Shown: positions 1-64,000 of the stretch, piece after piece
How the letters are laid out: the number at the start of each line of letters is the position of its first letter
Position numbering within the stretch: position 1 is the first letter of the stretch
Assembly: GCA_022402525.1 (NCBI GenBank)
Contig: JAKRSB010000103.1
Coordinates: forward strand, 62,001 to 126,000
DNA: 64,000 bases
From: Thermosynechococcaceae cyanobacterium MS004
GTDB taxonomy: Bacteria > Cyanobacteriota > Cyanobacteriia > Thermosynechococcales > Thermosynechococcaceae
Direction: 5' to 3'
Position numbers and translations under genes: made by a program
Notes under the pieces: generated by a model
What the model was told of the DNA's origin: nothing
Database searches by the model: none
The model's input: the letters and a program-made list of their open reading frames with translations, nothing else

Positions 1-1
1 A

Positions 2-85
2 CTCTTGGGCTTGGGCATTTTAGGCATTATGCTTTACGGATTCTTTGCAGTTCTTGAAAAATACGTTATCTACTGGGCTAGGTAG
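2..85 (+). CDS. C-terminal tail of an integral membrane protein, possibly an ABC transporter permease (partial)
   Basis: An open frame enters from the left edge and ends at TAG 83-85, leaving only 27 residues. The tail is hydrophobic (LLGLGILGIMLYGF) and ends in a short amphipathic stretch with a Trp-Ala-Arg terminus. This resembles the last membrane segment of NitT/TauT-type ABC permeases, but so little is visible that the assignment is a guess. The gene converges with the nucleotidyltransferase gene, with about 50 bp between the two stops. Confidence 0.35.
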   Translation, partial: LLGLGILGIMLYGFFAVLEKYVIYWAR

Positions 86-134
86 CTATTTCCTGTCTAT
101 TTGCTACCTATTTGCTGCTCAGTAAATTGAATGC

Positions 135-2858
135 TTAGGACTGTGGAAAGTGCTCCAGCACCCAAGAAATGGCGTCTTTTTGTGTTGAAAGGTCTCCATC
201 TAATGTGGCAGCGATCGCAGCCTCCAGAATGATCTTAAAGTCTGGGCCTGGACGATATCCCAGCCTAATCAGGTCGGCTCCGGTGATCAGTGGCCTGACC
301 GCAGACCACTGATCTAGGTAGCGCCAAATCTGACGACGAACCGATACCGACGAGGCGATCGCCACTTCAATGAGGAGAGGGAGGTCATAGGATTTGAGGT
401 GCTGGACGACTTGGCTGGGCGATCGCCCTTGATCGAGAACAGTCGCCTGCTCAAGCGCTTTGGGCATTGCGGCAAAGCGCTGCTGGGTTAGCTCTGGTAA
501 GTGCAGCTGTTGCGCTGCTTCACGCTGTTTTGGGTCGGGGAGCGTCAGCAAGAGCGTTTCCAAAATCATCAGCCAGGGCGGGAACTGCTTAAATTGGGGG
601 TCAAAGCGCTTGAGCCAGCACAGCGCCATTTGAATCCGTCGCCATCCGTTTTGATCTAGCACCAGATCGCGGTGCAGACACTGGAGCGCCCCCAGGCTTG
701 CCATGAGCTTCAGGGCCTGTGGCCACTGCATCAGCTTAAAAATTGACTTCAGTTCGTTCCGTAAGCGTGACTGAAGCGCCGGCGCTTTTTCTGCATTGTG
801 CTGGATCTGAGCATAAATGCCGCTGGCGATCGCGGTGTGAATGTAGGATTCAGTCTGGGGCTCTAGGTTAAAGCCCAAGCGGGTTGCAAACCGCACCGCC
901 CGAAAAATGCGCGTGGGGTCTTCAATAAAGCTATTGGGGTGCAGAACCCGAATGTAGCGCTGCTCTAGGTCTTCTAGCCCTCCAAAAAAGTCCAGAAGCT
1001 CTCCTGCCTTGCTGTGCTGTCCGCCAGGGGGCGTTAGGCGAACCGCTAAGGCATTGACCGTAAAGTCTCGACGGTATAAGTCTTGACGAATGGAGCTGGC
1101 CGACACCTCCGGATTGGCCGCCGGGTAAGGATAAAATTCGCTACGAGCCGTGGCAATGTCCACTGCAAACGCGCCAATCTCTGACCCCTCCGGCCACAAT
1201 AGCGAGGCCGTTTGAAACTGCCCGTAGACCTGAAGCTGTACCCCAAAAGTCGCCTCTAGCGATCGCGCCAGATCTACCCCCGCCGCCTGCTGCTGAGACG
1301 TGACCCCATCTACCACCAGGTCAAATTCCCGTAGCGCAAGGGTGCTCCCTGCTTGCGCCAAGAGCAGATCGCGCACTGCCCCGCCTACTAAGTAAAGCTG
1401 CCAGCCCCGTGCCTGAGCTGCCGCCGCCGCTTGGGTTAAAATCTGGTGCAGTTTGGGTGCAAGCATCTGATCTAAACGGCTGGCAAAAGCTTCTCGTACC
1501 AGGGTTTGAGTGCTTCCGCCTCGATGGTTAAGGTGATGGAGCTGGCGCAAAATATCCGTGCGGGTCACAATGCCCACCAGCGCTCCCTCATTCACGACGG
1601 GTAGCCGACCGATGTCATAGGTCACCATCAAGTTTTCGATTTCCGGCAGGGGGGTTTGGGGCGTTATGGTGCGGACGGGTGCAGTCATGTAGCCCTTAAC
1701 TGGCGCATGGCCAAACCCGTGGTGGAGGGCAATATCAAGATCGCGACGCGACAGAATGCCCACCAATTGCCCCGCCTCATCCATTACCGAAAGGCCAGAA
1801 TGTCCATACCGCAGCAGAATGCGGCGGGCTTGGTCGATGGTGGTGTCTAGCAAGATGGTACGCACCGGAGCGGACATCAGCTCTGCGGCTACTAAGGGAG
1901 GTGGAATTTGCGCCTGAAGCTGCTCAATCAGCCGCCCCAAGAGCTGGGTCGGGTTGGACGGCATTTCCGTTTTGTTCTCTACCAGGTTAAGGGTGGCCGC
2001 TGCGGCTTGGGCATGCCCACCCCCGCCTAACGGCTGGAGTAAAGCCGCCAAGTCCACCCCCTCAATGCGCGATCGCCCGATCACCGTCAGCCGATCTTGT
2101 TTAGAACTGCGGGTTTGGTACCAGTGCCCCAACAACAGCGCATCACTCTCACTCAAGACCATCAGCTGAGCGGTTAGGCTCGATAGCCCTGGAACATAGC
2201 GATCGCTTTCTAGCATCACCGAAGCCAAACGGTTTCCGTGGACGGTTACGGTCTGGAGCTTGGGAAGCGCTTCTCCCAAAAGATCCTGAAGCTCGACAGA
2301 AAACCCTGGCTCTGTATAGGTGGCGATCGCCTTTTGATTGGCACCTTGTCCCATCAGCCAAGTGAGCGCTGCCGCATCCCGAACCGTTGCATGGTCATAG
2401 GTTAAAGACCCCGTATCTACATGAATTCCTAGCGCCATCACCGTTGCTTCCGCCATTGAAAGCGTCAGGTGCGCCGCCTGAAGCTGCTCCACGATTAGCG
2501 TCGTGGCTGCGCCCACAGGCTCTATCTGCTGAAAATGTGCCGCAATATCGCAATCGGCTTGGGTGTGGTGATCGTAGAGCTGGATCTGCACCTGGGGTAA
2601 ATCTAGCCATTCCGCCGCCTCATTCAACAAAGCACGACGCTGGGTATCCACAACGGCCAGGGTTGAGAGCTGGTCTGGCACAACCGACCGCCGCTCAATC
2701 AGCGGATATTCATCGCGGTAGAGCGCCAAAAAATCGCGCACGGTGGGATGGGTGCCTCCGCACAGCACGATCCGCGCGCCAGGCCGTAACCGCGTCCAGC
2801 CCACCGCAGCCCCCAGCGCATCAAAGTCCGCTGTGCGATGACATAAAACCACATCCAT
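135..2858 (-). CDS. DHH phosphoesterase / CBS pair / tRNA nucleotidyltransferase fusion
   Basis: This 907-residue fusion has three parts. The first is a DHH/DHHA1 phosphoesterase-like region (about 1-300), with the DHH triad at 96-98 and GGGGH at 278-282. The second is two CBS domains (about 325-445). The third is a class II nucleotidyltransferase/poly(A) polymerase core from about 480, with VGGAVRD at 491-497 followed by an acidic pair E511-x-D513, then RRDFTVNAL and DPTRIFRAVRF motifs. Proteins with this architecture in cyanobacteria act on tRNA 3' ends, as CC-adding or A-adding enzymes that share the CCA job with a second enzyme. Which nucleotide this one adds cannot be read from the sequence. 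The DxD aspartate pair reads E-x-D here. The start is ATG. The CBS domains suggest nucleotide-sensitive regulation, which is inference. Confidence 0.88.
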   Translation of the reverse strand: MDVVLCHRTADFDALGAAVGWTRLRPGARIVLCGGTHPTVRDFLALYRDEYPLIERRSVVPDQLSTLAVVDTQRRALLNEAAEWLDLPQVQIQLYDHHTQADCDIAAHFQQIEPVGAATTLIVEQLQAAHLTLSMAEATVMALGIHVDTGSLTYDHATVRDAAALTWLMGQGANQKAIATYTEPGFSVELQDLLGEALPKLQTVTVHGNRLASVMLESDRYVPGLSSLTAQLMVLSESDALLLGHWYQTRSSKQDRLTVIGRSRIEGVDLAALLQPLGGGGHAQAAAATLNLVENKTEMPSNPTQLLGRLIEQLQAQIPPPLVAAELMSAPVRTILLDTTIDQARRILLRYGHSGLSVMDEAGQLVGILSRRDLDIALHHGFGHAPVKGYMTAPVRTITPQTPLPEIENLMVTYDIGRLPVVNEGALVGIVTRTDILRQLHHLNHRGGSTQTLVREAFASRLDQMLAPKLHQILTQAAAAAQARGWQLYLVGGAVRDLLLAQAGSTLALREFDLVVDGVTSQQQAAGVDLARSLEATFGVQLQVYGQFQTASLLWPEGSEIGAFAVDIATARSEFYPYPAANPEVSASSIRQDLYRRDFTVNALAVRLTPPGGQHSKAGELLDFFGGLEDLEQRYIRVLHPNSFIEDPTRIFRAVRFATRLGFNLEPQTESYIHTAIASGIYAQIQHNAEKAPALQSRLRNELKSIFKLMQWPQALKLMASLGALQCLHRDLVLDQNGWRRIQMALCWLKRFDPQFKQFPPWLMILETLLLTLPDPKQREAAQQLHLPELTQQRFAAMPKALEQATVLDQGRSPSQVVQHLKSYDLPLLIEVAIASSVSVRRQIWRYLDQWSAVRPLITGADLIRLGYRPGPDFKIILEAAIAATLDGDLSTQKDAISWVLEHFPQS

Positions 2859-3179
2859 CGACGCTTGGCTCCCCTTCTCCCTAAATCCCGCACAACTGTA
2901 ATGATGCTGTAGTGATGCATCTGTGATGTGTCTAATGATGCGCTATTGAATGGTGCGCTATTGAATGGGTAAACCAATCTTGGGCAACCCAACCCTGAAC
3001 TGACCTGCAAAACTGAACTTGGGAAAACCGTTGAGGCTCCAAGTTCTGCGCCGCTTTTACGGTAAAATTAGTTCGATTCATAGTAGATGTCCATTAGACA
3101 GAAGCTTGATATCTTAAGGACTCATCGCTTAAGCATTTAATTTTTTTAATAGACTCTGCTGGTTGATTGGGAGAAAACA
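2859..3179. other. Spacer upstream of psbZ
   Basis: This 321-bp spacer separates the divergent nucleotidyltransferase and psbZ genes and must hold both promoters. The 14-mer gcgctattgaatgg occurs twice near 2941-2968. I see no convincing gene and no clear sigma-70 box that I would defend. Confidence 0.5.
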
Positions 3180-3368
3180 ATGGTATTTATTTTCGACCTG
3201 GCTCTCTTTGTGCTAGTCGTTTTGTCTTTTATCTTGGTGGTGGGTGTTCCGGTAGCCTATGCCTCTGGCCAAAACTGGGAGCAGTCCAAACAGCTTATTT
3301 GGCTCGGCTCGATTGCGTGGATTGCCCTCGTGCTGGTGGTTGCCTCACTTAACTTCTTAGTGGTGTAG
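3180..3368 (+). CDS. psbZ: Photosystem II protein PsbZ (Ycf9)
   Basis: This 62-residue protein has two hydrophobic helices (about 3-26 and 38-60) joined by a short polar turn with [10 protein letters not shown], the pattern and exact length of PsbZ. PsbZ sits at the edge of the photosystem II core in the thylakoid and stabilises its supercomplexes. The ATG follows a purine-rich ribosome site (gggag, about 8 nt upstream). ribH follows on the same strand after 262 bp, a neighbourhood common in cyanobacteria. Confidence 0.95.
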
Positions 3369-3630
3369 CGTCAGGTTATCTAGTGCCAGATTGTCTAGTG
3401 CCAGATTATCTCGCTCTAGATTGCTTTTCTCTGGATTGTCTAGCGCTAAACTCTAAATTAGGATTCTTATCAGGTCAGCCTTTACACCCTTTGCGATCGC
3501 TGACCTGATTTTTGCATTTTGACGATAATTGTTTGTAGGTTTCTAGTTTTCAAGTTCTAGTTTGCAATTTCCGGCTTAGGCCTTGCCTTGCTGTGCAGGT
3601 TCTGCTCACCTCAACGGTTTTTAAAGACTC

Positions 3631-4218
3631 ATGGCTGTTTTTGAAGGAACATTCACCCACGCTAGCGCCTTTCGGTTCGCTTTTGTGATTGGCCGGTTCA
3701 ATGACTTAGTGACCAACAAAATTTTAGCGGGCTGTCAGGATTGTCTTCAGCGGCATGGCGTTAATGTAGACCCCCACGCTAATCAGGTGGATTATGCCTG
3801 GGTGCCGGGATGTTTTGAAATTCCAATGGTGGCCAGACAGCTTGCCCTCACCAATCGCTATGATGCCGTGATTTGTCTGGGGGCTGTGATTCGCGGCCAG
3901 ACGCCACACTTTGACTACGTGGCCGGCGAAGCAACCAAGGGAATTGCCGCAACGGCACTGCAAACGGGTGTGCCCATTATCTTTGGCATTCTGACGGTGG
4001 ATACCATGCAGCAAGCACTAGAGCGAGCTGGAATTAAAAGCAATAAGGGGTGGGACTACGCCATGAATGCCCTGGAGATGGCCAGTTTAATGCATAGCCT
4101 GCGCCAAGGTGGCGATCGCCCTGCCTTAAATAGCGAGTTGGGGAGTGGAGATTTAGGGCAGAATGCAGCATTGCCCGCCAGTTTTGTCGCTGCAGAGCCT
4201 TCTAGCTTTTCTTCATAA
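3631..4218 (+). CDS. ribH: 6,7-dimethyl-8-ribityllumazine synthase
   Basis: RibH condenses 5-amino-6-ribitylamino-uracil with 3,4-dihydroxy-2-butanone 4-phosphate, the penultimate step of riboflavin synthesis. The protein shows RFND near residue 22, the substrate-loop [21 protein letters not shown] with the catalytic His region, and [16 protein letters not shown], all diagnostic. At 195 residues it is longer than the roughly 155 of most homologues. The excess is a Ser/Ala-rich tail after [12 protein letters not shown], typical of cyanobacterial members. It follows psbZ on the same strand. Confidence 0.96.
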
Positions 4219-4366
4219 TTAGCCCAGCTAGGGTGAGCCCAGGCCAGTTTAAACTCAGTTAGGTTAAACCCCATCAGGGTAATCCCCATCAGGGCAAGCC
4301 AAACCATTGCCAGTCCAGAGCGATCGCCCTTGCCAGACCTATCGCCCACCATTAGACCCAGGATCT

Positions 4367-6496
4367 ATGGGACAGCCCGGACTTCTTGAGGATAGCGTTT
4401 TTTTTCGGCCCAGCAGTGGCGCACAGCTCAGCGTTCCGATTCTGATTGTGGGTGGCTCTACTGCAGCCTACTCGGCGGCCCTGGCAGCCCTTCAGTCTGG
4501 AGCCAAAGTCTGTTGGGTGCAGCCTCAGCTTGTCCTAGGGGGACAGTATACGGCCCAAGCGCTCTCCGCCTCAGACGATGCGCCGCTCACAACCCCTAAA
4601 TCCCTTATTCCCTCGGCAAACCAAGACCCCCAACAGCTCGATAATGGGGAATTATTTTCGCTGTCTAGGACACAGCGTGAACTGCGCGATCGCATGAGAA
4701 CCCTTCAGCCCGTTGAGGGACAACCTCTTTACAATCCAGGGGGGGGCTGGGTGAGCCATTTTGCGGTAACGCCCGTGGCCGCTGCGATCGCCTTTAATCA
4801 AGGGGTTGAGCCGTACCTGACCTCAGGTCAGCTCACGCTGATTCCGTTAGCAGACCCCATTCAGGTTCTAGTGGAGGAGCCATCGGGAGAATATCGGCGA
4901 GTGCGCGGGGTCTTGTTTCAAGATCGAGAAACAGGCGCTCAGTTTACGGTGATGGGCAAGGTGGTGATTGAGGCCACGGACCTAGGCGATGTACTAGAGT
5001 TGGGCGGCATTGAATCGCGGGTGGGGCAAGAGTCCCGCAGCGAAACGGGAGAGGCTATTCTGCCAGAGGAGCCACGCCCACTCTGTCAGCAGGCATTTAC
5101 CTTTTGTGCAGTAGTGGCACGAACGCAAGACCGTGCGCAGGAGATTCCAGCACCATTGGGCTACGGCGCTGAACCCTGGCTAGATCCGGCAGAGTTTACC
5201 GATACCTTTTGGGTAAAGTCTCAAGGACAGTGGCAGGGGCGATCCTTTTTTGACCCCTCCGGCATTTTTCGATATCGCCGTCTCCTGAGGGTGCGTGAAG
5301 ATGCTCAATCCCCGCAGTCCCATTTGGGAGATGTGAGCGTGATGAATTGGGGAACCAGTCCCCTAGATCCTGAAAATCGCCCCAATGCACCCCTTGGCTG
5401 CGGCAATGACTATCGCTTTGGGGCGCTCACGGGCGTCAGCCGCGCTGAACGCGATCGCCACATCCAACAGGGACGCGATCGCGCTCAGGCATACCTTCAC
5501 TTCTTGCAGACCCGCAATCGCGATCTTGTCGCAAGGGGCGACCTCACCTGGACAGTTGACGGTATTGCGCTAGAGCCATATATCCGAGAGGCGCGGCGCG
5601 GCGTGGCGTTGACAACCATTCGCCATGAGGATGTGTCAACTCAATTTTTCCCTGGTGCAGCCCGCGCCCGGAGCTTTAGCGATAGCGTTGGCATTGGGCA
5701 GTACCACTACCTCGACTTTCACCCTAGCCTAGAGCCGGGTCATGTGGACTTAGGGACAGCAGGCAATCGGTCATTGCCCTTTACGATTCCGCTGGGGGCG
5801 CTCATTCCCCTACGGACAGACGGCCTCATTTTGTCAGCCAAAAGCATCGGCACCACCCACATCACAAACTCTGCCTACCGAATGCACCCCATTGAATGGG
5901 CGATTGGGGAGGCAGGCGGCTACCTTGCGGCTTTTGCGCTAAGGGAGGGCGTAGCGCTGCGGGAGGTCGCAAAAGAGACGCGCCTATTGCGAAAATTCCA
6001 GGGAGAGCTGGCGCGGCAGGGAGTGCCGCTGTTTTGGTTTAACGATGTCTCCCATGATGATCCCGACTTTGAAGCCATTCAGGTTTTGGCGGCAGCAGCC
6101 ATTGTCCGCACTGAAAATTTTGGGTCGCTCAACTTTAGGCCAGAGGGGGAAGTGAGTCGGGGCGTGGTGGCTGTGGCGATCGCCAATCTGCTCAGCCTAG
6201 ACTTACGCGCAGACTCCCAGCCAAGCTTTAGGGACGTGCCCTCGGATCACTTTGCATTTTCTAGCATTGAAGCCCTTCTTAAGAACGGCATGATTTCTGG
6301 CGTCGGCAATCAGCGTTTTGAACCAGAGCGCAGCGCCACCCGCGAGCAACTGGCGATTATTCTGGGTAAAGCGGGTGGAAAAGTAGATCAGCTCTTTTCA
6401 AAAACACCCGTAGATACACAAAGGCTCCGCCGTCGAGAGCTGTCTAGGGTACTTTATGTGCTGCTCCAGGCTAGGCTTGGGTTGACGCCAGCCTAG
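4367..6496 (+). CDS. FAD-dependent oxidoreductase with C-terminal S-layer homology domain
   Basis: The N-terminus carries a dinucleotide-binding fold (VPILIVGGSTAAYSAALAAL, about 22-42) followed by the GGQ motif typical of FAD_oxidored enzymes. The last 120 residues contain an S-layer homology repeat: FRDVPSDHFAFSSIEALLKNGMI in two blocks, then GNQRFEPERSATREQLA. I chose the ATG at 4367 (709 aa) because the in-frame start 60 nt upstream is a TTG without a ribosome site, whereas an agga lies just before this ATG. SLH domains usually anchor proteins to cell-wall polymers, yet no signal peptide is visible, so location is unclear. The substrate is unknown. The gene stands alone on its strand between ribH and ccmP. 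Confidence 0.85.
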   Translation: MGQPGLLEDSVFFRPSSGAQLSVPILIVGGSTAAYSAALAALQSGAKVCWVQPQLVLGGQYTAQALSASDDAPLTTPKSLIPSANQDPQQLDNGELFSLSRTQRELRDRMRTLQPVEGQPLYNPGGGWVSHFAVTPVAAAIAFNQGVEPYLTSGQLTLIPLADPIQVLVEEPSGEYRRVRGVLFQDRETGAQFTVMGKVVIEATDLGDVLELGGIESRVGQESRSETGEAILPEEPRPLCQQAFTFCAVVARTQDRAQEIPAPLGYGAEPWLDPAEFTDTFWVKSQGQWQGRSFFDPSGIFRYRRLLRVREDAQSPQSHLGDVSVMNWGTSPLDPENRPNAPLGCGNDYRFGALTGVSRAERDRHIQQGRDRAQAYLHFLQTRNRDLVARGDLTWTVDGIALEPYIREARRGVALTTIRHEDVSTQFFPGAARARSFSDSVGIGQYHYLDFHPSLEPGHVDLGTAGNRSLPFTIPLGALIPLRTDGLILSAKSIGTTHITNSAYRMHPIEWAIGEAGGYLAAFALREGVALREVAKETRLLRKFQGELARQGVPLFWFNDVSHDDPDFEAIQVLAAAAIVRTENFGSLNFRPEGEVSRGVVAVAIANLLSLDLRADSQPSFRDVPSDHFAFSSIEALLKNGMISGVGNQRFEPERSATREQLAIILGKAGGKVDQLFSKTPVDTQRLRRRELSRVLYVLLQARLGLTPA

Positions 6497-6820
6497 CCTA
6501 AATCATGATTTGGGTGAATCATGCCTCGGAACGGTAACGCGCTGAGCTACAGCAGTGCAGACTAGCAACTCCAAATTCAACAAAACTAGGGACTGAAATC
6601 CTTGTTTCTCATTCAGCTCAAGCTCAACGGATGGGCATTAATGGGTTCATTAATGGGCCCATTAATGGGCGTTGATAGTCTGAAATGCTCTAAACGCGTT
6701 TTGAATTTGGAATTGCTGGACATTTGCCCATAGATTCGCATTCAGACCCGTCCCCAGGGTAAAATCAGTGACTGCAGTGCATCCGCCTGCCGTCAGAACC
6801 GGACAAGGAGAGCGCCAAAC
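6497..6820. other. Spacer upstream of ccmP with a 3 x 12-nt tandem repeat
   Basis: This 324-bp spacer holds no gene that I can support. It contains a tandem repeat at 6636-6671 and the ribosome site of ccmP at 6805-6810 (aaggag). Confidence 0.5.
6636..6671. repeat. Tandem repeat, 3 x 12 nt (cattaatgggtt type)
   Basis: Three adjacent copies of cattaatggg plus two variable bases lie in the spacer upstream of ccmP. Confidence 0.9.
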
Positions 6821-7462
6821 TTGGGCATTGAACTACGAAGTTACGTCTACTTAGACAACCTGCAGCCTCAGCACGCGGCGTATATGGGAACCGTGGCCTT
6901 CGGCTTCTTGCCCCTCCCTGGAGACACCTCTCTCTGGATCGAGATTTCCCCCGGCATTGAAATTAACCGCATTATGGATGTTGCACTGAAGGCGGCGGTG
7001 GTTCGGCCTGGTGTGCAGGTTGTGGAGCGACTATACGGCCTCCTGGAGGTTCACGGCACGCGCCAGGCCGATATTCAGGCAGCATCCCGCGCTATTTTGA
7101 ACTATATGGGGCTTGAGCGCCATGACTGTCTCCGGCCTCGCGTTGTATCAAGTCAGGTGATTCGCAATATTGACGCGCACCAAGCGCAGCTTATTAACCG
7201 CACCCGTCGAGGGCAGATGCTGCTGGCCGGCCAGACTCTTTACGTCATGGAAGTGCAGCCCGCCGCCTATGCGGCCTTGGCTGCCAATGAAGCTGAGAAA
7301 GCGGCTTTCATTAATATCCTAGAAATTCAGGCCGTTGGCATCTTTGGTCGACTTTATCTTGGTGGCGAAGAGCAGGACATTATGGCAGCGGCGGCGGCGG
7401 TGTTAACCGCTCTAGAAAACGGAATGGGGCGCGAGCATACAGACGTCACGCCCGTAAACTAG
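6821..7462 (+). CDS. ccmP: Carboxysome shell protein CcmP (tandem BMC domain, BMC-T)
   Basis: This 213-residue protein begins [16 protein letters not shown] and contains two BMC folds (roughly 1-105 and 106-205). The second is recognised by [15 protein letters not shown] and [12 protein letters not shown]-like segments. Length and sequence match CcmP, the beta-carboxysome trimer that stacks into a double layer with a large gated pore thought to pass metabolites such as RuBP and 3-phosphoglycerate. The start is TTG. It is supported by an aaggag ribosome site 10 nt upstream and by family conservation right from the first residue. ccmP is usually found away from the main ccm operon, as here. Confidence 0.93.
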
Positions 7463-7507
7463 AAGAACCTGTGAGCTAGAAAAACCTGAGCTAGAAGAAC
7501 CTGTGAG
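7459..7507. repeat. Tandem repeat of 17/15/17 nt between ccmP and the pentapeptide gene
   Basis: The unit ctagaagaacctgtgag occurs at 7459 and 7491, with a shortened copy (ctagaaaaacctgag) between. The first copy contains the ccmP stop codon, and the last runs into the possible GTG start of the next gene. Confidence 0.85.
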
Positions 7508-7517
7508 ATCAAAATCA

Positions 7518-8363
7518 ATGGCAAATCTAGAGCATGTTGCAACTCTCAAGGCTGGGGTGGGTGTTTGGAATGAATGGCGATCGCAGCATCCCGAAATCAT
7601 TCCAAACCTCCAGGGGCAATTCCTGCGGGGCTGGAACTTAGCCCAGGCCAATTTAGCCCAGGCTAACCTTGCTCAAGCTGACCTTCAAGAGGCCGTTCTC
7701 ACCCAGGCTACCCTCAGCCGCGCCATCTTAAATAATGCAAACTTGACCCGCACCCATCTAGAAGCAGCGGAACTCAATGGCACTCAGCTTGTTGTTGCAA
7801 CTCTAGAGCAGGCACAGCTTCAGAACGCTGACCTGAGCGATGCAAACTTGATTGGCGCAACCCTTCTCAACGCTAACTTAGCCTTGGCCAAACTGAATCG
7901 CGTCAACCTAATTGGCACCACCCTTCGGGGGGCCAACTTTACGGAGGCAAATCTAAACCAAAGCCATCTGAATCGTGCTGACTTAGGCGAGGCGATCCTA
8001 ATTAGCGCCCATCTTTGCCAAGCAAATCTCAGCCACAGCAACCTCCATGATGCGGTTCTAATTAACGCCCATCTCTGCGGCGCAGACCTGACCGATGCCA
8101 ACCTGCGGGGGGCAAATCTTTGTCGGGCTTACCTCGTGGATGCTGACCTGACAGGGGCCGATCTTTTTAGCGCAAACTGCGCCTGGGGAAACTTTAGCGG
8201 GGCCAATTTACAAAAGGCAAAGCTTGCCTACACTAGCATGAGAGGAGCAAATCTCCGCCACTGCAGCCTTCACCAAGCCTATGTTTGTGAAGTGGACTGG
8301 GAAAATGCTTCCCTAGATCCATTGCAATGGGATGCCCTAGCTTTGTTGACCCATTCACCCTGA
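7518..8363 (+). CDS. Pentapeptide-repeat protein
   Basis: From about residue 38 to 265 the protein is an almost uninterrupted series of A(N/D)LXX pentapeptides (for example ANLAQANLAQADLQ), predicted to fold as a right-handed quadrilateral beta-helix. The function is unknown; such proteins are abundant in cyanobacteria. I favour the ATG at 7518 (281 aa) over an in-frame GTG at 7503 because the GTG lies inside a duplicated 17-nt unit. Neither has a clear ribosome site. The short gap to ccmP suggests co-transcription, but no functional link is known. Confidence 0.85.
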   Translation: MANLEHVATLKAGVGVWNEWRSQHPEIIPNLQGQFLRGWNLAQANLAQANLAQADLQEAVLTQATLSRAILNNANLTRTHLEAAELNGTQLVVATLEQAQLQNADLSDANLIGATLLNANLALAKLNRVNLIGTTLRGANFTEANLNQSHLNRADLGEAILISAHLCQANLSHSNLHDAVLINAHLCGADLTDANLRGANLCRAYLVDADLTGADLFSANCAWGNFSGANLQKAKLAYTSMRGANLRHCSLHQAYVCEVDWENASLDPLQWDALALLTHSP

Positions 8364-8446
8364 CCCATCCATCCTGACCCATTCATTTCGGCCCATTCAT
8401 TTCGGCCCATTCATTCCGGCCCATTCATTCCGGCCCATTCATCCTG
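8350..8446. repeat. Tandem repeat, about six copies of a 15-nt unit
   Basis: The unit is cattcatttcggccc with variants (cattcattccggccc, cattcatcctgaccc). It begins within the last codons of the pentapeptide gene, so the stop codon lies in the first copy, and it extends into the spacer. Confidence 0.88.
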
Positions 8447-8567
8447 ACTCATTGATTCATCAGGAAGGTCTGTGCTGAATCCAGCCTGCTGAAATGGCTG
8501 TGCTAGGCAAGACGGTCAGGTGCTGAAATGGGCAATATAGGCTAGTTAGAGCAGATTTGACCTGGGT

Positions 8568-10451
8568 ATGTGGATGCGTGGATTGATAGTAGCGATCGCC
8601 GTTTTATTGGGTTGGGTGGCCACGGTGTGTTTCCACGAGTTTGGTCACGCGATTGTGGCCTACTATGGCGGCGATACCACTGTCAAAGAGAAAGGCTACC
8701 TGACTCTGAATCCCCTCAAATATACGGATATCGGCTATAGCCTGGTGCTGCCCGTTATTTTTTTAATCATGGGCGGCATAGCGCTGCCCGGTGCGGCGGT
8801 CTATATCAACACAAAACTCCTGCGCAATCGCGCTTGGCAGAGTGCGGTCTCGGCTGCTGGGCCCCTTGCGACAGGATTGGTGGCGATCGCCTTAGCCATT
8901 CCGTTTCAGTTGGGCTGGGCGACCCCTGACTTTTGGGGCTGGAACGCCCTGGCGCTGATCGCTACCTTTCAGGTTGCAGGGTTCTTTTTCAACCTATTGC
9001 CGATTCCGTCCTTTGATGGGTTTGGCATTCTGGAACCCTGGCTGCCCCAGACAGTGCAGCAGACTACCCAGCGGTGGGGACGCTATGGCTACCTTGTCCT
9101 CTTAGGCTTATTTTGGACTGTGCCTGCTTTTAGCCAAGGCTTTTGGGGACTGGTCAGCCATGTCAGTGAAGGATTGGGCATATCTCAAGCCATGATGAGT
9201 GTTGCCTACCGCGAATTTGCGGAGTCCGGCAAGCTTCTTTTTGTCGCGCTGCTGATTGGGGCAGTCCTCTACCGCAGGCTTGCTCAAAAGCCGCAGGGCA
9301 AAGCCGATCAGGATTCTCTCTTCCCTTCCTCTGAACCACAGGAGCAGGAAGCAACCCTCGCAAGGTACGATCTCCTCATTGCCGCTCAGCAGTTCACCCC
9401 TGACCTTTGGTTTCAGCGAGGTCAGATTCTCAGCAGCATGGGGAAATTTGAAGCCGCGATCGCCAGTTACGATAAAGCCCTTGAAAGTTACGATCCTCTA
9501 ATACGGCATTCTCAAAATCCTAATTCTCAAAACTCTAATCTTCAAAATCCTCATTCTCAAAATCCTAATTTTGAAGCAGAAGTTTGGTATGGCCGCGCGA
9601 TCGCCCAGCATCAGCTAGAGCGCTATCCAGAGGCTCTTGCAGACTACAGCCAAACCCTATCGCTGATGCCAAACCACAGCTACGCCTGGGTTCATAAGGC
9701 CAAACTGCTAGAGCAGCAGCAAAATCATAAAGCCGCAATCAATGCCTACGATCAAAGCCTTAAGGTACACCCAGCCAATGCGCTGGGCTGGCAGGGACGG
9801 GGAAAAATTCTGCGACAACTAGGGCAGCATGAAGAAGCCCTCCACAGCTTCAACCAGGCGCTTAAGTATGAGCGCAGCCGTGCGGATTTGTGGATTGATC
9901 AAGCCGAGATGTTGGAGATCATGGGGCAGCCCCAGCGCGCTATTTTCAGCTATCGCAATGCATCCCGATTAGACCCTGAAAATATCGCAGTCTGGCGATC
10001 GCAGGGCAACTTACTGCTTCAGGTAGGGCGCACCAAAGACGCAGTGCGCAGCTACGATGCCGCGCTCAGACAAAACCCCCAAGATTCAGCCACCCTTTTA
10101 TTGCGGGGACTAACGCGATTTATCCTCAACCGTAAGCCCTTAGCCCTCCAAGACTTTGCGACCCTTCAGTCCCTACTGCGAGAAGACTTAACACAGCCCC
10201 CCCAGCAGTCCGAGACGCTGCGCAACCTGTTGCCCCTAAAGCCGATTATTGTGCAGAAATTTATGCCCATGCTTGAGGAGTCTTCTGCCTCAGTGGAAAT
10301 GGCGATCGCTCAAGGGCTCTTGCTGAGCATTTTACAGCGGCCCAAGGATGCACTCAGGATCTATCGTCAAGCCGCAGTCCAAACGCCCCTTCCGGAATTA
10401 AATTACCTAGAAACCTGGGCGCTATCGCAGATTAATAAATCTCAGAGTTAA
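8568..10451 (+). CDS. Site-2-type M50 metalloprotease with C-terminal TPR repeats
   Basis: The N-terminal ~210 residues form a multi-pass membrane domain with the zinc motif HEFGH at 23-27 and the second metal motif NLLPIPSFDG near 143-152, both diagnostic of M50/site-2 proteases. From about residue 270 there are at least five TPR units (WFQRGQILSSMGKFEAAIASY, WQGRGKILRQLGQHEEAL and others). S2P-family enzymes cut substrates within membranes, while the TPR part probably binds partners in the cytoplasm. Residues about 317-336 are an N/Q-rich linker encoded by a 15-nt tandem repeat that interrupts the first TPR pair. The start is ATG. Confidence 0.88.
   Translation: MWMRGLIVAIAVLLGWVATVCFHEFGHAIVAYYGGDTTVKEKGYLTLNPLKYTDIGYSLVLPVIFLIMGGIALPGAAVYINTKLLRNRAWQSAVSAAGPLATGLVAIALAIPFQLGWATPDFWGWNALALIATFQVAGFFFNLLPIPSFDGFGILEPWLPQTVQQTTQRWGRYGYLVLLGLFWTVPAFSQGFWGLVSHVSEGLGISQAMMSVAYREFAESGKLLFVALLIGAVLYRRLAQKPQGKADQDSLFPSSEPQEQEATLARYDLLIAAQQFTPDLWFQRGQILSSMGKFEAAIASYDKALESYDPLIRHSQNPNSQNSNLQNPHSQNPNFEAEVWYGRAIAQHQLERYPEALADYSQTLSLMPNHSYAWVHKAKLLEQQQNHKAAINAYDQSLKVHPANALGWQGRGKILRQLGQHEEALHSFNQALKYERSRADLWIDQAEMLEIMGQPQRAIFSYRNASRLDPENIAVWRSQGNLLLQVGRTKDAVRSYDAALRQNPQDSATLLLRGLTRFILNRKPLALQDFATLQSLLREDLTQPPQQSETLRNLLPLKPIIVQKFMPMLEESSASVEMAIAQGLLLSILQRPKDALRIYRQAAVQTPLPELNYLETWALSQINKSQS
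9510..9569. repeat. In-frame tandem repeat, 4 x 15 nt, inside the M50-TPR gene
   Basis: Four 15-nt copies (tctcaaaatcctaat type) encode repeated SQNPN-like pentads. The unit length preserves frame, and the repeat lies between two TPR motifs. Confidence 0.92.
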
Positions 10452-10501
10452 ACTCCAAAATCAACTTGCTTGATGCAATACGCTAGCTTGAGGGCTAAAT
10501 T

Positions 10502-12091
10502 CTAGGACTTATCCTGTGCGTTAATGGGGAATCCGACCACTGCCAGGGGTGATCGCGCCTTCTCGGCTGCATTTCTTGCCACTAAGGGGTGTCCCTGGAG
10601 CATGGGCACATCGGCCACGGAGTGATTCACCAGCGTAAACAGGGGATTCGATAAGATTCCGGCCAAGGAGGTCGAGATTAGGGTCAGGAATACACCCACC
10701 TGAAGCGGACGCATTCCAAAGGGCTGCCAGGAAATAACCGGATAGTTTTTGATGACCTCTGACATTTCTTGGGGCTCTTTGACCACCATCATCTTGACGA
10801 CGCGAATGTAATAGTAAATCGACACGACGCTGGTAATTAACCCCAGCAGAACCAGCCCATAGGCTCCCGCCTGCCAAGCTGCCCAGAATAAATACAGCTT
10901 CCCAAAAAAACCTGCCAGGGGCGGAATTCCACCCAGAGACAAAAGACAAATACTTAAGGCCAGCGTCAGGAATGGGTCTTTGTGATATAGCCCCGCGTAA
11001 TCGCTGATCTGATCGGTTCCGGTGCGCAGTGCAAAGAGAATAATGCAGGCAAAGGCACCCAGGTTCATGAAGAGATAAATCATCAGGTAGAACACCATAC
11101 TGGCGTAGCCCGCTTCGGTGCCCACCACCATCCCAATCATCACAAATCCAGCCTGGGCAATGGATGAGTAGGCCAACATCCGCTTCATACTGGTCTGGGC
11201 GATCGCCACCACGTTGCCCAAAATCATGCTGAGAATGGCCAGCGCCGTAAAAATAAAGTGCCACTGCTCAATAAGCGCCGGAAACGCATCCGTCAGTAGG
11301 CGAATGGCTAAGGCAAACCCTGCGGCCTTAGACCCCACGGACAGAAACGCAACCACGGGCGTGGGCGAGCCCTCATAGACATCCGGTGTCCACTGATGGA
11401 AGGGCACTGCCGCAATCTTAAAGCTCACTCCAGCAATCACAAAGACCAGCGCAATCACCAGGGCTAAGGTGTTTTCCGTACCGTTGCCCAGTGCTAGAGC
11501 AATATCGGCCAAGTGGGTTTTACCCCCAGATAGCCCGTAGAGAAGCGATAGGCCATACAGGAAAATCGCGGAGCTAGACGCCCCAATGAGCAGGTACTTT
11601 AGCGCAGCTTCATTAGAGCGCGGATCCCGCTTCATGTAGCCCGTCATCAGGTAAGAGGCAATACTGAGCGTCTCCAGGGAGACAAAGATCATCACAAGCT
11701 CTTCCGCCCCGGACAAAAACATGCCGCCCACCGTGGCCGAGAGCAAAATGCTCATGAATTCGCCAATGGCGCTACCAGCTTGGTCTACATAGCGCACCGA
11801 CATCAAAATTGTGACCGCAGAAGAGAGCGCAATAATGCTGCGAAACACAATGCTGAGGTTGTCCGCATTGAAGCTTCCTAAAAACGCCAGGGTGTTTGGC
11901 TGATCCCACTGCAAGCACAGCAGCCCAAACGCCACCAGCAGACCCGCGATCGCAAAATAGGGTGTCCACCGAGCTGAAGCCCGGCCATAAAGTAAATCAC
12001 TCACCAAGACAACAAGCAGCGTGATAACAACGGTGCTCTCTGGCAGAATGACTCCAGCATTGAGCTGACTGGCGAGGTTGGTAAAGTCCAT
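10502..12091 (-). CDS. ndhB: NAD(P)H-quinone oxidoreductase subunit 2 (NdhB)
   Basis: NdhB is a proton-pumping membrane subunit of cyanobacterial NDH-1, which works in respiration, cyclic electron flow around photosystem I and CO2 uptake. The protein (529 aa, close to the usual ~520) has about 14 hydrophobic helices and the Nqo14/NuoN signature [20 protein letters not shown] with a conserved Glu, and [18 protein letters not shown]. It is single-copy and monocistronic here, facing the M50-TPR gene tail to tail with a 50-bp gap. The start is ATG. Confidence 0.96.
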
Positions 12092-12729
12092 AGGGATACG
12101 TCAGTAAGTTCCAAGCGCTAAGAAATACGTCGCCAAACGGTTCGGATTTAAGTTGTTTTATCCAAAACCTTTCATCCAAAACACTTTATTCAAGACGTTT
12201 CATTCAAAACACCTCGTCCAAAACGTTTGCTTTATCTCGTTTGTGCGAGCGGCAGTCTGTTGAGAATTCTAACGTGCATTGTTGCCAAAACAAGTCTCAA
12301 AACACAATATCCCCAAAACACGATATAGATTAAAGAAGCGCTATGATTTCTGCAAAGGGGATCGATTTAGCAAGGTAGATGCCGTTTTCAGGCAATTCAG
12401 GCCTGCCAATGTCAAAAACTTGAGAAGGATTCAGGATGCCTTGGCGCTTCAAACCTTGGCGCTTCAAAGTTTGGTAGGCAACCTCGAATCTGAATCTGAA
12501 GGCTCGCAGTCTATGCATTACTGCTTGACTGTCTGAACGCATCCACTTTCGGCGGCACTCAAGCTAACTCACTGGCCAACTCACTGGCCAACTCACTGGC
12601 CAACTTACTGGCAAGTGCACTAGCAAGTTTATTGCAGCCACACACTGCAGCATATTCACGGCCTGCCGCGCTCTAAAGCCCATTTCACTAAGATCTGTTT
12701 CCAATTGTTGATCGAGCACATCGAGCACT
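12092..12729. other. Spacer between ndhB and topA with two repeat tracts
   Basis: This 638-bp divergent spacer holds the ndhB and topA promoters. It contains a loose repeat of (c/t)atccaaaac units at about 12155-12230, a ccttggcgcttcaaa duplication near 12440-12470 and a 4 x 12-nt repeat at 12566-12613. Short open frames of 70-85 codons overlap on both strands here, but none shows codon usage or similarity that I can support. Confidence 0.5.
12566..12613. repeat. Tandem repeat, 4 x 12 nt (aactcactggcc)
   Basis: Three exact copies are followed by one diverged copy, upstream of topA. Confidence 0.92.
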
Positions 12730-15489
12730 ATGTCCACGCTGGTTATTGTTGAGTCACCGACCAAAGCCCGAACCATCCGCAACTTTCTCCCCTCTAGCTA
12801 TCGGGTTGAGGCATCGATGGGGCATGTTCGCGATCTGCCGCGAGACGCCAGCGAAATTCCAGCGGCGGTAAAGGCCGAGAAATGGTCTTCTCTGGGCGTG
12901 AATGTTAATGCAGACTTTGAGCCGCTGTACGTGGTGCCAAAGGATAAGAAAAAGATTGTCAAAGAGCTGAAAGACGCCCTAGCTGAAGCCGATGAATTAC
13001 TCCTTGCCACTGACGAAGATCGCGAAGGGGAAAGCATTAGCTGGCACCTGATTCAGCTCCTGAAGCCCAAAGTGCCTATTAAGCGCATGGTGTTTCATGA
13101 AATCACTGAGGAGGCAATTAAGGCATCCCTGGAGCATTGCCGAGAAGTAGATCAACGGCTGGTGCGCGCCCAGGAAACCCGCCGCATCTTAGACCGATTG
13201 GTGGGCTATACCCTGTCGCCCCTTCTCTGGAAAAAAATTGCCCCCAGCTTGTCCGCTGGCCGAGTCCAGTCCGTTGCGGTGCGGGTCTTAGTCCAGCGCG
13301 AGCGCGAGCGCCGCGCCTTCCGTCAGGGCAGCTATTGGGATCTCAAGGCCACCCTGGCTCAAAACGAGGTGCCGTTCTCTGCAAAGCTTGTGACCCTTGG
13401 CGGGCAGCGGCTCGCTACAGGCAGTGACTTTGACGAAAATACCGGACAGTTGATTGCTGGCCGCAGGGTCAAGCTGCTCGATGAAGCGGAAGCCAGAGCG
13501 CTTCAGAAGCGCCTAACGGATAAAGCCTGGAGCGTCTCGGCCATCGAAGAACGTCCGGTCACCCGTAAGCCCTCTGCCCCCTTTACCACTTCAACCCTTC
13601 AGCAAGAGGCAAACCGCAAGCTGCGTCTAGCGGCACGGGATACCATGCGGGTGGCGCAAAGCCTTTATGAGCAGGGCTACATCACCTACATGCGTACCGA
13701 CTCGGTGCATCTCTCGGAACAGGCGATCGCGGCCTCCCGTGAGTGCGTGGAGGCACTCTACGGCAAGGACTACCTCAGCCCCAAGCCTCGTCAATACACC
13801 ACCAAATCTAAGGGCGCTCAAGAAGCCCACGAAGCCATTCGTCCTGCGGGCAGTCCGTTCCGTACCCCCAAGGAGACGGGGCTGAAGGCCGTGGAACTGG
13901 CTGTTTACGAAATGATCTGGAAGCGCACTGTGGCCACCCAGATGGCAGAGGCCCGTCAAACCTATGTCACGGTTCAGCTTGCCGTAGAAGATGCAGGCTT
14001 TAGAGCCAGCGGCAAACGAATCGACTTTCCTGGATTCTTTCGAGCCTACGTGGAAGGCTCCGACGATCCTGATGCCGCCCTCGACGACCAGGAAGTCATT
14101 TTGCCCCCCCTCAAAGCAGGCGATCGCCCAGTAGCCCAAGACCTAGAGGCGATCGGTCATGAAACCCAGCCCCCCGCCAGATACACCGATGCATCCCTCG
14201 TCAAAACCTTAGAAAGCGAAGGCATCGGACGCCCCAGCACCTATGCCTCCGTCATCGGCACCCTCATTGATCGCGGCTATGCCCAGCGCCAGGGAAACAA
14301 CCTAGTGCCCACCTTTACGGCCTTTGCCGTCACCGCGCTACTGGAGCAGTATTTTCCAGATCTCGTGGACGTGGGCTTTACGGCACGCATGGAGCAGACC
14401 CTGGACGATATTTCGACTGGGGAAGTAGAGTGGCTTCCCTACCTCAAGTCCTTCTATTTAGGAGATACAGGACTAGAGCATCAGGTCAAAGACCGCGAAT
14501 CCGCGATTGATACCCTAGAAGCGCGCACCATTGACCTAGGCAATCTTGAAGCCAAGGTACGCATTGGCAAATTTGGCCCCTACGTGGAGTCTGAAAAAGA
14601 CGGAACGCCCGTTACGGCTTCCTTACCCAAGGACATGACCCCTGCTGACCTCAACCCAGAACAGGTGGAGCTAATCCTAAAGCAAAAGCTGGAAGGGCCA
14701 GAAAAAATTGGGCTACATCCTGAGACAGCGGAGCCAATCTACCGATTGGTCGGGACCTATGGCCCCTATATTCAGTTGGGAGACGCTCCCCCACCGGGGA
14801 AAAAGACGCCCAAACGCTCCTCTTTACCTAAGGGGATTGCCCTAGAAGACGTGACGATAGACATGGCGCTTCAGCTCTTGGCGTTACCCCGCACCCTTGG
14901 TACCCATCCCGAATCGGGCTGTCCGGTAAAGGTAGGGCTAGGGCGTTTTGGCCCTTATGTTGTGCATGACCAAGGCAAAGAGGGCGGGCAGGATTATCGC
15001 TCCCTCAAAGCTGAAGATAACCTGTTTACGGTTGAGCTGGCGCGAGCGCTGGAACTGCTGGCGATTCCCAAGAGTGGCCGGGGACGACGGGCTTCCAAGC
15101 AGGCGTTACGGGAGTTAGGGAAGCACCCTGATGCTGACGAACCGATCAATATTTATGATGGACCTTATGGAGCCTATATCAAGTACGGCAAGACCAATGT
15201 GAGCGTTCCAGAAGATAAGACGGTCGAAAATATCACCTTAGAAGAGGCAATCCAGCTCATTGAGGCAAAGGCTGGCACCAAAAAAGGGAAAAAGACCACA
15301 AAAACTCAATCTGCTGGCAAAACCGCAAGTAAAGCGACTGGCAAGACCAAAACCACAAAGACAACATCCACCACTGGTAAAGCCACCACAGCAACTGCCA
15401 CTGGTGCAAAAAAGACAAAGACCGCCACTGGGATCGCTACTGGGAGCGCCACTGGCTCTAAAACCAATCAAAATAAAGCTAAGGCTTAG
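12730..15489 (+). CDS. topA: DNA topoisomerase I (type IA)
   Basis: TopA relaxes negatively supercoiled DNA through a covalent 5'-phosphotyrosine. The Toprim domain starts at the N-terminus ([13 protein letters not shown]; acidic triad DEDREGE near 96-102), and the active-site Tyr lies in YITYMRTDS near residue 320. The C-terminal third has the repeated K(F/Y)GPY modules of cyanobacterial enzymes instead of zinc fingers. It ends in a low-complexity Lys/Thr/Ala tail of about 65 residues (GKTKTTKTT-like) that may bind DNA non-specifically. The length of 919 residues is normal for the group. The start is ATG with a conserved [13 protein letters not shown] beginning. Confidence 0.97.
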
Positions 15490-15692
15490 TTTGGCACTTA
15501 GCCTGATGTTGAGTCTGGTGCTGTCCCTTTCGTTCGGATGAGTTGGGACTGGTGCTGTCCCGATTAATCCCTCGACGCATTAGAGATGCAGTAGAAAGTG
15601 GCTCCTCACCGTATCTGGTGGCAGCAGTCCCCAAGATTTATTCCCAAACTGTAGTGAGGGTATGCTGAGTTCAAGGACAAGGCGCGACTGTC

Positions 15693-15734
15693 CTTGTTGT
15701 GCCGCACTTGTTGTGCCGCACTTGTTGTGCTGCC
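15693..15734. repeat. Tandem repeat, 3 x 14 nt (cttgttgtgccgca)
   Basis: Two exact copies and one diverged copy lie just upstream of the small gene at 15767. They fall inside the longer but unlikely in-frame extension of that gene. Confidence 0.9.
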
Positions 15735-15766
15735 GTAGTATTGAAGTGACGCTGCATTCATACCCC

Positions 15767-16153
15767 ATGCTAAACCTACCTGAATCTCTCAACCGCTTTT
15801 TGTCGCCGGAGGAGTGTAGCCAAATTGATCAAACGCTCCTGCCCACCCGCGATCGCTTTTCGATTCGGATTACGGTCTATAGCTGGCGGTATCTTCAGGT
15901 CATAAGTCAGGGGCTAGGCGTGGCGATCGCAGACCTACAGCCGCAGCAAATTATGGACTGGCTCCGACAGGACGATCAGATGCAGTCCCTGGATGCTCAG
16001 GACAAATCCTTTGTCGACTGGTTTGGCAACCTATTAACCGCTTCGCTCTCGCCGCTACAAAAAATTGCCCAGCAGGCAGACGTAGGGATTGAACAGCTAA
16101 CACTTCAGCAAATTATTGATTGGTTTACCGACCAGGTCAAAGCAGCGCTCTAA
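15767..16153 (+). CDS. Conserved hypothetical protein, 128 aa
   Basis: I do not recognise a named family. The protein is soluble and helical, with two related segments ending in QQIMDWL and QQIIDWF (about residues 62-68 and 113-119), suggesting an internal duplication of a short helical motif. The frame is open 105 nt further upstream, but that extension consists of Cys-rich residues encoded by a tandem repeat, so I place the start at the ATG 15767. It follows topA on the same strand after 277 bp. Confidence 0.6.
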   Translation: MLNLPESLNRFLSPEECSQIDQTLLPTRDRFSIRITVYSWRYLQVISQGLGVAIADLQPQQIMDWLRQDDQMQSLDAQDKSFVDWFGNLLTASLSPLQKIAQQADVGIEQLTLQQIIDWFTDQVKAAL

Positions 16154-16241
16154 AGCAGCACGCTCGGTTTGCGCTCATCTCTTAGCTCGTGCGGCTCTTC
16201 AGCGCCGTACCTAAATGCTAGACCTAGATAAAGTCATCCAA

Positions 16242-17198
16242 TTAGACGCTAGAGGTCGGCTTGTTGGCTAAAATTGTGCGGTGGCGGGGGTCGCTTTCCA
16301 GCGTTTTTACATCACTAAATCCAACGGATTGCAGTGTAGACTCTACATCAAATGTATAGTAATCATCACTCCAGGGTTCTGTACTTTTCATTAGAGTAAA
16401 CAGCACCGCAGGTAGTTTTTGAATAACCGCAGACTTAGGATTGTTATCCACGATCGCAATACAGCCCCCCGGTCTTAAAACCCGCAGCACTTCTTGGAAC
16501 ACTGCACGACTGGCGGTGCGAGGTAGCTCATGAATCAAAAATTGTAGCGTTACTAGGTCAAAAGACTGATCGGGAAACCCCGTTTGCTCGGCTTTGCCAT
16601 GCACCCACCTGATGGATTGATTGATGTCTCGCTCTTGAGCAACAGCCAGCATATAGGGAGATAGATCTAGCCCCACAGTCTGCACGGGTCTGTTCTGCTG
16701 TTTTGTATAGAACTGGTGCAGGGTTAGCGCCGAAATGCCCACCGAGCAGCCCAAATCCAAAATATCTGAAACCTGTTGTGGGCCATGGGCCGCTAAGATT
16801 TCATGAAAGCTGGCGCGCAGCCGAGCTTGAGCGGTTTGCCAAGTCAAGGTTTCATCCGGCCAAATACGCAGCGCCATGGCGTGGGTGGCCGGCTCTGCTT
16901 CAAAAGCGGCCAGCCAGCAGAGATTTCCCGCATCATAGGCATGGAAAGGGACGCGATAGTAGTCTGGGTAGGTAATCTCTGGCTGAGTAATGGCTGCTAG
17001 CCGATGCTGAACAGCAGAAGCTTCAAACTCTTGAACGGTCTGCCGCCAGGGTACGCCATTTTTCTCAGCGGTTTTAATCAAAACCTGCCGCGCCTGTTGC
17101 TTCATTAGAGCGTAGATAGGCTTGGTCTGAATGAGTACATTCACCAATCGAGAGAGCAGATCTTCACCAGCCCAGTCGGGCTTTAGTTTTGCTGTCAT
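16242..17198 (-). CDS. Class I SAM-dependent methyltransferase
   Basis: The core Rossmann motif I is DILDLGCSVGISAL (about 145-158). Motif II falls in VGLDLSPYMLAVA and motif III in FDLVTLQFLIHELP, followed by EVLRVLRPGGCIAIVD, the pattern of Methyltransf_11/25 enzymes. The N-terminal ~130 residues are a separate helical domain of the type seen in cyanobacterial small-molecule methyltransferases. The substrate is unknown. The in-frame start at 17222 is TTG; I prefer the ATG at 17198 (318 aa). It is followed head to tail by the homocysteine-biosynthesis gene, which is upstream on the same strand with a 95-bp gap. Confidence 0.82.
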   Translation of the reverse strand: MTAKLKPDWAGEDLLSRLVNVLIQTKPIYALMKQQARQVLIKTAEKNGVPWRQTVQEFEASAVQHRLAAITQPEITYPDYYRVPFHAYDAGNLCWLAAFEAEPATHAMALRIWPDETLTWQTAQARLRASFHEILAAHGPQQVSDILDLGCSVGISALTLHQFYTKQQNRPVQTVGLDLSPYMLAVAQERDINQSIRWVHGKAEQTGFPDQSFDLVTLQFLIHELPRTASRAVFQEVLRVLRPGGCIAIVDNNPKSAVIQKLPAVLFTLMKSTEPWSDDYYTFDVESTLQSVGFSDVKTLESDPRHRTILANKPTSSV

Positions 17199-17293
17199 GG
17201 GGTTTCTAGCGTCTACAGCCAAGATTTTAGTATAGGACGGTGAGGAGCCTTCAGGGTGCAGGGATCTTCATGCAAAACCTCTATTCCAAATGT

Positions 17294-18493
17294 CTATTCC
17301 AAAACGGTCTGAGAACCCCAAATTTCTTGGGCAATAAACTTACGATCATCGGGAATCTGAGCTACGGGCGCTGTCAGTGTGAAGGAGCCGTTTTCAATCC
17401 ACTGCTTGAGCTCTTGGGCAACCTGACGGGAGAGGGCAACGCTAGCAAGGGGCGCAACCCGCACAGTTTTGCCTTCAATCTTGACTCTGCCAGATTTAAG
17501 CTGGGCGTAGGTCACTAGCCCAAACGTCGGGCGCACCCGGCGGGGAATTGAAAAGTCAATGATGGGCGCAACAAGGTCTTCATCCTTGACAGCGCAGCAG
17601 CGCACCACTTCTTCATCGAGGACGGGCAGCGGTACACCTACGCCCAGCATGAGAGATGGGCCATACTGCTTGAAGTAGCAGCCGCGTACCCATTTGGGGT
17701 TCATTTGTTTGGCATCACCGATGAGGGCAAGGGTGGCAGCAGGGCCGATGGGCGTATCGTTGGGCAGGCGCTTCTGGAGTGGGAAATGCTGGGTGCCTTC
17801 CCAAGTAATATAGCCAATGCCGCCACCGAGAAAAATGCGTGAACCAATGCCCAAGAGTCGCAGACGTGGGTCATTAAAGAGGGGTGCAAGTGCCCCTAGA
17901 TTAGAGTAGACGGCATTCCCTAGGCGGGGCTGAAGGGGGCCAAGGTAGGTATGGAGCTGGCGATCGCCGCCATTAACGCCCACAATAAAGTTTTGGTAAA
18001 GGTTGCGCGGATTAAAGAGATAAAACTGATTAATCGTGTCCTTGGTGATAATCGTATCTAGGGTGGCGCGGGGATAGCAGTCTGTAGATTGTCCCGTGGC
18101 TCGTAGCTGCACGGTCTTGCCCGCAATCAGGTCTTCAATGACGTGACCGCCCCCGCGATCGCCAGGTTCTTCGCTCTCGTTCAGCTCAGCCATGCCTAGT
18201 GGCTCTGCCGATTGAGATGCGCCGAGGTACAGATCGACCGCACCAAAGCCAGAATAAGCTAGTACCCCGTCCAGCCAACACTGCCGGATCTTAATGGGCG
18301 GATCAGTGTGGCCTAGATTGAGGATTGCGCCCGATGCTTCCATTGGCTCAAAGGTGCCAGCAACCACCACGTCCACCTCCTTTGCCGTCTGCGCAATGCC
18401 CACCGCTGCAACCTTGGCCTTAAGCTCCTCCAGCGTCAGCACAACCACGGAGCCGGATTTAATCTTTTCGTTAATTTCGGCGATCGTGCGCAT
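17294..18493 (-). CDS. Homocysteine biosynthesis protein (HcyBio/DUF39; L-aspartate-semialdehyde sulfurtransferase type)
   Basis: Residues 1-399 match the DUF39/HcyBio family: MRTIAEINEKIKSGSVVVLT at the start, GRGGGHVIEDLI-like glycine motif, GGGIGYITWEGTQH and VRGCYFKQYGPSLMLGVGVPLP. In methanogens this family converts aspartate semialdehyde and sulfide to homocysteine. In cyanobacteria the domain stands alone as here, and its physiological role is less settled. Conserved cysteines (STDCYPR, VRGCYF) are candidates for the catalytic thiol. The start is ATG. It lies between the methyltransferase and the M20 gene on the same strand; the M20 stop is only 45 bp upstream of its start. Confidence 0.82.
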   Translation of the reverse strand: MRTIAEINEKIKSGSVVVLTLEELKAKVAAVGIAQTAKEVDVVVAGTFEPMEASGAILNLGHTDPPIKIRQCWLDGVLAYSGFGAVDLYLGASQSAEPLGMAELNESEEPGDRGGGHVIEDLIAGKTVQLRATGQSTDCYPRATLDTIITKDTINQFYLFNPRNLYQNFIVGVNGGDRQLHTYLGPLQPRLGNAVYSNLGALAPLFNDPRLRLLGIGSRIFLGGGIGYITWEGTQHFPLQKRLPNDTPIGPAATLALIGDAKQMNPKWVRGCYFKQYGPSLMLGVGVPLPVLDEEVVRCCAVKDEDLVAPIIDFSIPRRVRPTFGLVTYAQLKSGRVKIEGKTVRVAPLASVALSRQVAQELKQWIENGSFTLTAPVAQIPDDRKFIAQEIWGSQTVLE

Positions 18494-18538
18494 TGAGTTT
18501 AGAAGAATTATTTCGGAGAGAGTTAGGCCGCAGAGGAG

Positions 18539-19732
18539 CTATGCGGTGGGGTGCTTCTGTACCCAGTAGCTGTAGGCAGCATAGGCCATTGTCATCACTC
18601 CAGTCACGATCGCTGTTTCGTCCACCTCAAACAGCGGGTGGTGCAGAGGATAGTTGAGCTTGTTGCTCAGCCCAGTGCCCAGACGAAACATTGCGCCAGG
18701 GGCATACTTCAGAAACATTGCAAAATCTTCTGCTCCTAAGGATGGCTCTGGCAGAACGCTCACATGCTCTGTTCCCAAAACTGCCTGAGCAGACTGCTCC
18801 AGAAGCTGGGTGAGCTGCGGATCGTTTTGGACGGAAGGCACGCCGCGCTCATACTTGAGATGATACTTTGCGCCATAGGTCTGACAAATGCCGGCCACAA
18901 TGTTATCAATCCACTGGGGCAGGTTGGCGTGGGTTTCAGGATGGAGCGATCGCACTGTGCCTTTGAGCAGCACTTGGTCGGCAATAATATTGGGTGCCCG
19001 TCCGCCGCTAATCTGACCGACCGTAAATACCACAGGGCGCAGCGGGTTTTGAGTACGGCTAATAGCCTGCTGGAGCGTCGTCACCACCTGTGCCGCAATC
19101 CAAATGGCGTCGATCGCCTCATGGGGGCGGGCACCATGGCCAGACTCCCCCAAAATCGTGAGTTCAAAGTCGTCGGCTGAAGCCGTCAGCGCACCATAGC
19201 GCACCGCGATCGACCCCGCTGGAACCGTGGGAAAAACATGGAGCGACAAAATGCTCTCTACCCCATCCATTGCCCCATCTGCAATCATCCAGCCCGCCCC
19301 CTGGGCAATTTCCTCTGCAGGCTGAAACAAAAACCGTACTGCGCCAGGCAACTGCGATCGCAGCTCTGCCAAAACCATCGCCGTACCCAAGCCCACCGTG
19401 GTATGAATATCGTGACCACAGGCGTGCATCACCCCCTGCGTTCGAGAGCTAAAGTCTAGCCCCGTGCGCTCCTGAATCGGCAAGGCATCCATATCCGTCC
19501 GAATCGCCAGATAGGGTTCCGCCATTTGATCTTTGCCGGGGAGATTGGCAACTACACCCGTCTTCCCGACCCCCTCCTGCACCTGAAGCCCACAGGAAGA
19601 AAGCACCCCTGACACATAAGCAGAAGTCTGGTATTCTTGCCCGCTCAGCTCAGGATGGCTATGAAGGTGGCGGCGAATTTCAATAAGACGTGGCGCAAAG
19701 TCTTGGGCGAGATCTTGGATGCGGGCTAACAT
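18539..19732 (-). CDS. M20-family amidohydrolase (N-acyl-amino-acid / IAA-amino-acid hydrolase type)
   Basis: This 397-residue metallohydrolase has the M20D pattern: RRHLHSHPELSGQEYQT, RTDMDALPIQE with the metal-bridging Asp, MHACGHDIHT with the metal Cys-Gly-His, PAEEIAQGA, then a dimerisation domain (SGHGARPHEAIDAI). The closing LGAEDFAMFL supplies the last metal ligand region. Family members cleave N-acetyl or other N-acyl groups from amino acids, or amide-linked indoleacetate; the substrate here is not determined. The start is ATG. Confidence 0.9.
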   Translation of the reverse strand: MLARIQDLAQDFAPRLIEIRRHLHSHPELSGQEYQTSAYVSGVLSSCGLQVQEGVGKTGVVANLPGKDQMAEPYLAIRTDMDALPIQERTGLDFSSRTQGVMHACGHDIHTTVGLGTAMVLAELRSQLPGAVRFLFQPAEEIAQGAGWMIADGAMDGVESILSLHVFPTVPAGSIAVRYGALTASADDFELTILGESGHGARPHEAIDAIWIAAQVVTTLQQAISRTQNPLRPVVFTVGQISGGRAPNIIADQVLLKGTVRSLHPETHANLPQWIDNIVAGICQTYGAKYHLKYERGVPSVQNDPQLTQLLEQSAQAVLGTEHVSVLPEPSLGAEDFAMFLKYAPGAMFRLGTGLSNKLNYPLHHPLFEVDETAIVTGVMTMAYAAYSYWVQKHPTA

Positions 19733-19794
19733 TCAGACTGGGTAAAACGAACCTACTTACTACTATAGAGAGTTACTTCGAGAGATACAGCGGT

Positions 19795-19999
19795 TTGCAA
19801 GCTTGTGAGGCACAGCAGCCGTGGGCAAACCAATTCCGTAGATGCTTAGCTGAAAATTCAATGCACCTCTCCGCTGCAAGCGGACGGTGTATCACTGCGC
19901 TCCGCTCGCACGCTTCACGGCCCGGCTGCGCTCAACAGCACCCGAAAGACGCTGTGCTTCAGGACGCCACAAGCGGCGGGGAATGAACCCGAAGAGACG
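19795..19999 (-). ncRNA. Candidate structured RNA or mobile-element end (HEARO/omega-RNA-like), no nuclease gene attached
   Basis: This ~200-bp GC-rich block sits in the promoter-side spacer of the M20 gene. Read on the minus strand it contains cgcc-gcttgt-ggcg (hairpin near 19963-19976), acagc paired with gctgt around a ctttcgg loop (about 19932-19955), and CACC-gt-CCGCT-tgc-AGCGG-aga-GGTG (about 19864-19889). The order and style recall HEARO RNAs, the guide RNAs of IscB nucleases in IS200/IS605-type elements, which can occur as stand-alone copies. I could not align it to a covariance model. No IscB or TnpB frame is next to it. It could instead be an unrelated interspersed repeat. Confidence 0.33.
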
Positions 20000-20003
20000 C
20001 AAA

Positions 20004-20035
20004 AGTTGATTAAGTTATGAGTTGATTAAGTTATT
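20004..20035. repeat. Tandem duplication, 2 x 16 nt (agttgattaagttatg)
   Basis: Two nearly exact copies (15 of 16 matches) lie immediately beyond the foldable element, in the spacer downstream of pebB. Confidence 0.88.
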
Positions 20036-20139
20036 TTTACAAGATCCCTAAGCTGAACAGCCAATGCGGCTCGTCGGAGATCGTCACAGCATCAAAAGTG
20101 CAGATTTCAAAGGAGCGCTAGCCTTGGAGAGCGGTTGCG

Positions 20140-20907
20140 TCATAGCGGTGCTGTGGGCGATCGCGCCAAGTCAAACAAAAAGCCGTGGATGTACTCTTCC
20201 GTCCACTCAGATCCATAAAACCGAGTAAACATTCCCCTTGCCGGATCTTTCTCAGCGCGGTAGCCCACATAGCGCATCTGTGCTGCTTTAATCTCCGCCA
20301 AGGTTTCAGGGTCGGTCACCGGAACCGCCTGATCCACAAAGTCTAGGTAAAGCTTAAGATACGCTTTGAACGCCTCAAACACCTGAGTTTCAACCACATC
20401 CGTTTGGGTTGGCCTTGTCCACAAAAAGGCGGGAGAGAAAAAAGCGCTGGCCTCTTCTGGAAAATCGCCCCCCCAAGGCAGATGCTGTCGATAGAATTCA
20501 AAAATAGGCAGCACGGGCTGGGTGTATCTGGCCTGGTAGTCTGGGTCGTCGCGGAAGAGGGGCTGCATGTCCAAGGCAATGAGATGCCCCCCTGGCAGGG
20601 TGACGAGATCGGCCCCAAAAAAGGGCAAGTCATAGTTGAGATGGGGGAAGATGACAAAATTCAGCACCTGAAGGGTGTTTCCCCCCTGCACATGCGACGC
20701 TCGAATTTGTCGAAGCTTAGAACTTTGATATCCGTAACTGGTGGTCAGAACTTCATCTTCGCGCTTGCCTTTGCCCACCCTCGCCGACTTAGACTCAAAC
20801 CCTTCTGGAATGGGGTAGGGCTGCAGATCCAGACGAGCCTGAATCTGGGCGATCGCATGATCTAAAAAGGGCTGATAAAGGGTTTGGGATGTCGTTCCAA
20901 TAGACAT
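20140..20907 (-). CDS. pebB: Phycoerythrobilin:ferredoxin oxidoreductase
   Basis: PebB reduces 15,16-dihydrobiliverdin to phycoerythrobilin with electrons from ferredoxin, the second step after PebA. The ~255-residue protein has the ferredoxin-dependent bilin reductase fold, with [38 protein letters not shown] and [24 protein letters not shown] blocks. I use the ATG at 20907, 9 nt past the pebA stop. An in-frame TTG at 20919 would overlap the pebA stop by 3 nt and is also possible. pebA and pebB form one transcription unit. Confidence 0.95.
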
Positions 20908-20915
20908 TTCAACTC

Positions 20916-21650
20916 TCAACCACTCTGAACCGCAAGGGCAACGGACTTAGCATCCTCAAACAAAAACTCGTACAGAAAGCGCTCCGCCCAAGGATGACCA
21001 AAATAGCTGCTGAATAACCCCGAAGCTGGATCTCGATCTGCGCTGTACTGGTCGTAGTCTTTCTGTGCTTTGACAATTCGCTGAATATCCGACGGATCGT
21101 TCAGAGGTTCCGCTGCGGCTAATATCTCCCAGTAAAGATTGAGGTAATCTTTGAATGCTTCAAAAGCGCGGGTCTTAACGGTTTCAGAATCGGTCTTTGC
21201 AAACAGTAGATATTTAGAAAAATACTGATTCGCATCGTAAAACTTCATTTCCAGATCTTGAGTCAAATCGGGATAGCTGTCGTGGAGTCTCTTAAGGGGA
21301 TGAATATAGCGCTCTAGATAGGCTTCATCCTGAAACAACGGCTGAAAGTCCATCACAATTAGATTCTTGACTTGCCCAAAGGAAAGAAAGTCGATCCCAA
21401 GAAGGGGCAATTCGTACTGGTAATTTGGGTAAATAACGCAGTTAAAAATCTGGGCGCTAACCCCAGCATCAATGTAGGTGTAGCGAATTTTACGAAACTC
21501 AGGACATTGGTAACACCAGCTTTGAATCGTAGCAGGATGCTTACCCCGTTCGCTAACTTGAGACTCTAGCCCAGCCGGAATCGGACGGCTTTGTAAATCA
21601 AACCGATCCAGCAGCGATCTCTCTAGGTATTCTTGAAAAACTTTATACAT
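20916..21650 (-). CDS. pebA: 15,16-dihydrobiliverdin:ferredoxin oxidoreductase
   Basis: PebA reduces biliverdin IXalpha at the C15-C16 bridge and hands 15,16-dihydrobiliverdin to PebB. The 244-residue protein shares the family blocks ([68 protein letters not shown]) and is distinguished from PebB by its N-terminus and length. The start is ATG. It is the first gene of the pebAB pair, with cpeS-like gene 21879-22466 upstream on the same strand after 228 bp. Confidence 0.95.
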
Positions 21651-21878
21651 AGGGTTACAGATTTACAAAGAACATGCCTTTTAGAAATATGCGTACCAGG
21701 AATGTGATCACGGACTCAACTCTAAACGATAAAAGATCTGCTGATTTGGCAACCCGTGAGTATGAAAGAAAGTAACGATCCTTAATCCAGCCCAGCGCAA
21801 TCACAAATAAATTGAAATTCAACCCCAGTTTTGAGTCCCCAGCCCCCCAATATCCAGTCTCAATATCCAGTCCGGAAG

Positions 21879-22466
21879 CTAACCAATCCGAGCCTGATTG
21901 AACTCAACCATAGCGGCGAGATCGGCATCTAGAATACAGCGGCGCTCTGAGCAGTAGGTCATTAAATAAATTCCATCCATCATCCGAACGGTACTGACAC
22001 GCACCCGAAAATCATCGGTAATAAACCAGCAGCGCTCCTGGCCTTGATTTTGCTCATAGTCTGTATCAATGGTGAGGATGCCATCTTGGCCAAACCAGTA
22101 GCGGCTGATGACGGGAATTTTTTCAACATAGCCTTGACTGCGGAAGAGCTTCCCAGTACGTCCTGTCTCATCATCGGGAACATCCACAAGGATAGCTGCC
22201 TGATCAGGATTGGGTTCTGACGGTGACGGATGAGCTTGCCATAGAAAGCTCGCTCCTCCAGCCGCGATCGCTGGGTCAAGACCTTGGCACTCACAAACTT
22301 GTTGAATCGCAGCATCCCCAGGTTCAACACTTTGCACAAACAGCTTCGACTCCCCAGACTGGTCGGCCGCAGCCCTGTCAAAATGATGCACCGTTCGCTG
22401 AGTAAACCAAACACCCGTGCTTTTACGAAAAAACTCCATCATCGTTTTGGGTGCAACAAACGGCAT
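21879..22466 (-). CDS. CpcS/CpeS-type phycobiliprotein lyase (paralogue of the lyase at 28572)
   Basis: The protein belongs to the T/E/S lyase superfamily, beta-barrel proteins that attach bilins to Cys-82-type sites. Family blocks are MEFFRKSTGVWFTQRTVHHF at the N-terminus, GASFLWQAHPS, GKLFRSQGYVEKIPVISRYWFGQDGILTIDTDYE, and RCWFITDDFRVRVSTVR. I use the ATG at 22466 (195 aa) rather than the upstream in-frame start. Its location next to pebAB suggests it handles phycoerythrobilin, but the exact class (CpeS, CpeU or CpcS-like) cannot be fixed by eye. The gene is divergent from the pentapeptide gene. Confidence 0.82.
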   Translation of the reverse strand: MPFVAPKTMMEFFRKSTGVWFTQRTVHHFDRAAADQSGESKLFVQSVEPGDAAIQQVCECQGLDPAIAAGGASFLWQAHPSPSEPNPDQAAILVDVPDDETGRTGKLFRSQGYVEKIPVISRYWFGQDGILTIDTDYEQNQGQERCWFITDDFRVRVSTVRMMDGIYLMTYCSERRCILDADLAAMVEFNQARIG

Positions 22467-22681
22467 TGAATCACCTCTCACTCAATAACAGCATGGGAGC
22501 CCTTCAATCCTAGGTTGATGAAAACCTATGCTGATAAAAGTCTATGCTGATACCAAGACGCACTGGTATCAAGCACTCATCCTGTCATCACGCCTATCTA
22601 TTCGCTCCACTCATCTGCATTTAATCAGCACTCAACTAATAAGCGCTCAACACAGATAAGTACTTAGCACAGACCCCATTC

Positions 22682-23515
22682 ATGGTGAACCCATCCATCG
22701 CGGCTCAATCGCAAGAAACGCCAGAACGACAAAATAGAGCGCAAGCACTTTTCGAAAAACTCAGTCTAGGGCAATCACCCGTTCAGGCTGATTTTTATCA
22801 ATTTGATTTCAGCAATCTGAATCTACAGCAGATCAACTTGACGCAGGCCATTCTGTTACGAGCCAATCTGCAAGGTGCGGATCTCAGCAATGCGTCTTTA
22901 CAAGAGGCTGATCTACGAGGGGCAGATTTGAGTGGGTCTGTACTCAGGCAGAGCAATCTGGGCGGTGCCTGTCTGTACCGCGCTAACTTATGCGGAGCCG
23001 ACTTGACTGGAGCTGACCTGATGGGTGCCAAACTCCAAAACGCACGCTACGACAGCAAAACGAAGTTTCCATCTGACTTTGCCTATCGATCCTCTGGGGC
23101 GATTGGGCCAGGAGCCACTTTGAATGGAGCGCCTCTGAATACGGCTAATCTCAAACAGGCCGATCTCCACGGCGCTTCGCTGCTGGGAGCATACTTAGGA
23201 GGCGCAGACTTAACGGGGGCAAATCTGAGCTATGCGCGTCTGGTACAGGCCGATCTCCGCAGTGCTTGGTTGACGGGAGCCTTTTTACGTGGGGCGCGTC
23301 TCAATGGAGCAAACTTGGCAGGGGTTGACTTGCGGGCAGCGGACTTGACCGATACGGAGTTTGAACAGTTTGAAAGCATAGCGGGTGCAGACTTTACTCA
23401 GGTTCAGGGACTGACTGAATCTATGCGTGCAACGCTACTGAAGCAGCCCGCCCACGAACTCGATACACCTCATCCGCTCACCCTGCACACAACACGAGAA
23501 AGCCTTATCCGTTAG
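22682..23515 (+). CDS. Pentapeptide-repeat protein within the phycoerythrin region
   Basis: After a ~35-residue non-repetitive N-terminus the protein is built of A(D/N)LXX pentapeptides, in two runs (about 44-120 and 155-235). A break of about 30 residues between them contains YDSKTKFPSDF, a motif often seen at coil breaks in cyanobacterial pentapeptide proteins. The structure is predicted to be a beta-helix; function unknown. It is the first plus-strand gene of the phycoerythrin cluster and is divergent from the CpeS-type lyase. Whether it is part of the regulon or only a passenger is open. Confidence 0.82.
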   Translation: MVNPSIAAQSQETPERQNRAQALFEKLSLGQSPVQADFYQFDFSNLNLQQINLTQAILLRANLQGADLSNASLQEADLRGADLSGSVLRQSNLGGACLYRANLCGADLTGADLMGAKLQNARYDSKTKFPSDFAYRSSGAIGPGATLNGAPLNTANLKQADLHGASLLGAYLGGADLTGANLSYARLVQADLRSAWLTGAFLRGARLNGANLAGVDLRAADLTDTEFEQFESIAGADFTQVQGLTESMRATLLKQPAHELDTPHPLTLHTTRESLIR

Positions 23516-23647
23516 CTTCAGGCCTATTGGCGAATGAATAAACGCAGCAGGCAGCACATTCTAGGCAGCACATTCTGCTGATCGTTCCGAAGGCGATCGC
23601 ATGGCAAAATGGGCGCAGTCTCCCGTTGTTTACGTCCCAGTTCAGTC

Positions 23648-24244
23648 ATGGCAATACCCCAACCCCCCCTTAGCGATCGCATTCTTGCCCTGATTGCGGC
23701 ATCGCGCATTGTCAGCTTTCAGACCTGGCACCCTGACTACAGCACCGAGGCTTTACAGGTGTTTCAGGCGACGGATGATGCACGTCAATATCTCAGCGAT
23801 GCCGATTTTGCCCAGCTCAATCAGCTCGCGACACCTGATCCAGCGCTGATTTCCCTCGCCCAAGCCCTGCGCGATCGCAGTGGCGGCATTGTGGATGAGG
23901 CTAGGGCTACAGTGTTAGAAAGCTTTCCTGCCATTACCCAACCAGGGGGCGGACTTTATCCTGCTGAGCGGGCTACAGCCTGCTGGCGAGATTTTTGGCA
24001 TTTCCTCCGCTGCATTACCTACGGTATTGCGGGACAGCGTACAGACTACTTGAGTACCCAAGGGCTCCAGGCAATGGAAGAACTCTATCAGGCTCTCCAA
24101 GTGCCGCTAGCGGCCATGATTGTGGGACTAGAAGGGGTTAAAACAGCCAGCCTTAAACCCATGTCCCCTGAGGAACAGGAGATGCTGCACCCCTACTTTG
24201 ATCCGTTAATTGAGGCGCTTAAACAGTTCCGTCCAGCAGCCTAG
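23648..24244 (+). CDS. Orphan phycobiliprotein-like protein (phycobilisome globin family)
   Basis: The 198-residue protein matches the phycobiliprotein globin fold. The helix RATACWRDFWHFLRCITYGIAG (residues 108-129) lines up with the CpeB helix [20 protein letters not shown], so the bilin-binding Cys is retained (C112), as are the Arg-Asp that contact the chromophore (R114, D115). The later QGLQAMEELYQALQVPL matches the conserved [12 protein letters not shown] helix. The N-terminal half is divergent, with a WHPDYSTEALQVFQ insertion not found in CpeA or CpeB. It is neither a rod nor a core subunit that I recognise. The start at ATG 23648 is chosen over an in-frame start 39 nt upstream. It may bind a bilin and act as sensor, chaperone or degradation factor; this is inference. 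Confidence 0.78.
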   Translation: MAIPQPPLSDRILALIAASRIVSFQTWHPDYSTEALQVFQATDDARQYLSDADFAQLNQLATPDPALISLAQALRDRSGGIVDEARATVLESFPAITQPGGGLYPAERATACWRDFWHFLRCITYGIAGQRTDYLSTQGLQAMEELYQALQVPLAAMIVGLEGVKTASLKPMSPEEQEMLHPYFDPLIEALKQFRPAA

Positions 24245-24387
24245 CGTTGGGCTGTGCGGCTGGATGGCCCAACGCTAGGCTGCCACATTCTGGATGGATA
24301 AATCTACAGACTGTCCCCGAAAACAGCCTTAGCCTACACTAAAAATGTGAAGTTTTATAAACGTTTTCAGAAATCTGAGGATTGCCG

Positions 24388-24879
24388 ATGGATGGACGAA
24401 TGCTGCTCTCTCATAACTTTGACCTGTCTACTGAGGCTATCCCCCCGCTCGGCCGAGAAGACTTTGCGGCAATCTTTCAGCAGGGATTAGCCAGTCATAG
24501 CCCTCAGATCCGCTGTAGATTGATTCAACATCCCCATTGGGTGGTTGAGATTCGCTTTCCCACGCCAGTCTATTCGCCTGCCCAGGTCGGAACCTACTGT
24601 GCCGAAGCCCTAGCGCAGCACCGCCGCGCCCAGGCGCTAGCCCCAGATCTCACCCCAGATCTCAACCTAGATTTACTGGTACTAGGGGGGCTAAAATCTA
24701 CTCCGCCGACCAGTGCCGACCCTGAAGCGTTACAGCCAGGAGAATGGGGGATAGATGTGGTTGAAACGCCGTCAGCAGAGGCTTTTTTGACCGCGATCGC
24801 TTGGGAATCTACCCTAAAACAGAAGCCTGACGCTGAGGTTTTTAAGGTTGAGTGTTTGGCTGTATTAGGCCGTCATTGA
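24388..24879 (+). CDS. Hypothetical protein in the phycoerythrin cluster, 163 aa
   Basis: I do not recognise the family. The protein is soluble, with no signal peptide or membrane segment. It contains a short internal repeat (APDLTPDLNLDL, from a 12-nt duplication) and a hydrophobic LLVLGGLKS strand. The start is ATG 24388, with a ctgagg ribosome site 7 nt upstream; an earlier TTG is less likely. Only 12 bp separate its stop from the HEAT-repeat gene, so the two are probably one operon, perhaps together with the orphan phycobiliprotein 143 bp upstream. Confidence 0.65.
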   Translation: MDGRMLLSHNFDLSTEAIPPLGREDFAAIFQQGLASHSPQIRCRLIQHPHWVVEIRFPTPVYSPAQVGTYCAEALAQHRRAQALAPDLTPDLNLDLLVLGGLKSTPPTSADPEALQPGEWGIDVVETPSAEAFLTAIAWESTLKQKPDAEVFKVECLAVLGRH

Positions 24880-24891
24880 AGGCAGGAACGT

Positions 24892-25596
24892 ATGACAGAC
24901 CGCGATCGCCAACCTCAACTCGAAGCATGGCTGCAATCGGGCAGTATCTATGAGCGCAAACAGGCCATTGACGCCTTTGCTCAGTGGCCTGCGGAGGTCG
25001 CCGTTCCGATTCTGGCTCGCCTTGCCACCGCACCAGAGTTCCTCTGCCGTCGTTTTGCGGTCATGGGGCTGGGCAACCATCGCACCGATGAATCCTTTCA
25101 GGCGCTGCAAACGCTGATGGCCAACGAAAAAGACCAAAACGTGCTGGCAGAAATTGCCAACGCCCTCTTTGATTTTGGCGATCGCGCGATTCCCTTGCTC
25201 CAAGAGCTGTTTGGGCGCACCCCCCACTGGCTCACTCGCCAAACCATTCTTTCGGTGCTGATGGAAGCCCATCAGGATGAAGTGCTGCTTGCGGTTATTC
25301 AAGAAGCGCTCCAGGATGAAACGCAAACGGTTAAAGAAACCGCCATTCTAGCCCTAGGCAGTCTGCTCAATGGAGCCGTACAGCATCAAGCGCTCGATCT
25401 GCTGCTACAGCTCACGCAGACCGATCACTGGCGCGATCGCTGGCGTGCCGCTACCGCCCTCCGACTTTCGTCTAGCCCCATGGCTCGTCAAACCCTAGCG
25501 CGCCTTCAGCAAGATCCGAATCACTACGTTGCCGCAGCAGCTCTAGAAGCCTTTGTCTCATCCCCGACCGAATCCTCAGACTCCACAGGCTCATGA
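24892..25596 (+). CDS. HEAT-repeat protein, bilin-lyase-like (CpcE/CpcF/CpeZ superfamily)
   Basis: The 234 residues form about six HEAT/PBS-lyase repeats: YERKQAIDAFAQWP, LCRRFAVMGLGNHRTDESFQALQTLM, NVLAEIANALFDFGDRAIPLL, TVKETAILALGSL and RWRAATALRLSSSPMARQTL. HEAT proteins in phycobiliprotein clusters act as bilin lyases, chaperones or NblB-like detachment factors. It differs from CpeY, CpeZ and CpeF, which are all present elsewhere in this cluster, so it is a fourth HEAT member. Its position 12 bp after the unknown gene and near the orphan phycobiliprotein suggests a dedicated role for that protein. That link is inference. Confidence 0.78.
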   Translation: MTDRDRQPQLEAWLQSGSIYERKQAIDAFAQWPAEVAVPILARLATAPEFLCRRFAVMGLGNHRTDESFQALQTLMANEKDQNVLAEIANALFDFGDRAIPLLQELFGRTPHWLTRQTILSVLMEAHQDEVLLAVIQEALQDETQTVKETAILALGSLLNGAVQHQALDLLLQLTQTDHWRDRWRAATALRLSSSPMARQTLARLQQDPNHYVAAAALEAFVSSPTESSDSTGS

Positions 25597-25917
25597 TCTC
25601 CAGCCCAAGACTAAAGAATGAGATTTTGTTACATCAGTTGAAAAATTTCACAAAAATTCATGAACAACGCTCCAAAATTATAAGAATATAAAACCGGAGT
25701 TATTTCGAAAGATCCCTCCCAAAACTTATTTCACATTCATTGCAGCATTCATACATTTGTAAAGACCAATTTCTTTTGAGTTAAGCGTTACAGACGTTTT
25801 ACCTGTCTCTACCCAAAGCTTGTTGAGTCGGGGAGAGATTGAAATGTGGTTTACAGCGTGTGGTTTACAAACCAAAAAATATTACCTATCTACCAATCAT
25901 TTAGGAGACGAGCGTCG
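25597..25917. other. Leader/promoter region of cpeC
   Basis: This 321-bp AT-rich spacer precedes the cpeCDESTR unit. The cpeC ribosome site (aggag, 25903-25907) lies 10 nt before the ATG. I find no clear match to the published H-box or L-box elements of chromatic acclimation. A long leader is plausible. Confidence 0.5.
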
Positions 25918-26775
25918 ATGCCCTTTGGACCAGCTTCCCGCCTTGGCGTCAGCCTGTTTGATGAAACTCCTCCCTTAGAGTGGGTTGCCAGTGCCTCTGA
26001 AACAGATCGTGAAGCCCTTATTCGGGCCGTCTATCGACAGGTGCTCGGCAATGCCTACGTCATGGAAAGCGAGCGCGCTACGGTTCCCGAATCTCAATTT
26101 AAGCGGGGAGAACTCAGCGTTCGAGAGTTTATTCGCACCATTGCCAAGTCCGACCTGTATCAATCTCGATTTTTCTCTAGCTGCGCTCGCTATCGGGCCA
26201 TTGAGCTAAATTTCAGGCACTTTCTGGGTCGTCCTCCTCTCAATCTTGAGGAGATGCGCTTTCACAGCACAATTTTGGATACCGAGGGTTACGAAGCTGA
26301 AATTGACTCCTACCTCGACAGCGACGAGTATCAAACGACCTTTGGCGAAAATATCGTTCCCTATATCCGAGGCTATAAAACTGAAGCTTGCCAAAGCATG
26401 GTGCAGTTTACCCACACCTTCCAACTGGTGCGCGGTGCTTCAAGCAGCAGCTTAAAGGGTGATCTGGCCGGCAAAAGTCCGAAGCTTAACGCCCTAGTTA
26501 TTCAAGAAACTGCGGTTCCTGTGGTGTCTCCTGCTGGAAGTGGTGCGGTCTTCCGTGATCCAGGTAGCGCCCGTACTCGTTTGGGTTCTGGTGCTTCAGA
26601 GGATGGCAAGATCTACCGGATTGAGGTGACGGGCTACCGCGCCAAGACCTTTAACAGCATCTCCCGATTCCGGACAGCGAACAAGGTTTACCTCGTACCC
26701 TACAACAAGCTTTCCGAAGAGTATCAGCGCATTCATCGTCAAGGCGGCGTTATTGCCAGCATTACTGCGGTCTAG
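25918..26775 (+). CDS. cpeC: Phycoerythrin-associated rod linker CpeC
   Basis: CpeC is the linker that joins the first phycoerythrin hexamer to the phycobilisome rod. The 285-residue protein starts MPFGPASRLGV. It has a PBS_linker_poly domain (about 20-165: LIRAVYRQVLGNAYVMESER, FIRTIAKSDLYQSRFF, IELNFRHFLGRPP, AEIDSYLDSDEYQTTFGENIVPY) and a C-terminal CpcD-like domain (about 228-285: KIYRIEVTGYRA to GGVIASITAV). I use the ATG at 25918 because of the aggag site 10 nt upstream and family conservation; an in-frame start 72 nt upstream is unlikely. It is the first gene of the cpeCDESTR unit. Confidence 0.95.
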   Translation: MPFGPASRLGVSLFDETPPLEWVASASETDREALIRAVYRQVLGNAYVMESERATVPESQFKRGELSVREFIRTIAKSDLYQSRFFSSCARYRAIELNFRHFLGRPPLNLEEMRFHSTILDTEGYEAEIDSYLDSDEYQTTFGENIVPYIRGYKTEACQSMVQFTHTFQLVRGASSSSLKGDLAGKSPKLNALVIQETAVPVVSPAGSGAVFRDPGSARTRLGSGASEDGKIYRIEVTGYRAKTFNSISRFRTANKVYLVPYNKLSEEYQRIHRQGGVIASITAV

Positions 26776-26860
26776 GACGCTGTCTTGAAAATTTGTCATT
26801 AGAATAGGCGTTTTTGTTCTGTTTACTTTTTGTGTTGTTTACTTTAGGGAGTAGATTTTA

Positions 26861-27610
26861 ATGGCCTCTCTGACAGCAATTGAACTCTGGCCCACCAGTA
26901 GTTTGGAAGATGTACAAGTTGTGATTCGCGCTGTTTACAAGCAGGTATTGGGCAACCCCCACGTCATGGACAGCGAACGCCTGACGACGCTGGAGTCTCA
27001 ATTGTGTGATCGCTCCATTAGCGTCCGTGAATTTGTGCGAGGTGTGGCAAAGTCTACATTTTACCGCAGCCGTTATTTTGAGTCCTGTGCGCCCTACCGC
27101 TTTGTAGAGCTTAACTTTTTTCATCTGCTGGGTCGGGCACCCCAAGACCAGCGGGAAATTTCGGAGCATATTGTGCGCTGCGTGGCCGAGGGGTATGACG
27201 CTGAAATTGATTCCTACATCGACAGTAGTGAATATCAGGCTGCCTTTGGCGAAAATGTAGTGCCCTATGACCGTGGCAAGAGTAGCGAAGCCAACCCCAA
27301 ACAGGTGGGCTACAACCACATTTTTGCCCTCGACCGTGGCCCTGCCCAAATTGATAGCGCAGTTAAAGCGTCCCAGCTCGTCTATGCTGTAGCCACCAAC
27401 AGCGCCACCGCCATTAAGCCCGCATCGGCTACCGTCATTGGCTCTGGTACCGAAAAACGGTTCAAAATCGTGGTCTCTGGCGCAAAATTTGACAGCCCCC
27501 GTCGAGTGAGCACCACGGAATATATTGTCTCGGCAAGCAAGATGACCCCGCAAATTCAGCGGATTAATCGCACCTCCGGCAAAATTGTCAGCATCACCGA
27601 AATTTCATAG
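26861..27610 (+). CDS. cpeD: Phycoerythrin-associated rod linker CpeD
   Basis: The 249-residue linker begins MASLTAIELWPTSSLEDVQ and has a PBS_linker_poly domain (about 18-160) with VIRAVYKQVLGNPHVMDSER, FVRGVAKSTFYRSRYF, VELNFFHLLGRAPQDQ and AEIDSYIDSSEYQAAFG. A CpcD-like tail follows (about 193-249). CpeD joins distal phycoerythrin hexamers. It lies 85 bp downstream of cpeC. A strong hairpin with a T-run follows its stop directly. Confidence 0.94.
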   Translation: MASLTAIELWPTSSLEDVQVVIRAVYKQVLGNPHVMDSERLTTLESQLCDRSISVREFVRGVAKSTFYRSRYFESCAPYRFVELNFFHLLGRAPQDQREISEHIVRCVAEGYDAEIDSYIDSSEYQAAFGENVVPYDRGKSSEANPKQVGYNHIFALDRGPAQIDSAVKASQLVYAVATNSATAIKPASATVIGSGTEKRFKIVVSGAKFDSPRRVSTTEYIVSASKMTPQIQRINRTSGKIVSITEIS

Positions 27611-27616
27611 TTTTTT

Positions 27617-27660
27617 GTGCGGATGGGCGTTGCTCATCCGCATTTTTTAATTTTTTTTTT
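27617..27660 (+). terminator. Hairpin with long T-tract between cpeD and cpeE
   Basis: The sequence tgcggatg (27618-27625) pairs with catccgca (27635-27642), extendable by two pairs, and is followed by a T-run broken only by AA up to about 27660. It has the form of an intrinsic terminator, yet lies inside the cpeCDE gene series, 45 bp before cpeE. It probably attenuates rather than ends transcription. Confidence 0.85.
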
Positions 27661-27705
27661 GAGCTAACCTATTCAACCTCATTTATTAATAGGAACAATA
27701 GAGCC

Positions 27706-28464
27706 ATGGCACTTTGGTTAGAATCCGAGTCAGTTGAGCTACGACCCAATGCAACCGAAGACGATCTACAGTCCGTGATTCGTGCTGTGTATCGTCAAGT
27801 GTTAGGTAATGCCCATGTGTTAGACAGTCAACGATTGACCAATGCAGAATCTCAACTCCGCAATGGCGATATTACCGTCCGGGATTTTGTCCGCACCGTG
27901 GCTCAGTCTGACCTGTATCGCGTCCGCTGTTTTGAAACAGCGTCTCCATACCGCTTTATTGAACTCAATTTTAAGCATCTGCTCGGTCGTGCACCCCAAG
28001 ATCAGGCTGAAATTGCAGCTCACGTTCAGCTATACAATAGCCAAGGCTACAGTGCTGAAATTGACTCCTATCTTGACAGTGATGAGTACATCGCCAACTT
28101 TGGCGACAACGGCGTGCCGACAGTTCGCGGCAATCGCACCCAGATCGGTATCAAAAATGTCGGGTTTAACCGCACTTTTGCCCTCAATCGCGGGTATGCG
28201 GCCAACGATATCGGTAAGGCAGCTCAGCTCATCAGCGACTTAGGCAGCAATCTCCCCACTAAAATTGTGGCTCCTGCACGGGCTTCGGGTGCCTACAGCA
28301 ATACGGGCAAGCGATTCCGCGTTTCAGTTGCAAAAGCAAGCTATGGGAGACGGGTCACTCAGAGTACCGCAACCTTTGAAGTAGCCTATGCGCAGCTTTC
28401 TCAAAATATTCAAAATATCCAAAAGACAGGCGGTAAAATTCTCAGCATTACTTCAGTGGCTTAA
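27706..28464 (+). CDS. cpeE: Phycoerythrin-associated rod linker CpeE
   Basis: The 252-residue linker has the same two-part design as CpeD: a PBS_linker_poly domain (about 20-160: VIRAVYRQVLGNAHVLDSQR, FVRTVAQSDLYRVRCF, IELNFKHLLGRAPQDQ, AEIDSYLDSDEYIANFG) and a CpcD-like C-terminus (about 195-252: KRFRVSVAKASYGRR to GGKILSITSVA). CpeE is taken to hold the outermost phycoerythrin hexamer. Assignment as E rather than a second D rests on gene order. The start is ATG. Its stop is followed at once by a 4 x 17-nt tandem repeat. Confidence 0.9.
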   Translation: MALWLESESVELRPNATEDDLQSVIRAVYRQVLGNAHVLDSQRLTNAESQLRNGDITVRDFVRTVAQSDLYRVRCFETASPYRFIELNFKHLLGRAPQDQAEIAAHVQLYNSQGYSAEIDSYLDSDEYIANFGDNGVPTVRGNRTQIGIKNVGFNRTFALNRGYAANDIGKAAQLISDLGSNLPTKIVAPARASGAYSNTGKRFRVSVAKASYGRRVTQSTATFEVAYAQLSQNIQNIQKTGGKILSITSVA

Positions 28465-28532
28465 TTACTCACAAATCTTGATCACTCACAGGTCTTAGTC
28501 ACTCACAAGTCTTAGTCACTCACAGGCCTTAG
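28465..28532. repeat. Tandem repeat, 4 x 17 nt (tcactcacaggtcttag)
   Basis: The four copies begin at the first base after the cpeE stop codon and run to 40 nt before cpeS. Confidence 0.93.
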
Positions 28533-28571
28533 TGACTTACACGTTCAGCAAGAGGGGATGTCGAGCAACCG

Positions 28572-29099
28572 ATGGACATTGTGGACTTTGTTGCCCAATC
28601 GATTGGACATTGGCGATCGCAGCGCAGTGCTCACCATTTGGCCTTTGCCCACTTTGAGGCCGTTCAGTCTGAGATTGATATCCTCTCGCTGTCCGTGGAC
28701 GATCCTGCCGTATTGGCCTTGTGCCAGACTTACGGAGTCGATCCGCAATTGGCTGTGTCACCGTTTCAGATGAGCTGGGAAGGTCATTCCGATTGGGAAG
28801 ATAGCGAAGTGATCAAAGGGAGCTGTACCCTGGTTCCTGTCCCCAGTCCAGACCAACCCCAACGGGGAAAGCTCCTGCGCGATCAGGGCTATGCCGAAGA
28901 AATTGCGGCAGCGGGCGATTACTACTTCACGAATGACGACACTTTTGTCTTAGTTACAGCCTATGAGCGGGCGGCGGCGGAAGAAAAAATCTGGTTTGTA
29001 AACCCCAATGTCCGCTGCCGAGTTTCGCTGATCAAAACCAGTGCTGGCAGCGGCGTCGTCACAGCCTCCTTTTCCTCTGAAATTCGACAAACGCCCTAG
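28572..29099 (+). CDS. cpeS: CpeS phycoerythrobilin lyase
   Basis: CpeS attaches phycoerythrobilin to the Cys-82-type site of phycoerythrin alpha and beta. The 175-residue beta-barrel protein shows MDIVDFVAQSIGHWRSQRSAHHLAF, FQMSWEGHSDWED, GKLLRDQGYAEEIAAAGDYYFTNDDTFVLVTAYE and IWFVNPNVRCRVSLIKT blocks of the CpcS/CpeS family. Its place between cpeE and cpeT matches the cpeCDESTR order known from Fremyella-type operons, which is why I name it cpeS. The paralogue by pebAB is left unnamed. The start is ATG. Confidence 0.85.
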   Translation: MDIVDFVAQSIGHWRSQRSAHHLAFAHFEAVQSEIDILSLSVDDPAVLALCQTYGVDPQLAVSPFQMSWEGHSDWEDSEVIKGSCTLVPVPSPDQPQRGKLLRDQGYAEEIAAAGDYYFTNDDTFVLVTAYERAAAEEKIWFVNPNVRCRVSLIKTSAGSGVVTASFSSEIRQTP

Positions 29100-29132
29100 G
29101 CTTTTGCCTCTCAACACTTTCATAAATGCGCC

Positions 29133-29750
29133 ATGTCCTCGACGCAAGTTCCGGTTGATCAAAATCTGTCTACAGATCTGCTGACCCTAGCGCACTGGAT
29201 GGCGGGCGATTTCAGCAATGCTCAGCAAGCTTTTGAAAATCCAAAGGATTTTGCGCACATTCACGTGCTCTTTCGGCCTTTACCCTTTGACTTTTTCAAT
29301 GGCATTGGAATGTATTCAGAACAGGTCTATGACTACGACCTTTGGCGACCCTACCGCCAAGGCGTGCATCGCCTTTTGGAGCAGGATAACCATATTTACA
29401 TCGAAAACTACAGCCTCAACAATGCGATGTACTATGCCGGAGCGGCTCGTGAGCTGAGCATTCTCAAAACTATCACCCCAGACTGTATTGAGCGGCGCTA
29501 CCACTGCTCGATGATTTTTCGCAGAGACGGCGATCGCTTTTTGGGGAATGTTGAAGGCAATCGCTGCTTCATCGAAAAAAATAGCTGTCAGACCTATCTG
29601 GATAGCTACGTCGAAATTACTAAAACCACCTGGGCTAGCCTAGATAAAGGCCTAGATGTTCAGACCCACCAACAAGTTTGGGGTTCAGAGTTTGGCCCCC
29701 TACGCTTTATCAAACAGGAAAGCTTTGCCCATGAAGTCCCCACCCTGTGA
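29133..29750 (+). CDS. cpeT: CpeT-family phycobiliprotein lyase/chaperone
   Basis: The 205-residue protein belongs to the CpcT/CpeT family. Diagnostic blocks are LAHWMAGDFSNAQQA, DFAHIHVLFRPLPFDFFNGIGMYSEQVYDYDLWRPYRQGVHRL, IENYSL and GNRCFIEKNSCQTYLDSYVEIT. CpcT attaches phycocyanobilin at beta-Cys155; CpeT works on the equivalent phycoerythrin site, possibly as a chaperone. It starts 33 bp after cpeS. The stop is followed directly by a 3 x 18-nt repeat, then cpeR. Confidence 0.92.
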   Translation: MSSTQVPVDQNLSTDLLTLAHWMAGDFSNAQQAFENPKDFAHIHVLFRPLPFDFFNGIGMYSEQVYDYDLWRPYRQGVHRLLEQDNHIYIENYSLNNAMYYAGAARELSILKTITPDCIERRYHCSMIFRRDGDRFLGNVEGNRCFIEKNSCQTYLDSYVEITKTTWASLDKGLDVQTHQQVWGSEFGPLRFIKQESFAHEVPTL

Positions 29751-29804
29751 TACACGCCTACCCTCAAATACACGCCTACCCTCAGATACACGCCTATCCT
29801 CAAT
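29751..29804. repeat. Tandem repeat, 3 x 18 nt (tacacgcctaccctcaaa)
   Basis: The three copies begin at the first base after the cpeT stop codon and fill most of the 73-bp cpeT-cpeR spacer. Confidence 0.93.
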
Positions 29805-29823
29805 AGAACGGGCTCAAGCGAAC

Positions 29824-30129
29824 ATGCTGCCCCCAGAAGCGCGAAAAAAGATGCAGAGCTGGATTCGCAGCCGTCATCTGATTTGCTCCGGTAATTTCTA
29901 TATTTTTGAGACGGTTGACTCTAGTGCCGTTGATCGATTTACAGACTGCGTGACTGCACTACAGGGGACTTTGATTGCCGTAGAACAGGTGGACAAAATT
30001 TGGATTGGCGACCATCGACAGGTCGTTCTATACCGTGCCAGAGCCACTCTCCACGTTCCGTGCCATACCTTAAGGCAATACTGGGTTAAGTATGGAAGCT
30101 TTCGCACGCGATTTAACCCACAGAGTTAG
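29824..30129 (+). CDS. cpeR: CpeR, activator of phycoerythrin genes
   Basis: CpeR is the small regulator made from the end of the cpeCDESTR operon that is needed to switch on cpeBA and pebAB in green light. The frame opens at 29656 inside cpeT, but the conserved protein starts at ATG 29824: MLPPEARKKMQSWIRSRHLICSGNF, giving exactly 101 residues, the usual CpeR length. FIFETVD-like and KIWIGDHRQVVLYR segments follow. The longer version would include a tandem-repeat-encoded stretch and overlap cpeT, so I reject it. CpeR has no known DNA-binding motif and its mechanism is not understood. Confidence 0.9.
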   Translation: MLPPEARKKMQSWIRSRHLICSGNFYIFETVDSSAVDRFTDCVTALQGTLIAVEQVDKIWIGDHRQVVLYRARATLHVPCHTLRQYWVKYGSFRTRFNPQS

Positions 30130-30349
30130 GCTTACAGAGTTTGGGCTTACAGAACGGAATATCCCTCCGAATTGGTTTTAGCCTTCTGCTGCCATACAGC
30201 AATAACGCAAAGCAATCACAACTTCCATTTGCCCGTTGCCACTCGAATCTGCGAAGATCGACAAGCAGCATCCCTGTGAAGGTTCTTATAAAATAAAACA
30301 GCCTCTTTACAGTTTTCTAAAACAAAAGTTTTAAAGCGTTGGAGTACCC

Positions 30350-30622
30350 ATGACGGATTTAGCAGAAACATCAGGACAAACATCAGTAGCAACAAATGTC
30401 CAAGAGGAAGTTACCCCAGATCTTCTCAGTGAAGTGATTGCGGAGCTAGAGCAGTACCGAGAACGCCTCGTGAACGATACCCTGTCAATGGCTCAGCGTG
30501 CCAAAATCGTTAAATCTCAGGCCTTAGCTAACCTAGAACCCAGCCTGACAGAAATTGACGCACGGCTGGAGGCGCTTCGTCAACAGCATCGCGAACTGCT
30601 CGGCGCTACTAAAAATCCCTAG
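30350..30622 (+). CDS. Small acidic coiled-coil protein between cpeR and cpeF
   Basis: This 90-residue protein is highly charged and helical. A disordered Thr/Ser-rich N-terminus (about 1-20) is followed by two predicted coiled-coil helices (LLSEVIAELEQYRERLVN and ARLEALRQQHRELL). I do not recognise a family. It has an ATG with ggag 6 nt upstream and ends 77 bp before cpeF, so it is probably co-transcribed with cpeF. By position it may take part in phycoerythrin assembly, which is inference only. Confidence 0.68.
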   Translation: MTDLAETSGQTSVATNVQEEVTPDLLSEVIAELEQYRERLVNDTLSMAQRAKIVKSQALANLEPSLTEIDARLEALRQQHRELLGATKNP

Positions 30623-30698
30623 CGCCTGTGAGCATCTCTACAACTGTTATCCTCTCTCTATGCGTTCCTCTCGCTTCGACTTGATTCACTGCCCCACT

Positions 30699-31571
30699 AT
30701 GGATGAGCCCCTATTGACCCTAGAGAAACGCCACGACGATCTGCTCCAGCAGGTCAATGAGCAAATTACGCTAGATACCTTTGACCCTACGAATCAGGGA
30801 CTACTGCAGCAGCTAGTGGAAGGGCTAGGCGACCCAAGAGGGCTGATTCGTTTACGATTTGCTGAAACTCTCGGCGACATTGGTGAGCCAGCAACCCCCT
30901 ATCTCCAAACAGCCCTGGCAAATCATCCCAATGTAGTGGTTCGGCGAGCTGCGGCTAAAACCCTCACGCTGATTGCCGATGAGCGCGCGGTGCCCACCTT
31001 GCTAGAGGCATTCCTCACCGATGAAGATACGGTCGTGAGGAGCTCCTCCGCTGGTGCTTTGGCCAGAACGGGAGAAGCGGCAGTTCCTGCTCTTCTAGAC
31101 ATCCTGGCTTCTCCCGATCAGTCAGAAGATATCAAGGGTCATGCCGCTTGGGCACTCGCGTTTATTGGATCAGAAGCATCAGAATATCTATACAAGGCGC
31201 TCGATTCGGACTCCGTGGACGTGCGCTGTGCAGTGATTGGGGCGATCGCCCATGTTGCCCAAGAAAAGTCCGACGAGCAGTCCTGTAAAATCTTAATTTC
31301 TGCACTCACGGATCCAGAGCCGACTATTCGCGCCACATCTGCAGCGGCCTTTGCCCAAATCAACCATCTTCCGGCTATTCCCCACCTAGTTTTAGCGCTT
31401 CAGGATAGCGATGTTGAGGTAAGAAAGGCCGCCGTAAGCTCCCTCGGCAAGTTAGGAGATGCCAGTCTTCTTGACGCCCTCCGCAGAGCACTTCAGGACG
31501 AAGCACCCATTATCCAAACCCTCGCGAAGCTTGCGATTAATCAAATTGAAGCCCGTTCCCTTGAAGCGTAA
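30699..31571 (+). CDS. cpeF: CpeF-type HEAT-repeat bilin lyase
   Basis: CpeF (MpeV-related) attaches the doubly linked phycoerythrobilin at Cys-48/Cys-59 of CpeB. The protein starts MDEPLLTLEKRHDDLLQQVNE, and the family block LLQQLVEGLGDPRGLIRLRFAETLGDIGEPATPYL is followed by six HEAT/PBS-lyase repeats (VVVRRAAAKTLTLIADERAVPTLL and so on). I chose ATG 30699 (290 aa). The longer frame begins inside the preceding gene, and a second ATG at 30660 is possible. It stands between the small coiled-coil gene and cpeB on the same strand. Confidence 0.82.
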   Translation: MDEPLLTLEKRHDDLLQQVNEQITLDTFDPTNQGLLQQLVEGLGDPRGLIRLRFAETLGDIGEPATPYLQTALANHPNVVVRRAAAKTLTLIADERAVPTLLEAFLTDEDTVVRSSSAGALARTGEAAVPALLDILASPDQSEDIKGHAAWALAFIGSEASEYLYKALDSDSVDVRCAVIGAIAHVAQEKSDEQSCKILISALTDPEPTIRATSAAAFAQINHLPAIPHLVLALQDSDVEVRKAAVSSLGKLGDASLLDALRRALQDEAPIIQTLAKLAINQIEARSLEA

Positions 31572-31591
31572 AGTGCATCTATCCACTCTAG

Positions 31592-31636
31592 AAAATTAGA
31601 TCTCAAAAATTAGATCTCAAAAACTTAGATCTCAAC
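31592..31636. repeat. Tandem repeat, 3 x 15 nt (aaaattagatctcaa)
   Basis: Three close copies, each with an agatct core, lie 20 bp after the cpeF stop. Confidence 0.9.
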
Positions 31637-31647
31637 GCTGAGATTGC

Positions 31648-31689
31648 GTTGGCACATTTGTGTTGGCACATTTGCGCTGGCAAACTGCA
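31648..31689. repeat. Tandem repeat, 3 x 14 nt (gttggcacatttgt)
   Basis: Two nearly exact copies and one diverged copy (gctggcaaactgca) lie about 245-285 bp upstream of cpeB. The direct repeat of ttggcaca resembles in form, but not in sequence, the paired sites bound by chromatic-acclimation regulators. Confidence 0.88.
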
Positions 31690-31733
31690 TCTTTACAGAT
31701 TCAATACAGCCATATTCAACTACATATTCAACA

Positions 31734-31772
31734 GCCCATTCACTTGAGGAATGGGCGTTTCGTCCATTTTTT
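31734..31772 (+). terminator. Terminator-like hairpin after cpeF
   Basis: gcccattc (31734-31741) pairs with gaatgggc (31749-31756) around a 7-nt loop, followed by gtttcgtccattttttt-like sequence. The T-run is offset by about 10 nt, so it is a weak intrinsic terminator or a leader hairpin. Confidence 0.55.
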
Positions 31773-31825
31773 AGCGACAGCGCCTAGAAGATATTAAGGA
31801 TTATTGCTTTGTCTCTCATATCTGA

Positions 31826-32485
<660 letters not shown>

Positions 32486-32555
32486 TCATTGCCCTTCGGA
32501 ATTAGCTCATTAAGACTGAAACATCAGCTCACAGTACAAAATCTTGGAGATTTAA

Positions 32556-33053
<498 letters not shown>

Positions 33054-33127
33054 TTCTCTACGCTTATTATTTGAGCCGACCCTGATAGCAATCTCGGCAG
33101 GCTAGAGATCAGATAGAGGATTCCTTG

Positions 33128-33193
33128 ACAAGCCTAGCGGTTCTTAGCCTTCGTTTTCCCTGGTAGAGTGGAGGTAAGAACTACTAGGCTTGT
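33128..33193 (+). terminator. Long hairpin downstream of cpeBA
   Basis: acaagcctag (33128-33137) pairs perfectly with ctaggcttgt (33184-33193). After a 2-nt internal loop, gttctta pairs with taagaac (33140-33146 and 33175-33181). The loop is about 28 nt. There is no T-run, so it is more likely an mRNA-stabilising or processing element, or partial terminator, that lets cpeBA mRNA outnumber cpeYZ mRNA. Confidence 0.75.
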
Positions 33194-33233
33194 TATTTCT
33201 GGCCTTGTTATTTCTGGCCTTGTTACTTCTGGC
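33189..33233. repeat. Tandem repeat, 3 x 15 nt (cttgttatttctggc)
   Basis: Two exact copies and one with a single change. The first overlaps the 3' arm of the cpeBA hairpin. Confidence 0.92.
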
Positions 33234-33315
33234 TTAGTGATGGTCTGCGTCGGTAATATCTTTCCTGCTTAATCCCTGCCGCGTTTGCCTCATTTTTGTC
33301 GAAGTTTTTGTAACC

Positions 33316-33360
33316 CAAGTTGTTGTCATCCAAGTTGTTGCCATTCAAGTTGTTGTAAGG
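33316..33360. repeat. Tandem repeat, 3 x 15 nt (caagttgttgtcatc)
   Basis: The three copies lie just upstream of cpeY. They create an artificial Cys/His-rich open frame joined to cpeY, which I regard as non-coding. Confidence 0.9.
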
Positions 33361-33377
33361 TTCTATTTGTCAGGCTG

Positions 33378-34661
33378 ATGGATAGACGATTTGCTAACTT
33401 TTTTAATCTGACGGAAGCCGAGGCGATCGCCCTGCTAGACACCCCTCTCGATCAGCTCGGCGAAGATGAGTCCCGCTACGTTGCGGCAGCGCATTTGGTG
33501 AACTTTCCCACTGAAGCTGCCATCGCTGCTCTGGTACGGGCAGTGCAGCAAACGGAGTCGAGTCTGGCTAATCGCATTGTGCGGCGGAAGTCTGTTGAAA
33601 CCCTGGGGCGGTTGGAAGCAAAGCAAGCGCTGCCCGTCATTTATCATTGTTTGGCGGATGAAGACTGCTACACCGTAGAAAATGCAGCTTGGGCGATCGG
33701 TGAAATTGGCACCCAAGATCCAGCCTTACTGGAAGCGGTAGCCCGTGTATTAGACCGTCCTGGGCAGACTTACCGCGTTGTCATTCATACCCTCGCCAAG
33801 CTGAACTATACGCCAGCATTGGAGCGTATTCAGCGTTTTGTCAACGACCCTGATTTGCCCACCGCTAGCGCGGCCCTTACTGCGGTTTGTCGACTGAGCG
33901 GCGACTATGGGCAGATGGATCAGGTGGTAGCCATGCTTCATAGCCAGAATGTACTGGCTCGGCGCTTGTCCATCCAGGATTTGATGGATGCCCACTATTA
34001 CGATGCTATTCCTGATATTGCGCGGTGTCCCGTATCCCTAGTCTTTCGTCTGCGGGGCATCCGCAAGCTGGCAGAAGTGGGGCGGGAGAAGGGGATGTCC
34101 TTTAGAGACCTTCAGCCCTACCTAGAGCAAACGCTCCGAGATCACCCCAGCACGCTTAATTTGGTGCATTCCTTTGAGGCTGTACCGCCCCTGTCTGTCC
34201 TGATTCAGCAGCTCTACGAAACGGACTTTGGTCGCTGCTACCTTGCAGCCCATACCATGCTGACGCACTATGCTGAAGCCGCCCCCGCCGCGCTGCTTGA
34301 AACCTACGCTGCTGAGGCCTACGCTGACTATGGTGCCCATTTTCACGTCGTCAAGCTGATGGGCTGGCTCCAATACGCTCCTGCCTACGATTTGCTCATG
34401 GATGCCCTGCGTCATCCTCAGCCGCAGTTCCAAAAGTCACGCGCTGCAGCAGCGATCGCCCTTGGTGAACTGGGTGATCGTCGTGCTATTCCTGATCTCA
34501 AAACCTGCCTAGACACCCAAATTTGGGACCTCAAGTACGCAGCTTTGATGGCACTTGAAGCTTTTGGTGATATTAGTGCCCATGAGCAGCTTGCGCAAGA
34601 TAAAGACTGGCTAGTTGCGGCCAAAGCCTCCGCAGCCCTCCAAACCCAGACCGTTGGCTAA
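33378..34661 (+). CDS. cpeY: CpeY, phycoerythrobilin lyase for CpeA
   Basis: CpeY attaches phycoerythrobilin to Cys-82 of CpeA, aided by CpeZ. The 427-residue protein starts MDRRFANFFNLTEAEAIALLDTP and is a chain of HEAT/PBS-lyase repeats, with RRKSVETLGRLEAKQALPVI, TVENAAWAIGEIG and AAAIALGELGDRRAIPDLKTCL blocks. I use ATG 33378. The frame is open 93 nt further upstream, but only through the 15-nt tandem repeat. cpeZ follows after 46 bp, and both lie downstream of cpeBA as in other phycoerythrin operons. Confidence 0.92.
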   Translation: MDRRFANFFNLTEAEAIALLDTPLDQLGEDESRYVAAAHLVNFPTEAAIAALVRAVQQTESSLANRIVRRKSVETLGRLEAKQALPVIYHCLADEDCYTVENAAWAIGEIGTQDPALLEAVARVLDRPGQTYRVVIHTLAKLNYTPALERIQRFVNDPDLPTASAALTAVCRLSGDYGQMDQVVAMLHSQNVLARRLSIQDLMDAHYYDAIPDIARCPVSLVFRLRGIRKLAEVGREKGMSFRDLQPYLEQTLRDHPSTLNLVHSFEAVPPLSVLIQQLYETDFGRCYLAAHTMLTHYAEAAPAALLETYAAEAYADYGAHFHVVKLMGWLQYAPAYDLLMDALRHPQPQFQKSRAAAAIALGELGDRRAIPDLKTCLDTQIWDLKYAALMALEAFGDISAHEQLAQDKDWLVAAKASAALQTQTVG

Positions 34662-34707
34662 TATTTGATTCCTATTGACTCTGTTTTTTATCTCCCATAT
34701 ATCCCCC

Positions 34708-35334
34708 ATGTCTGCCGAAGACCTCTTTCAACAGCTTAGACACCCTAATCCTCACCTGCGCGATCGAGCGATGTGGGCGATCTCCGAACAGCGGGATGAA
34801 ACCACCCTTCCGCGCCTCATGGCGCTGCTGAGCGAGGAAGATACCAACTGCCGCCGCGCTGCGGTTAAAGCCCTTGGCCTGATTGGTGCTGATGCAGTAC
34901 CACCCCTGGTTGCCGCCTTGCAGCAGGAGAATAGCGTGACCGTTCGGGGCAGTGCTGTCAAAGCGATCGCCCAAGTTGTGATTAACTATCCTGACGTTCC
35001 CCTCTCGACTGAAGGCGTGGCAGCACTCAAGCAGGCGCTCCTCGACCCGAACCCCGTTGTGAATATTGCCGCAGTCATGGCGTTGGGTGAGATGGGAAGC
35101 CCCGCTGTGGATATTTTGATCGACACCCTACAGGCCACTGATAATCCAGCGCTCGGCGTTTCCCTGGTGAATGCCCTCGGCTCCATTGGCGATCACCGTG
35201 GAATTGTAGTCCTCAATACCCTCATTCAAGACGAATCCACTGATTCCTACGTACGGGAGTCTGCGCTGAGTGCACTTTCGCGTCTAGAGATGACCGCAAC
35301 GTTCAGGACGAATCCGGCAGGGGAAGTGCCGTAA
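34708..35334 (+). CDS. cpeZ: CpeZ, HEAT-repeat lyase subunit/chaperone
   Basis: CpeZ stabilises CpeB and helps CpeY. The 208-residue protein starts MSAEDLFQQLRHPNPHLRDRAMW, the family's characteristic opening. It contains five HEAT repeats (CRRAAVKALGLIGADAVPPLV, TVRGSAVKAIAQV, VVNIAAVMALGEMGSPAVDIL and others). ATG 34708 is preferred to an in-frame start 33 nt upstream that has no family support. It is the last recognised gene of the phycoerythrin cluster. Confidence 0.93.
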   Translation: MSAEDLFQQLRHPNPHLRDRAMWAISEQRDETTLPRLMALLSEEDTNCRRAAVKALGLIGADAVPPLVAALQQENSVTVRGSAVKAIAQVVINYPDVPLSTEGVAALKQALLDPNPVVNIAAVMALGEMGSPAVDILIDTLQATDNPALGVSLVNALGSIGDHRGIVVLNTLIQDESTDSYVRESALSALSRLEMTATFRTNPAGEVP

Positions 35335-35371
35335 TTCCAGAGATTCTAGAACCTCTGAAGGTTTGAACAGC

Positions 35372-35413
35372 CTAAACGTATAACCCTAAACGTATAACCC
35401 TAAGCGTATAAGA
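35372..35413. repeat. Tandem repeat, 3 x 14 nt (ctaaacgtataacc)
   Basis: Two exact copies and one diverged copy lie 37 bp after the cpeZ stop. Confidence 0.92.
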
Positions 35414-35674
35414 TTGTTCGTTGAAGGTTTGTGTACACTGGGGGTATTTGCCCTGGAGACATCTGCCCTGGAGACAGTAATATTGCTGACGACCGTTTGG
35501 CGATTTGCTATGTTTGTGGGTACTAGGATGACTATACAGGCGACATTCCGATGACATTCCTCCGATGACATTTCATTGACGCTATTGCAGAGCAGGAACC
35601 TCTCCACTTTCACTTCGCCTACTCTATCTCGACGCACGACCAGCCATTACCATGAGGTTCCCAGCGACTCACCC

Positions 35675-36559
35675 ATGAAAACTAGCACGCCTCCCATCCA
35701 GTGGTATCCCGGCCACATTGCCAAAGCGGAAAAAGCGCTGATTACACAGCTCAAGCGGGTGGATGTGGTGCTTGAAGTGCGGGATGCCCGCATTCCGCTG
35801 GCCAGTGCTCACCCCCAGGCATCTGCTTGGGTGGGTGAGAAGCCTAGAATCTTAATCCTAAACCGAATGGATTTGGTAAGCGCCAAGGCTATTGAAATCT
35901 GGCAGTGCTGGTTTGCAGCCCAAGGCGAAGTCCCTTACTTCACCGATGCCCAGCATGGAAAAGGGATTTCGGCGATCGCCAAGGCGGCTCAGGCGACCGG
36001 ACAAGCCCTCAATCAGCGCCGCCGCGATCGCGGCATGAATCCCCGTGCGGTACGGGCGGTGGTCATTGGCTTCCCCAACGTGGGCAAGTCAGCCCTCATC
36101 AATCGGCTGCTTAATCGCCGGGTGGTGGAGAGTGCCAGAAAACCAGGCGTCACCCGTCAGCTCCGCTGGGTGAGAATTTCACCGGACTTAGATTTGCTTG
36201 ATGCGCCGGGGGTCTTGCCTCCCCTCCTCAAAGATCAAGACGCTGCCTATCGCCTTGCCATGTGCGACGACATTGGTGAAGGTGCTTACGATCGCCAGCT
36301 AGTGGCTTCTGCCCTGATTCAGCGCATTCAGGAGATGGAAAAATACTGCGAAACTTTAGGAGCCTGGATGCCCCAGAACTCGCTCCAAAGCCGCTACGGC
36401 CTTGACCTAGGCGATCGCATGGCGGATGAATACCTTGCCGCACTGGCCGAGGTCAAGTTTAAGGGTGATGTAGACCGAATGGCGCACCATGTCCTCAACG
36501 ATTTTCGGAAAGGCATATTAGGGGCAATTCCCCTAGAGGTTCCGCCCGTCCTCGCCTAG
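35675..36559 (+). CDS. rbgA: Ribosome biogenesis GTPase RbgA (YlqF)
   Basis: RbgA helps late assembly of the 50S subunit. It is a circularly permuted GTPase: G4 (LNRMD) comes before G1 (GFPNVGKSALINRL) and G3 (DAPG). The N-terminal IQWYPGHIAKAEKAL is the family signature. The start at ATG 35675 (294 aa) is chosen because conservation begins there; the open frame extends 99 nt upstream without ribosome site. It converges with the GAF gene, with 31 bp between the stops. Confidence 0.93.
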   Translation: MKTSTPPIQWYPGHIAKAEKALITQLKRVDVVLEVRDARIPLASAHPQASAWVGEKPRILILNRMDLVSAKAIEIWQCWFAAQGEVPYFTDAQHGKGISAIAKAAQATGQALNQRRRDRGMNPRAVRAVVIGFPNVGKSALINRLLNRRVVESARKPGVTRQLRWVRISPDLDLLDAPGVLPPLLKDQDAAYRLAMCDDIGEGAYDRQLVASALIQRIQEMEKYCETLGAWMPQNSLQSRYGLDLGDRMADEYLAALAEVKFKGDVDRMAHHVLNDFRKGILGAIPLEVPPVLA

Positions 36560-36590
36560 CCTCTTTCCGAATCTTGTCCTAGCCCTTTTT

Positions 36591-37130
36591 CTAGCCCTCG
36601 CTAATGCAGGAGGTTGAAGCCAAAAGCTCTGCGCCTGAGCGCACCTGCTCAATTTCTGCGGTAGACCAGGCGTGGGACGTTTGACAATAGTGAGCCACCA
36701 ATAACCCCCATAGGCCCTTCGGCACCAGAATGGGCACGGCTAAATTGGCCTTGACCTGCATTGTGCGCAAGAAATCACGGTGGCACTCATGAATTGCTTC
36801 CTGCTCAATATTGGCGATCGCTCGATATCGACCTGCCTCATACAGCGCCGCATATTCGGCGTTAAAACAGTCGTCTGCCCCCGTAGACCCTAAAATCGAA
36901 AGCTCATCCGCACTCAGTGCCTCGCACACCACCTGCCCCTTCCACTGGCGGTAAAAGTAGTAGAGCACCACCCGATCCGCCTGAAGGCTTTGGCGGAGCT
37001 GAACCGTAATGCGCTGAACAAGATCATCTCGCTCTAGAGTGCTGGCAATCCGGCTGAGCACCCTTTGAAGCCACTGCTGCTCACTCAGAGAAGATGGGCG
37101 ATTAAGATCTAAGTCGGTTTGATTTTCCAC
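36591..37130 (-). CDS. GAF-only cyanobacteriochrome-like photoreceptor (DXCF type)
   Basis: The 179-residue protein is a single GAF domain (about 30-172) with no output domain. It carries the first cysteine of DXCF-class cyanobacteriochromes in D86-D87-C88-F89 and the canonical bilin Cys-His pair at C116-H117, followed by VKANLAVPI and LWGLLVAHYC, the CBCR signature blocks. DXCF CBCRs bind phycocyanobilin or phycoviolobilin and usually switch between a blue/violet and a green, teal or orange state. The start is GTG; the frame is closed 30 nt further upstream. The gene lies next to the phycoerythrin cluster. Function in light-colour regulation is inference. It could also be a bilin-free GAF protein, but the twin motifs argue against that. 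Confidence 0.78.
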   Translation of the reverse strand: MENQTDLDLNRPSSLSEQQWLQRVLSRIASTLERDDLVQRITVQLRQSLQADRVVLYYFYRQWKGQVVCEALSADELSILGSTGADDCFNAEYAALYEAGRYRAIANIEQEAIHECHRDFLRTMQVKANLAVPILVPKGLWGLLVAHYCQTSHAWSTAEIEQVRSGAELLASTSCISEG

Positions 37131-37777
37131 AAGATCTTCGGTATCAGGACAAGATTGGTATCAGAACAAGATTGATATCATGATAAGGCTGACGAGCCCA
37201 ATCATAAAACCGGGTGGCCTTTGCCTCTCTAGGATATTCCGTCCGCACCGCTGAAAACCCGGCACTTAAAGACAATTATCTGGAAAACACTATCTGGAAA
37301 CCATCATCTGGAATACAACGTTATCTTCAGCATCAAAAGCAATACCGCTTCCGACTAAACCTTCAGACTAAACACAGCCACAAGTCTAGTCTAACGAACA
37401 TCCTTCGTTGTATAGGCCACTGACCAAAGGTTTACCGCTCAGAATCGCTTAGAACCTGGTGAAATTGTTTGGTGAGATTCTTTAGCCTCTCCGTGACAGG
37501 CCATTCGTCTTCTTGCCGAACTACCATGGAAAGTAGAAATAACAAGGAATAGCCCGAACAATAGGGTGCCTGCCTAGATCCTAATCCTCAACAACAGAAG
37601 CACAGGCTCTGCATTGCGCTAAAATTATTAAGGATTATTTAGACATTGAGTGTCCCCCCTGCGGCCTTAATGTTGAGTCTCTCAACAGCCGATTCTCTCA
37701 ATATCAGAACCCTGAAGCCACGACCTGCCTCAGCGCACCCTGACGCTTAACTTACGGATTGATTTGGAACAATTTTT
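37131..37777. other. Spacer between the GAF gene and typA
   Basis: This 647-bp divergent spacer contains short imperfect duplications (ggtatcaga/acaagattg near 37140-37170; tatctggaaa repeats near 37277-37315). Open frames here are short and unconvincing. Both promoters must lie here. Confidence 0.45.
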
Positions 37778-39568
37778 ATGAGCCTTCCCATTCGCAACGT
37801 TGCCATCATTGCCCACGTTGACCACGGCAAAACAACTCTTGTTGACGCGCTGCTGAAGCAGTCTGGCACGTTTCGGGAAGGGGAGGATGTCCCTGATTGC
37901 GTGATGGACTCCAATGACATTGAGCGCGAGCGCGGCATCACGATTTTATCGAAAAATACAGCGGTGCATTTCAAGGACACGCTCATTAATATTGTAGATA
38001 CCCCCGGACACGCAGACTTCGGTGGCGAAGTGGAGCGCGTGCTGGGTATGGTAGATGGCTGCCTGCTGATTGTGGACGCCAACGAAGGGCCCATGCCCCA
38101 AACTCGCTTTGTGCTGAAGAAGGCGCTGGAGAAGGGTTTGCGTCCTATTGTCTTTGTGAACAAAATTGACCGACCTAGAGCCGACCCGCATACGGCAGTC
38201 GATAAGGTCTTGGATCTCTTTTTAGAGCTGGGAGCCGATGACGATCAGTGTGACTTCCCCTATCTATTTGGGTCTGGTCTATCGGGCTTTGCTAAGGAAA
38301 AGCTAGAGGATGAAAGCGACGATATGCAGCCGCTTTTCCATGCCCTGCTTCAGCATGTACCGCCCCCTGCTGGAGACGTGAACCGTCCCCTTCAGCTTCA
38401 GGTCACGACCCTAGACTATTCAGAATATCTAGGCCGCATTGTCATTGGCAAGATCCACAACGGTGTCATTAAGATGGGTCAGCAGGCTGCCCTTTGTGTG
38501 GAGGATGGCAGCATCGTGAAGGGTAGAATCACCAAGCTCATGGGCTTTGACGGTCTAAAGCGCATTGAGCTGGAGTCTTCTTCAGCGGGCAATATTGTGG
38601 CGATCGCCGGATTTGCTGATGCCAACATTGGCGAAACCATCACCGATCCCAACGATCCGCAAGCGCTGCCGTTGATCAAGGTGGATGAGCCGACCTTGCA
38701 AATGACCTTTTGCGTGAATGACTCCCCCTTTGCTGGACAAGAAGGGCAGTTTGTGACTTCCCGTCAGCTCCGCGATCGCCTCATGCGAGAGCTAGAAACC
38801 AACGTGGCGCTTCGGGTGGAAGAAGCCGACTCTCCGGATCGTTTTTCCGTCTCAGGACGGGGCGAACTGCACCTGGGCATTCTAATTGAAAATATGCGTC
38901 GGGAGGGCTATGAGTTTCAGGTGTCCCAGCCCCAGGTCATTTACCGCGAAGTCAGCGGCCAGCCCTGCGAACCCTTTGAGTATCTTGTCCTAGATGTTCC
39001 CGAAGAAGGCGTCGGCGGCTGTATCGAGCGCCTCGGTCAGCGTAAGGGCGAAATGCAGGATATGCAGATGGGCGTTCATGGGCGCTCTCAGCTAGAGTTT
39101 GTGATTCCGGCACGAGGCCTGATCGGGTTTCGAGGCGAATTTATGCGCCTCACCCGTGGGGAAGGCATCATGAACCACAGCTTTTTGGAGTATCGTCCTC
39201 TCGCCGGTGAAATCAACGCTCGTCGTAACGGCGTACTGATTTCCTTTGAAGAGGGCGTAGCCACCTTCTACGCACTCAAAAACGCAGAAGATCGTGGCGC
39301 ATTCTTTATCGAACCCGGCGTCAAGGTGTATAAGGGCATGATTGTAGGCGAGCATAACCGCGCCCAAGATCTAGAGCTGAACATCTGCAAAACCAAGCAG
39401 CTTACTAACCACCGCAGCGCCACAGGCGATGAACTCGTGCAGCTTCAGTCGCCTATCGAGATGAGCCTAGAGCGAGCGCTGGAGTACATTGGCTCCGACG
39501 AACTTGTGGAAGTGACGCCAGAATCTATTCGTCTGCGCAAAATCTCCAAAAAGCTCGCTAAGCGCTAG
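37778..39568 (+). CDS. typA: Translational GTPase TypA/BipA
   Basis: TypA/BipA is a ribosome-associated EF-G-like GTPase needed for 50S assembly and stress or cold adaptation. All G motifs are visible: [14 protein letters not shown] (G1), RERGITI (G2), [14 protein letters not shown] (G3), NKIDRP (G4). The EF-G-type domains III and V and the BipA C-terminal domain end in KLAKR. At 596 residues the length is normal. The start is ATG. Confidence 0.97.
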
Positions 39569-39645
39569 TGCCTCTGGCTTTTTGCTCAAGGCCTTTCGCC
39601 CGTGACGCCTAGTCAGGTTTAGCCTGCGATCGCTGATCGCTTGGG

Positions 39646-40563
39646 CTACAGCCTAAGCTGGGTATAAACTTGACTCGCGGCACGGTGTAGTAAGGAATGC
39701 CGATACACAAGGCTTTCCCGATCCTTGCTGTAGCCACCCCCAATCACGCAGGCTACTGGGCATCCCTGACTCACACAGGTACTCAGTACCTGCATTTCAC
39801 GACGAAAGAGTCCTGTATTGCTGAGGGCTAACTTTCCTAACACATCGTCTTGATGGGGGTCAACGCCAGCATCGTACAGTACAAGGTCGGGTCGAACCTG
39901 CGTCAGCAAGTCCGGCAAATACTGCGCCAGGGTTCTGAGGTAGGCTTCATCTTCCATTCCCTCCGGTAAGGAAACATCCAAATCGCTGCGCTGCTTTTTT
40001 CCAGGGAAGTTACTCTCACAGTGCATTGAAAAGGTAAAGATGCTGGGGTCATCCTGAAAGATATAGGCAGTCCCATCCCCTTGGTGTACGTCTAAATCGA
40101 CAATCAAAACGGTTCTCGCTAACCCTTGAGACTGGAGCACCCGCGCCGCGATCGCCAAGTCGTTAAAAATACAAAATCCTGACCCGTAGCTTGGAAAAGC
40201 ATGGTGGGTGCCTCCGGCGGTGTTACAGGCCATTCCATGCTTCAGGGCAAGCTGCGCCGTCAGTACAGAGCCGGCTACGGCAATACAGGTGCGGTGCGCG
40301 AGGGCGGCACTCCAGGGCAGGCCAATGCGCCGTTGAGCCTTGGCATCTAAAGTACCCTGACAATAGGCCTCAATATAGTCTACGTCGTGAACCAACGCCA
40401 GCCACTCAAGAGACGGCAGTTCAGGCTGATGAAACTGATCGGGGGTTGCCACACCGTCATTGAGGAGCTGCGCGTACAGCTCACTAAATTTCTCCATCGG
40501 AAACCGGTGGCCATCAGGAAGCGGCGCAACATAGTCGCGGTGATAAACAATGGGAAAACTCAT
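39646..40563 (-). CDS. Histone deacetylase/acetoin-utilisation family deacetylase
   Basis: The protein has the arginase/deacetylase metal site: DLDVHQGDGT (Asp and His ligands) and YDAGVDPHQDD (second Asp). It also has AGGTHHAFPSYGSGFCIFNDLA with the two catalytic His and closing VIGGGYSKD. Bacterial members deacetylate small molecules or lysines; the substrate here is not known. I use ATG 40563 (305 aa) where conservation begins (MSFPIVYHRDY). The FHA-kinase gene ends 55 bp upstream on the same strand. Confidence 0.92.
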   Translation of the reverse strand: MSFPIVYHRDYVAPLPDGHRFPMEKFSELYAQLLNDGVATPDQFHQPELPSLEWLALVHDVDYIEAYCQGTLDAKAQRRIGLPWSAALAHRTCIAVAGSVLTAQLALKHGMACNTAGGTHHAFPSYGSGFCIFNDLAIAARVLQSQGLARTVLIVDLDVHQGDGTAYIFQDDPSIFTFSMHCESNFPGKKQRSDLDVSLPEGMEDEAYLRTLAQYLPDLLTQVRPDLVLYDAGVDPHQDDVLGKLALSNTGLFRREMQVLSTCVSQGCPVACVIGGGYSKDRESLVYRHSLLHRAASQVYTQLRL

Positions 40564-40618
40564 GTCAATCCGCGAATATCTCCGAAAATTGAACCCTGAG
40601 GCACCTAACGGCCAACCC

Positions 40619-42109
40619 CTACAGCAAAGCCTGGAGTCTATCAATCAGAGTCTTGGCTACACCGATGCGCTGTTCTGGGTCGGGGTGGGTGAGGGCATGG
40701 ATGATTTCAACCAAGGCCGGACTCAGGTTTGGCGCATCCTTAGCCTGGAGTCGAAATTCGCGATCGCCCAGCTGGTAGAACGCATCCGGCTCCTTACCTG
40801 TTAGCAAAAATAGCAAAGTCGCGCCTAAAGAGTAGAGATCAGAGCGTGTCGAAAACTCTCCCCGCGACTGCTCTGGAGAGAGGTATCCACTGGCACCCGT
40901 AAAGGTATTGACGCTAGAAATTTCCCCCTTTACCTTACCAAAGTTTACCAAGACCACCTGACTAGAACCATGGGCGATCGCAGGGCGAATGATATTGCTA
41001 GGAGAAATTGCGCCGTGGATATGAGATGGCGCTTGCTGTTGAAGGTAGTCTAGTAAGCGACTAAGCTCTAGCATCCACTGTATCGCCTGATATTGAGGAA
41101 GAGCACCTTGCCGCCCAACCAAGTCTTTAAGATTCGACCCATAAATCATTTCGCTAACCAAGTAGGGCTGCCCCTGCGCCTCAAAAGCTTCAAAGACCTT
41201 AGGCATACTAGGATGCTCTAACTGGCAAAGCTGGCGGGCCTGCTGCTCAAACCCATCTACCCACTTCTCACTTCTTAGCAATGCTGGTGATAGCGTTTTC
41301 AGAACAACCGTATGGCCCGCCCTCCAGGCCAATAGCGTATTGCCAGAGGAACTCAGCCGCCTCAGCCCCGTAAACGGCCCAACCTCCTGGATTGGATGAA
41401 TCGGGTAACCGCAGTCTGCACAAATTAAGGCACCTTCCGATGCGCCCTTATGATCGCAAGGCTGAGGCGGCAAGGCAGCAGCGCTCTCTGCCGTGAAGAT
41501 GGCGTAGCGACCACCCACATAAAAAGGAAGCGCAGCAATAGCGGGAACAAAATCTAGCTGAGATGACGTCAGGAAAGCCTCTGATAAGCCTGTCTTTGGT
41601 AAGCCTACCTTGGGTAAATCTCCTTGCTGGTTGACCGAACTCTCGCTATTCCCCTCAAGTTGGTCAAACTCTTCCGCAATCAATTTTGGGGTCGTGTTTG
41701 CAAGCACGTCTTTGGTCACGTCTTTGGTAGAGGTGTCTTGCGCGATTGATACTGCTTCTGTCCCTGGTTCAATCGAAGTTTTTTGAATCTCTGGCGCTTC
41801 TGAAGACTGAGCGTCAATGGTGACTTGAATGTTAGGGCCAGAACGCGCGAGTCGGATGATATTGCCTGTTTCTAGTGCAGCCTGCTGAACGCGCTTTCCA
41901 TCTAAATAGGTGCCGTTCGTGCCCAGATTAACAACTTCCCACTGGTTGTCGGTGAATCGAACCTCAACATGATATCGAGAAACCACGGCGCTATACAGCA
42001 CAACATGATTGTCTACCGCCCTCCCAATGCGAACCACAGGGTCATGATCAAAACTCCAGCTTTGCACTGGAGTGGACTGAACTGGATGCAGGAGCGTTAA
42101 GATAATCAC
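40619..42109 (-). CDS. FHA domain protein fused to a probable pseudokinase
   Basis: The 496-residue protein has an N-terminal FHA domain (about 25-95: RIGR at 27-30, SRYH at 44-47, NGTYLDG at 65-71), a low-complexity linker, a short zinc ribbon (C218; C230-x2-C233), and a Ser/Thr-kinase-like domain from about 245. The kinase Lys survives (K271). The HRD Asp, however, is replaced (H365-G366-A367), and the DFG motif reads N389-F390-G391. Catalysis is therefore unlikely; it may be a phospho-binding scaffold. The start is GTG. It forms a minus-strand group with the zinc-ribbon FHA gene upstream (213-bp gap). Confidence 0.85.
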   Translation of the reverse strand: MIILTLLHPVQSTPVQSWSFDHDPVVRIGRAVDNHVVLYSAVVSRYHVEVRFTDNQWEVVNLGTNGTYLDGKRVQQAALETGNIIRLARSGPNIQVTIDAQSSEAPEIQKTSIEPGTEAVSIAQDTSTKDVTKDVLANTTPKLIAEEFDQLEGNSESSVNQQGDLPKVGLPKTGLSEAFLTSSQLDFVPAIAALPFYVGGRYAIFTAESAAALPPQPCDHKGASEGALICADCGYPIHPIQEVGPFTGLRRLSSSGNTLLAWRAGHTVVLKTLSPALLRSEKWVDGFEQQARQLCQLEHPSMPKVFEAFEAQGQPYLVSEMIYGSNLKDLVGRQGALPQYQAIQWMLELSRLLDYLQQQAPSHIHGAISPSNIIRPAIAHGSSQVVLVNFGKVKGEISSVNTFTGASGYLSPEQSRGEFSTRSDLYSLGATLLFLLTGKEPDAFYQLGDREFRLQAKDAPNLSPALVEIIHALTHPDPEQRIGVAKTLIDRLQALL

Positions 42110-42321
42110 GTTTTCTCAATAACCATTGTCTTAATAGTCGCTTTCTCAATCAACCCATTGAAGAACGTCTAGTCTCTTAATAAGAGTTCGTTGACCAAAA
42201 ATCTTTTGCCAAAAATCTCTTGTAAATCTGAAGCCCAGAGATCTAAGGAGTAGCGACCCAAAATTTTATCATTCAAGCTTCATCATTCAAGCTTTATCAT
42301 TAAAATCTAATTATCAGAACT

Positions 42322-43056
42322 CTAATACAGCTGGAAGATAAAAGTCACTAAGTCTCCCTTCCCTAAGCTAATGCGATCGCCCTTGCGGAGCGGATGCTTT
42401 GTGCCGACCGTCAGAGGTAGGCGATTCACATAAGTCCCGTTAGCGCTACCCACATCCTCCACAAAATACTGGTCGATCTCTAGGTGAATGGCGGCATGCA
42501 CTCTGGAAACAACCTCGGAATGGGGAAAATTTCCCACATTAATATCGGGAGGAACGCGACCGTTGGGCTTCCCTAGATACGCCACAACGCCATAGTTGTT
42601 CAGATCAATCAGCGTGTTGCTCTGGACATGCAATAGTTTAGCGGATTGAGACTGAATTTGAGTATTGGAGATGTCGGAGTCCTCCAGATCATTGAGCGCT
42701 GAGGGTCTGGTTTCGCTCACCTTTTCGGAGGGTGAATCTGGGACAATCTCTGGCGTGGTGGCCACACTCTCCTCAGATAGCATCAAAATGGGTTCGGGTG
42801 GGGGCGGCTCTGGCAACAATCGCTCTCCCCGCGTGCTTTTTTCGTTGACCCGCTGTGGCTGGGCCAGAGGCTGCGGTGCTAGGGGTCGCTGGGTCAGCTG
42901 TAGATTAAAACCACATTGACTACAAAAATGAGCCGTTGCTTCAACCAAGGCACCGCAATTCGAGCAGCTACTCGTCTTCGGAAGCTTTACTCCACAAGCT
43001 TCGCAGTAAGTTGACCCATCTGGGTTGTGATGAAGGCAGTCAGCGCAGACAATCAT
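42322..43056 (-). CDS. Zinc-ribbon FHA domain protein
   Basis: Two CxxC zinc-ribbon modules open the 244-residue protein (C4/C7 with C18/C21, then CSNCG and CSQCG). A Pro-rich linker leads to a C-terminal FHA domain (about 160-244: YLGKPNG, SEVVSRVHAAI, GSANGTYVNRLPL, GDRISLGKGD). FHA domains bind phosphothreonine, so it is probably a reader of Ser/Thr kinase signals. No enzyme domain is present. The start is ATG. Together with the FHA pseudokinase gene downstream it suggests a small phospho-signalling group. Confidence 0.9.
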   Translation of the reverse strand: MIVCADCLHHNPDGSTYCEACGVKLPKTSSCSNCGALVEATAHFCSQCGFNLQLTQRPLAPQPLAQPQRVNEKSTRGERLLPEPPPPEPILMLSEESVATTPEIVPDSPSEKVSETRPSALNDLEDSDISNTQIQSQSAKLLHVQSNTLIDLNNYGVVAYLGKPNGRVPPDINVGNFPHSEVVSRVHAAIHLEIDQYFVEDVGSANGTYVNRLPLTVGTKHPLRKGDRISLGKGDLVTFIFQLY

Positions 43057-43189
43057 AATAGAATTGCGGATTATAGGGACTTTTCTTTCCCCTGAGGTGA
43101 GGCAGGCTTGCAGTGCAAGCGAAACGTGAAGCAGATTTTAGCTTTAATTCGCTTTGATTCTCGGCGCTACTTTTTTTATCGTTACTTTT

Positions 43190-43930
43190 TTAGGACGCGA
43201 TCTTAAGTCCTTCACCGGCATCTGCATCCAGCAGCCAAATTAGTTTTCCCTCTGGTCGAATAAATCTAGCGGGGTAGTCAAAAGAATTGGCGTCTTTTGA
43301 AAAAATAGCCTGGAGGGCAGGGCGTTTATTTTGCCCAGCCACCAGAAATAAGGCGCATCGGGCGCGATTAATGAGGCCAATGGTGAAGGTCAGCCGGGGG
43401 TCTGCGCCACGATTGCCCACGCCAATCCAGCGATCGCATACATTCAAAACTTCTGTCTGAGGGAATAGGGACGCCGTATGTCCGTCATCGCCAAGCCCTA
43501 GCAAGACGACGTCCAAGGCTGGTATCTCGTCTGCACTTCCCCCTTCCTTGCCCCCAAAGAAGCGCGATAGATGCTGTTCGTAAAGCTGGGCAGACACTGC
43601 GGGATCTGCGTCCTGGGTGGGCATGGGGTGGATATGCTCAGCAGGAATGGGCACCTGATCCAGCCATGCCCGCCGCGCCATCCCTTCATTGCTGTCAGGG
43701 TGATTGGCTGGAACGTAACGCTCATCCCCCCAAAAAATATGGACTTTATCCCAAGGTAAATCTTGCTGAGCCAGGCTCTCATACAGCGGTTTGGGTGTAG
43801 AACCACCGGATAGGGCTAGGGTAAACTGGCCGCGCTGAGCGATCGCTGTCTGGAGTTCAGCACAAACCAGGAACTGAGCGCGGTCAACCAGAGCGTCTAA
43901 ATCCTTTAAAACTTCAACGCTGGATTCCAT
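43190..43930 (-). CDS. pgl: 6-phosphogluconolactonase
   Basis: Pgl hydrolyses 6-phosphogluconolactone in the oxidative pentose phosphate pathway, the main night-time NADPH source of cyanobacteria. The 246-residue protein has the family blocks TLALSGGSTPKPLYE, VHIFWGDERYVPANHPDSNEGMA and LLGLGDDGHTASLFPQT. The start is ATG, and it overlaps the end of the DUF3370 gene by 17 nt, implying translational coupling. Confidence 0.95.
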   Translation of the reverse strand: MESSVEVLKDLDALVDRAQFLVCAELQTAIAQRGQFTLALSGGSTPKPLYESLAQQDLPWDKVHIFWGDERYVPANHPDSNEGMARRAWLDQVPIPAEHIHPMPTQDADPAVSAQLYEQHLSRFFGGKEGGSADEIPALDVVLLGLGDDGHTASLFPQTEVLNVCDRWIGVGNRGADPRLTFTIGLINRARCALFLVAGQNKRPALQAIFSKDANSFDYPARFIRPEGKLIWLLDADAGEGLKIAS

Positions 43931-45545
43931 AAGCTGATTGCTGGGTAAGGGGCGGGTTCGCTAGGGTCTGAACGGTAAGCACCTGGGGCGGTGTTGCATC
44001 TGGCGGATAGTAATAGTCTAAACTCACTAGCTGACTTTCTTTGGGATTCATTTTGAGAATCGCCAGAGGTTCGCCCTGCTGACCCTGCCGCTGAGTAATA
44101 TGAAAATAGCGCTGCTGGGGCACGCCGTCACTGCTATATCGGAGTCGAACAGTTCCCCGAAAAAAGGCTTGCTCAGGTAAAGCCCGAAAGAACCGAAGCC
44201 CCTTATCCCACACATCCTGCTTCAGTGGGGTCTGAATTGAAATGGCAACATGCTCCTCTACCTTTCTGGGATTGTAAAGCGGGAGCGTGAGGTGATAATG
44301 AACGCCATAGTTGCCATGGGAGAGATAGGCCGTATCTGGGTAGCGCTTAATCATCGGCGCGCTTTGAATTTGCCCTGTCCCAAAGGTGCCACGGGGCAGG
44401 GTACTCAAGCCGTAGGAAAAAGCTTCTCCCCCTGCTGGAATGGTGAGCTTCTTGCTTTTTGGGGTATCGGTCACTTGCGCATGCCACTGAGACCCTTGGC
44501 TCACCCCAGACACACGCCCATAGTAGAACCGATCAGTTCTCGTTCCGAGGGGAGAAGGCGGACGATCGCGCGGGTTGACGAGGTCGCCCTTGATGACCAA
44601 ATTTTCCCAGTCAGACTTTTGGGGAATGCCTTCTTGCCCGGTGGGTGAAACTGGTGCGTGCATGGCGAGGTAAGCCATGTAAAGGGGACCTGTGCTATGT
44701 AGCTCCATCAGCGTAGAGCGCGTATTGGAGGAAGACGCTGAATTAAGCTGAATACGATTGAGCGCGGGATTTTGCTGAATCAAGGACGGAATCATGATCC
44801 GTGAGTTTGGGTTCCAGGGGAGCCGGGCAAAGGCAGGGCGAGGCACCGGAATCGGCAGATTCATTAACATGCTCGACTGCTTTGGCCCTAGCGTAATGCG
44901 TGATGGCCAATGAGCCTGGCGGTTATTGCGCAGCAGCGCATCGGTCAATCGACCCCCTGGCCCGGAAAAGACCCGTCCAAATGGGTTTTCGAGCAGGGAG
45001 GGAAGATCAATATACGGCGCATCTGGGGTGCCTAGAAAGCTAGCCGCCTTTAACACATTCAGCGTGATGCTGCGGCTAGGGCTTGGGTTATAAATCAGAA
45101 TCCCGTTGTATAGCGTTGGGGTGGTGTCAGGCTTATCTGTTTTGGCAATGTGGTGGGCAAACAGGTCAAAACGCCCTTGAAAGGTATAGCCAAGGTGGGC
45201 GCTAGGGTTTTGCTTCCCTTCGCCTGGGAACGTAGACAGTAAAATGCCAGGGGATCGAACCGCTTCAGGACTGTTGCTGTTAAAAACCGGAATTGAGTTG
45301 AGGCCGCCGGGCAGCGGGCGAATATCCTGGGGCTGAAGCACCTCGCGATCGCTAATCAGCACCTGACGGGCAATGGGGTATCCATTGGCGGAGGCAATTG
45401 ACATTTGTCGGGCGATGGGAGCCTGTTTTCGCCCCTTGGCTGTAGAATTCTGCTGAGAAAGGGATTGTTGTGCAGCCGCTTGTATAACTGCTGTCTGTGC
45501 AGCGGCTGTAGATGCAACCGCTGTGGCTGTCAAAATAGAAAGCAT
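43914..45545 (-). CDS. DUF3370 family protein, probably exported
   Basis: The protein (543 aa) matches the cyanobacterial DUF3370 family. The region from IRPLPGGLNSIPVFNSNSPE on is conserved, with LGYTFQGRFDLFAHHIAK, GGRLTDALLRNNRQAHWPSRITLG and STGPLYMAYLAMHAP. The first ~20 residues (LSILTATAVASTAAAQ) look like a short, weak export signal. Function is unknown; a cell-surface role is often suggested. The start is ATG. The gene overlaps pgl by 17 nt. Confidence 0.82.
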   Translation of the reverse strand: MLSILTATAVASTAAAQTAVIQAAAQQSLSQQNSTAKGRKQAPIARQMSIASANGYPIARQVLISDREVLQPQDIRPLPGGLNSIPVFNSNSPEAVRSPGILLSTFPGEGKQNPSAHLGYTFQGRFDLFAHHIAKTDKPDTTPTLYNGILIYNPSPSRSITLNVLKAASFLGTPDAPYIDLPSLLENPFGRVFSGPGGRLTDALLRNNRQAHWPSRITLGPKQSSMLMNLPIPVPRPAFARLPWNPNSRIMIPSLIQQNPALNRIQLNSASSSNTRSTLMELHSTGPLYMAYLAMHAPVSPTGQEGIPQKSDWENLVIKGDLVNPRDRPPSPLGTRTDRFYYGRVSGVSQGSQWHAQVTDTPKSKKLTIPAGGEAFSYGLSTLPRGTFGTGQIQSAPMIKRYPDTAYLSHGNYGVHYHLTLPLYNPRKVEEHVAISIQTPLKQDVWDKGLRFFRALPEQAFFRGTVRLRYSSDGVPQQRYFHITQRQGQQGEPLAILKMNPKESQLVSLDYYYPPDATPPQVLTVQTLANPPLTQQSAYGIQR

Positions 45546-46109
45546 TCCGCTCTAACCTTAGTAGACCAATCTTCAAGATTCGGCAAAAGTGGTTGCCAGT
45601 TTTGTCGCCCCCGCTGTTATTCCCCCCAAGCCCAAAGCCTCTGTTGTTTTACTTTTAATTGTTTTACTTTTAACTTGCGTCTTTGGCTTTGCTCTTTGGC
45701 TATACCCGTTGGTTTCGTCCTGAATAGGCTTCAGGATTCGCTCCTGGTTTGTTGTTTTTGACTTTATCTCTTCCGCCACGGATGCCTTTGTGATCAGTCT
45801 CTCTCCCCCTGTGTGACTTTTGCCATTGCTTAGCGTTCCATCCTGCTGCCATTTTGGGCGCTGCAGTGTTTGCATTGGAGTCGGGAGCAGCGCGATCGCC
45901 CAAGACCCAAAAGCCGCCAAAAGCTGACAGACTAAAACGATCCCCCGTTGATCCCCAAGATGAATCTAGGAAGACTGATTGAGTTGATCAGCTTAGTCAG
46001 CCCCAAGATTAACACTCGTTAATCAACTCAGTCAATTTCTGGAGCCCTTTGAGAAGGCTTCTATGTTTTTCTCCCTCAAGATGAAAATGGTGATTTAGTC
46101 ACGGTTTGG
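45546..46109. other. Spacer upstream of the DUF3370 gene
   Basis: This 564-bp spacer has several overlapping open frames (up to 115 codons on the minus strand, 45573-45920), all with odd composition and no recognisable domain. A duplicated ttgttttacttttaa is present near 45646-45676. I do not call a gene here, although a diverged small gene cannot be excluded. Confidence 0.45.
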
Positions 46110-46727
46110 CTACAGTTGCTTATCCCCGCTCAGGATAAAGATCGGATCCACAGCGGTAAACACCTGGTTATTGCCGCGCATTTCTAGGCGATTAATAACA
46201 GACTGCACCACCTCAACATTAAAGGCCTGAAGCTCTGAGAAAGACTCTGAGATGGCGTAAAGATGCTCTAGGGAGGTGGCCGTTGCCACCACTCGCCCAC
46301 CAGGGATCAGGTACTGCCATACCTGACGCAGGATTTCGCGCACAGAGCGTCCGCCTTCTAGGCAGACTCGACTGGGAATAGATTTTAAGGCTGCTAGGCA
46401 TTCTGGGGCGCTTCCCTGAACCACTTCAACATTGGCTACGCCAAAGTGATCGCAGTTGGTGCGAATAAGGTTGGTCACATCTTCATCGCGCTCAATGGCA
46501 ACGATTTGCCCAAGGGTGCAAATTCGGCCCACTTCAACGGGTATCGTGCCCGTACCTGCTCCAATATCCCAGAGGACCGTATCTAGCTCCAGTCGGAGTT
46601 GGGAGAGGAGCAACAAACGAGTTTCCCGTTTAGTCATGGGGATGCCGGGAAACTGTTCAAAGAGCTCATCGGGGATGCCAGCGCTCAGGTAGGGCCAAGG
46701 GCTGGGCTGGGAGGAGGAGGTAGGCAT
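46110..46727 (-). CDS. cbiT: Cobalt-precorrin-6B/precorrin-6Y C15-methyltransferase CbiT
   Basis: CbiT methylates C15 and decarboxylates the C12 acetate side chain in cobalamin (here probably pseudocobalamin) synthesis. The 205-residue protein has GIPDELFEQFPGIPMTKRETRLLLLSQL, the CbiT opening, and the SAM motif VLWDIGAGTGTIPVEVGR, followed by AIERDEDVTNLIRTNCDHFGV. The separate CbiE partner is not in the window. The start is ATG. Confidence 0.93.
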   Translation of the reverse strand: MPTSSSQPSPWPYLSAGIPDELFEQFPGIPMTKRETRLLLLSQLRLELDTVLWDIGAGTGTIPVEVGRICTLGQIVAIERDEDVTNLIRTNCDHFGVANVEVVQGSAPECLAALKSIPSRVCLEGGRSVREILRQVWQYLIPGGRVVATATSLEHLYAISESFSELQAFNVEVVQSVINRLEMRGNNQVFTAVDPIFILSGDKQL

Positions 46728-46820
46728 AATTCAGGTTTTGTCTGGATCATAGCCCCAAAACAATAGCCGTCCTGAAACAATCGCGTTTTTGCTATCGCGT
46801 TTTTGCTGCGTGAAGCTGGG

Positions 46821-47963
46821 CTATTTGACGTTGAGGACAGCTAGACCCGTACCGGGATAAAAATGACTCAAAATCTGCTGATAGCTGAAGTTTTTGAGGG
46901 CAAGCTGGTTTGCGCCATTTTGACTCATTCCAAAGCCGCTATGGGCCTCTTGAACAATCTGATCTGTGGAGGCATAGAGTGACTCCACAACGCCCCCTTG
47001 ATAGGAAATCAGCAGTCCACGGGTTGCGTTGACCGCAAGCTGGGTGGATTCAGCCTCAGATTCCACTCCGCTGTAGGCCTGCCATCGTGGGGTTGCCCCT
47101 AGGTCATAGTGGTCGCCGGCTGGGCGCGTCATGTGTACCACCGCATAGGAACGTGCAGCGATCGCTTGGGCCTTGAGGGCTTGTGCGGGCCAGGAGGCCG
47201 GCATCTCTGCCCCGACAACGCTATAGAGATAGGATTCAAGATCTACATAGTTAACGGCCAATACTTTCCCCGATACCTGGAGAAGCTGCACTGAACCGCG
47301 ATACCAGCGTTCGCCAATGTAGACGAGACCGTTAGGGCTGCGGGGCTTGACCCAAACGACCGATGGAGTCTGCCAGCTCCCTACCTGTAGCCCAGTGTTT
47401 GAGGGAAATGCGGTCACAGCAGTCTGAGGGCTGAGGCTGCCCAAGACGCGGCCGCTTTGGTCTGTAACCACTCCCGCATCAGATGTTGCGATCGCCACTG
47501 TGTCAACATTGCGAGCGATCGCGACGCGCAGCGGAATCGGGGGAAGGTTAGTCGCTGGTTTAGGCGCTTCCCCTAGGGCTAAGGCGGCCTCGTGTCTGCT
47601 AGGGACGGACGCGGCTGTTTGGGCGTTTTGAGTTTGGAGGTTTTGAGTTTGCTGGACTGGTTCCGATTCTTGTCCTGGTTCTTGCTTTGATTGGTACCGC
47701 TGACTTGACCCAAGCTGACCCTTGGTAAATGCTGTCAAGGCTTGGGACGGCAGTTGGGGCTGGAGTGCTGAAGACTTTGAGACAAAGATGCCCTCTTGCG
47801 CAAGAAGCTGAGCGACGGTGAACGGGGGAGGCGCGATCGCGGTTGGAGTCGTGGGGGGTGCAGACCCTTGAAGCTTAGCCGACCCTAACAAAAAGGGAAG
47901 ACAGAGTGGCGCGACATGCCAGATTCTGAGTGACTTTAGGAAGGATAGAGCGCTGAAATTCAT
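46821..47963 (-). CDS. SpoIID/LytB-domain protein, exported
   Basis: The C-terminal ~200 residues match SpoIID/LytB: YVDLESYLYSVVGAEMPASWPAQALKAQAIAARSYAVVHM, GLLISYQGGVVESLYAST and GFGMSQNGANQLA. SpoIID proteins are lytic transglycosylases that cut stem-peptide-free glycan strands. Cyanobacterial members probably remodel peptidoglycan or act at septal junctions. A signal segment (SLRIWHVAPLCLPFLLGSAKL) follows ATG 47963 (380 aa); the in-frame TTG 66 nt upstream would bury this signal. A Gln/Ala-rich linker separates signal and catalytic domain. Confidence 0.86.
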   Translation of the reverse strand: MNFSALSFLKSLRIWHVAPLCLPFLLGSAKLQGSAPPTTPTAIAPPPFTVAQLLAQEGIFVSKSSALQPQLPSQALTAFTKGQLGSSQRYQSKQEPGQESEPVQQTQNLQTQNAQTAASVPSRHEAALALGEAPKPATNLPPIPLRVAIARNVDTVAIATSDAGVVTDQSGRVLGSLSPQTAVTAFPSNTGLQVGSWQTPSVVWVKPRSPNGLVYIGERWYRGSVQLLQVSGKVLAVNYVDLESYLYSVVGAEMPASWPAQALKAQAIAARSYAVVHMTRPAGDHYDLGATPRWQAYSGVESEAESTQLAVNATRGLLISYQGGVVESLYASTDQIVQEAHSGFGMSQNGANQLALKNFSYQQILSHFYPGTGLAVLNVK

Positions 47964-48485
47964 GCTAAACAATGGAAACTTCTGAGTAACTGCTGGATCA
48001 GTCAAAATACTGAGACGAGAGAGCTTCAATGCTTACCCCAAAACCTGGTCGAGAAAATCTTACAAAGCCTAAGGTAGAGCGTCCTAAGGTAAAGTGTCAT
48101 TGGTGTCATAAGGATGGAATGCTCTCTACACTTTTATTGAAACCATCTCTACCCTAGCTGTAGAAATACATTTGCTGTTCAAGAAGGATTCCCCCATCTA
48201 ATCGTTCCCAGAAGCCGAAAGGCATCCTTCACTTTGGAGTATGTATCTTGGGGTACGTATTTTGGGACACAGGTTCATGAGGGTACAGGTTCATGAGTGC
48301 ACAGGTTCATGAGGGCACAGGTTCATGAATTGTCTCGATTCTATTTACAATACTCTGGACAGTTTTTGAAGACAAACAGGCTTTTGAAGATAAAGATTTG
48401 AGGCCAAAGATTCGGGGCTAGAGATTCGGGGCTAAAGATTCGAGATCAAAGATTTGAGGCCAAAGTTATAGAAGGACAAGTGAGT
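47964..48485. other. Spacer with two tandem-repeat tracts
   Basis: This 522-bp divergent spacer lies between the SpoIID gene and the small gene at 48486. It contains a 4 x 16-nt repeat (48269-48328) and a looser 14-nt repeat (aaagattcggggct types) at about 48380-48465. No gene is supported. Confidence 0.5.
48269..48328. repeat. Tandem repeat, 4 x 16 nt (acaggttcatgagggt)
   Basis: Four copies with a constant 12-nt core acaggttcatga and a variable 4-nt end. Confidence 0.93.
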
Positions 48486-48680
48486 ATGGCAGTAATTGAC
48501 TGCAAGCTGCGGGTAGCAACCACGTTTAACAGCTTTTTTGGCCCTGTTGTGTTTGAACCAGGTCTAAATTCCCAGATTCGTGACCCCCTCTGGCGTAACT
48601 TGAAGGCCAATAATCCGGATGTGAAGGCGCTGCTTGCCAAGGGGCTGCTCGTTGAGGTTGAAGCAGAACTAAAGCCCTGA
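48486..48680 (+). CDS. Small conserved hypothetical protein, 64 aa
   Basis: I do not recognise the family name. The protein is basic-to-neutral and starts MAVIDCKLRVATTFNSFFGP. It has a mixed alpha/beta look with no membrane segment. ATG 48486 has an aagga ribosome site 9 nt upstream; the frame also opens at a GTG two codons earlier. It ends 2 bp before the stop of the minus-strand gene at 48683. Confidence 0.7.
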   Translation: MAVIDCKLRVATTFNSFFGPVVFEPGLNSQIRDPLWRNLKANNPDVKALLAKGLLVEVEAELKP

Positions 48681-48682
48681 GA

Positions 48683-48868
48683 CTATTGCCCCATAGGATT
48701 TTGAGGTGTCTGGGTTTCAGGCACTACCCCTGGCAATAGCTCCTTGGCCTGGTTTTCAAACTGCATGAGGCCGTAGTTGACCGCGATCGCAAGGCTGTAG
48801 CTCAGTACAAGGGTAAGGGCTATACATCCGGAGATCCCGATCAGAATTTGTTGAGTGAGGGGCTTCAT
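48683..48868 (-). CDS. Small single-pass membrane protein, 61 aa
   Basis: The protein has one hydrophobic helix (about 7-30: QILIGISGCIALTLVLSYSL) followed by a polar tail with ETQTPQNP. No family is recognised. The start is ATG. It sits tail to tail with the small gene at 48486 and divergent from ndk. Evidence for coding rests on the clean membrane segment and spacing only. Confidence 0.55.
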   Translation of the reverse strand: MKPLTQQILIGISGCIALTLVLSYSLAIAVNYGLMQFENQAKELLPGVVPETQTPQNPMGQ

Positions 48869-48989
48869 AGGATGACCTAGAATGACTTAACCCTATTGTC
48901 TAGACCTCTAGGTTGACACAAATGACTTTACAAATGCACCGTCTTTTCCCAGCATAGAGAAGGATAACAAGCCCTGCTGGAGAAAACCT

Positions 48990-49439
48990 GTGGAACGTAC
49001 ATTTTTAGCAATTAAGCCAGACGGTGTTCAGCGGAAGCTGGTGGGCGAAATTCTAGGCCGTTTTGAAGCCAAAGGGTTTACCCTTGTGGGACTCAAGCTG
49101 GTCACGGTGAGCCGTGAATTGGCAGAGCAGCATTACGGAGAGCACAAAGACAAGCCCTTCTTTGGTGGTCTGGTCGATTTTATTACCTCTGGTCCTGTGG
49201 TTGCGATGGTGTGGGAAGGCAAAGGGGTTGTGGCCTCTGCCCGCAAAATTATTGGCGTCACTAACCCCCTCAATTCTGAACCTGGAACCATTCGGGGTGA
49301 TTTTGGTGTGGATATTGGCCGCAACATTATCCACGGCTCGGATGCCCCAGAAACGGCTGTGCGTGAAATTGACCTGTGGTTCAAGCCTGAAGAACTGGCA
49401 AGCTGGACGCCTACCCTCACAAGCTGGATCTACGAATAG
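48990..49439 (+). CDS. ndk: Nucleoside diphosphate kinase
   Basis: Ndk transfers the gamma-phosphate of ATP to NDPs through a phosphohistidine. The 149-residue protein starts [15 protein letters not shown] and carries the active-site His in [10 protein letters not shown] near residue 115, plus [10 protein letters not shown] and [14 protein letters not shown]. The start is GTG, supported by family conservation from the first residue. A MITE-like element and a palindromic terminator follow. Confidence 0.97.
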
Positions 49440-49489
49440 GATGCTTTAGCCTGTTTCTAAAGCTTGATCTGAGTTGTTCTGACTCTGAT

Positions 49490-49659
49490 CTGTTAAATCT
49501 GTTGACGTGAGTTCGACAAAAAACAAATGCCCCTCCTTCTCCCAAGGGAGAAGGAGGGGCATTTAAAAATCAGGCTCCTTAAGCCCCTCGCCTTTGGGAA
49601 AGGGATTTGGGGTGAGGGGCTTCAAGTGCATCATCGAACTTACGCCTGTTAAATCTGTT
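49490..49659. mobile_element. MITE-like element flanked by a 14-bp direct repeat
   Basis: The 14-mer ctgttaaatctgtt occurs at 49490-49503 and 49646-49659. The ~141 bp between them starts with acgtgagttcga (49505-49516) and ends with tcgaacttacgc (49634-49645), an imperfect inverted repeat matching at 10 of 12 positions. Inside are a perfect 19-bp stem (49525-49543 with 49546-49564) and a second imperfect hairpin (aagcccctcgcc with ggggtgaggggctt, about 49581-49622). Terminal inverted repeats abutting a direct repeat, with no gene inside, are the marks of a miniature inverted-repeat element. The direct repeat would be its target duplication. Confidence 0.65.
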
Positions 49660-49668
49660 AAAGTTTTG

Positions 49669-49709
49669 ACGCATAAAGAGCGCTGGCATTGCCAGCGCTC
49701 TTTATGCGT
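49669..49709. terminator. Perfect 19-bp palindromic terminator between ndk and terC
   Basis: acgcataaagagcgctggc (49669-49687) pairs fully with gccagcgctctttatgcgt (49691-49709) around a 3-nt loop. With A and T tracts in both arms it can serve as a terminator for the convergent ndk and terC genes. Confidence 0.85.
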
Positions 49710-49736
49710 ATCTGCTTGAGTTAAAATCGATCGCCC

Positions 49737-50624
49737 TCACTTTGGGATCGGCACATCTTCTTGCCGCTCTGAAGATGGCTGCTCCACTTCCGATAAAGAC
49801 TCAGGAGCGATCGCTAACGAGCGTCCATCCGCCTGGGCACTCACTGTTAATTCATCTGTCGCCAACTCATCTGCGCTTAACTCACCTGCCGCCAACCCAT
49901 CTTCCGACGCTCCATTGACCATCTGCTCGATAGTTTCGGTCGCCGCTTCAACCGGAACTCGCACAGAAAACCCCCAGACGAAGATTGCAGCAATAACGGT
50001 TACCATCACCCACTGCGGCGGGACAAGCTCGTCATTAAAAACCTTCACCAGCAACCGCAGACCCACCAGCGCCACCGTAACGTAGCCCGCATCCTGGAGA
50101 TATACATATTCTTTGAGCCAGCGGATAAAGAGTCCAGCAAGACTCCGCAGCATAATAATGCCGATCACCCCGCCCGTAACCACCACCCAGCGCTCATCAG
50201 AAAGGGCGATCGCCGTCGTCACGCTGTCCAGGGAAAACGCCAGATCCGTTACTGCAATCAGGGGAATCGCCTGCCACAAAGTTTCAAACCGTGGTCCACG
50301 GTGGTGCCCTTCCTCATCATCGTTAAACCAAAAATACTGAATGGCCAGCCAGAGCAGGTATGCTGCCCCTAAAAGCTCAAACTGCCAGTATTGCACCACC
50401 CAAGTCGCGGTAAAAATCAGCAGCATCCGCATCGCAAAAGCTGCCACCATGCCTAGATTGAGCGCACGGTTCTGAAGTTTTTCATCCTCAATGCCCTGCA
50501 CCAGCGCCGCCAAGGCGATCGCATTGTCCGCAGACAGTACCGCCTCTAGCCCCGCTAGAATGACCACTAAGAAAAAGGTGTTCAGTCCCAAGGGGGAAGA
50601 CAGTTCAGTTAAGGAGTCTAGCAT
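49737..50624 (-). CDS. TerC-family integral membrane protein
   Basis: The 295-residue protein has about seven hydrophobic helices and the TerC signature LEAVLSADNAIALAALV, with FSLDSVTTAIALSDERWVV as its second acidic membrane motif. TerC proteins are linked to metal (manganese) export for membrane-protein metalation and, in chloroplasts, thylakoid biogenesis. The C-terminal ~60 residues are a polar tail encoded partly by a 15-nt tandem repeat (ELSADELATDEL-like). The start is ATG. Confidence 0.92.
   Translation of the reverse strand: MLDSLTELSSPLGLNTFFLVVILAGLEAVLSADNAIALAALVQGIEDEKLQNRALNLGMVAAFAMRMLLIFTATWVVQYWQFELLGAAYLLWLAIQYFWFNDDEEGHHRGPRFETLWQAIPLIAVTDLAFSLDSVTTAIALSDERWVVVTGGVIGIIMLRSLAGLFIRWLKEYVYLQDAGYVTVALVGLRLLVKVFNDELVPPQWVMVTVIAAIFVWGFSVRVPVEAATETIEQMVNGASEDGLAAGELSADELATDELTVSAQADGRSLAIAPESLSEVEQPSSERQEDVPIPK
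49849..49908. repeat. In-frame tandem repeat, 4 x 15 nt, in the TerC tail
   Basis: Four diverged copies of aactcatctgcgctt type encode repeated acidic pentads in the cytoplasmic tail. Confidence 0.85.
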
Positions 50625-50978
50625 TCACGTCTCAAACAAAAAGCTCAAATGGCCGCTCAAGCAGCAAAGGACAATGCCTTTCAAAGCCGAGAGAATTCCC
50701 TTTTGTCGGGGAGATTCTATACTTACAACCCTAACCTCAAATGCCAAATTTGGGCAGGGGAAGGTTTGTGGAGAACGCCATTGGGCAAACCTGCCGCACA
50801 CCCAGATCGATGAGTGTTGCAGGATGTAACAAACCGAAGCACTTTAGCTCAGTTTGGCAGACAGTATGAGCTAATCGATACAGTAGAGTATCTGCGCGCT
50901 GCTAAATTGCCTGGGTATGGCGCGCTTGCTTATAACCTGCTTTTTTATTAATCGTTTACTTTCAAGGAGTTTGGCTCT
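50625..50978. other. Spacer between terC and psaM
   Basis: This 354-bp divergent spacer holds the terC and psaM promoters. I see no gene. The psaM ribosome site (aaggag, 50964-50969) is at its end. Confidence 0.5.
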
Positions 50979-51071
50979 ATGTTATCGGATACCCAAATCT
51001 TCGTCGCCCTGGCGATCGCAATTGTTCCTGGCATTCTTGCCCTGCGGCTTGCCACGGAACTTTATAAGTAA
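50979..51071 (+). CDS. psaM: Photosystem I subunit XII (PsaM)
   Basis: A 30-codon frame encodes [17 protein letters not shown] and ends LATELYK, the hallmark of PsaM, a single-helix subunit at the trimer interface of photosystem I. It is far below usual ORF length limits. The start is ATG with a strong aaggag site 9 nt upstream. A perfect-stem terminator lies about 105 bp beyond the stop. Confidence 0.95.
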
Positions 51072-51547
51072 GGAGCTATCGCAAAAAGCTGATTCTAGAA
51101 AACTTTCTAGGAGACTACAGATCGCCTAAATACAGCGAGCGATTTTACCCATTCAGCCTTTGGGTGTCCCAAGGCTACACTAAAAAACCTGCACGCTGCA
51201 TATTGCTTCACGTGCAGGTTTTTTAGTGCGGTTTTTAATGCGCTGTTTAATACATTGTCAAATGCGCTCTTGAGTCTATAAACTCGGTCTGTAAAATTTA
51301 GGGGCATGGATTTGGAACAAGCGCCTACCCAAAATGCCGTGAAGGCCGCCATTCCGCTTGAATGATTCGCCTGAACAATGGGTTGACTTTCCATCACTGC
51401 CTTCGCTAAGCTAGCTTGTCATGAATTCTCTTGTAAGACTGAAGTCTCTTGTATGGCTGGATATTAATTGTCTACAGGTTGCTTCCGTCGAAAATTTTTA
51501 AGCCTGCATTAATAGCGTTATTTATTCTTTAGGGTATTTTTTAGATC
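51072..51547. other. Spacer downstream of psaM
   Basis: This 476-bp spacer contains the 51178-51228 hairpin and no convincing gene. A 96-codon minus-strand frame crosses the hairpin and is probably spurious. Confidence 0.5.
51178..51228. terminator. Intrinsic terminator downstream of psaM
   Basis: cactaaaaaacctgcacg (51178-51195) pairs perfectly with cgtgcaggttttttagtg (51211-51228), an 18-bp stem with a 15-nt loop and a T-run in the 3' arm. It could work in both directions. Confidence 0.88.
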
Positions 51548-51988
51548 ATGAACGCCCTCCCCAGCCCTGCTCCATCTTCTCGTCGTGCGCGTCGTCAGTC
51601 TTCTTTAGCGGCTCAGCGAGCCAAAAGATTAGCAGAGGGAGAAGCCATTAAAAGCCTAGCTGCACGGCCAGTGCAGCCCGAAGCCCGTCTTGCCTCAACC
51701 AAGCTGTGGGAGTCTGGGATGGTGCTAGGAGTGAATGTGGTGCTGATTGGCACCGCCATTACAACGTTGATGCATTTGGTTCCCTTCCAGCTAGCTCAGC
51801 AGACCAAACTCAAGGAAATTCGGGCTGAAGAATCTAATCTTGCTAAAGATGTACAGATGCTCAAGCAAAGCTATGAGCTGAATCAGTCCTCAGAAGGTGC
51901 GCAGCGGGTTGCGCAACAGCAGGGGAATTTAATTCCTCCTAACCAGGTGAATGTGATTGTGATGCCGCCGAGCTCAGTGCAGCAGTAG
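51548..51988 (+). CDS. Hypothetical protein with FtsL/FtsB-like topology
   Basis: The 146-residue protein has a basic, Arg/Ala-rich cytoplasmic N-terminus (about 1-50), one membrane helix (about 57-78: VLGVNVVLIGTAITTLMHLV), a coiled-coil segment (about 84-112: LKEIRAEESNLAKDVQMLKQ) and a short GNLIPPNQVNVIVMP end. This order matches small divisome proteins such as FtsL, FtsB or DivIC, but no sequence signature proves it. The start is ATG. Confidence 0.62.
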   Translation: MNALPSPAPSSRRARRQSSLAAQRAKRLAEGEAIKSLAARPVQPEARLASTKLWESGMVLGVNVVLIGTAITTLMHLVPFQLAQQTKLKEIRAEESNLAKDVQMLKQSYELNQSSEGAQRVAQQQGNLIPPNQVNVIVMPPSSVQQ

Positions 51989-52024
51989 CCGAGCGTTCAA
52001 GAATCTGCCAAGGCGGTTAAGGCA

Positions 52025-52089
52025 AAGCTTTAATACAAAGTTTCAATAAAAAGCTTCAATGCAAAGCTTCAATACCAAGCTTCAATAAA
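52025..52089. repeat. Tandem repeat, about five copies of 13-14 nt (aagcttcaatgca type)
   Basis: Copies with aagcttcaata cores lie between the FtsL-like gene and the next gene. Confidence 0.85.
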
Positions 52090-52132
52090 TGTCTCAAGAA
52101 TCCTCACACCAGAGGAAAATACGCAACAATTG

Positions 52133-52186
52133 AAGGGCAGCATTTAAGGCAGATGAAATCTGTTGAGATGCTGCCTTATTTTGTTG
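52133..52186 (+). terminator. Terminator-like hairpin before the gene at 52203
   Basis: aagg(g)cagcat (52133-52143) pairs with atgctgcctt (52168-52177), with one bulged G, followed by attttgttgtg. It would end transcripts from the FtsL-like gene, or form a leader hairpin of the following gene. Confidence 0.65.
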
Positions 52187-52202
52187 TGATTGAGAATTGT
52201 CT

Positions 52203-52667
52203 ATGACACTTACGCTAATGCCCCCCAACGTGGCGGATGTTCCGGCAGATGCTTACGTGGTGATTGGCCTATCCACCTGTTTTATTAAGGAAGACGGAAA
52301 GCTTCAGCCTTTAAATATTGTTGAACCGATTCCATCGGCAGCAATAGAGGCCCTCTGCAAAAACATTTCCACTTCGTTTCAACGGGCGATCGCCACAACT
52401 TTTGGGGCAGTCTGGCAGGATGGACAGGCCATTCTTCCTGAAGGGTTTCCCGCTGATGCGCAATTTTGTGAAGACTTTGAAGAACGTCTGCTGGCCTCGA
52501 CCCGCAGCTATCGCTCTTGCTCATCCATCCAATCACTGATTGCGCCAGGGCAGACCAAGACTGACTTTAATTATTCCACCGAGCAAAAGCGGCTCCTCAA
52601 CGTGGAGCGCGTGATCCGCACGGAAGATAATGTGAAGCAGCATGAGTACACCCATCAGGTGCTCTAG
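52203..52667 (+). CDS. Conserved cyanobacterial hypothetical protein, 154 aa
   Basis: The protein is soluble and mixed alpha/beta with a conserved-looking ADAYVVIGLSTCFIKEDGKLQPLNIVEPIPSAA opening. I do not recognise a domain of known function. ATG 52203 is preferred to an in-frame TTG two codons upstream. The next small gene starts 47 bp downstream on the same strand. Confidence 0.65.
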   Translation: MTLTLMPPNVADVPADAYVVIGLSTCFIKEDGKLQPLNIVEPIPSAAIEALCKNISTSFQRAIATTFGAVWQDGQAILPEGFPADAQFCEDFEERLLASTRSYRSCSSIQSLIAPGQTKTDFNYSTEQKRLLNVERVIRTEDNVKQHEYTHQVL

Positions 52668-52714
52668 GCGAGGTAAAGCCAGCCATGATGGAGCCAGCCA
52701 TGATGGAGTAAACC

Positions 52715-52957
52715 ATGATCTTAAAAGGCACGGGCTGGCAATTGATGGGCATTTTGCTAGGGTGGGGCTTTATTGGATTATTGAGTCTCAGCCTGTGGGC
52801 TTTGGTGCGTGACGCGCTGTCAACCAGCCGTCGGATGCACCAAATTCCCTGTCCTCACTGTCGGTTTTTCACAAATTCGGCTGCTCTAAAATGTACAGTT
52901 CACCCCGCCACTGCCATGTCTGAGGAGGCGATTCAGTGTCCAGATTTTTCTCCTTGA
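52715..52957 (+). CDS. Small membrane protein with a C-terminal Cys cluster, 80 aa
   Basis: One hydrophobic helix (about 8-32: WQLMGILLGWGFIGLLSLSLW) is followed by a soluble tail with CPHC at about 46-49 and later single cysteines (KCTVHP, IQCPDF), a possible metal site. Family not recognised, though the pattern recurs in cyanobacteria. The start is ATG; the upstream spacer holds agccatgatgg repeats. Confidence 0.65.
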   Translation: MILKGTGWQLMGILLGWGFIGLLSLSLWALVRDALSTSRRMHQIPCPHCRFFTNSAALKCTVHPATAMSEEAIQCPDFSP

Positions 52958-53171
52958 AAGATAGGGTTTATAAAGGTTGGGTTTATTGAAAGATTGCGCT
53001 TATAAAGATTGCAAAAGACTGTTCCTGCGCTCACCGATAGGTTTAGTCAATCTTGCCAGTTAATCTTGCCAGTCAATCCTGCCAGTCAATCCCGCGCAAA
53101 CCCATAGGGACGGCTAAACTTTATCGCTCAATCCCATGGTTAAATCTCATGTTTGGGTAGGGAGATGAGTG

Positions 53172-54557
53172 CTATTTACCAATGCAGAATCTGCTAAAGA
53201 TTCGATCTAGTACGGACTCCGTGACCTCTTCTCCTGTAATTTCGCCCAGGGCCTGAACCGCACCCCGCAAATCAATGCTCCAAAAGTCAAGGGGCATCTT
53301 GTTCTCAATGGACAGAAGCACGTGGCCTAAAGCGCGATCGCCACGGGTGAGGGCTTCAGCTTGGCGCTGGTTAATGGCTAAGTCTAGATTGGCCGCCTGC
53401 ACTTGCCCCTGCTGTGCGGCTTGATAAATGGCGGCTTCTAGGGCATCAATCCCCCGCTGCTGGGCTGCTACGGTATGCACCACGAACTGGAGGGCGGCTG
53501 GATACTGCACTTGCTCCGCTGGCGCGAGGTCAACTTTATTGATGACCAGAATTATCGCGCGATCGCGTCCTTGTTCGCCCAGAATTTCGTCATAGAGCTG
53601 TTGATCTGCCGCTGTCCATCCCGTCGGGGCATCAATGGTGAACAAAACGAGGTCGGCCTGCTGCGCCACTCCGCGCGATCGCGCTACCCCCAACTTCTCG
53701 ACCGGATCTTCTGTCTCTCGAATACCGGCAGTATCGAGAACCTGAACAGGAATGCCGCGTACTACGAGGTTTGACTCCACCACATCTCTGGTGGTGCCTG
53801 GAAGTTCTGTGACGATCGCGCGATCGCATTGGCTCCAGGCGTTGAGTAGGCTTGACTTTCCCACATTAGGACGGCCCACAATCGCGACCTTAAGGCCCGT
53901 CCGCAACAGTTCACCTTGATCGGCAGTTGTCAGCAGGTTGGTAATGTCCGCCCCAATGCTTTGCAGTTGCTGAACGAGAGCAGGTTGATCGAGAGGGGGG
54001 AGATCTTCTTCAAAATCAATGCGGGCTTCAATTTCAGCCAGCAGATCTAGGCAACGCTGCCGAAGCTGCCGAATCGGGTGTGCTAGCTTGCCCTGAATGC
54101 CCGCCAGGGCAGCCTGGGCAGCCTGGGGAGATTTGGCTCCTACCAAGTCAGCCACCCCCTCTGCCTGAGTTAAGTCCAGTCGCCCATTCAAAAAGGCACG
54201 CAGCGTAAACTCACCCGGCTGCGCCAGCCTTGCTCCGCAAGCCAAGCAGGCTTGCAGCACCTGCTGGACGGGCATCATGCCCCCATGACAGTGAAACTCA
54301 ACGACGTCCTCTCGCGTATAGGAGCGCGGCGCTAACATCAGCAGCAGCAAGGCTTCGTCAAGTATTTCCTGGGTCTGGGGATGCTGTATATGTCCGTATA
54401 GGACGCGATGACTTTCCCAAGGCTGTTGACCAGGCGCAGAAAATAGCTTCTGCGCAATTGTGATTGCTTCTGACCCCGAAAGCCGCACAATACCAATACT
54501 CCCCTCCTGGGGAATAATGGCCGTGGCGATCGCCACAATGGTCTGATCTGAAGCCAT
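53172..54557 (-). CDS. mnmE: tRNA modification GTPase MnmE (TrmE)
   Basis: MnmE, with MnmG, installs the cmnm5 group on wobble uridine 34 of several tRNAs. The N-terminal tetrahydrofolate-binding domain is followed by a G domain inserted in a helical domain: [14 protein letters not shown] (G1), [10 protein letters not shown] (G2), [10 protein letters not shown] (G3), NKVD (G4). The invariant C-terminal FCIGK is present (…RFCIGK). Length (461) is normal. The start is ATG. Confidence 0.97.
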
Positions 54558-54827
54558 CTTAGCTGGAACCTCCAGAACGGTTTAGAGACAGATCGGTTTA
54601 AGAACAGATCCCACTTAGAAACAGAACGGTTTAGAGGCAGAACGCGGCATCGAGGCTCCTGAGGCGATCGCCCAAGGACTTGAATTCGAGTCAGCCTGAA
54701 AACGTTAGGCCAATGAATGCCAAGGATGCATGTCAAGACTGAATGTCAAGACTGAATACCGCTAGAATGCTGCCTGAAAGCAAAAGTGATGCCGCTGCTC
54801 CAGCGACATCACCTTGACTCCTTCGCC

Positions 54828-54998
54828 CTAGCGCTTACGCTTGCGAGAGGCTTCCTCTTTACGCTTACGGCGAAGACTCGGCTTTTCGTAGCGCTCACGA
54901 CGCTTCACCTCTGACAAAATACCGGCCTTCTGAATCTTCTTCTTGAATCGACGCAGTGCGGATTCAATCGATTCACTATCGCCCAGACGGATTTCTGC
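54828..54998 (-). CDS. rpsU: 30S ribosomal protein bS21
   Basis: bS21 sits near the anti-Shine-Dalgarno end of 16S rRNA and helps initiation. The conserved body [28 protein letters not shown] and the Arg/Lys-rich end ([14 protein letters not shown]) are clear. The frame runs 30 nt further to a TTG, but I place the start at GTG 54998 (56 aa). A perfect Shine-Dalgarno core lies at 55010-55020, correctly spaced for this GTG, and family members begin near AEIRLG. Confidence 0.9.
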
Positions 54999-55009
54999 CA
55001 CGCTTTGAC

Positions 55010-55020
55010 TCACCTCCTTA
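55010..55020 (-). promoter_or_regulatory. Full-length Shine-Dalgarno site of rpsU
   Basis: On the minus strand the sequence reads taaggaggtga, matching the 16S rRNA 3' end over its whole core. It lies about 11 nt before GTG 54998 and inside the longer open frame, so it decides the start. A fully matched site before the gene for the protein that touches this rRNA end may serve autoregulation. Confidence 0.8.
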
Positions 55021-55197
55021 GATGTCAAGCTTTAGATGTTAAGTGAGTGGGGTTAAATACAAAAAAGAGAGGCGATAAAGGAAAGCTAAAACACCAGCTT
55101 ACTCAGTGACTGCGGAGAAAGCTAGCGCAAGGGACACAGAAAACTGTTTGCAAAGAATTTTTCATGAAATCCTTTGCAAAACCATCTTTTCAAAACC

Positions 55198-55581
55198 CTA
55201 CTCACCCTCGACAACCTGGTCTTCAGGCTTCTTAAGGCGAGGCTTAGGACGCTCCACAATCCCTTTGGCCTTAATAGGGCGTGGAGGCCCCGAAGTCTCC
55301 GCCAAAGGATCTCGTTCTCCAAACACCTCTAGATAGATGGTTTGTCCAGCCAAAGCCGCCGCTGCTTCAACCAGGGCTCGAATCGCATGGAGCGTTCGCC
55401 CCCCTCGGCCAAAAACTCGCCCTTTATCGGAGCTAGCAAACGCGAGACGAACCAAAACTCTATGCTGACTCGCATAGGATTCAAAATCAACCGTTAGAGA
55501 CTCTGGATACTCCAAAAAGGGCGTAACCAGAAAACGTACCAGCGCTACATAGTCCGGTTGGGTTGGTGGAGAAGATGACAT
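55198..55581 (-). CDS. khpA: KH-domain RNA-binding protein KhpA
   Basis: The 127-residue protein has a single type II KH domain (about 5-90) with the GxxG loop in GRVFGRGGRTLHAIR. KhpA-type proteins bind RNA broadly, often with KhpB, and in cyanobacteria influence mRNA localisation and translation. A Pro/Lys-rich tail of about 35 residues follows the KH domain, longer than in Firmicutes. It starts at ATG 55581, 17 bp after the rpsP stop, and is part of the ffh-rpsP-khpA block. Confidence 0.9.
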   Translation of the reverse strand: MSSSPPTQPDYVALVRFLVTPFLEYPESLTVDFESYASQHRVLVRLAFASSDKGRVFGRGGRTLHAIRALVEAAAALAGQTIYLEVFGERDPLAETSGPPRPIKAKGIVERPKPRLKKPEDQVVEGE

Positions 55582-55598
55582 CGCGCATTATTCAAGGC

Positions 55599-55859
55599 CT
55601 ATGCCTTGACCTGCTGAGGAACGCTCTCAATGACGTTCGCTTTCTCCAAGATGCGACGCACGGTGTCTGAAGGCTGTGCGCCGGTCTTGAGCCACTGCGT
55701 AATTTCTTCGGCTTTCAGGCTAACTTCGTCGCTGATGGGGTTGTAGTAGCCAAGCTCAGCCAAGGGCCGACCATCTCTGCGATCGCGGCTGTTAATTGCC
55801 ACAATCCGGTAAGATGCTGCGCGTTTTTTGCCAAATCGTTTGAGTCTAATCTTGATCAT
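55599..55859 (-). CDS. rpsP: 30S ribosomal protein bS16
   Basis: The protein is 86 residues long, beginning [21 protein letters not shown], with [18 protein letters not shown], the invariant bS16 signature. It is an early-binding protein of the 30S body. The start is ATG. ffh ends 149 bp upstream, and khpA follows after 17 bp on the same strand. Confidence 0.97.
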
Positions 55860-56008
55860 GCTGGGGGGCTGTTCTCCTAATGCAGGGCTAAGTTCAGTCT
55901 TGAGCTAGTGCCTAGACCTGTGTTCCACAGGCCGTACTCAAATTTTGTAAAGAGTTCACTGGAAAGGATCTCAGTGCAAAATTGCGGAAGACTCTAGAGA
56001 GTCCAATT

Positions 56009-57424
56009 CTAGAGTGTACCAAATCCTTTCTTTTTTTTCATCTTTTTCTTCTTGAATGCGCCCTGAGCGCCTGCCCCTGGCTGGCCACCCATCCCCGCAA
56101 AAGGGGAAGCAGGCATTCCAGGGAACTGCCCTTGTCCCATCATCTGCATCATGGAGCGCATCCGCGAAAAGTCGCTGACGAGCTTATTGACATCCGACTC
56201 TCGATAGCCTGCCCCCGCCGCAATTCGACGACGACGACTCGGCGAACTGGCCAGCAGGTCAGGATTGCGCCGCTCCTCCAGGGTCATGGAGTTGATCATA
56301 GACTCCACGCGCTTGAGCTGAATTTCACCTTGCTGAAGCTGCTCTCCGGATATCTTGTTCATTCCCGGAATCATCTTCATGATGCCGCCCAAAGATCCCA
56401 TATTTTTGAGCAGCTTGGTTTGTTTCAAAAAGTCAGTGAAATCAAACTGCGCCTCAAGGATCTTGCGCTGCATCTTCTCAGCATCGGCCAGATCAAACTC
56501 TTCCTGTGCCTTTTCTACTAGGGTGAGGACGTCGCCCATTCCTAAAATCCGGGACGCCATGCGCTCTGGATGGAAGGGCTGGAGCGCTTCTACTTTTTCG
56601 CCGACCCCGATGAATTTAATGGGCTGGCCAGAAATTTTCCGGATCGAGAGTGCTGCACCGCCTCGCGTGTCTCCGTCCATTTTGGTCAGCACTGCACCTG
56701 TAATGCCAATTTCTTCGTGAAAGGTGCGCGTTAGGTTGGCGGCTTCTTGCCCGGTCATGGCGTCCACGACCAGGAGCGTTTCGTGGGGCTGCACAACTTT
56801 CTTAATTTGTGCCAGCTCTGCCATCATCTCCGGATCAATTTGCAGTCGCCCTGCAGTATCAATAATGACGGTATCCACGTTTTGGGCCTTTGCAGCCTCA
56901 ATGCCCTGTCTGGCAATTTCTACGGGGTTCGTCCCGGTTCCTAGCTCAAAGACGGGCACATTGATCTGCTTTCCTAGGGTAATGAGCTGATCAATTGCCG
57001 CTGGGCGGTAAATATCCGTTGCGACCAGAAGCGTGGTTCGGTTTTCTTTCCGCAGATGGAGGGCAAGCTTGGCGGCGGCAGTCGTCTTTCCGGTTCCCTG
57101 AAGCCCGGCCATCAAAACCACTGTGGGAGCCGTTGCCGCATGGGCCAAGGGGGCGTTCATCTCACCCATAACCTGCACTAGCTCGTCATGGACGATTTTG
57201 ACGAACTGCTGTTCGGGCTGAACGCCTCGGACAACTTCAGCACCCAATGCACTGGTGCGCACGTCTTCTACGAAGTCTTTGACCACCTGAAAGTTGGCGT
57301 CTGCTTCCAGCAGCGCCCGACGCACCTCACGAAGGGCTTCTTGAATGTTGCCTTCGGAGATCTTGTCCTGGCCTCGCATCTTTTTCCAGGCGGATTCGAG
57401 GCGTTCTGAAAGTGCGTCAAACAT
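56009..57424 (-). CDS. ffh: Signal recognition particle protein Ffh
   Basis: Ffh binds 4.5S RNA and signal sequences of nascent membrane proteins and delivers them to FtsY. The 471-residue protein has an N domain (about 1-90), a G domain (GLQGTGKTTAAAKLALHL, DTAGRLQIDPEMM, TKMDGDTRGGAALS) and a Met-rich M domain (SMINSMTLEERRNPDLL, RRRRIAAGAG). It ends with a Gly/Met-rich and Lys-rich tail. The start is ATG. Order ffh-rpsP-khpA is conserved among cyanobacteria. Confidence 0.97.
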   Translation of the reverse strand: MFDALSERLESAWKKMRGQDKISEGNIQEALREVRRALLEADANFQVVKDFVEDVRTSALGAEVVRGVQPEQQFVKIVHDELVQVMGEMNAPLAHAATAPTVVLMAGLQGTGKTTAAAKLALHLRKENRTTLLVATDIYRPAAIDQLITLGKQINVPVFELGTGTNPVEIARQGIEAAKAQNVDTVIIDTAGRLQIDPEMMAELAQIKKVVQPHETLLVVDAMTGQEAANLTRTFHEEIGITGAVLTKMDGDTRGGAALSIRKISGQPIKFIGVGEKVEALQPFHPERMASRILGMGDVLTLVEKAQEEFDLADAEKMQRKILEAQFDFTDFLKQTKLLKNMGSLGGIMKMIPGMNKISGEQLQQGEIQLKRVESMINSMTLEERRNPDLLASSPSRRRRIAAGAGYRESDVNKLVSDFSRMRSMMQMMGQGQFPGMPASPFAGMGGQPGAGAQGAFKKKKMKKKKGFGTL

Positions 57425-57672
57425 AGGGTTGTGGCAAGGGGCGTAGATTTGCGGATTGAGAGTTGCGTATTGTTGGATCTTGAGGCTTGGGAGTCAAAAC
57501 CTGTTTCCCTAGCCTAGCGTATTGCCGTGGCGCTCGGAAATAGCTTGAAGGGAGCGCGCGCTCTGAATCGTTTGTTTGACAGGACATTCACTGGCTCTGG
57601 TACCGGCCCTGTTTAAAGCGAATTGGCACCTTCATCCGTGAGAGGCATCCTACCAGTTCTATCCAAACGACC

Positions 57673-57732
57673 CTGTTCATCATCCTGTTCGTCATCCCGT
57701 TCATCGTCCTGTTCATCATCCCGTTCATAATG
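57673..57732. repeat. Tandem repeat, 5 x 12 nt (ctgttcatcatc)
   Basis: The five copies end six bases before the nadD ATG, so they occupy the expected ribosome-site region; no Shine-Dalgarno sequence is visible. Confidence 0.93.
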
Positions 57733-57737
57733 GTGTC

Positions 57738-58313
57738 ATGACCCATACTGCACTTTTTGGCACCAGTGCCGACCCACCAACCCTTGGCCACCAATCCATC
57801 GTAGAGTGGCTAGCGCCTCAATTTGATCAGGTGGCCGTTTGGGCTTCAGATAATCCTTTTAAGGGGCAGCAAACCCCTTTTGTTCACCGTCAGGCCATGC
57901 TGGCGCTGATGATTGAGGAGATTACGCGCAAATTTTCGCAGGTTCAGTTCGCGCCACAGCTTGCCTACCCTAGAACCCTACATTCGGTACAGCGGGCACG
58001 GTCAGATTTCCAGGATTCGGTGCTGGTGCTGGTGGTGGGGTCAGATTTGGTCGATACTCTGCCGACGTGGTACCAGGCAAAGCAGCTTTTGCAGTGGGTG
58101 GAGTTGCTGATTGTTTCCAGACCCGGCACTCCTATTGAGACCACTAACCTGGCGGCACTCAAAGCTTTAGGAGCGCGCTTTACCTTAGCCAATTTTGTAG
58201 GGCCAGATACTTCTTCAACGGCTTATCGTGAGGGAGCAGAGCAGGTCTCGGTTATTCCGGCGATCGCCACCTATATTCAGCAGAACGGCCTTTATTCAGA
58301 AAAATCTCGCTAA
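57738..58313 (+). CDS. nadD: Nicotinate-nucleotide adenylyltransferase
   Basis: NadD adenylates nicotinate mononucleotide on the way to NAD. The 191-residue protein has the nucleotidyltransferase motif in FGTSADPPTLGHQSIVEWL (TxGH), VVGSDLVDTLPTWYQAKQLL and the closing SSTAYREG, which corresponds to the ISSTxIR motif. The start is ATG. Its upstream region consists of a 12-nt tandem repeat. It converges with the FHA-cyclase gene with a 32-bp gap. Confidence 0.9.
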   Translation: MTHTALFGTSADPPTLGHQSIVEWLAPQFDQVAVWASDNPFKGQQTPFVHRQAMLALMIEEITRKFSQVQFAPQLAYPRTLHSVQRARSDFQDSVLVLVVGSDLVDTLPTWYQAKQLLQWVELLIVSRPGTPIETTNLAALKALGARFTLANFVGPDTSSTAYREGAEQVSVIPAIATYIQQNGLYSEKSR

Positions 58314-58345
58314 GTTCGGCATGCTAGAAAGGTAGCGCGCCGAAC

Positions 58346-59245
58346 TTAGCCCCCCATGGGCACATCCAAAATTTCAAAATAAATGACCTCTGGATGGTTG
58401 GGCTGGCGCATCTCTCCTAGGCCAATCCAGCCTTTGTTTTGGAGAATATATTCCTCGCGCTGAATAAAGGCATGGGTATCGTCAGGAGCTAAAATGAACG
58501 TCCCGTTGGTGCTTTGATCCTTCAGAATAAATTTACCTTTACGCACCAGAATTTGGGCATGTTGCCGAGAGGTATAGTCATCGGAGACCATGAGATCGTT
58601 TTCGACATTGCGGCCAATGGTAAAGCCGCTCTGGTCCAGAGAGAGCTGAAGAATTTGCTCGCGATACTGAAGCTGAAGGGAAATGGTGAAGGGTACGGTC
58701 TTGGAATCCAGGTAGGTACGAGCGGTCGTTAGCTCGCGGCGCTCCCAAATGATCTGGTAGACGCTCATGCGATTTGTTTTGCCAGGGCTAGGGATTTTGT
58801 CTAGCATCCGGGTTTGGGACTGAAGCTGCGGCGTCAGAATTTTGACCGTACTCTGGCTGGTAATGATTTGGCCGGACTGGGCAAAGGCAACCATCCGAGC
58901 TGCGGCGTTCACTGTGCTGCCAAAAATATCGTCGTTTTCGTAAATCACAGGCCCAAAATTTAACCCAATCCTCAGTCCAACCTGAAGTCTATGGGTGGCA
59001 GCATACTGGGTCATGCTTTCCTGCATCTGAAAGGCCGCACGCACAGTGTCATTGGCGTCCGGAAAAATTGCCATGATTTCATCGCCAATAATTTTGACGA
59101 CCTGGCCTTGGTGCTGGTTGGTAATTTCTGTGAGGCGCGTGAGGCAGGTTTCAATGATGGCCTTTGCGGCTTCATCTCCCAAAATTTCGTAGAGACGAGA
59201 ACTGCGGCTGATATCGGCAAACAGAACGGTTTGAAGCAAGCTCAT
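58346..59245 (-). CDS. Class III nucleotide cyclase with C-terminal FHA domain
   Basis: The cyclase domain (about 1-165) has metal-binding D11 and D55 (GDEIMAIF), substrate Lys K51, D106 in DIFGSTVNAAARM, and N113 and R117. This Lys/Asp pairing indicates adenylate rather than guanylate cyclase activity. A C-terminal FHA domain (about 205-290: FTIGRNVENDLM, SRQHAQILV, DQSTNGTFI) should bind phosphothreonine, so output may answer to Ser/Thr kinases. The start is ATG. This is the third FHA protein of the window. Confidence 0.92.
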   Translation of the reverse strand: MSLLQTVLFADISRSSRLYEILGDEAAKAIIETCLTRLTEITNQHQGQVVKIIGDEIMAIFPDANDTVRAAFQMQESMTQYAATHRLQVGLRIGLNFGPVIYENDDIFGSTVNAAARMVAFAQSGQIITSQSTVKILTPQLQSQTRMLDKIPSPGKTNRMSVYQIIWERRELTTARTYLDSKTVPFTISLQLQYREQILQLSLDQSGFTIGRNVENDLMVSDDYTSRQHAQILVRKGKFILKDQSTNGTFILAPDDTHAFIQREEYILQNKGWIGLGEMRQPNHPEVIYFEILDVPMGG

Positions 59246-59484
59246 AGCCAGAGACTAAATCCAGGGACTAAATCTAGCGAACTGGCCGATATTTGGCATA
59301 AGTTTTTTTTTGCATGGGATTTTTCCCGTGATTCAGGCAAATAACAGACCCCTATCTTACGCGACACCATACCCTGTTGTCTTGCGTTTTTAGCGCTCTC
59401 TACGGTAGGTGCTGTTTTGGATGGCTCGATCTCTAGTGCTTAGGCTCTAGTGTAGGCTTCTAGGGCTTAGGAATGGCTGAACCT

Positions 59485-60828
59485 CTAAGATGCAGCGGTA
59501 ATGCCTTGAAAAACTGCCCCAAGGATGGCGAGAGCTTCATCGACTTCTGGGGCGCTGACAATTAGGGGCGGCACAAAGCGCACAACTGCAGGGCCAGCGG
59601 GAACGAGCAGCAGTCCTTTATCCATGGCGGCTTTGACAATATCAATGGAAGAGACAGGGCTATTCTCCTGAAGCTGGAGGCCATTAATAAGACCCCAGCC
59701 CCGCACCTCGCTGATTAGATTGGGGTGAGCTTGGGCGATCGCCCCCAGGCCTGACCTCAACTGCTGCCCTCGGCTCTGGACGTTTTGGAGCAGATTTTCG
59801 GTTTCGAGGGTATGGCAAACTGCTAGGGCAGCAGCACAGGCAAAGGGGTTGCCGCCAAAGGTGCTGGCGTGATCGCCGGGCTGAAAGACGTTACAGCTTG
59901 CCTTGCAGAGCAGCGCACCGATGGGGATGCCGCCAGCCAAGGCTTTAGCGGAGGTAAAAATATCGGGTTCGATGCCGAGGTTCTCGTAGCCCCAGAGCTT
60001 CCCGCTGCGGCCAATGCCGACCTGAACTTCATCTAAAATCAGCAAAATGCCTTTTTCGTCGCAAAGCTGCCGCACGCGCTGAAAGTAGGCCACTTCTCCT
60101 GGTCGCACGCCGCCTTCCCCCTGAAGGGGCTCTAGCATAATGGCAGCGACCTGCCGCCCTGAACCTTGCTGCTCTGAACCCTGCTGTTCTGAACCTTGCC
60201 GCTCAGCCCCATCGGAGCCGTCAAGCTGAGCGATCGCGGCCTCCAGAGCAGCAATGTCGTTGTAGGGGACGTAGTGAAACCCAGGGACTAGGGGGCTAAA
60301 GTTTTTCTGGTACTTGGGCTGGCCGGTTGCCGTAACGGTGGCCAGGGTCCGTCCGTGGAAGCTGGCGTTGGCGGTAATAATGACGGGGTTTGCAATATTC
60401 AGAACCGTATGGGCGTACTTGCGCGCTAGTTTAATGGCACCTTCGTTGGCCTCTGCGCCAGAGTTACAGAAAAAGGCAAAATCTGCGCAGGAGTTTTGGG
60501 TGAGCCACTGGGCCAGCTCGCCCTGCTGGGGGATGTAGTAGAGGTTGGAGACATGATGCAGGGTCTGGATTTGCTGCGTAACCGCATCCACGAGGGCGGG
60601 GTGGGCATGTCCTAGGGTGCAGGTGGCGATGCCCGCCACAAAGTCAAGGTAGCTTTGGCCATTGGTGTCCCACAGACGACAGCCTTCTCCCCGCGCGATC
60701 GCTAGGGGGAATCGACCATAGGTCGGCATCACGCAGCGGTCAAAGTCCGCAGTATCAAAGCTCGAAACATCTGGTGATGATGTACTGGAGTCTAGGGGCG
60801 TGATGGGCGATAGGGTTTCAAGGCTCAC
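59485..60828 (-). CDS. argD: Acetylornithine aminotransferase
   Basis: ArgD is a PLP enzyme that converts N-acetylglutamate semialdehyde to N-acetylornithine in arginine synthesis. Motifs are HHVSNLYYIPQQGELA, NSGAEANEGAIKLARKY, ILDEVQVGIGRSGKLWGYE and the PLP-binding Lys in TSAKALAGGIPIGA. The 447 residues include an insertion of three Gly-Ser-Glu-Gln pentads (SEQQGSEQQGS) before the VAAIMLEPLQGEGG strand, from a 15-nt tandem repeat. The start is GTG with gagg 8 nt upstream; a nearby ATG is out of frame. Confidence 0.95.
   Translation of the reverse strand: MSLETLSPITPLDSSTSSPDVSSFDTADFDRCVMPTYGRFPLAIARGEGCRLWDTNGQSYLDFVAGIATCTLGHAHPALVDAVTQQIQTLHHVSNLYYIPQQGELAQWLTQNSCADFAFFCNSGAEANEGAIKLARKYAHTVLNIANPVIITANASFHGRTLATVTATGQPKYQKNFSPLVPGFHYVPYNDIAALEAAIAQLDGSDGAERQGSEQQGSEQQGSGRQVAAIMLEPLQGEGGVRPGEVAYFQRVRQLCDEKGILLILDEVQVGIGRSGKLWGYENLGIEPDIFTSAKALAGGIPIGALLCKASCNVFQPGDHASTFGGNPFACAAALAVCHTLETENLLQNVQSRGQQLRSGLGAIAQAHPNLISEVRGWGLINGLQLQENSPVSSIDIVKAAMDKGLLLVPAGPAVVRFVPPLIVSAPEVDEALAILGAVFQGITAAS
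60159..60203. repeat. In-frame tandem repeat, 3 x 15 nt, inside argD
   Basis: Three near-identical copies (ctgaaccttgctgct type) encode repeated GSEQQ pentads in a surface loop of ArgD. Confidence 0.93.
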
Positions 60829-61154
60829 GGCATTTTCCTCATTAACGCAGGGGAGCTACAGATTTTGTAGCTGTTTGGAAAGTCTTTTGGATTTTAGAAG
60901 CTAACAACTTTGAGGCTTATTATGGGCCGAAGCTAAAACCGAAGTTGTTAAATGCACGACTGGATAGGCATAACTTGATATACACCGCTTAATACGCACC
61001 ACTTGATATGCGCCATTTGATAGGTACCGCTTGATATGCACAATGCGTAAAGCTCCATTTTAGGGACAAACCCCATTGATTGTCGGGCACTGATTGTCGG
61101 CCACTGATTTACTGGAAGCGCTGACCAGTCTTGCTGCAGGACAGCAGCATCCTG
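60829..61154. other. Spacer between the MBL-fold gene and argD
   Basis: This 326-bp spacer upstream of argD holds a 5 x 14-nt tandem repeat (60974-61043) and a duplicated (c/t)actgattgtcgg near 61075-61105; no gene is supported. Confidence 0.5.
60974..61043. repeat. Tandem repeat, 5 x 14 nt (cttgatatgcgcca type)
   Basis: Five head-to-tail copies, all diverged at two to five positions, lie between the MBL-fold gene stop and the argD start. Confidence 0.9.
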
Positions 61155-61979
61155 CTAGACCTGCAGCACTTCGATGACCATTCCCTTGGGAAGTGCACTG
61201 GGGCTAAGGCTGAGGGTTGTTTTGCCACGACGCACTGGGGTTCCGCTCATCACGGCCAAAAAATCATCCACAGTCTGTAAGCTACAGCTATTGGGATCGG
61301 CGGCTCCGGTGCGGTAGTAGGTGGGAATCACGAGCTTGGGCTGGAGTGTGGCTATCGCAGCTTTGGCTTCTTCTGGGGTGTAGGTTTCTGCAGTGCCCCC
61401 AACGGGAATAAACAGGATGTCCGGGGTGCCCATCAAAATCTTTTGCTCTAGGCTAATGGGCGAGGCAATGCCTCCCATATGCACCAGGTTTAGTCCACCC
61501 TGTTTCCACTTCCACACCACATTGGTGCCAAACCGAAACCCATTCTGGCGATCGTGTAGCGTCCGAATGCCCTGAAACTGGAGCCCATTGGTTTGGTATG
61601 GCCCTGGCTCAAACAATAGCTTGGGCTTACCGGGGAGTCCTTCCACTGCGCCTACGTCCAGCTTGCGGCTGCTGATCAGCACTAAGTCCGTGGCGACCCT
61701 GGGTGCTGCATGCTTAGCCGTGCAGCCTGCGGGGCGAAACGGATTGACCAAAACCCGCACGCCACTGCCGCGAATCAGAAAACAGGTGTGTCCTAAAAAT
61801 TGAATGGTTAATGGCTCAGCAGCATTTGCCCCAGAGGTGCGCCAGTGCGTGGCTAGCCCCGTTCCAAGGCTGGCAATTAGCCCGCCCTGCATGTAGCGAA
61901 GAAACTGGCGTCGCTGCATCGTCACGGTTTGGTTCATTCCCTGTTTAACTCCTGGTTTAACTTCTGTCCGATAGGCCAT
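61155..61979 (-). CDS. Metallo-beta-lactamase-fold protein with Tat-type signal and degenerate metal motif
   Basis: A twin-arginine signal (RRQFLR near 23-28, then GGLIASLGTGLATHW) leads to a UlaG-like MBL fold (LTIQFLGHTCFLIRGSGVRVLVNPF). The HxHxDH zinc motif that should follow strand four is replaced by ISSRKLD, so two or three metal ligands are missing. VHMGGIASPI and IPVGGTAETYTPEEA keep the general fold. It is probably non-hydrolytic or binds another ligand. ATG 61979 starts 6 bp after the upstream DUF4336 stop, with an aggag site inside the end of that gene, so the two are translationally coupled. Confidence 0.8.
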   Translation of the reverse strand: MAYRTEVKPGVKQGMNQTVTMQRRQFLRYMQGGLIASLGTGLATHWRTSGANAAEPLTIQFLGHTCFLIRGSGVRVLVNPFRPAGCTAKHAAPRVATDLVLISSRKLDVGAVEGLPGKPKLLFEPGPYQTNGLQFQGIRTLHDRQNGFRFGTNVVWKWKQGGLNLVHMGGIASPISLEQKILMGTPDILFIPVGGTAETYTPEEAKAAIATLQPKLVIPTYYRTGAADPNSCSLQTVDDFLAVMSGTPVRRGKTTLSLSPSALPKGMVIEVLQV

Positions 61980-61985
61980 AACACA

Positions 61986-63227
61986 TTACTCCTGGTTGTG
62001 AGGCGGAAGCAAGATCCTCCACTGCTGTAGCGTTTGCTCTAAAAGATTTAAGAGCTGGTAGTCTTGTTTGCTGGGTGCGGTGCTGGGCGCGTTACTGGGT
62101 TGACTCTCCAATGGATCAACTTGAGGGCTGTGGGTCTCTTGCAAGAATCGATGCAAAAAGTGAAAAGCGTCGAGAAACTGCTGGGGCGTTGCGTCTGCGA
62201 TCGCAAAGTGGCAGGGCACAATGCGCTCAAAATTCCAGCTTGCAACCAAATTGGCCCAGGCTAGGGTTTGCTGGGGGGCACGATTTAAGATCAGGCGCTC
62301 CAAAATTGGGGCGACAAACCATTCTCCCTTGCGCTGCACTGCCTCAAAGGATTTTTCCCAGCCTGCTTTCCACTGGAAGGGAAAGAGTCCAAAGTAAGCT
62401 CTGCGCGATCGCTCTGGTGCATGACGGGCTTCTTGGAGCGTTTGTTTCAGGGCTGCAACCTCTAGTGCGCTAGGGGCAAAGAAAAAGGTGAATAGCACAA
62501 CGCGCTGCCACCCTTTTTGCCGTGCCGCAGGGGTGTCTTGAAGGGGCTCAAGGGCGCTGTCTTTGGCGTGAAATAAGAGGGGGTAGGGGTCAAGCTGTAC
62601 TACCGCTGGCGGTGTGGCGGGCACCGAGACTAGGGCATCTGTCAGCAGGAGCGTACGCGATCGCCGATGGAAAAACGCTGCCTCTTCAAAATGGCCTAGC
62701 CCTAGGTTAATGGGGCCCAGCAGGGCGTAGTCAAATTCATCGGCAAAGGGTGCTTGACTGCAGTCCGTTGGTAGCCGCTGGGTTCTGCCGACGGGCAACC
62801 CCAACCAGCTCAGGGGAAGATTGAGCGGAAAGCTCCACTGACTAGGGGCAACAAAGACCTGGGCGCGGGGAAAGCGGCGGGCAAATGGCCCGACAAACAC
62901 CTTATGCTCTAGACCAGAGACTGTCGGCAAAATAATATACTTAACTGCTCCGTGTTGGGCCTCTAGATCTGCCATGAGGCGTAGGCATTCAGGGGTGGGT
63001 GCAACGGGAGCATAAACCAAGAGCCCCCCCGCATCTAGCTTCACCACGGTCATGCGAATGGGCGTTACCACGTAAAGCACCCCCTGAATCTGGTCGAAAG
63101 TCCAGAGGGTGTCTTTCACTACTTCTGTCCGGAGGGTGCGCCGCTGACCGTAGGGATACAGGGGGAAGATGGGCCAGAGCGGCCATGACCAGTCTTTCGG
63201 GTGGGGGCTGACAGGATGGGGCGTCAA
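61986..63227 (-). CDS. DUF4336 family protein (MBL-like fold)
   Basis: The 413-residue protein matches DUF4336: SWPLWPIFPLYPYGQRRTLRTEV at the start, VYAPVAPTPECLRLMADLE, YIILPTVSGLEHKVFVGPFARRFP, and FPFQWKAGWEKSFEAV near 300. This family resembles metallo-beta-lactamases in outline and is common in phototrophs, with unknown function. The start is TTG, supported by aggagag about 8 nt upstream. It is co-transcribed with the Tat-exported MBL protein. Confidence 0.85.
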   Translation of the reverse strand: MTPHPVSPHPKDWSWPLWPIFPLYPYGQRRTLRTEVVKDTLWTFDQIQGVLYVVTPIRMTVVKLDAGGLLVYAPVAPTPECLRLMADLEAQHGAVKYIILPTVSGLEHKVFVGPFARRFPRAQVFVAPSQWSFPLNLPLSWLGLPVGRTQRLPTDCSQAPFADEFDYALLGPINLGLGHFEEAAFFHRRSRTLLLTDALVSVPATPPAVVQLDPYPLLFHAKDSALEPLQDTPAARQKGWQRVVLFTFFFAPSALEVAALKQTLQEARHAPERSRRAYFGLFPFQWKAGWEKSFEAVQRKGEWFVAPILERLILNRAPQQTLAWANLVASWNFERIVPCHFAIADATPQQFLDAFHFLHRFLQETHSPQVDPLESQPSNAPSTAPSKQDYQLLNLLEQTLQQWRILLPPHNQE

Positions 63228-63600
63228 GGTCTGCTCTCCTGCCCACTTTCAAAATGCTGGGTAATAATAAAAAACATGAAGTGACCCATCCTGACTGGCT
63301 CTGGTGGATGAAATACTTCAGCTATTATGCCGTCTGAATCATCCTGTGATTCGTGGTGCCGTATATAGACCTGTATTTTTAGGCTTCTACTTGCGCCGAT
63401 AAACTTACTAACCAGCTAAGTTTCTGGATGGGTAATGGCATGGCCAATGGGATGGCTAACGGGATAGTTCATATATCCTTGCCCTTGAAATCCTTGGTCT
63501 TAAAATCCTTGTCTTTAGAAATTCTCGTCCTTGAAAATCTTTTCTTTAAAGATCTTTTATAGAATGCATCTAGACCTGACCTCTCAAACATTACAACACC
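63228..63600. other. Spacer upstream of the DevB-like gene
   Basis: This 373-bp divergent spacer contains imperfect ccttgaaatcctt-type repeats (about 63477-63555) and gggatggctaac-type repeats (about 63427-63465). No gene is supported. Confidence 0.45.
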
Positions 63601-64000
63601 GTGGGTGAAAAAACGCTGCTATCCCCGACAGGGAAATGGATGATTGGCGGCGCGATCGCCTTGACTTTGGGCATTGCAGCCCTAGGCATTGCCCAGCTCA
63701 ATAGGCGCACAGCCCCGTCACCGACTTCTGAACCGTCACTCCAGCCCCAGGCCAATAACGTGACGGCTAATGTCACGGCCTTAGGACGGATTGAGCCTGC
63801 TGGAGAAGTCGTCAAGGTGGGAGGCCCTTCTGGAGAGCGCATTGCAAAGCTATTGGTGCAGGAAGGCCAGCTTGTGGCGGCGGGACAGCCCATTGTAGTG
63901 CTAGAAAGCTATGGGGAACGCCTTGCGGATCTGGAAGTGGCGCAAAGTCGATTTCAGGATGGATTAGCCCAGCTCAATCGGGAGCAGCAGTTCGGCAGCG
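63601..64000 (+). CDS. DevB/HlyD-like ABC exporter adaptor, N-terminal part
   Basis: The frame opens at GTG 63601 and runs off the right edge (133 codons seen). A membrane anchor (WMIGGAIALTLGIAALGIAQL, about 13-33) is followed by TALGRIEPAGEVVKVGGPSGERIAKLLVQEGQLVAAGQPI, the biotinyl-lipoyl-like hairpin of membrane-fusion proteins. The typical coiled-coil entry (LEVAQSRFQDGLAQL) comes next. DevB-type adaptors pair with DevC/DevA ABC transporters and TolC. The partner genes should lie beyond the window. Confidence 0.85.
   Translation, partial: MGEKTLLSPTGKWMIGGAIALTLGIAALGIAQLNRRTAPSPTSEPSLQPQANNVTANVTALGRIEPAGEVVKVGGPSGERIAKLLVQEGQLVAAGQPIVVLESYGERLADLEVAQSRFQDGLAQLNREQQFGS

Follow-up and report, generated by a model that had tools for sequence, protein, structure and literature searches.

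The gene at positions 36591 to 37130 (minus strand, GTG start) of the window, a 64,000-nucleotide stretch of the genome of Thermosynechococcaceae cyanobacterium MS004, encodes a 179-residue protein that, judging from its sequence, is probably a soluble single-domain cyanobacteriochrome (CBCR) of the DXCF type, a putative blue-light switch that would act in trans by protein contact. A first-pass annotation had already proposed a stand-alone DXCF photoreceptor, and this is backed by an architecture that is fixed across a whole clade and by a predicted fold that matches those of CBCRs. The domain type is already known, as is the Nostoc orthologue as a listed cyanobacteriochrome; what is apparently undescribed is a widespread, monophyletic clade of output-less DXCF proteins, including one whose genome has no other cysteine-bearing CBCR that we could find. 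We found no account of such a natural clade in the literature covered, which takes in little of the subscription-only work on CBCRs, so that an earlier mention is possible.

An output-less GAF protein and its clade

The only domain above the Pfam cut-off is a GAF domain at residues 34 to 171 (E = 7e-18). The 33 residues before it and the 8 residues after it leave no room for a kinase, methyl-accepting chemotaxis (MCP) or GGDEF domain; ahead of the GTG the frame stays open for no more than 10 codons, and a stop follows residue 179. The chain therefore lacks the output module (histidine kinase, MCP or GGDEF/EAL) of a conventional CBCR, as the first-pass annotation had stated, and without a PAS or PHY domain it has neither the PAS-GAF-PHY nor the GAF-PHY module of a canonical phytochrome. 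What it does have are the marks of the DXCF subfamily: a CBCR-type GAF domain, the Cys-His pair C116-H117 with the canonical bilin-attachment cysteine in an ECH motif (ECHRD; C116 codon TGC at 36783 to 36785, minus strand), and a second cysteine, C88, in the motif D86-D-C88-F89-N (codon TGT at 36867 to 36869, minus strand). Both cysteines had been read correctly in the first pass, together with the blocks VKANLAVPI and LWGLLVAHYC. The best matches to PDB sequences were miRFP670nano (6e-25), the GAF domain of a dual-sensor kinase (3e-23) and TePixJ (1e-20), and by this measure the open reading frame is far from chance, the top matches all being cyanobacteriochromes or their derivatives.

An AlphaFold2 model built on 43 orthologues reached a pLDDT of 84.6 and a pTM of 0.81. 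A structural comparison with TePixJ and similar DXCF GAF domains had been proposed with the original reading; the best Foldseek matches in the PDB were CBCR GAF domains (miRFP718nano and miRFP670nano, the dual-sensor kinase GAF, the blue form of TePixJ, 4glq, and RcaE), with E = 3e-12 and a TM score of 0.84 by target length against 4glq. The pLDDT falls to 62 to 66 at residues 61 to 90, the loop bearing C88, so that the C88-bilin geometry is uncertain.

The TePixJ GAF domain (DXCF, blue/green; PDB 3vv4, 4glq and 2m7u) resembles the window protein in the fold predicted for the latter and in its DXCF and CH cysteines, which are 28 residues apart in both according to the alignment with the PDB sequence match. 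It differs in that it sits in a methyl-accepting chemotaxis protein, is only ∼30% identical, and has none of the features YYFY, GSTGxD and DCFN that mark the stand-alone clade. Multi-domain DXCF GAF domains with a GxxGxDxCF motif (L021, L023, L024, L137 and L140 to L142) are among the most similar multi-domain ones (39 to 47% identity), but they lie in frames of ∼600 to 900 residues or more, keep an AIAIxQAEL-type linker, and fall on the other side of the branch described below. miRFP670nano folds and binds bilin as a single CBCR GAF domain (PMC6336887); unlike the window protein, however, it and similar tools are engineered excisions from larger receptors and not natural single-domain proteins. 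For NpF4973 of Nostoc punctiforme PCC 73102, a possible orthologue, absorption at 435/600 nm has been reported (PMC4469895).

A profile search that required neither cysteine, run on a sample of 386 cyanobacterial genomes, found stand-alone orthologues in 57 of them, spread over 31 genera and 14 families, with scores of 214 to 298 bits against 175 to 180 bits for the three nearest multi-domain matches. Among 58 genomes comprising the window's own and its relatives, 14 (own included) carried a clear orthologue; the others were 51 to 66% identical, and all were stand-alone, in frames of 183 to 212 codons. Beyond them, identity dropped to 48% or less and the matches lay in much longer frames. Across the family, members without an internal stop have frames of ∼165 to 270 codons, and in one Nostoc-type genus the protein was present in 46 of 53 genomes. 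A scan of GTDB contigs, for which one of the two search patterns requires C88, yielded 277 relatives, the best 80 of which were all stand-alone, one of them interrupted by a stop. In a maximum-likelihood tree, a single branch (100/100, present in 100% of bootstrap trees) separated 44 stand-alone rows from 31 multi-domain rows, the latter being those picked as next-best matches. This one branch suggests that, as far as sampling shows, the stand-alone form arose once and then stayed stand-alone. The family is thus widespread and long conserved, yet patchy in its presence. Stop-interrupted copies were seen at G104:C1:896622-897107, at G128:C1:1119299-1119787, in G466:C427 and at L109, suggesting that loss may be under way in some lineages, in which the protein would be dispensable.

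All 104 distinct family sequences have C116, H117, F89, H147, W63 and Y57, while 103 have C88 and 99 have D86. The first-pass annotation would have been undermined by relatives lacking the two cysteines and clustering with this protein; 103 of the 104 carry both, as do all 20 of the loci L117 to L136 drawn from the relatives and profile searches. The single exception, the stand-alone orthologue L104, has serine in place of C88 (DNSF) and is a naturally occurring variant with which to test the second cysteine. The family stands apart from multi-domain CBCRs at Y58, Y60, T68 (where the window copy has Val), S82-T83-G84, N90 and I176. In 89% of the family, position 176 is Ile; in 24 of the 31 multi-domain rows it is Gln and belongs to the linker AIAIQQAEL. 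That linker, leading towards the output, occupies the place taken here by a fixed tail at the C terminus (the final nine codons, ASTSCISEG; 36594 to 36620, minus strand). The AH motif is followed by 32 residues in 81 of 109 members, and by 29 to 37 across all of them. With a median dN/dS of 0.23 over 389 close pairs, the family is under purifying selection. The conserved clade, this selection and the fixed C terminus rule out a chance frame or a pseudogene of a larger receptor. Cargo of mobile elements was rejected as well: the GAF protein had no phage match, and plasmid GAF domains were only distantly related (<36% identity).

Phycoerythrin genes as neighbors

The window carries cpeS, cpeT, cpeB, cpeA, cpeY, a cpeZ-like HEAT gene, rbgA and typA, with a cpeR assigned by eye only. 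The cpeZ gene ends at 35334, rbgA spans 35576 to 36559, and the GAF gene ends at 36591, convergent with rbgA; typA lies on its other flank and is divergent. The statement in the first-pass annotation that the GAF gene adjoins cpeZ-rbgA is therefore literally right. Near typA, at 39646 to 40641 (minus strand), a protein of the histone deacetylase superfamily is encoded. Short direct repeats lie upstream of the GAF gene, at 37140 to 37173 and 37272 to 37317: a 17-nucleotide unit (GGTATCAGGACAAGATT) occurs twice, starting at a distance of ∼10 bases from the start codon; an 18-nucleotide unit is present in three copies with a 14-nucleotide spacing. They may be regulator sites or may have arisen by chance.

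From this arrangement the first-pass annotation had derived a possible action on CpeR. On such a reading the protein would be a dedicated phycoerythrin regulator, a light switch acting on CpeR or on the neighboring cpe lyases. cpeZ is indeed only 1.3 kb away, but rbgA stands between the two and the GAF gene converges on the cluster. None of cpeA, cpeB, cpeR, cpeT, cpeY, cpeZ, the linker gene or rbgA was found within up to 10 kb on each side of 100 other family loci. The only cpe-type matches there were two distant CpeS-like genes (L119 and L077; 41% and 28% identity), and typA was found near the GAF gene in one locus, that of a same-genus relative (L037), as the only shared neighbor. An operon with cpe genes was rejected on the synteny of these loci. 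They do not support a physical linkage either, and the GAF gene lies beside phycoerythrin genes in this genome only.

Co-occurrence was above expectation. CpeB was detected, at the threshold used, in 33 of the 386 genomes, and the odds ratio for sharing a genome with the GAF gene was 6.2 (Fisher p = 8e-6), or 3.4 (p = 0.03) when counted by genus; within the window's own family, cpeB was present in 4 of 4 GAF carriers against 2 of 25 noncarriers (p = 6e-4). None of these statistics is corrected for phylogeny. Moreover, phycoerythrin was found in 15 of the 57 carriers and missing from 42, and 18 of the 33 phycoerythrin genomes lacked the GAF gene. Neither the conserved linkage nor the strict co-occurrence expected of a cpe regulon member was therefore observed, the co-occurrence being weak. 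It says that the GAF gene and phycoerythrin tend to be found in the same kinds of cyanobacteria, which does not make the former a cpe gene, and we regard a dedicated role in phycoerythrin control as quite improbable.

The Nostocaceae orthologues, NDH-1 and FurA

A different gene order is common in Nostocaceae, running from ndhH through the GAF gene and, in some cases, a VOC gene to a MidA-like methyltransferase and a hydroxyisobutyrate dehydrogenase-like gene. On the same strand as the GAF gene, ndhH lies upstream in 34 loci and a Methyltransf_28 (MidA/NDUFAF7-like) gene downstream in 46; one or both flank it at L044, L056, L085 and other loci. Human NDUFAF7 methylates the homologue of NdhH, and these flanking genes may therefore form a functional cluster of their own. 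The ndhH gene of Nostoc sp. PCC 7120 is alr3355 (PMC8147232). Since the Nostocaceae members lie downstream of ndhH, Alr3356 of Nostoc/Anabaena sp. PCC 7120 is taken as an orthologue by gene position. The alr3356 gene, annotated as "similar to phytochrome," is a target of FurA, which represses it: its expression rose 3.9-fold on FurA depletion, and its gel shift was positive (PMC4788461). The same paper names Alr3356 a cyanobacteriochrome GAF photoreceptor, citing a study of seven blue-absorbing GAF domains (Ma et al. 2012, FEBS J 279:4095).

Upstream of seven Nostocaceae copies we observed FurA-like boxes matching at 16 to 17 of 19 positions, a level of 16 being reached by 0.6% of shuffled upstream sequences. 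Loci with such boxes include L045, L053 and L091, in keeping with what has been published on the control of alr3356 by FurA. The window GAF gene has no FurA-like box above chance upstream (best, 11 of 19). It differs from alr3356, the orthologue by position, in lying by rbgA, typA and the cpe genes, and it has no such box.

These data bear on two other readings. The protein might be a blue-light- and iron-linked switch on NDH-1, modulating respiratory or cyclic electron flow, as the flanking genes and the FurA control of alr3356 could suggest. However, neither ndhH nor the MidA-like gene lies beside the window gene or near any of the 20 loci L117 to L136 sampled from other families; within our sample the order is seen in Nostocaceae alone, where it may simply be inherited, and the gap between ndhH and the GAF gene is at least 243 bases and several kilobases in some genomes. 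We consider this role unlikely for the family. Alternatively, the protein might not sense light at all but have a redox, iron or bilin-buffering function, based on its two cysteines and on a bilin or heme that is bound only loosely. The FurA response of the Nostoc orthologue would fit this idea, and so would a nearly invariant third cysteine, C149 (102 of 104 family sequences). C149 is, however, common in multi-domain CBCRs too, the combination of D86, C88, C116 and H117 is the DXCF signature, the fold matches are photoreceptors, and the window gene is without the FurA-like box, all of which makes a purely redox or iron function rather doubtful. Outside Nostocales, no widely recurring neighbor of the GAF gene was found in the families sampled. 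Synteny does not support a dedicated operon partner, just as it does not support phycoerythrin-specific control.

A putative light switch acting in trans

The genome of MS004 (G000) has an estimated completeness of 100%, and no PHY domain was found in it. A CBCR profile picked out nine GAF stretches, and among the matches listed the Cys-His pair was present in the 36591 to 37130 protein only, and no second sensor of this type seems to be encoded in the genome. It has no close paralogue there. The next-best GAF domain, 30% identical, belongs to a CikA-type kinase (GAF-HisKA-HATPase-receiver, 768 residues; L158, contig C28) and lacks the canonical cysteine. A supply of bilin is to be expected, since Pfam identified three bilin reductases: two adjacent ferredoxin-dependent, pebA/pebB-like genes in the window (20170 to 21629, minus strand) and a third on contig C55.

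The invariant C116-H117 pair and the predicted fold suggest that phycocyanobilin would be attached to C116. Given C88 in its DXCF motif, the dark 15Z state would then carry a second thioether between C88 and C10 of the bilin and absorb violet to blue light; on illumination, the bilin would isomerize and the C88 bond break, giving a green-to-orange-absorbing photoproduct. Isomerization of phycocyanobilin to phycoviolobilin is typical of the DXCF subfamily, although not universal. Because the protein ends after the last GAF helices, with a conserved short tail in place of the linker helix that joins other CBCR GAF domains to kinases, it would presumably fall to another protein, acting in trans, to read the light-altered surface. 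An engineered binder provides a precedent for an isolated CBCR GAF domain that switches partner binding with light (PMC12856669).

The nature of the partner is a matter for more tentative suggestions. It is conceivable, though we would not rate it as likely, that the clade signals through light-switched contact with a partner that is itself no photoreceptor, the single domain being the sole bilin photoreceptor here. Candidate partners are NDH-1, on the strength of the Nostocaceae gene order, and the CikA-like kinase, whose own CBCR-type GAF domain lacks the bilin cysteine. A histidine kinase encoded elsewhere in the genome is a possible partner; since no other cysteine-bearing CBCR was found, such a kinase could not be one.

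This family provides a natural, widespread and small model for the way in which photoreceptors without an output domain signal. The MS004 genome would allow a clean test, as no second cysteine-bearing CBCR was found in it that could mask or carry the signal, and the family is a natural counterpart to the engineered CBCR-based pairs used for light-controlled binding.
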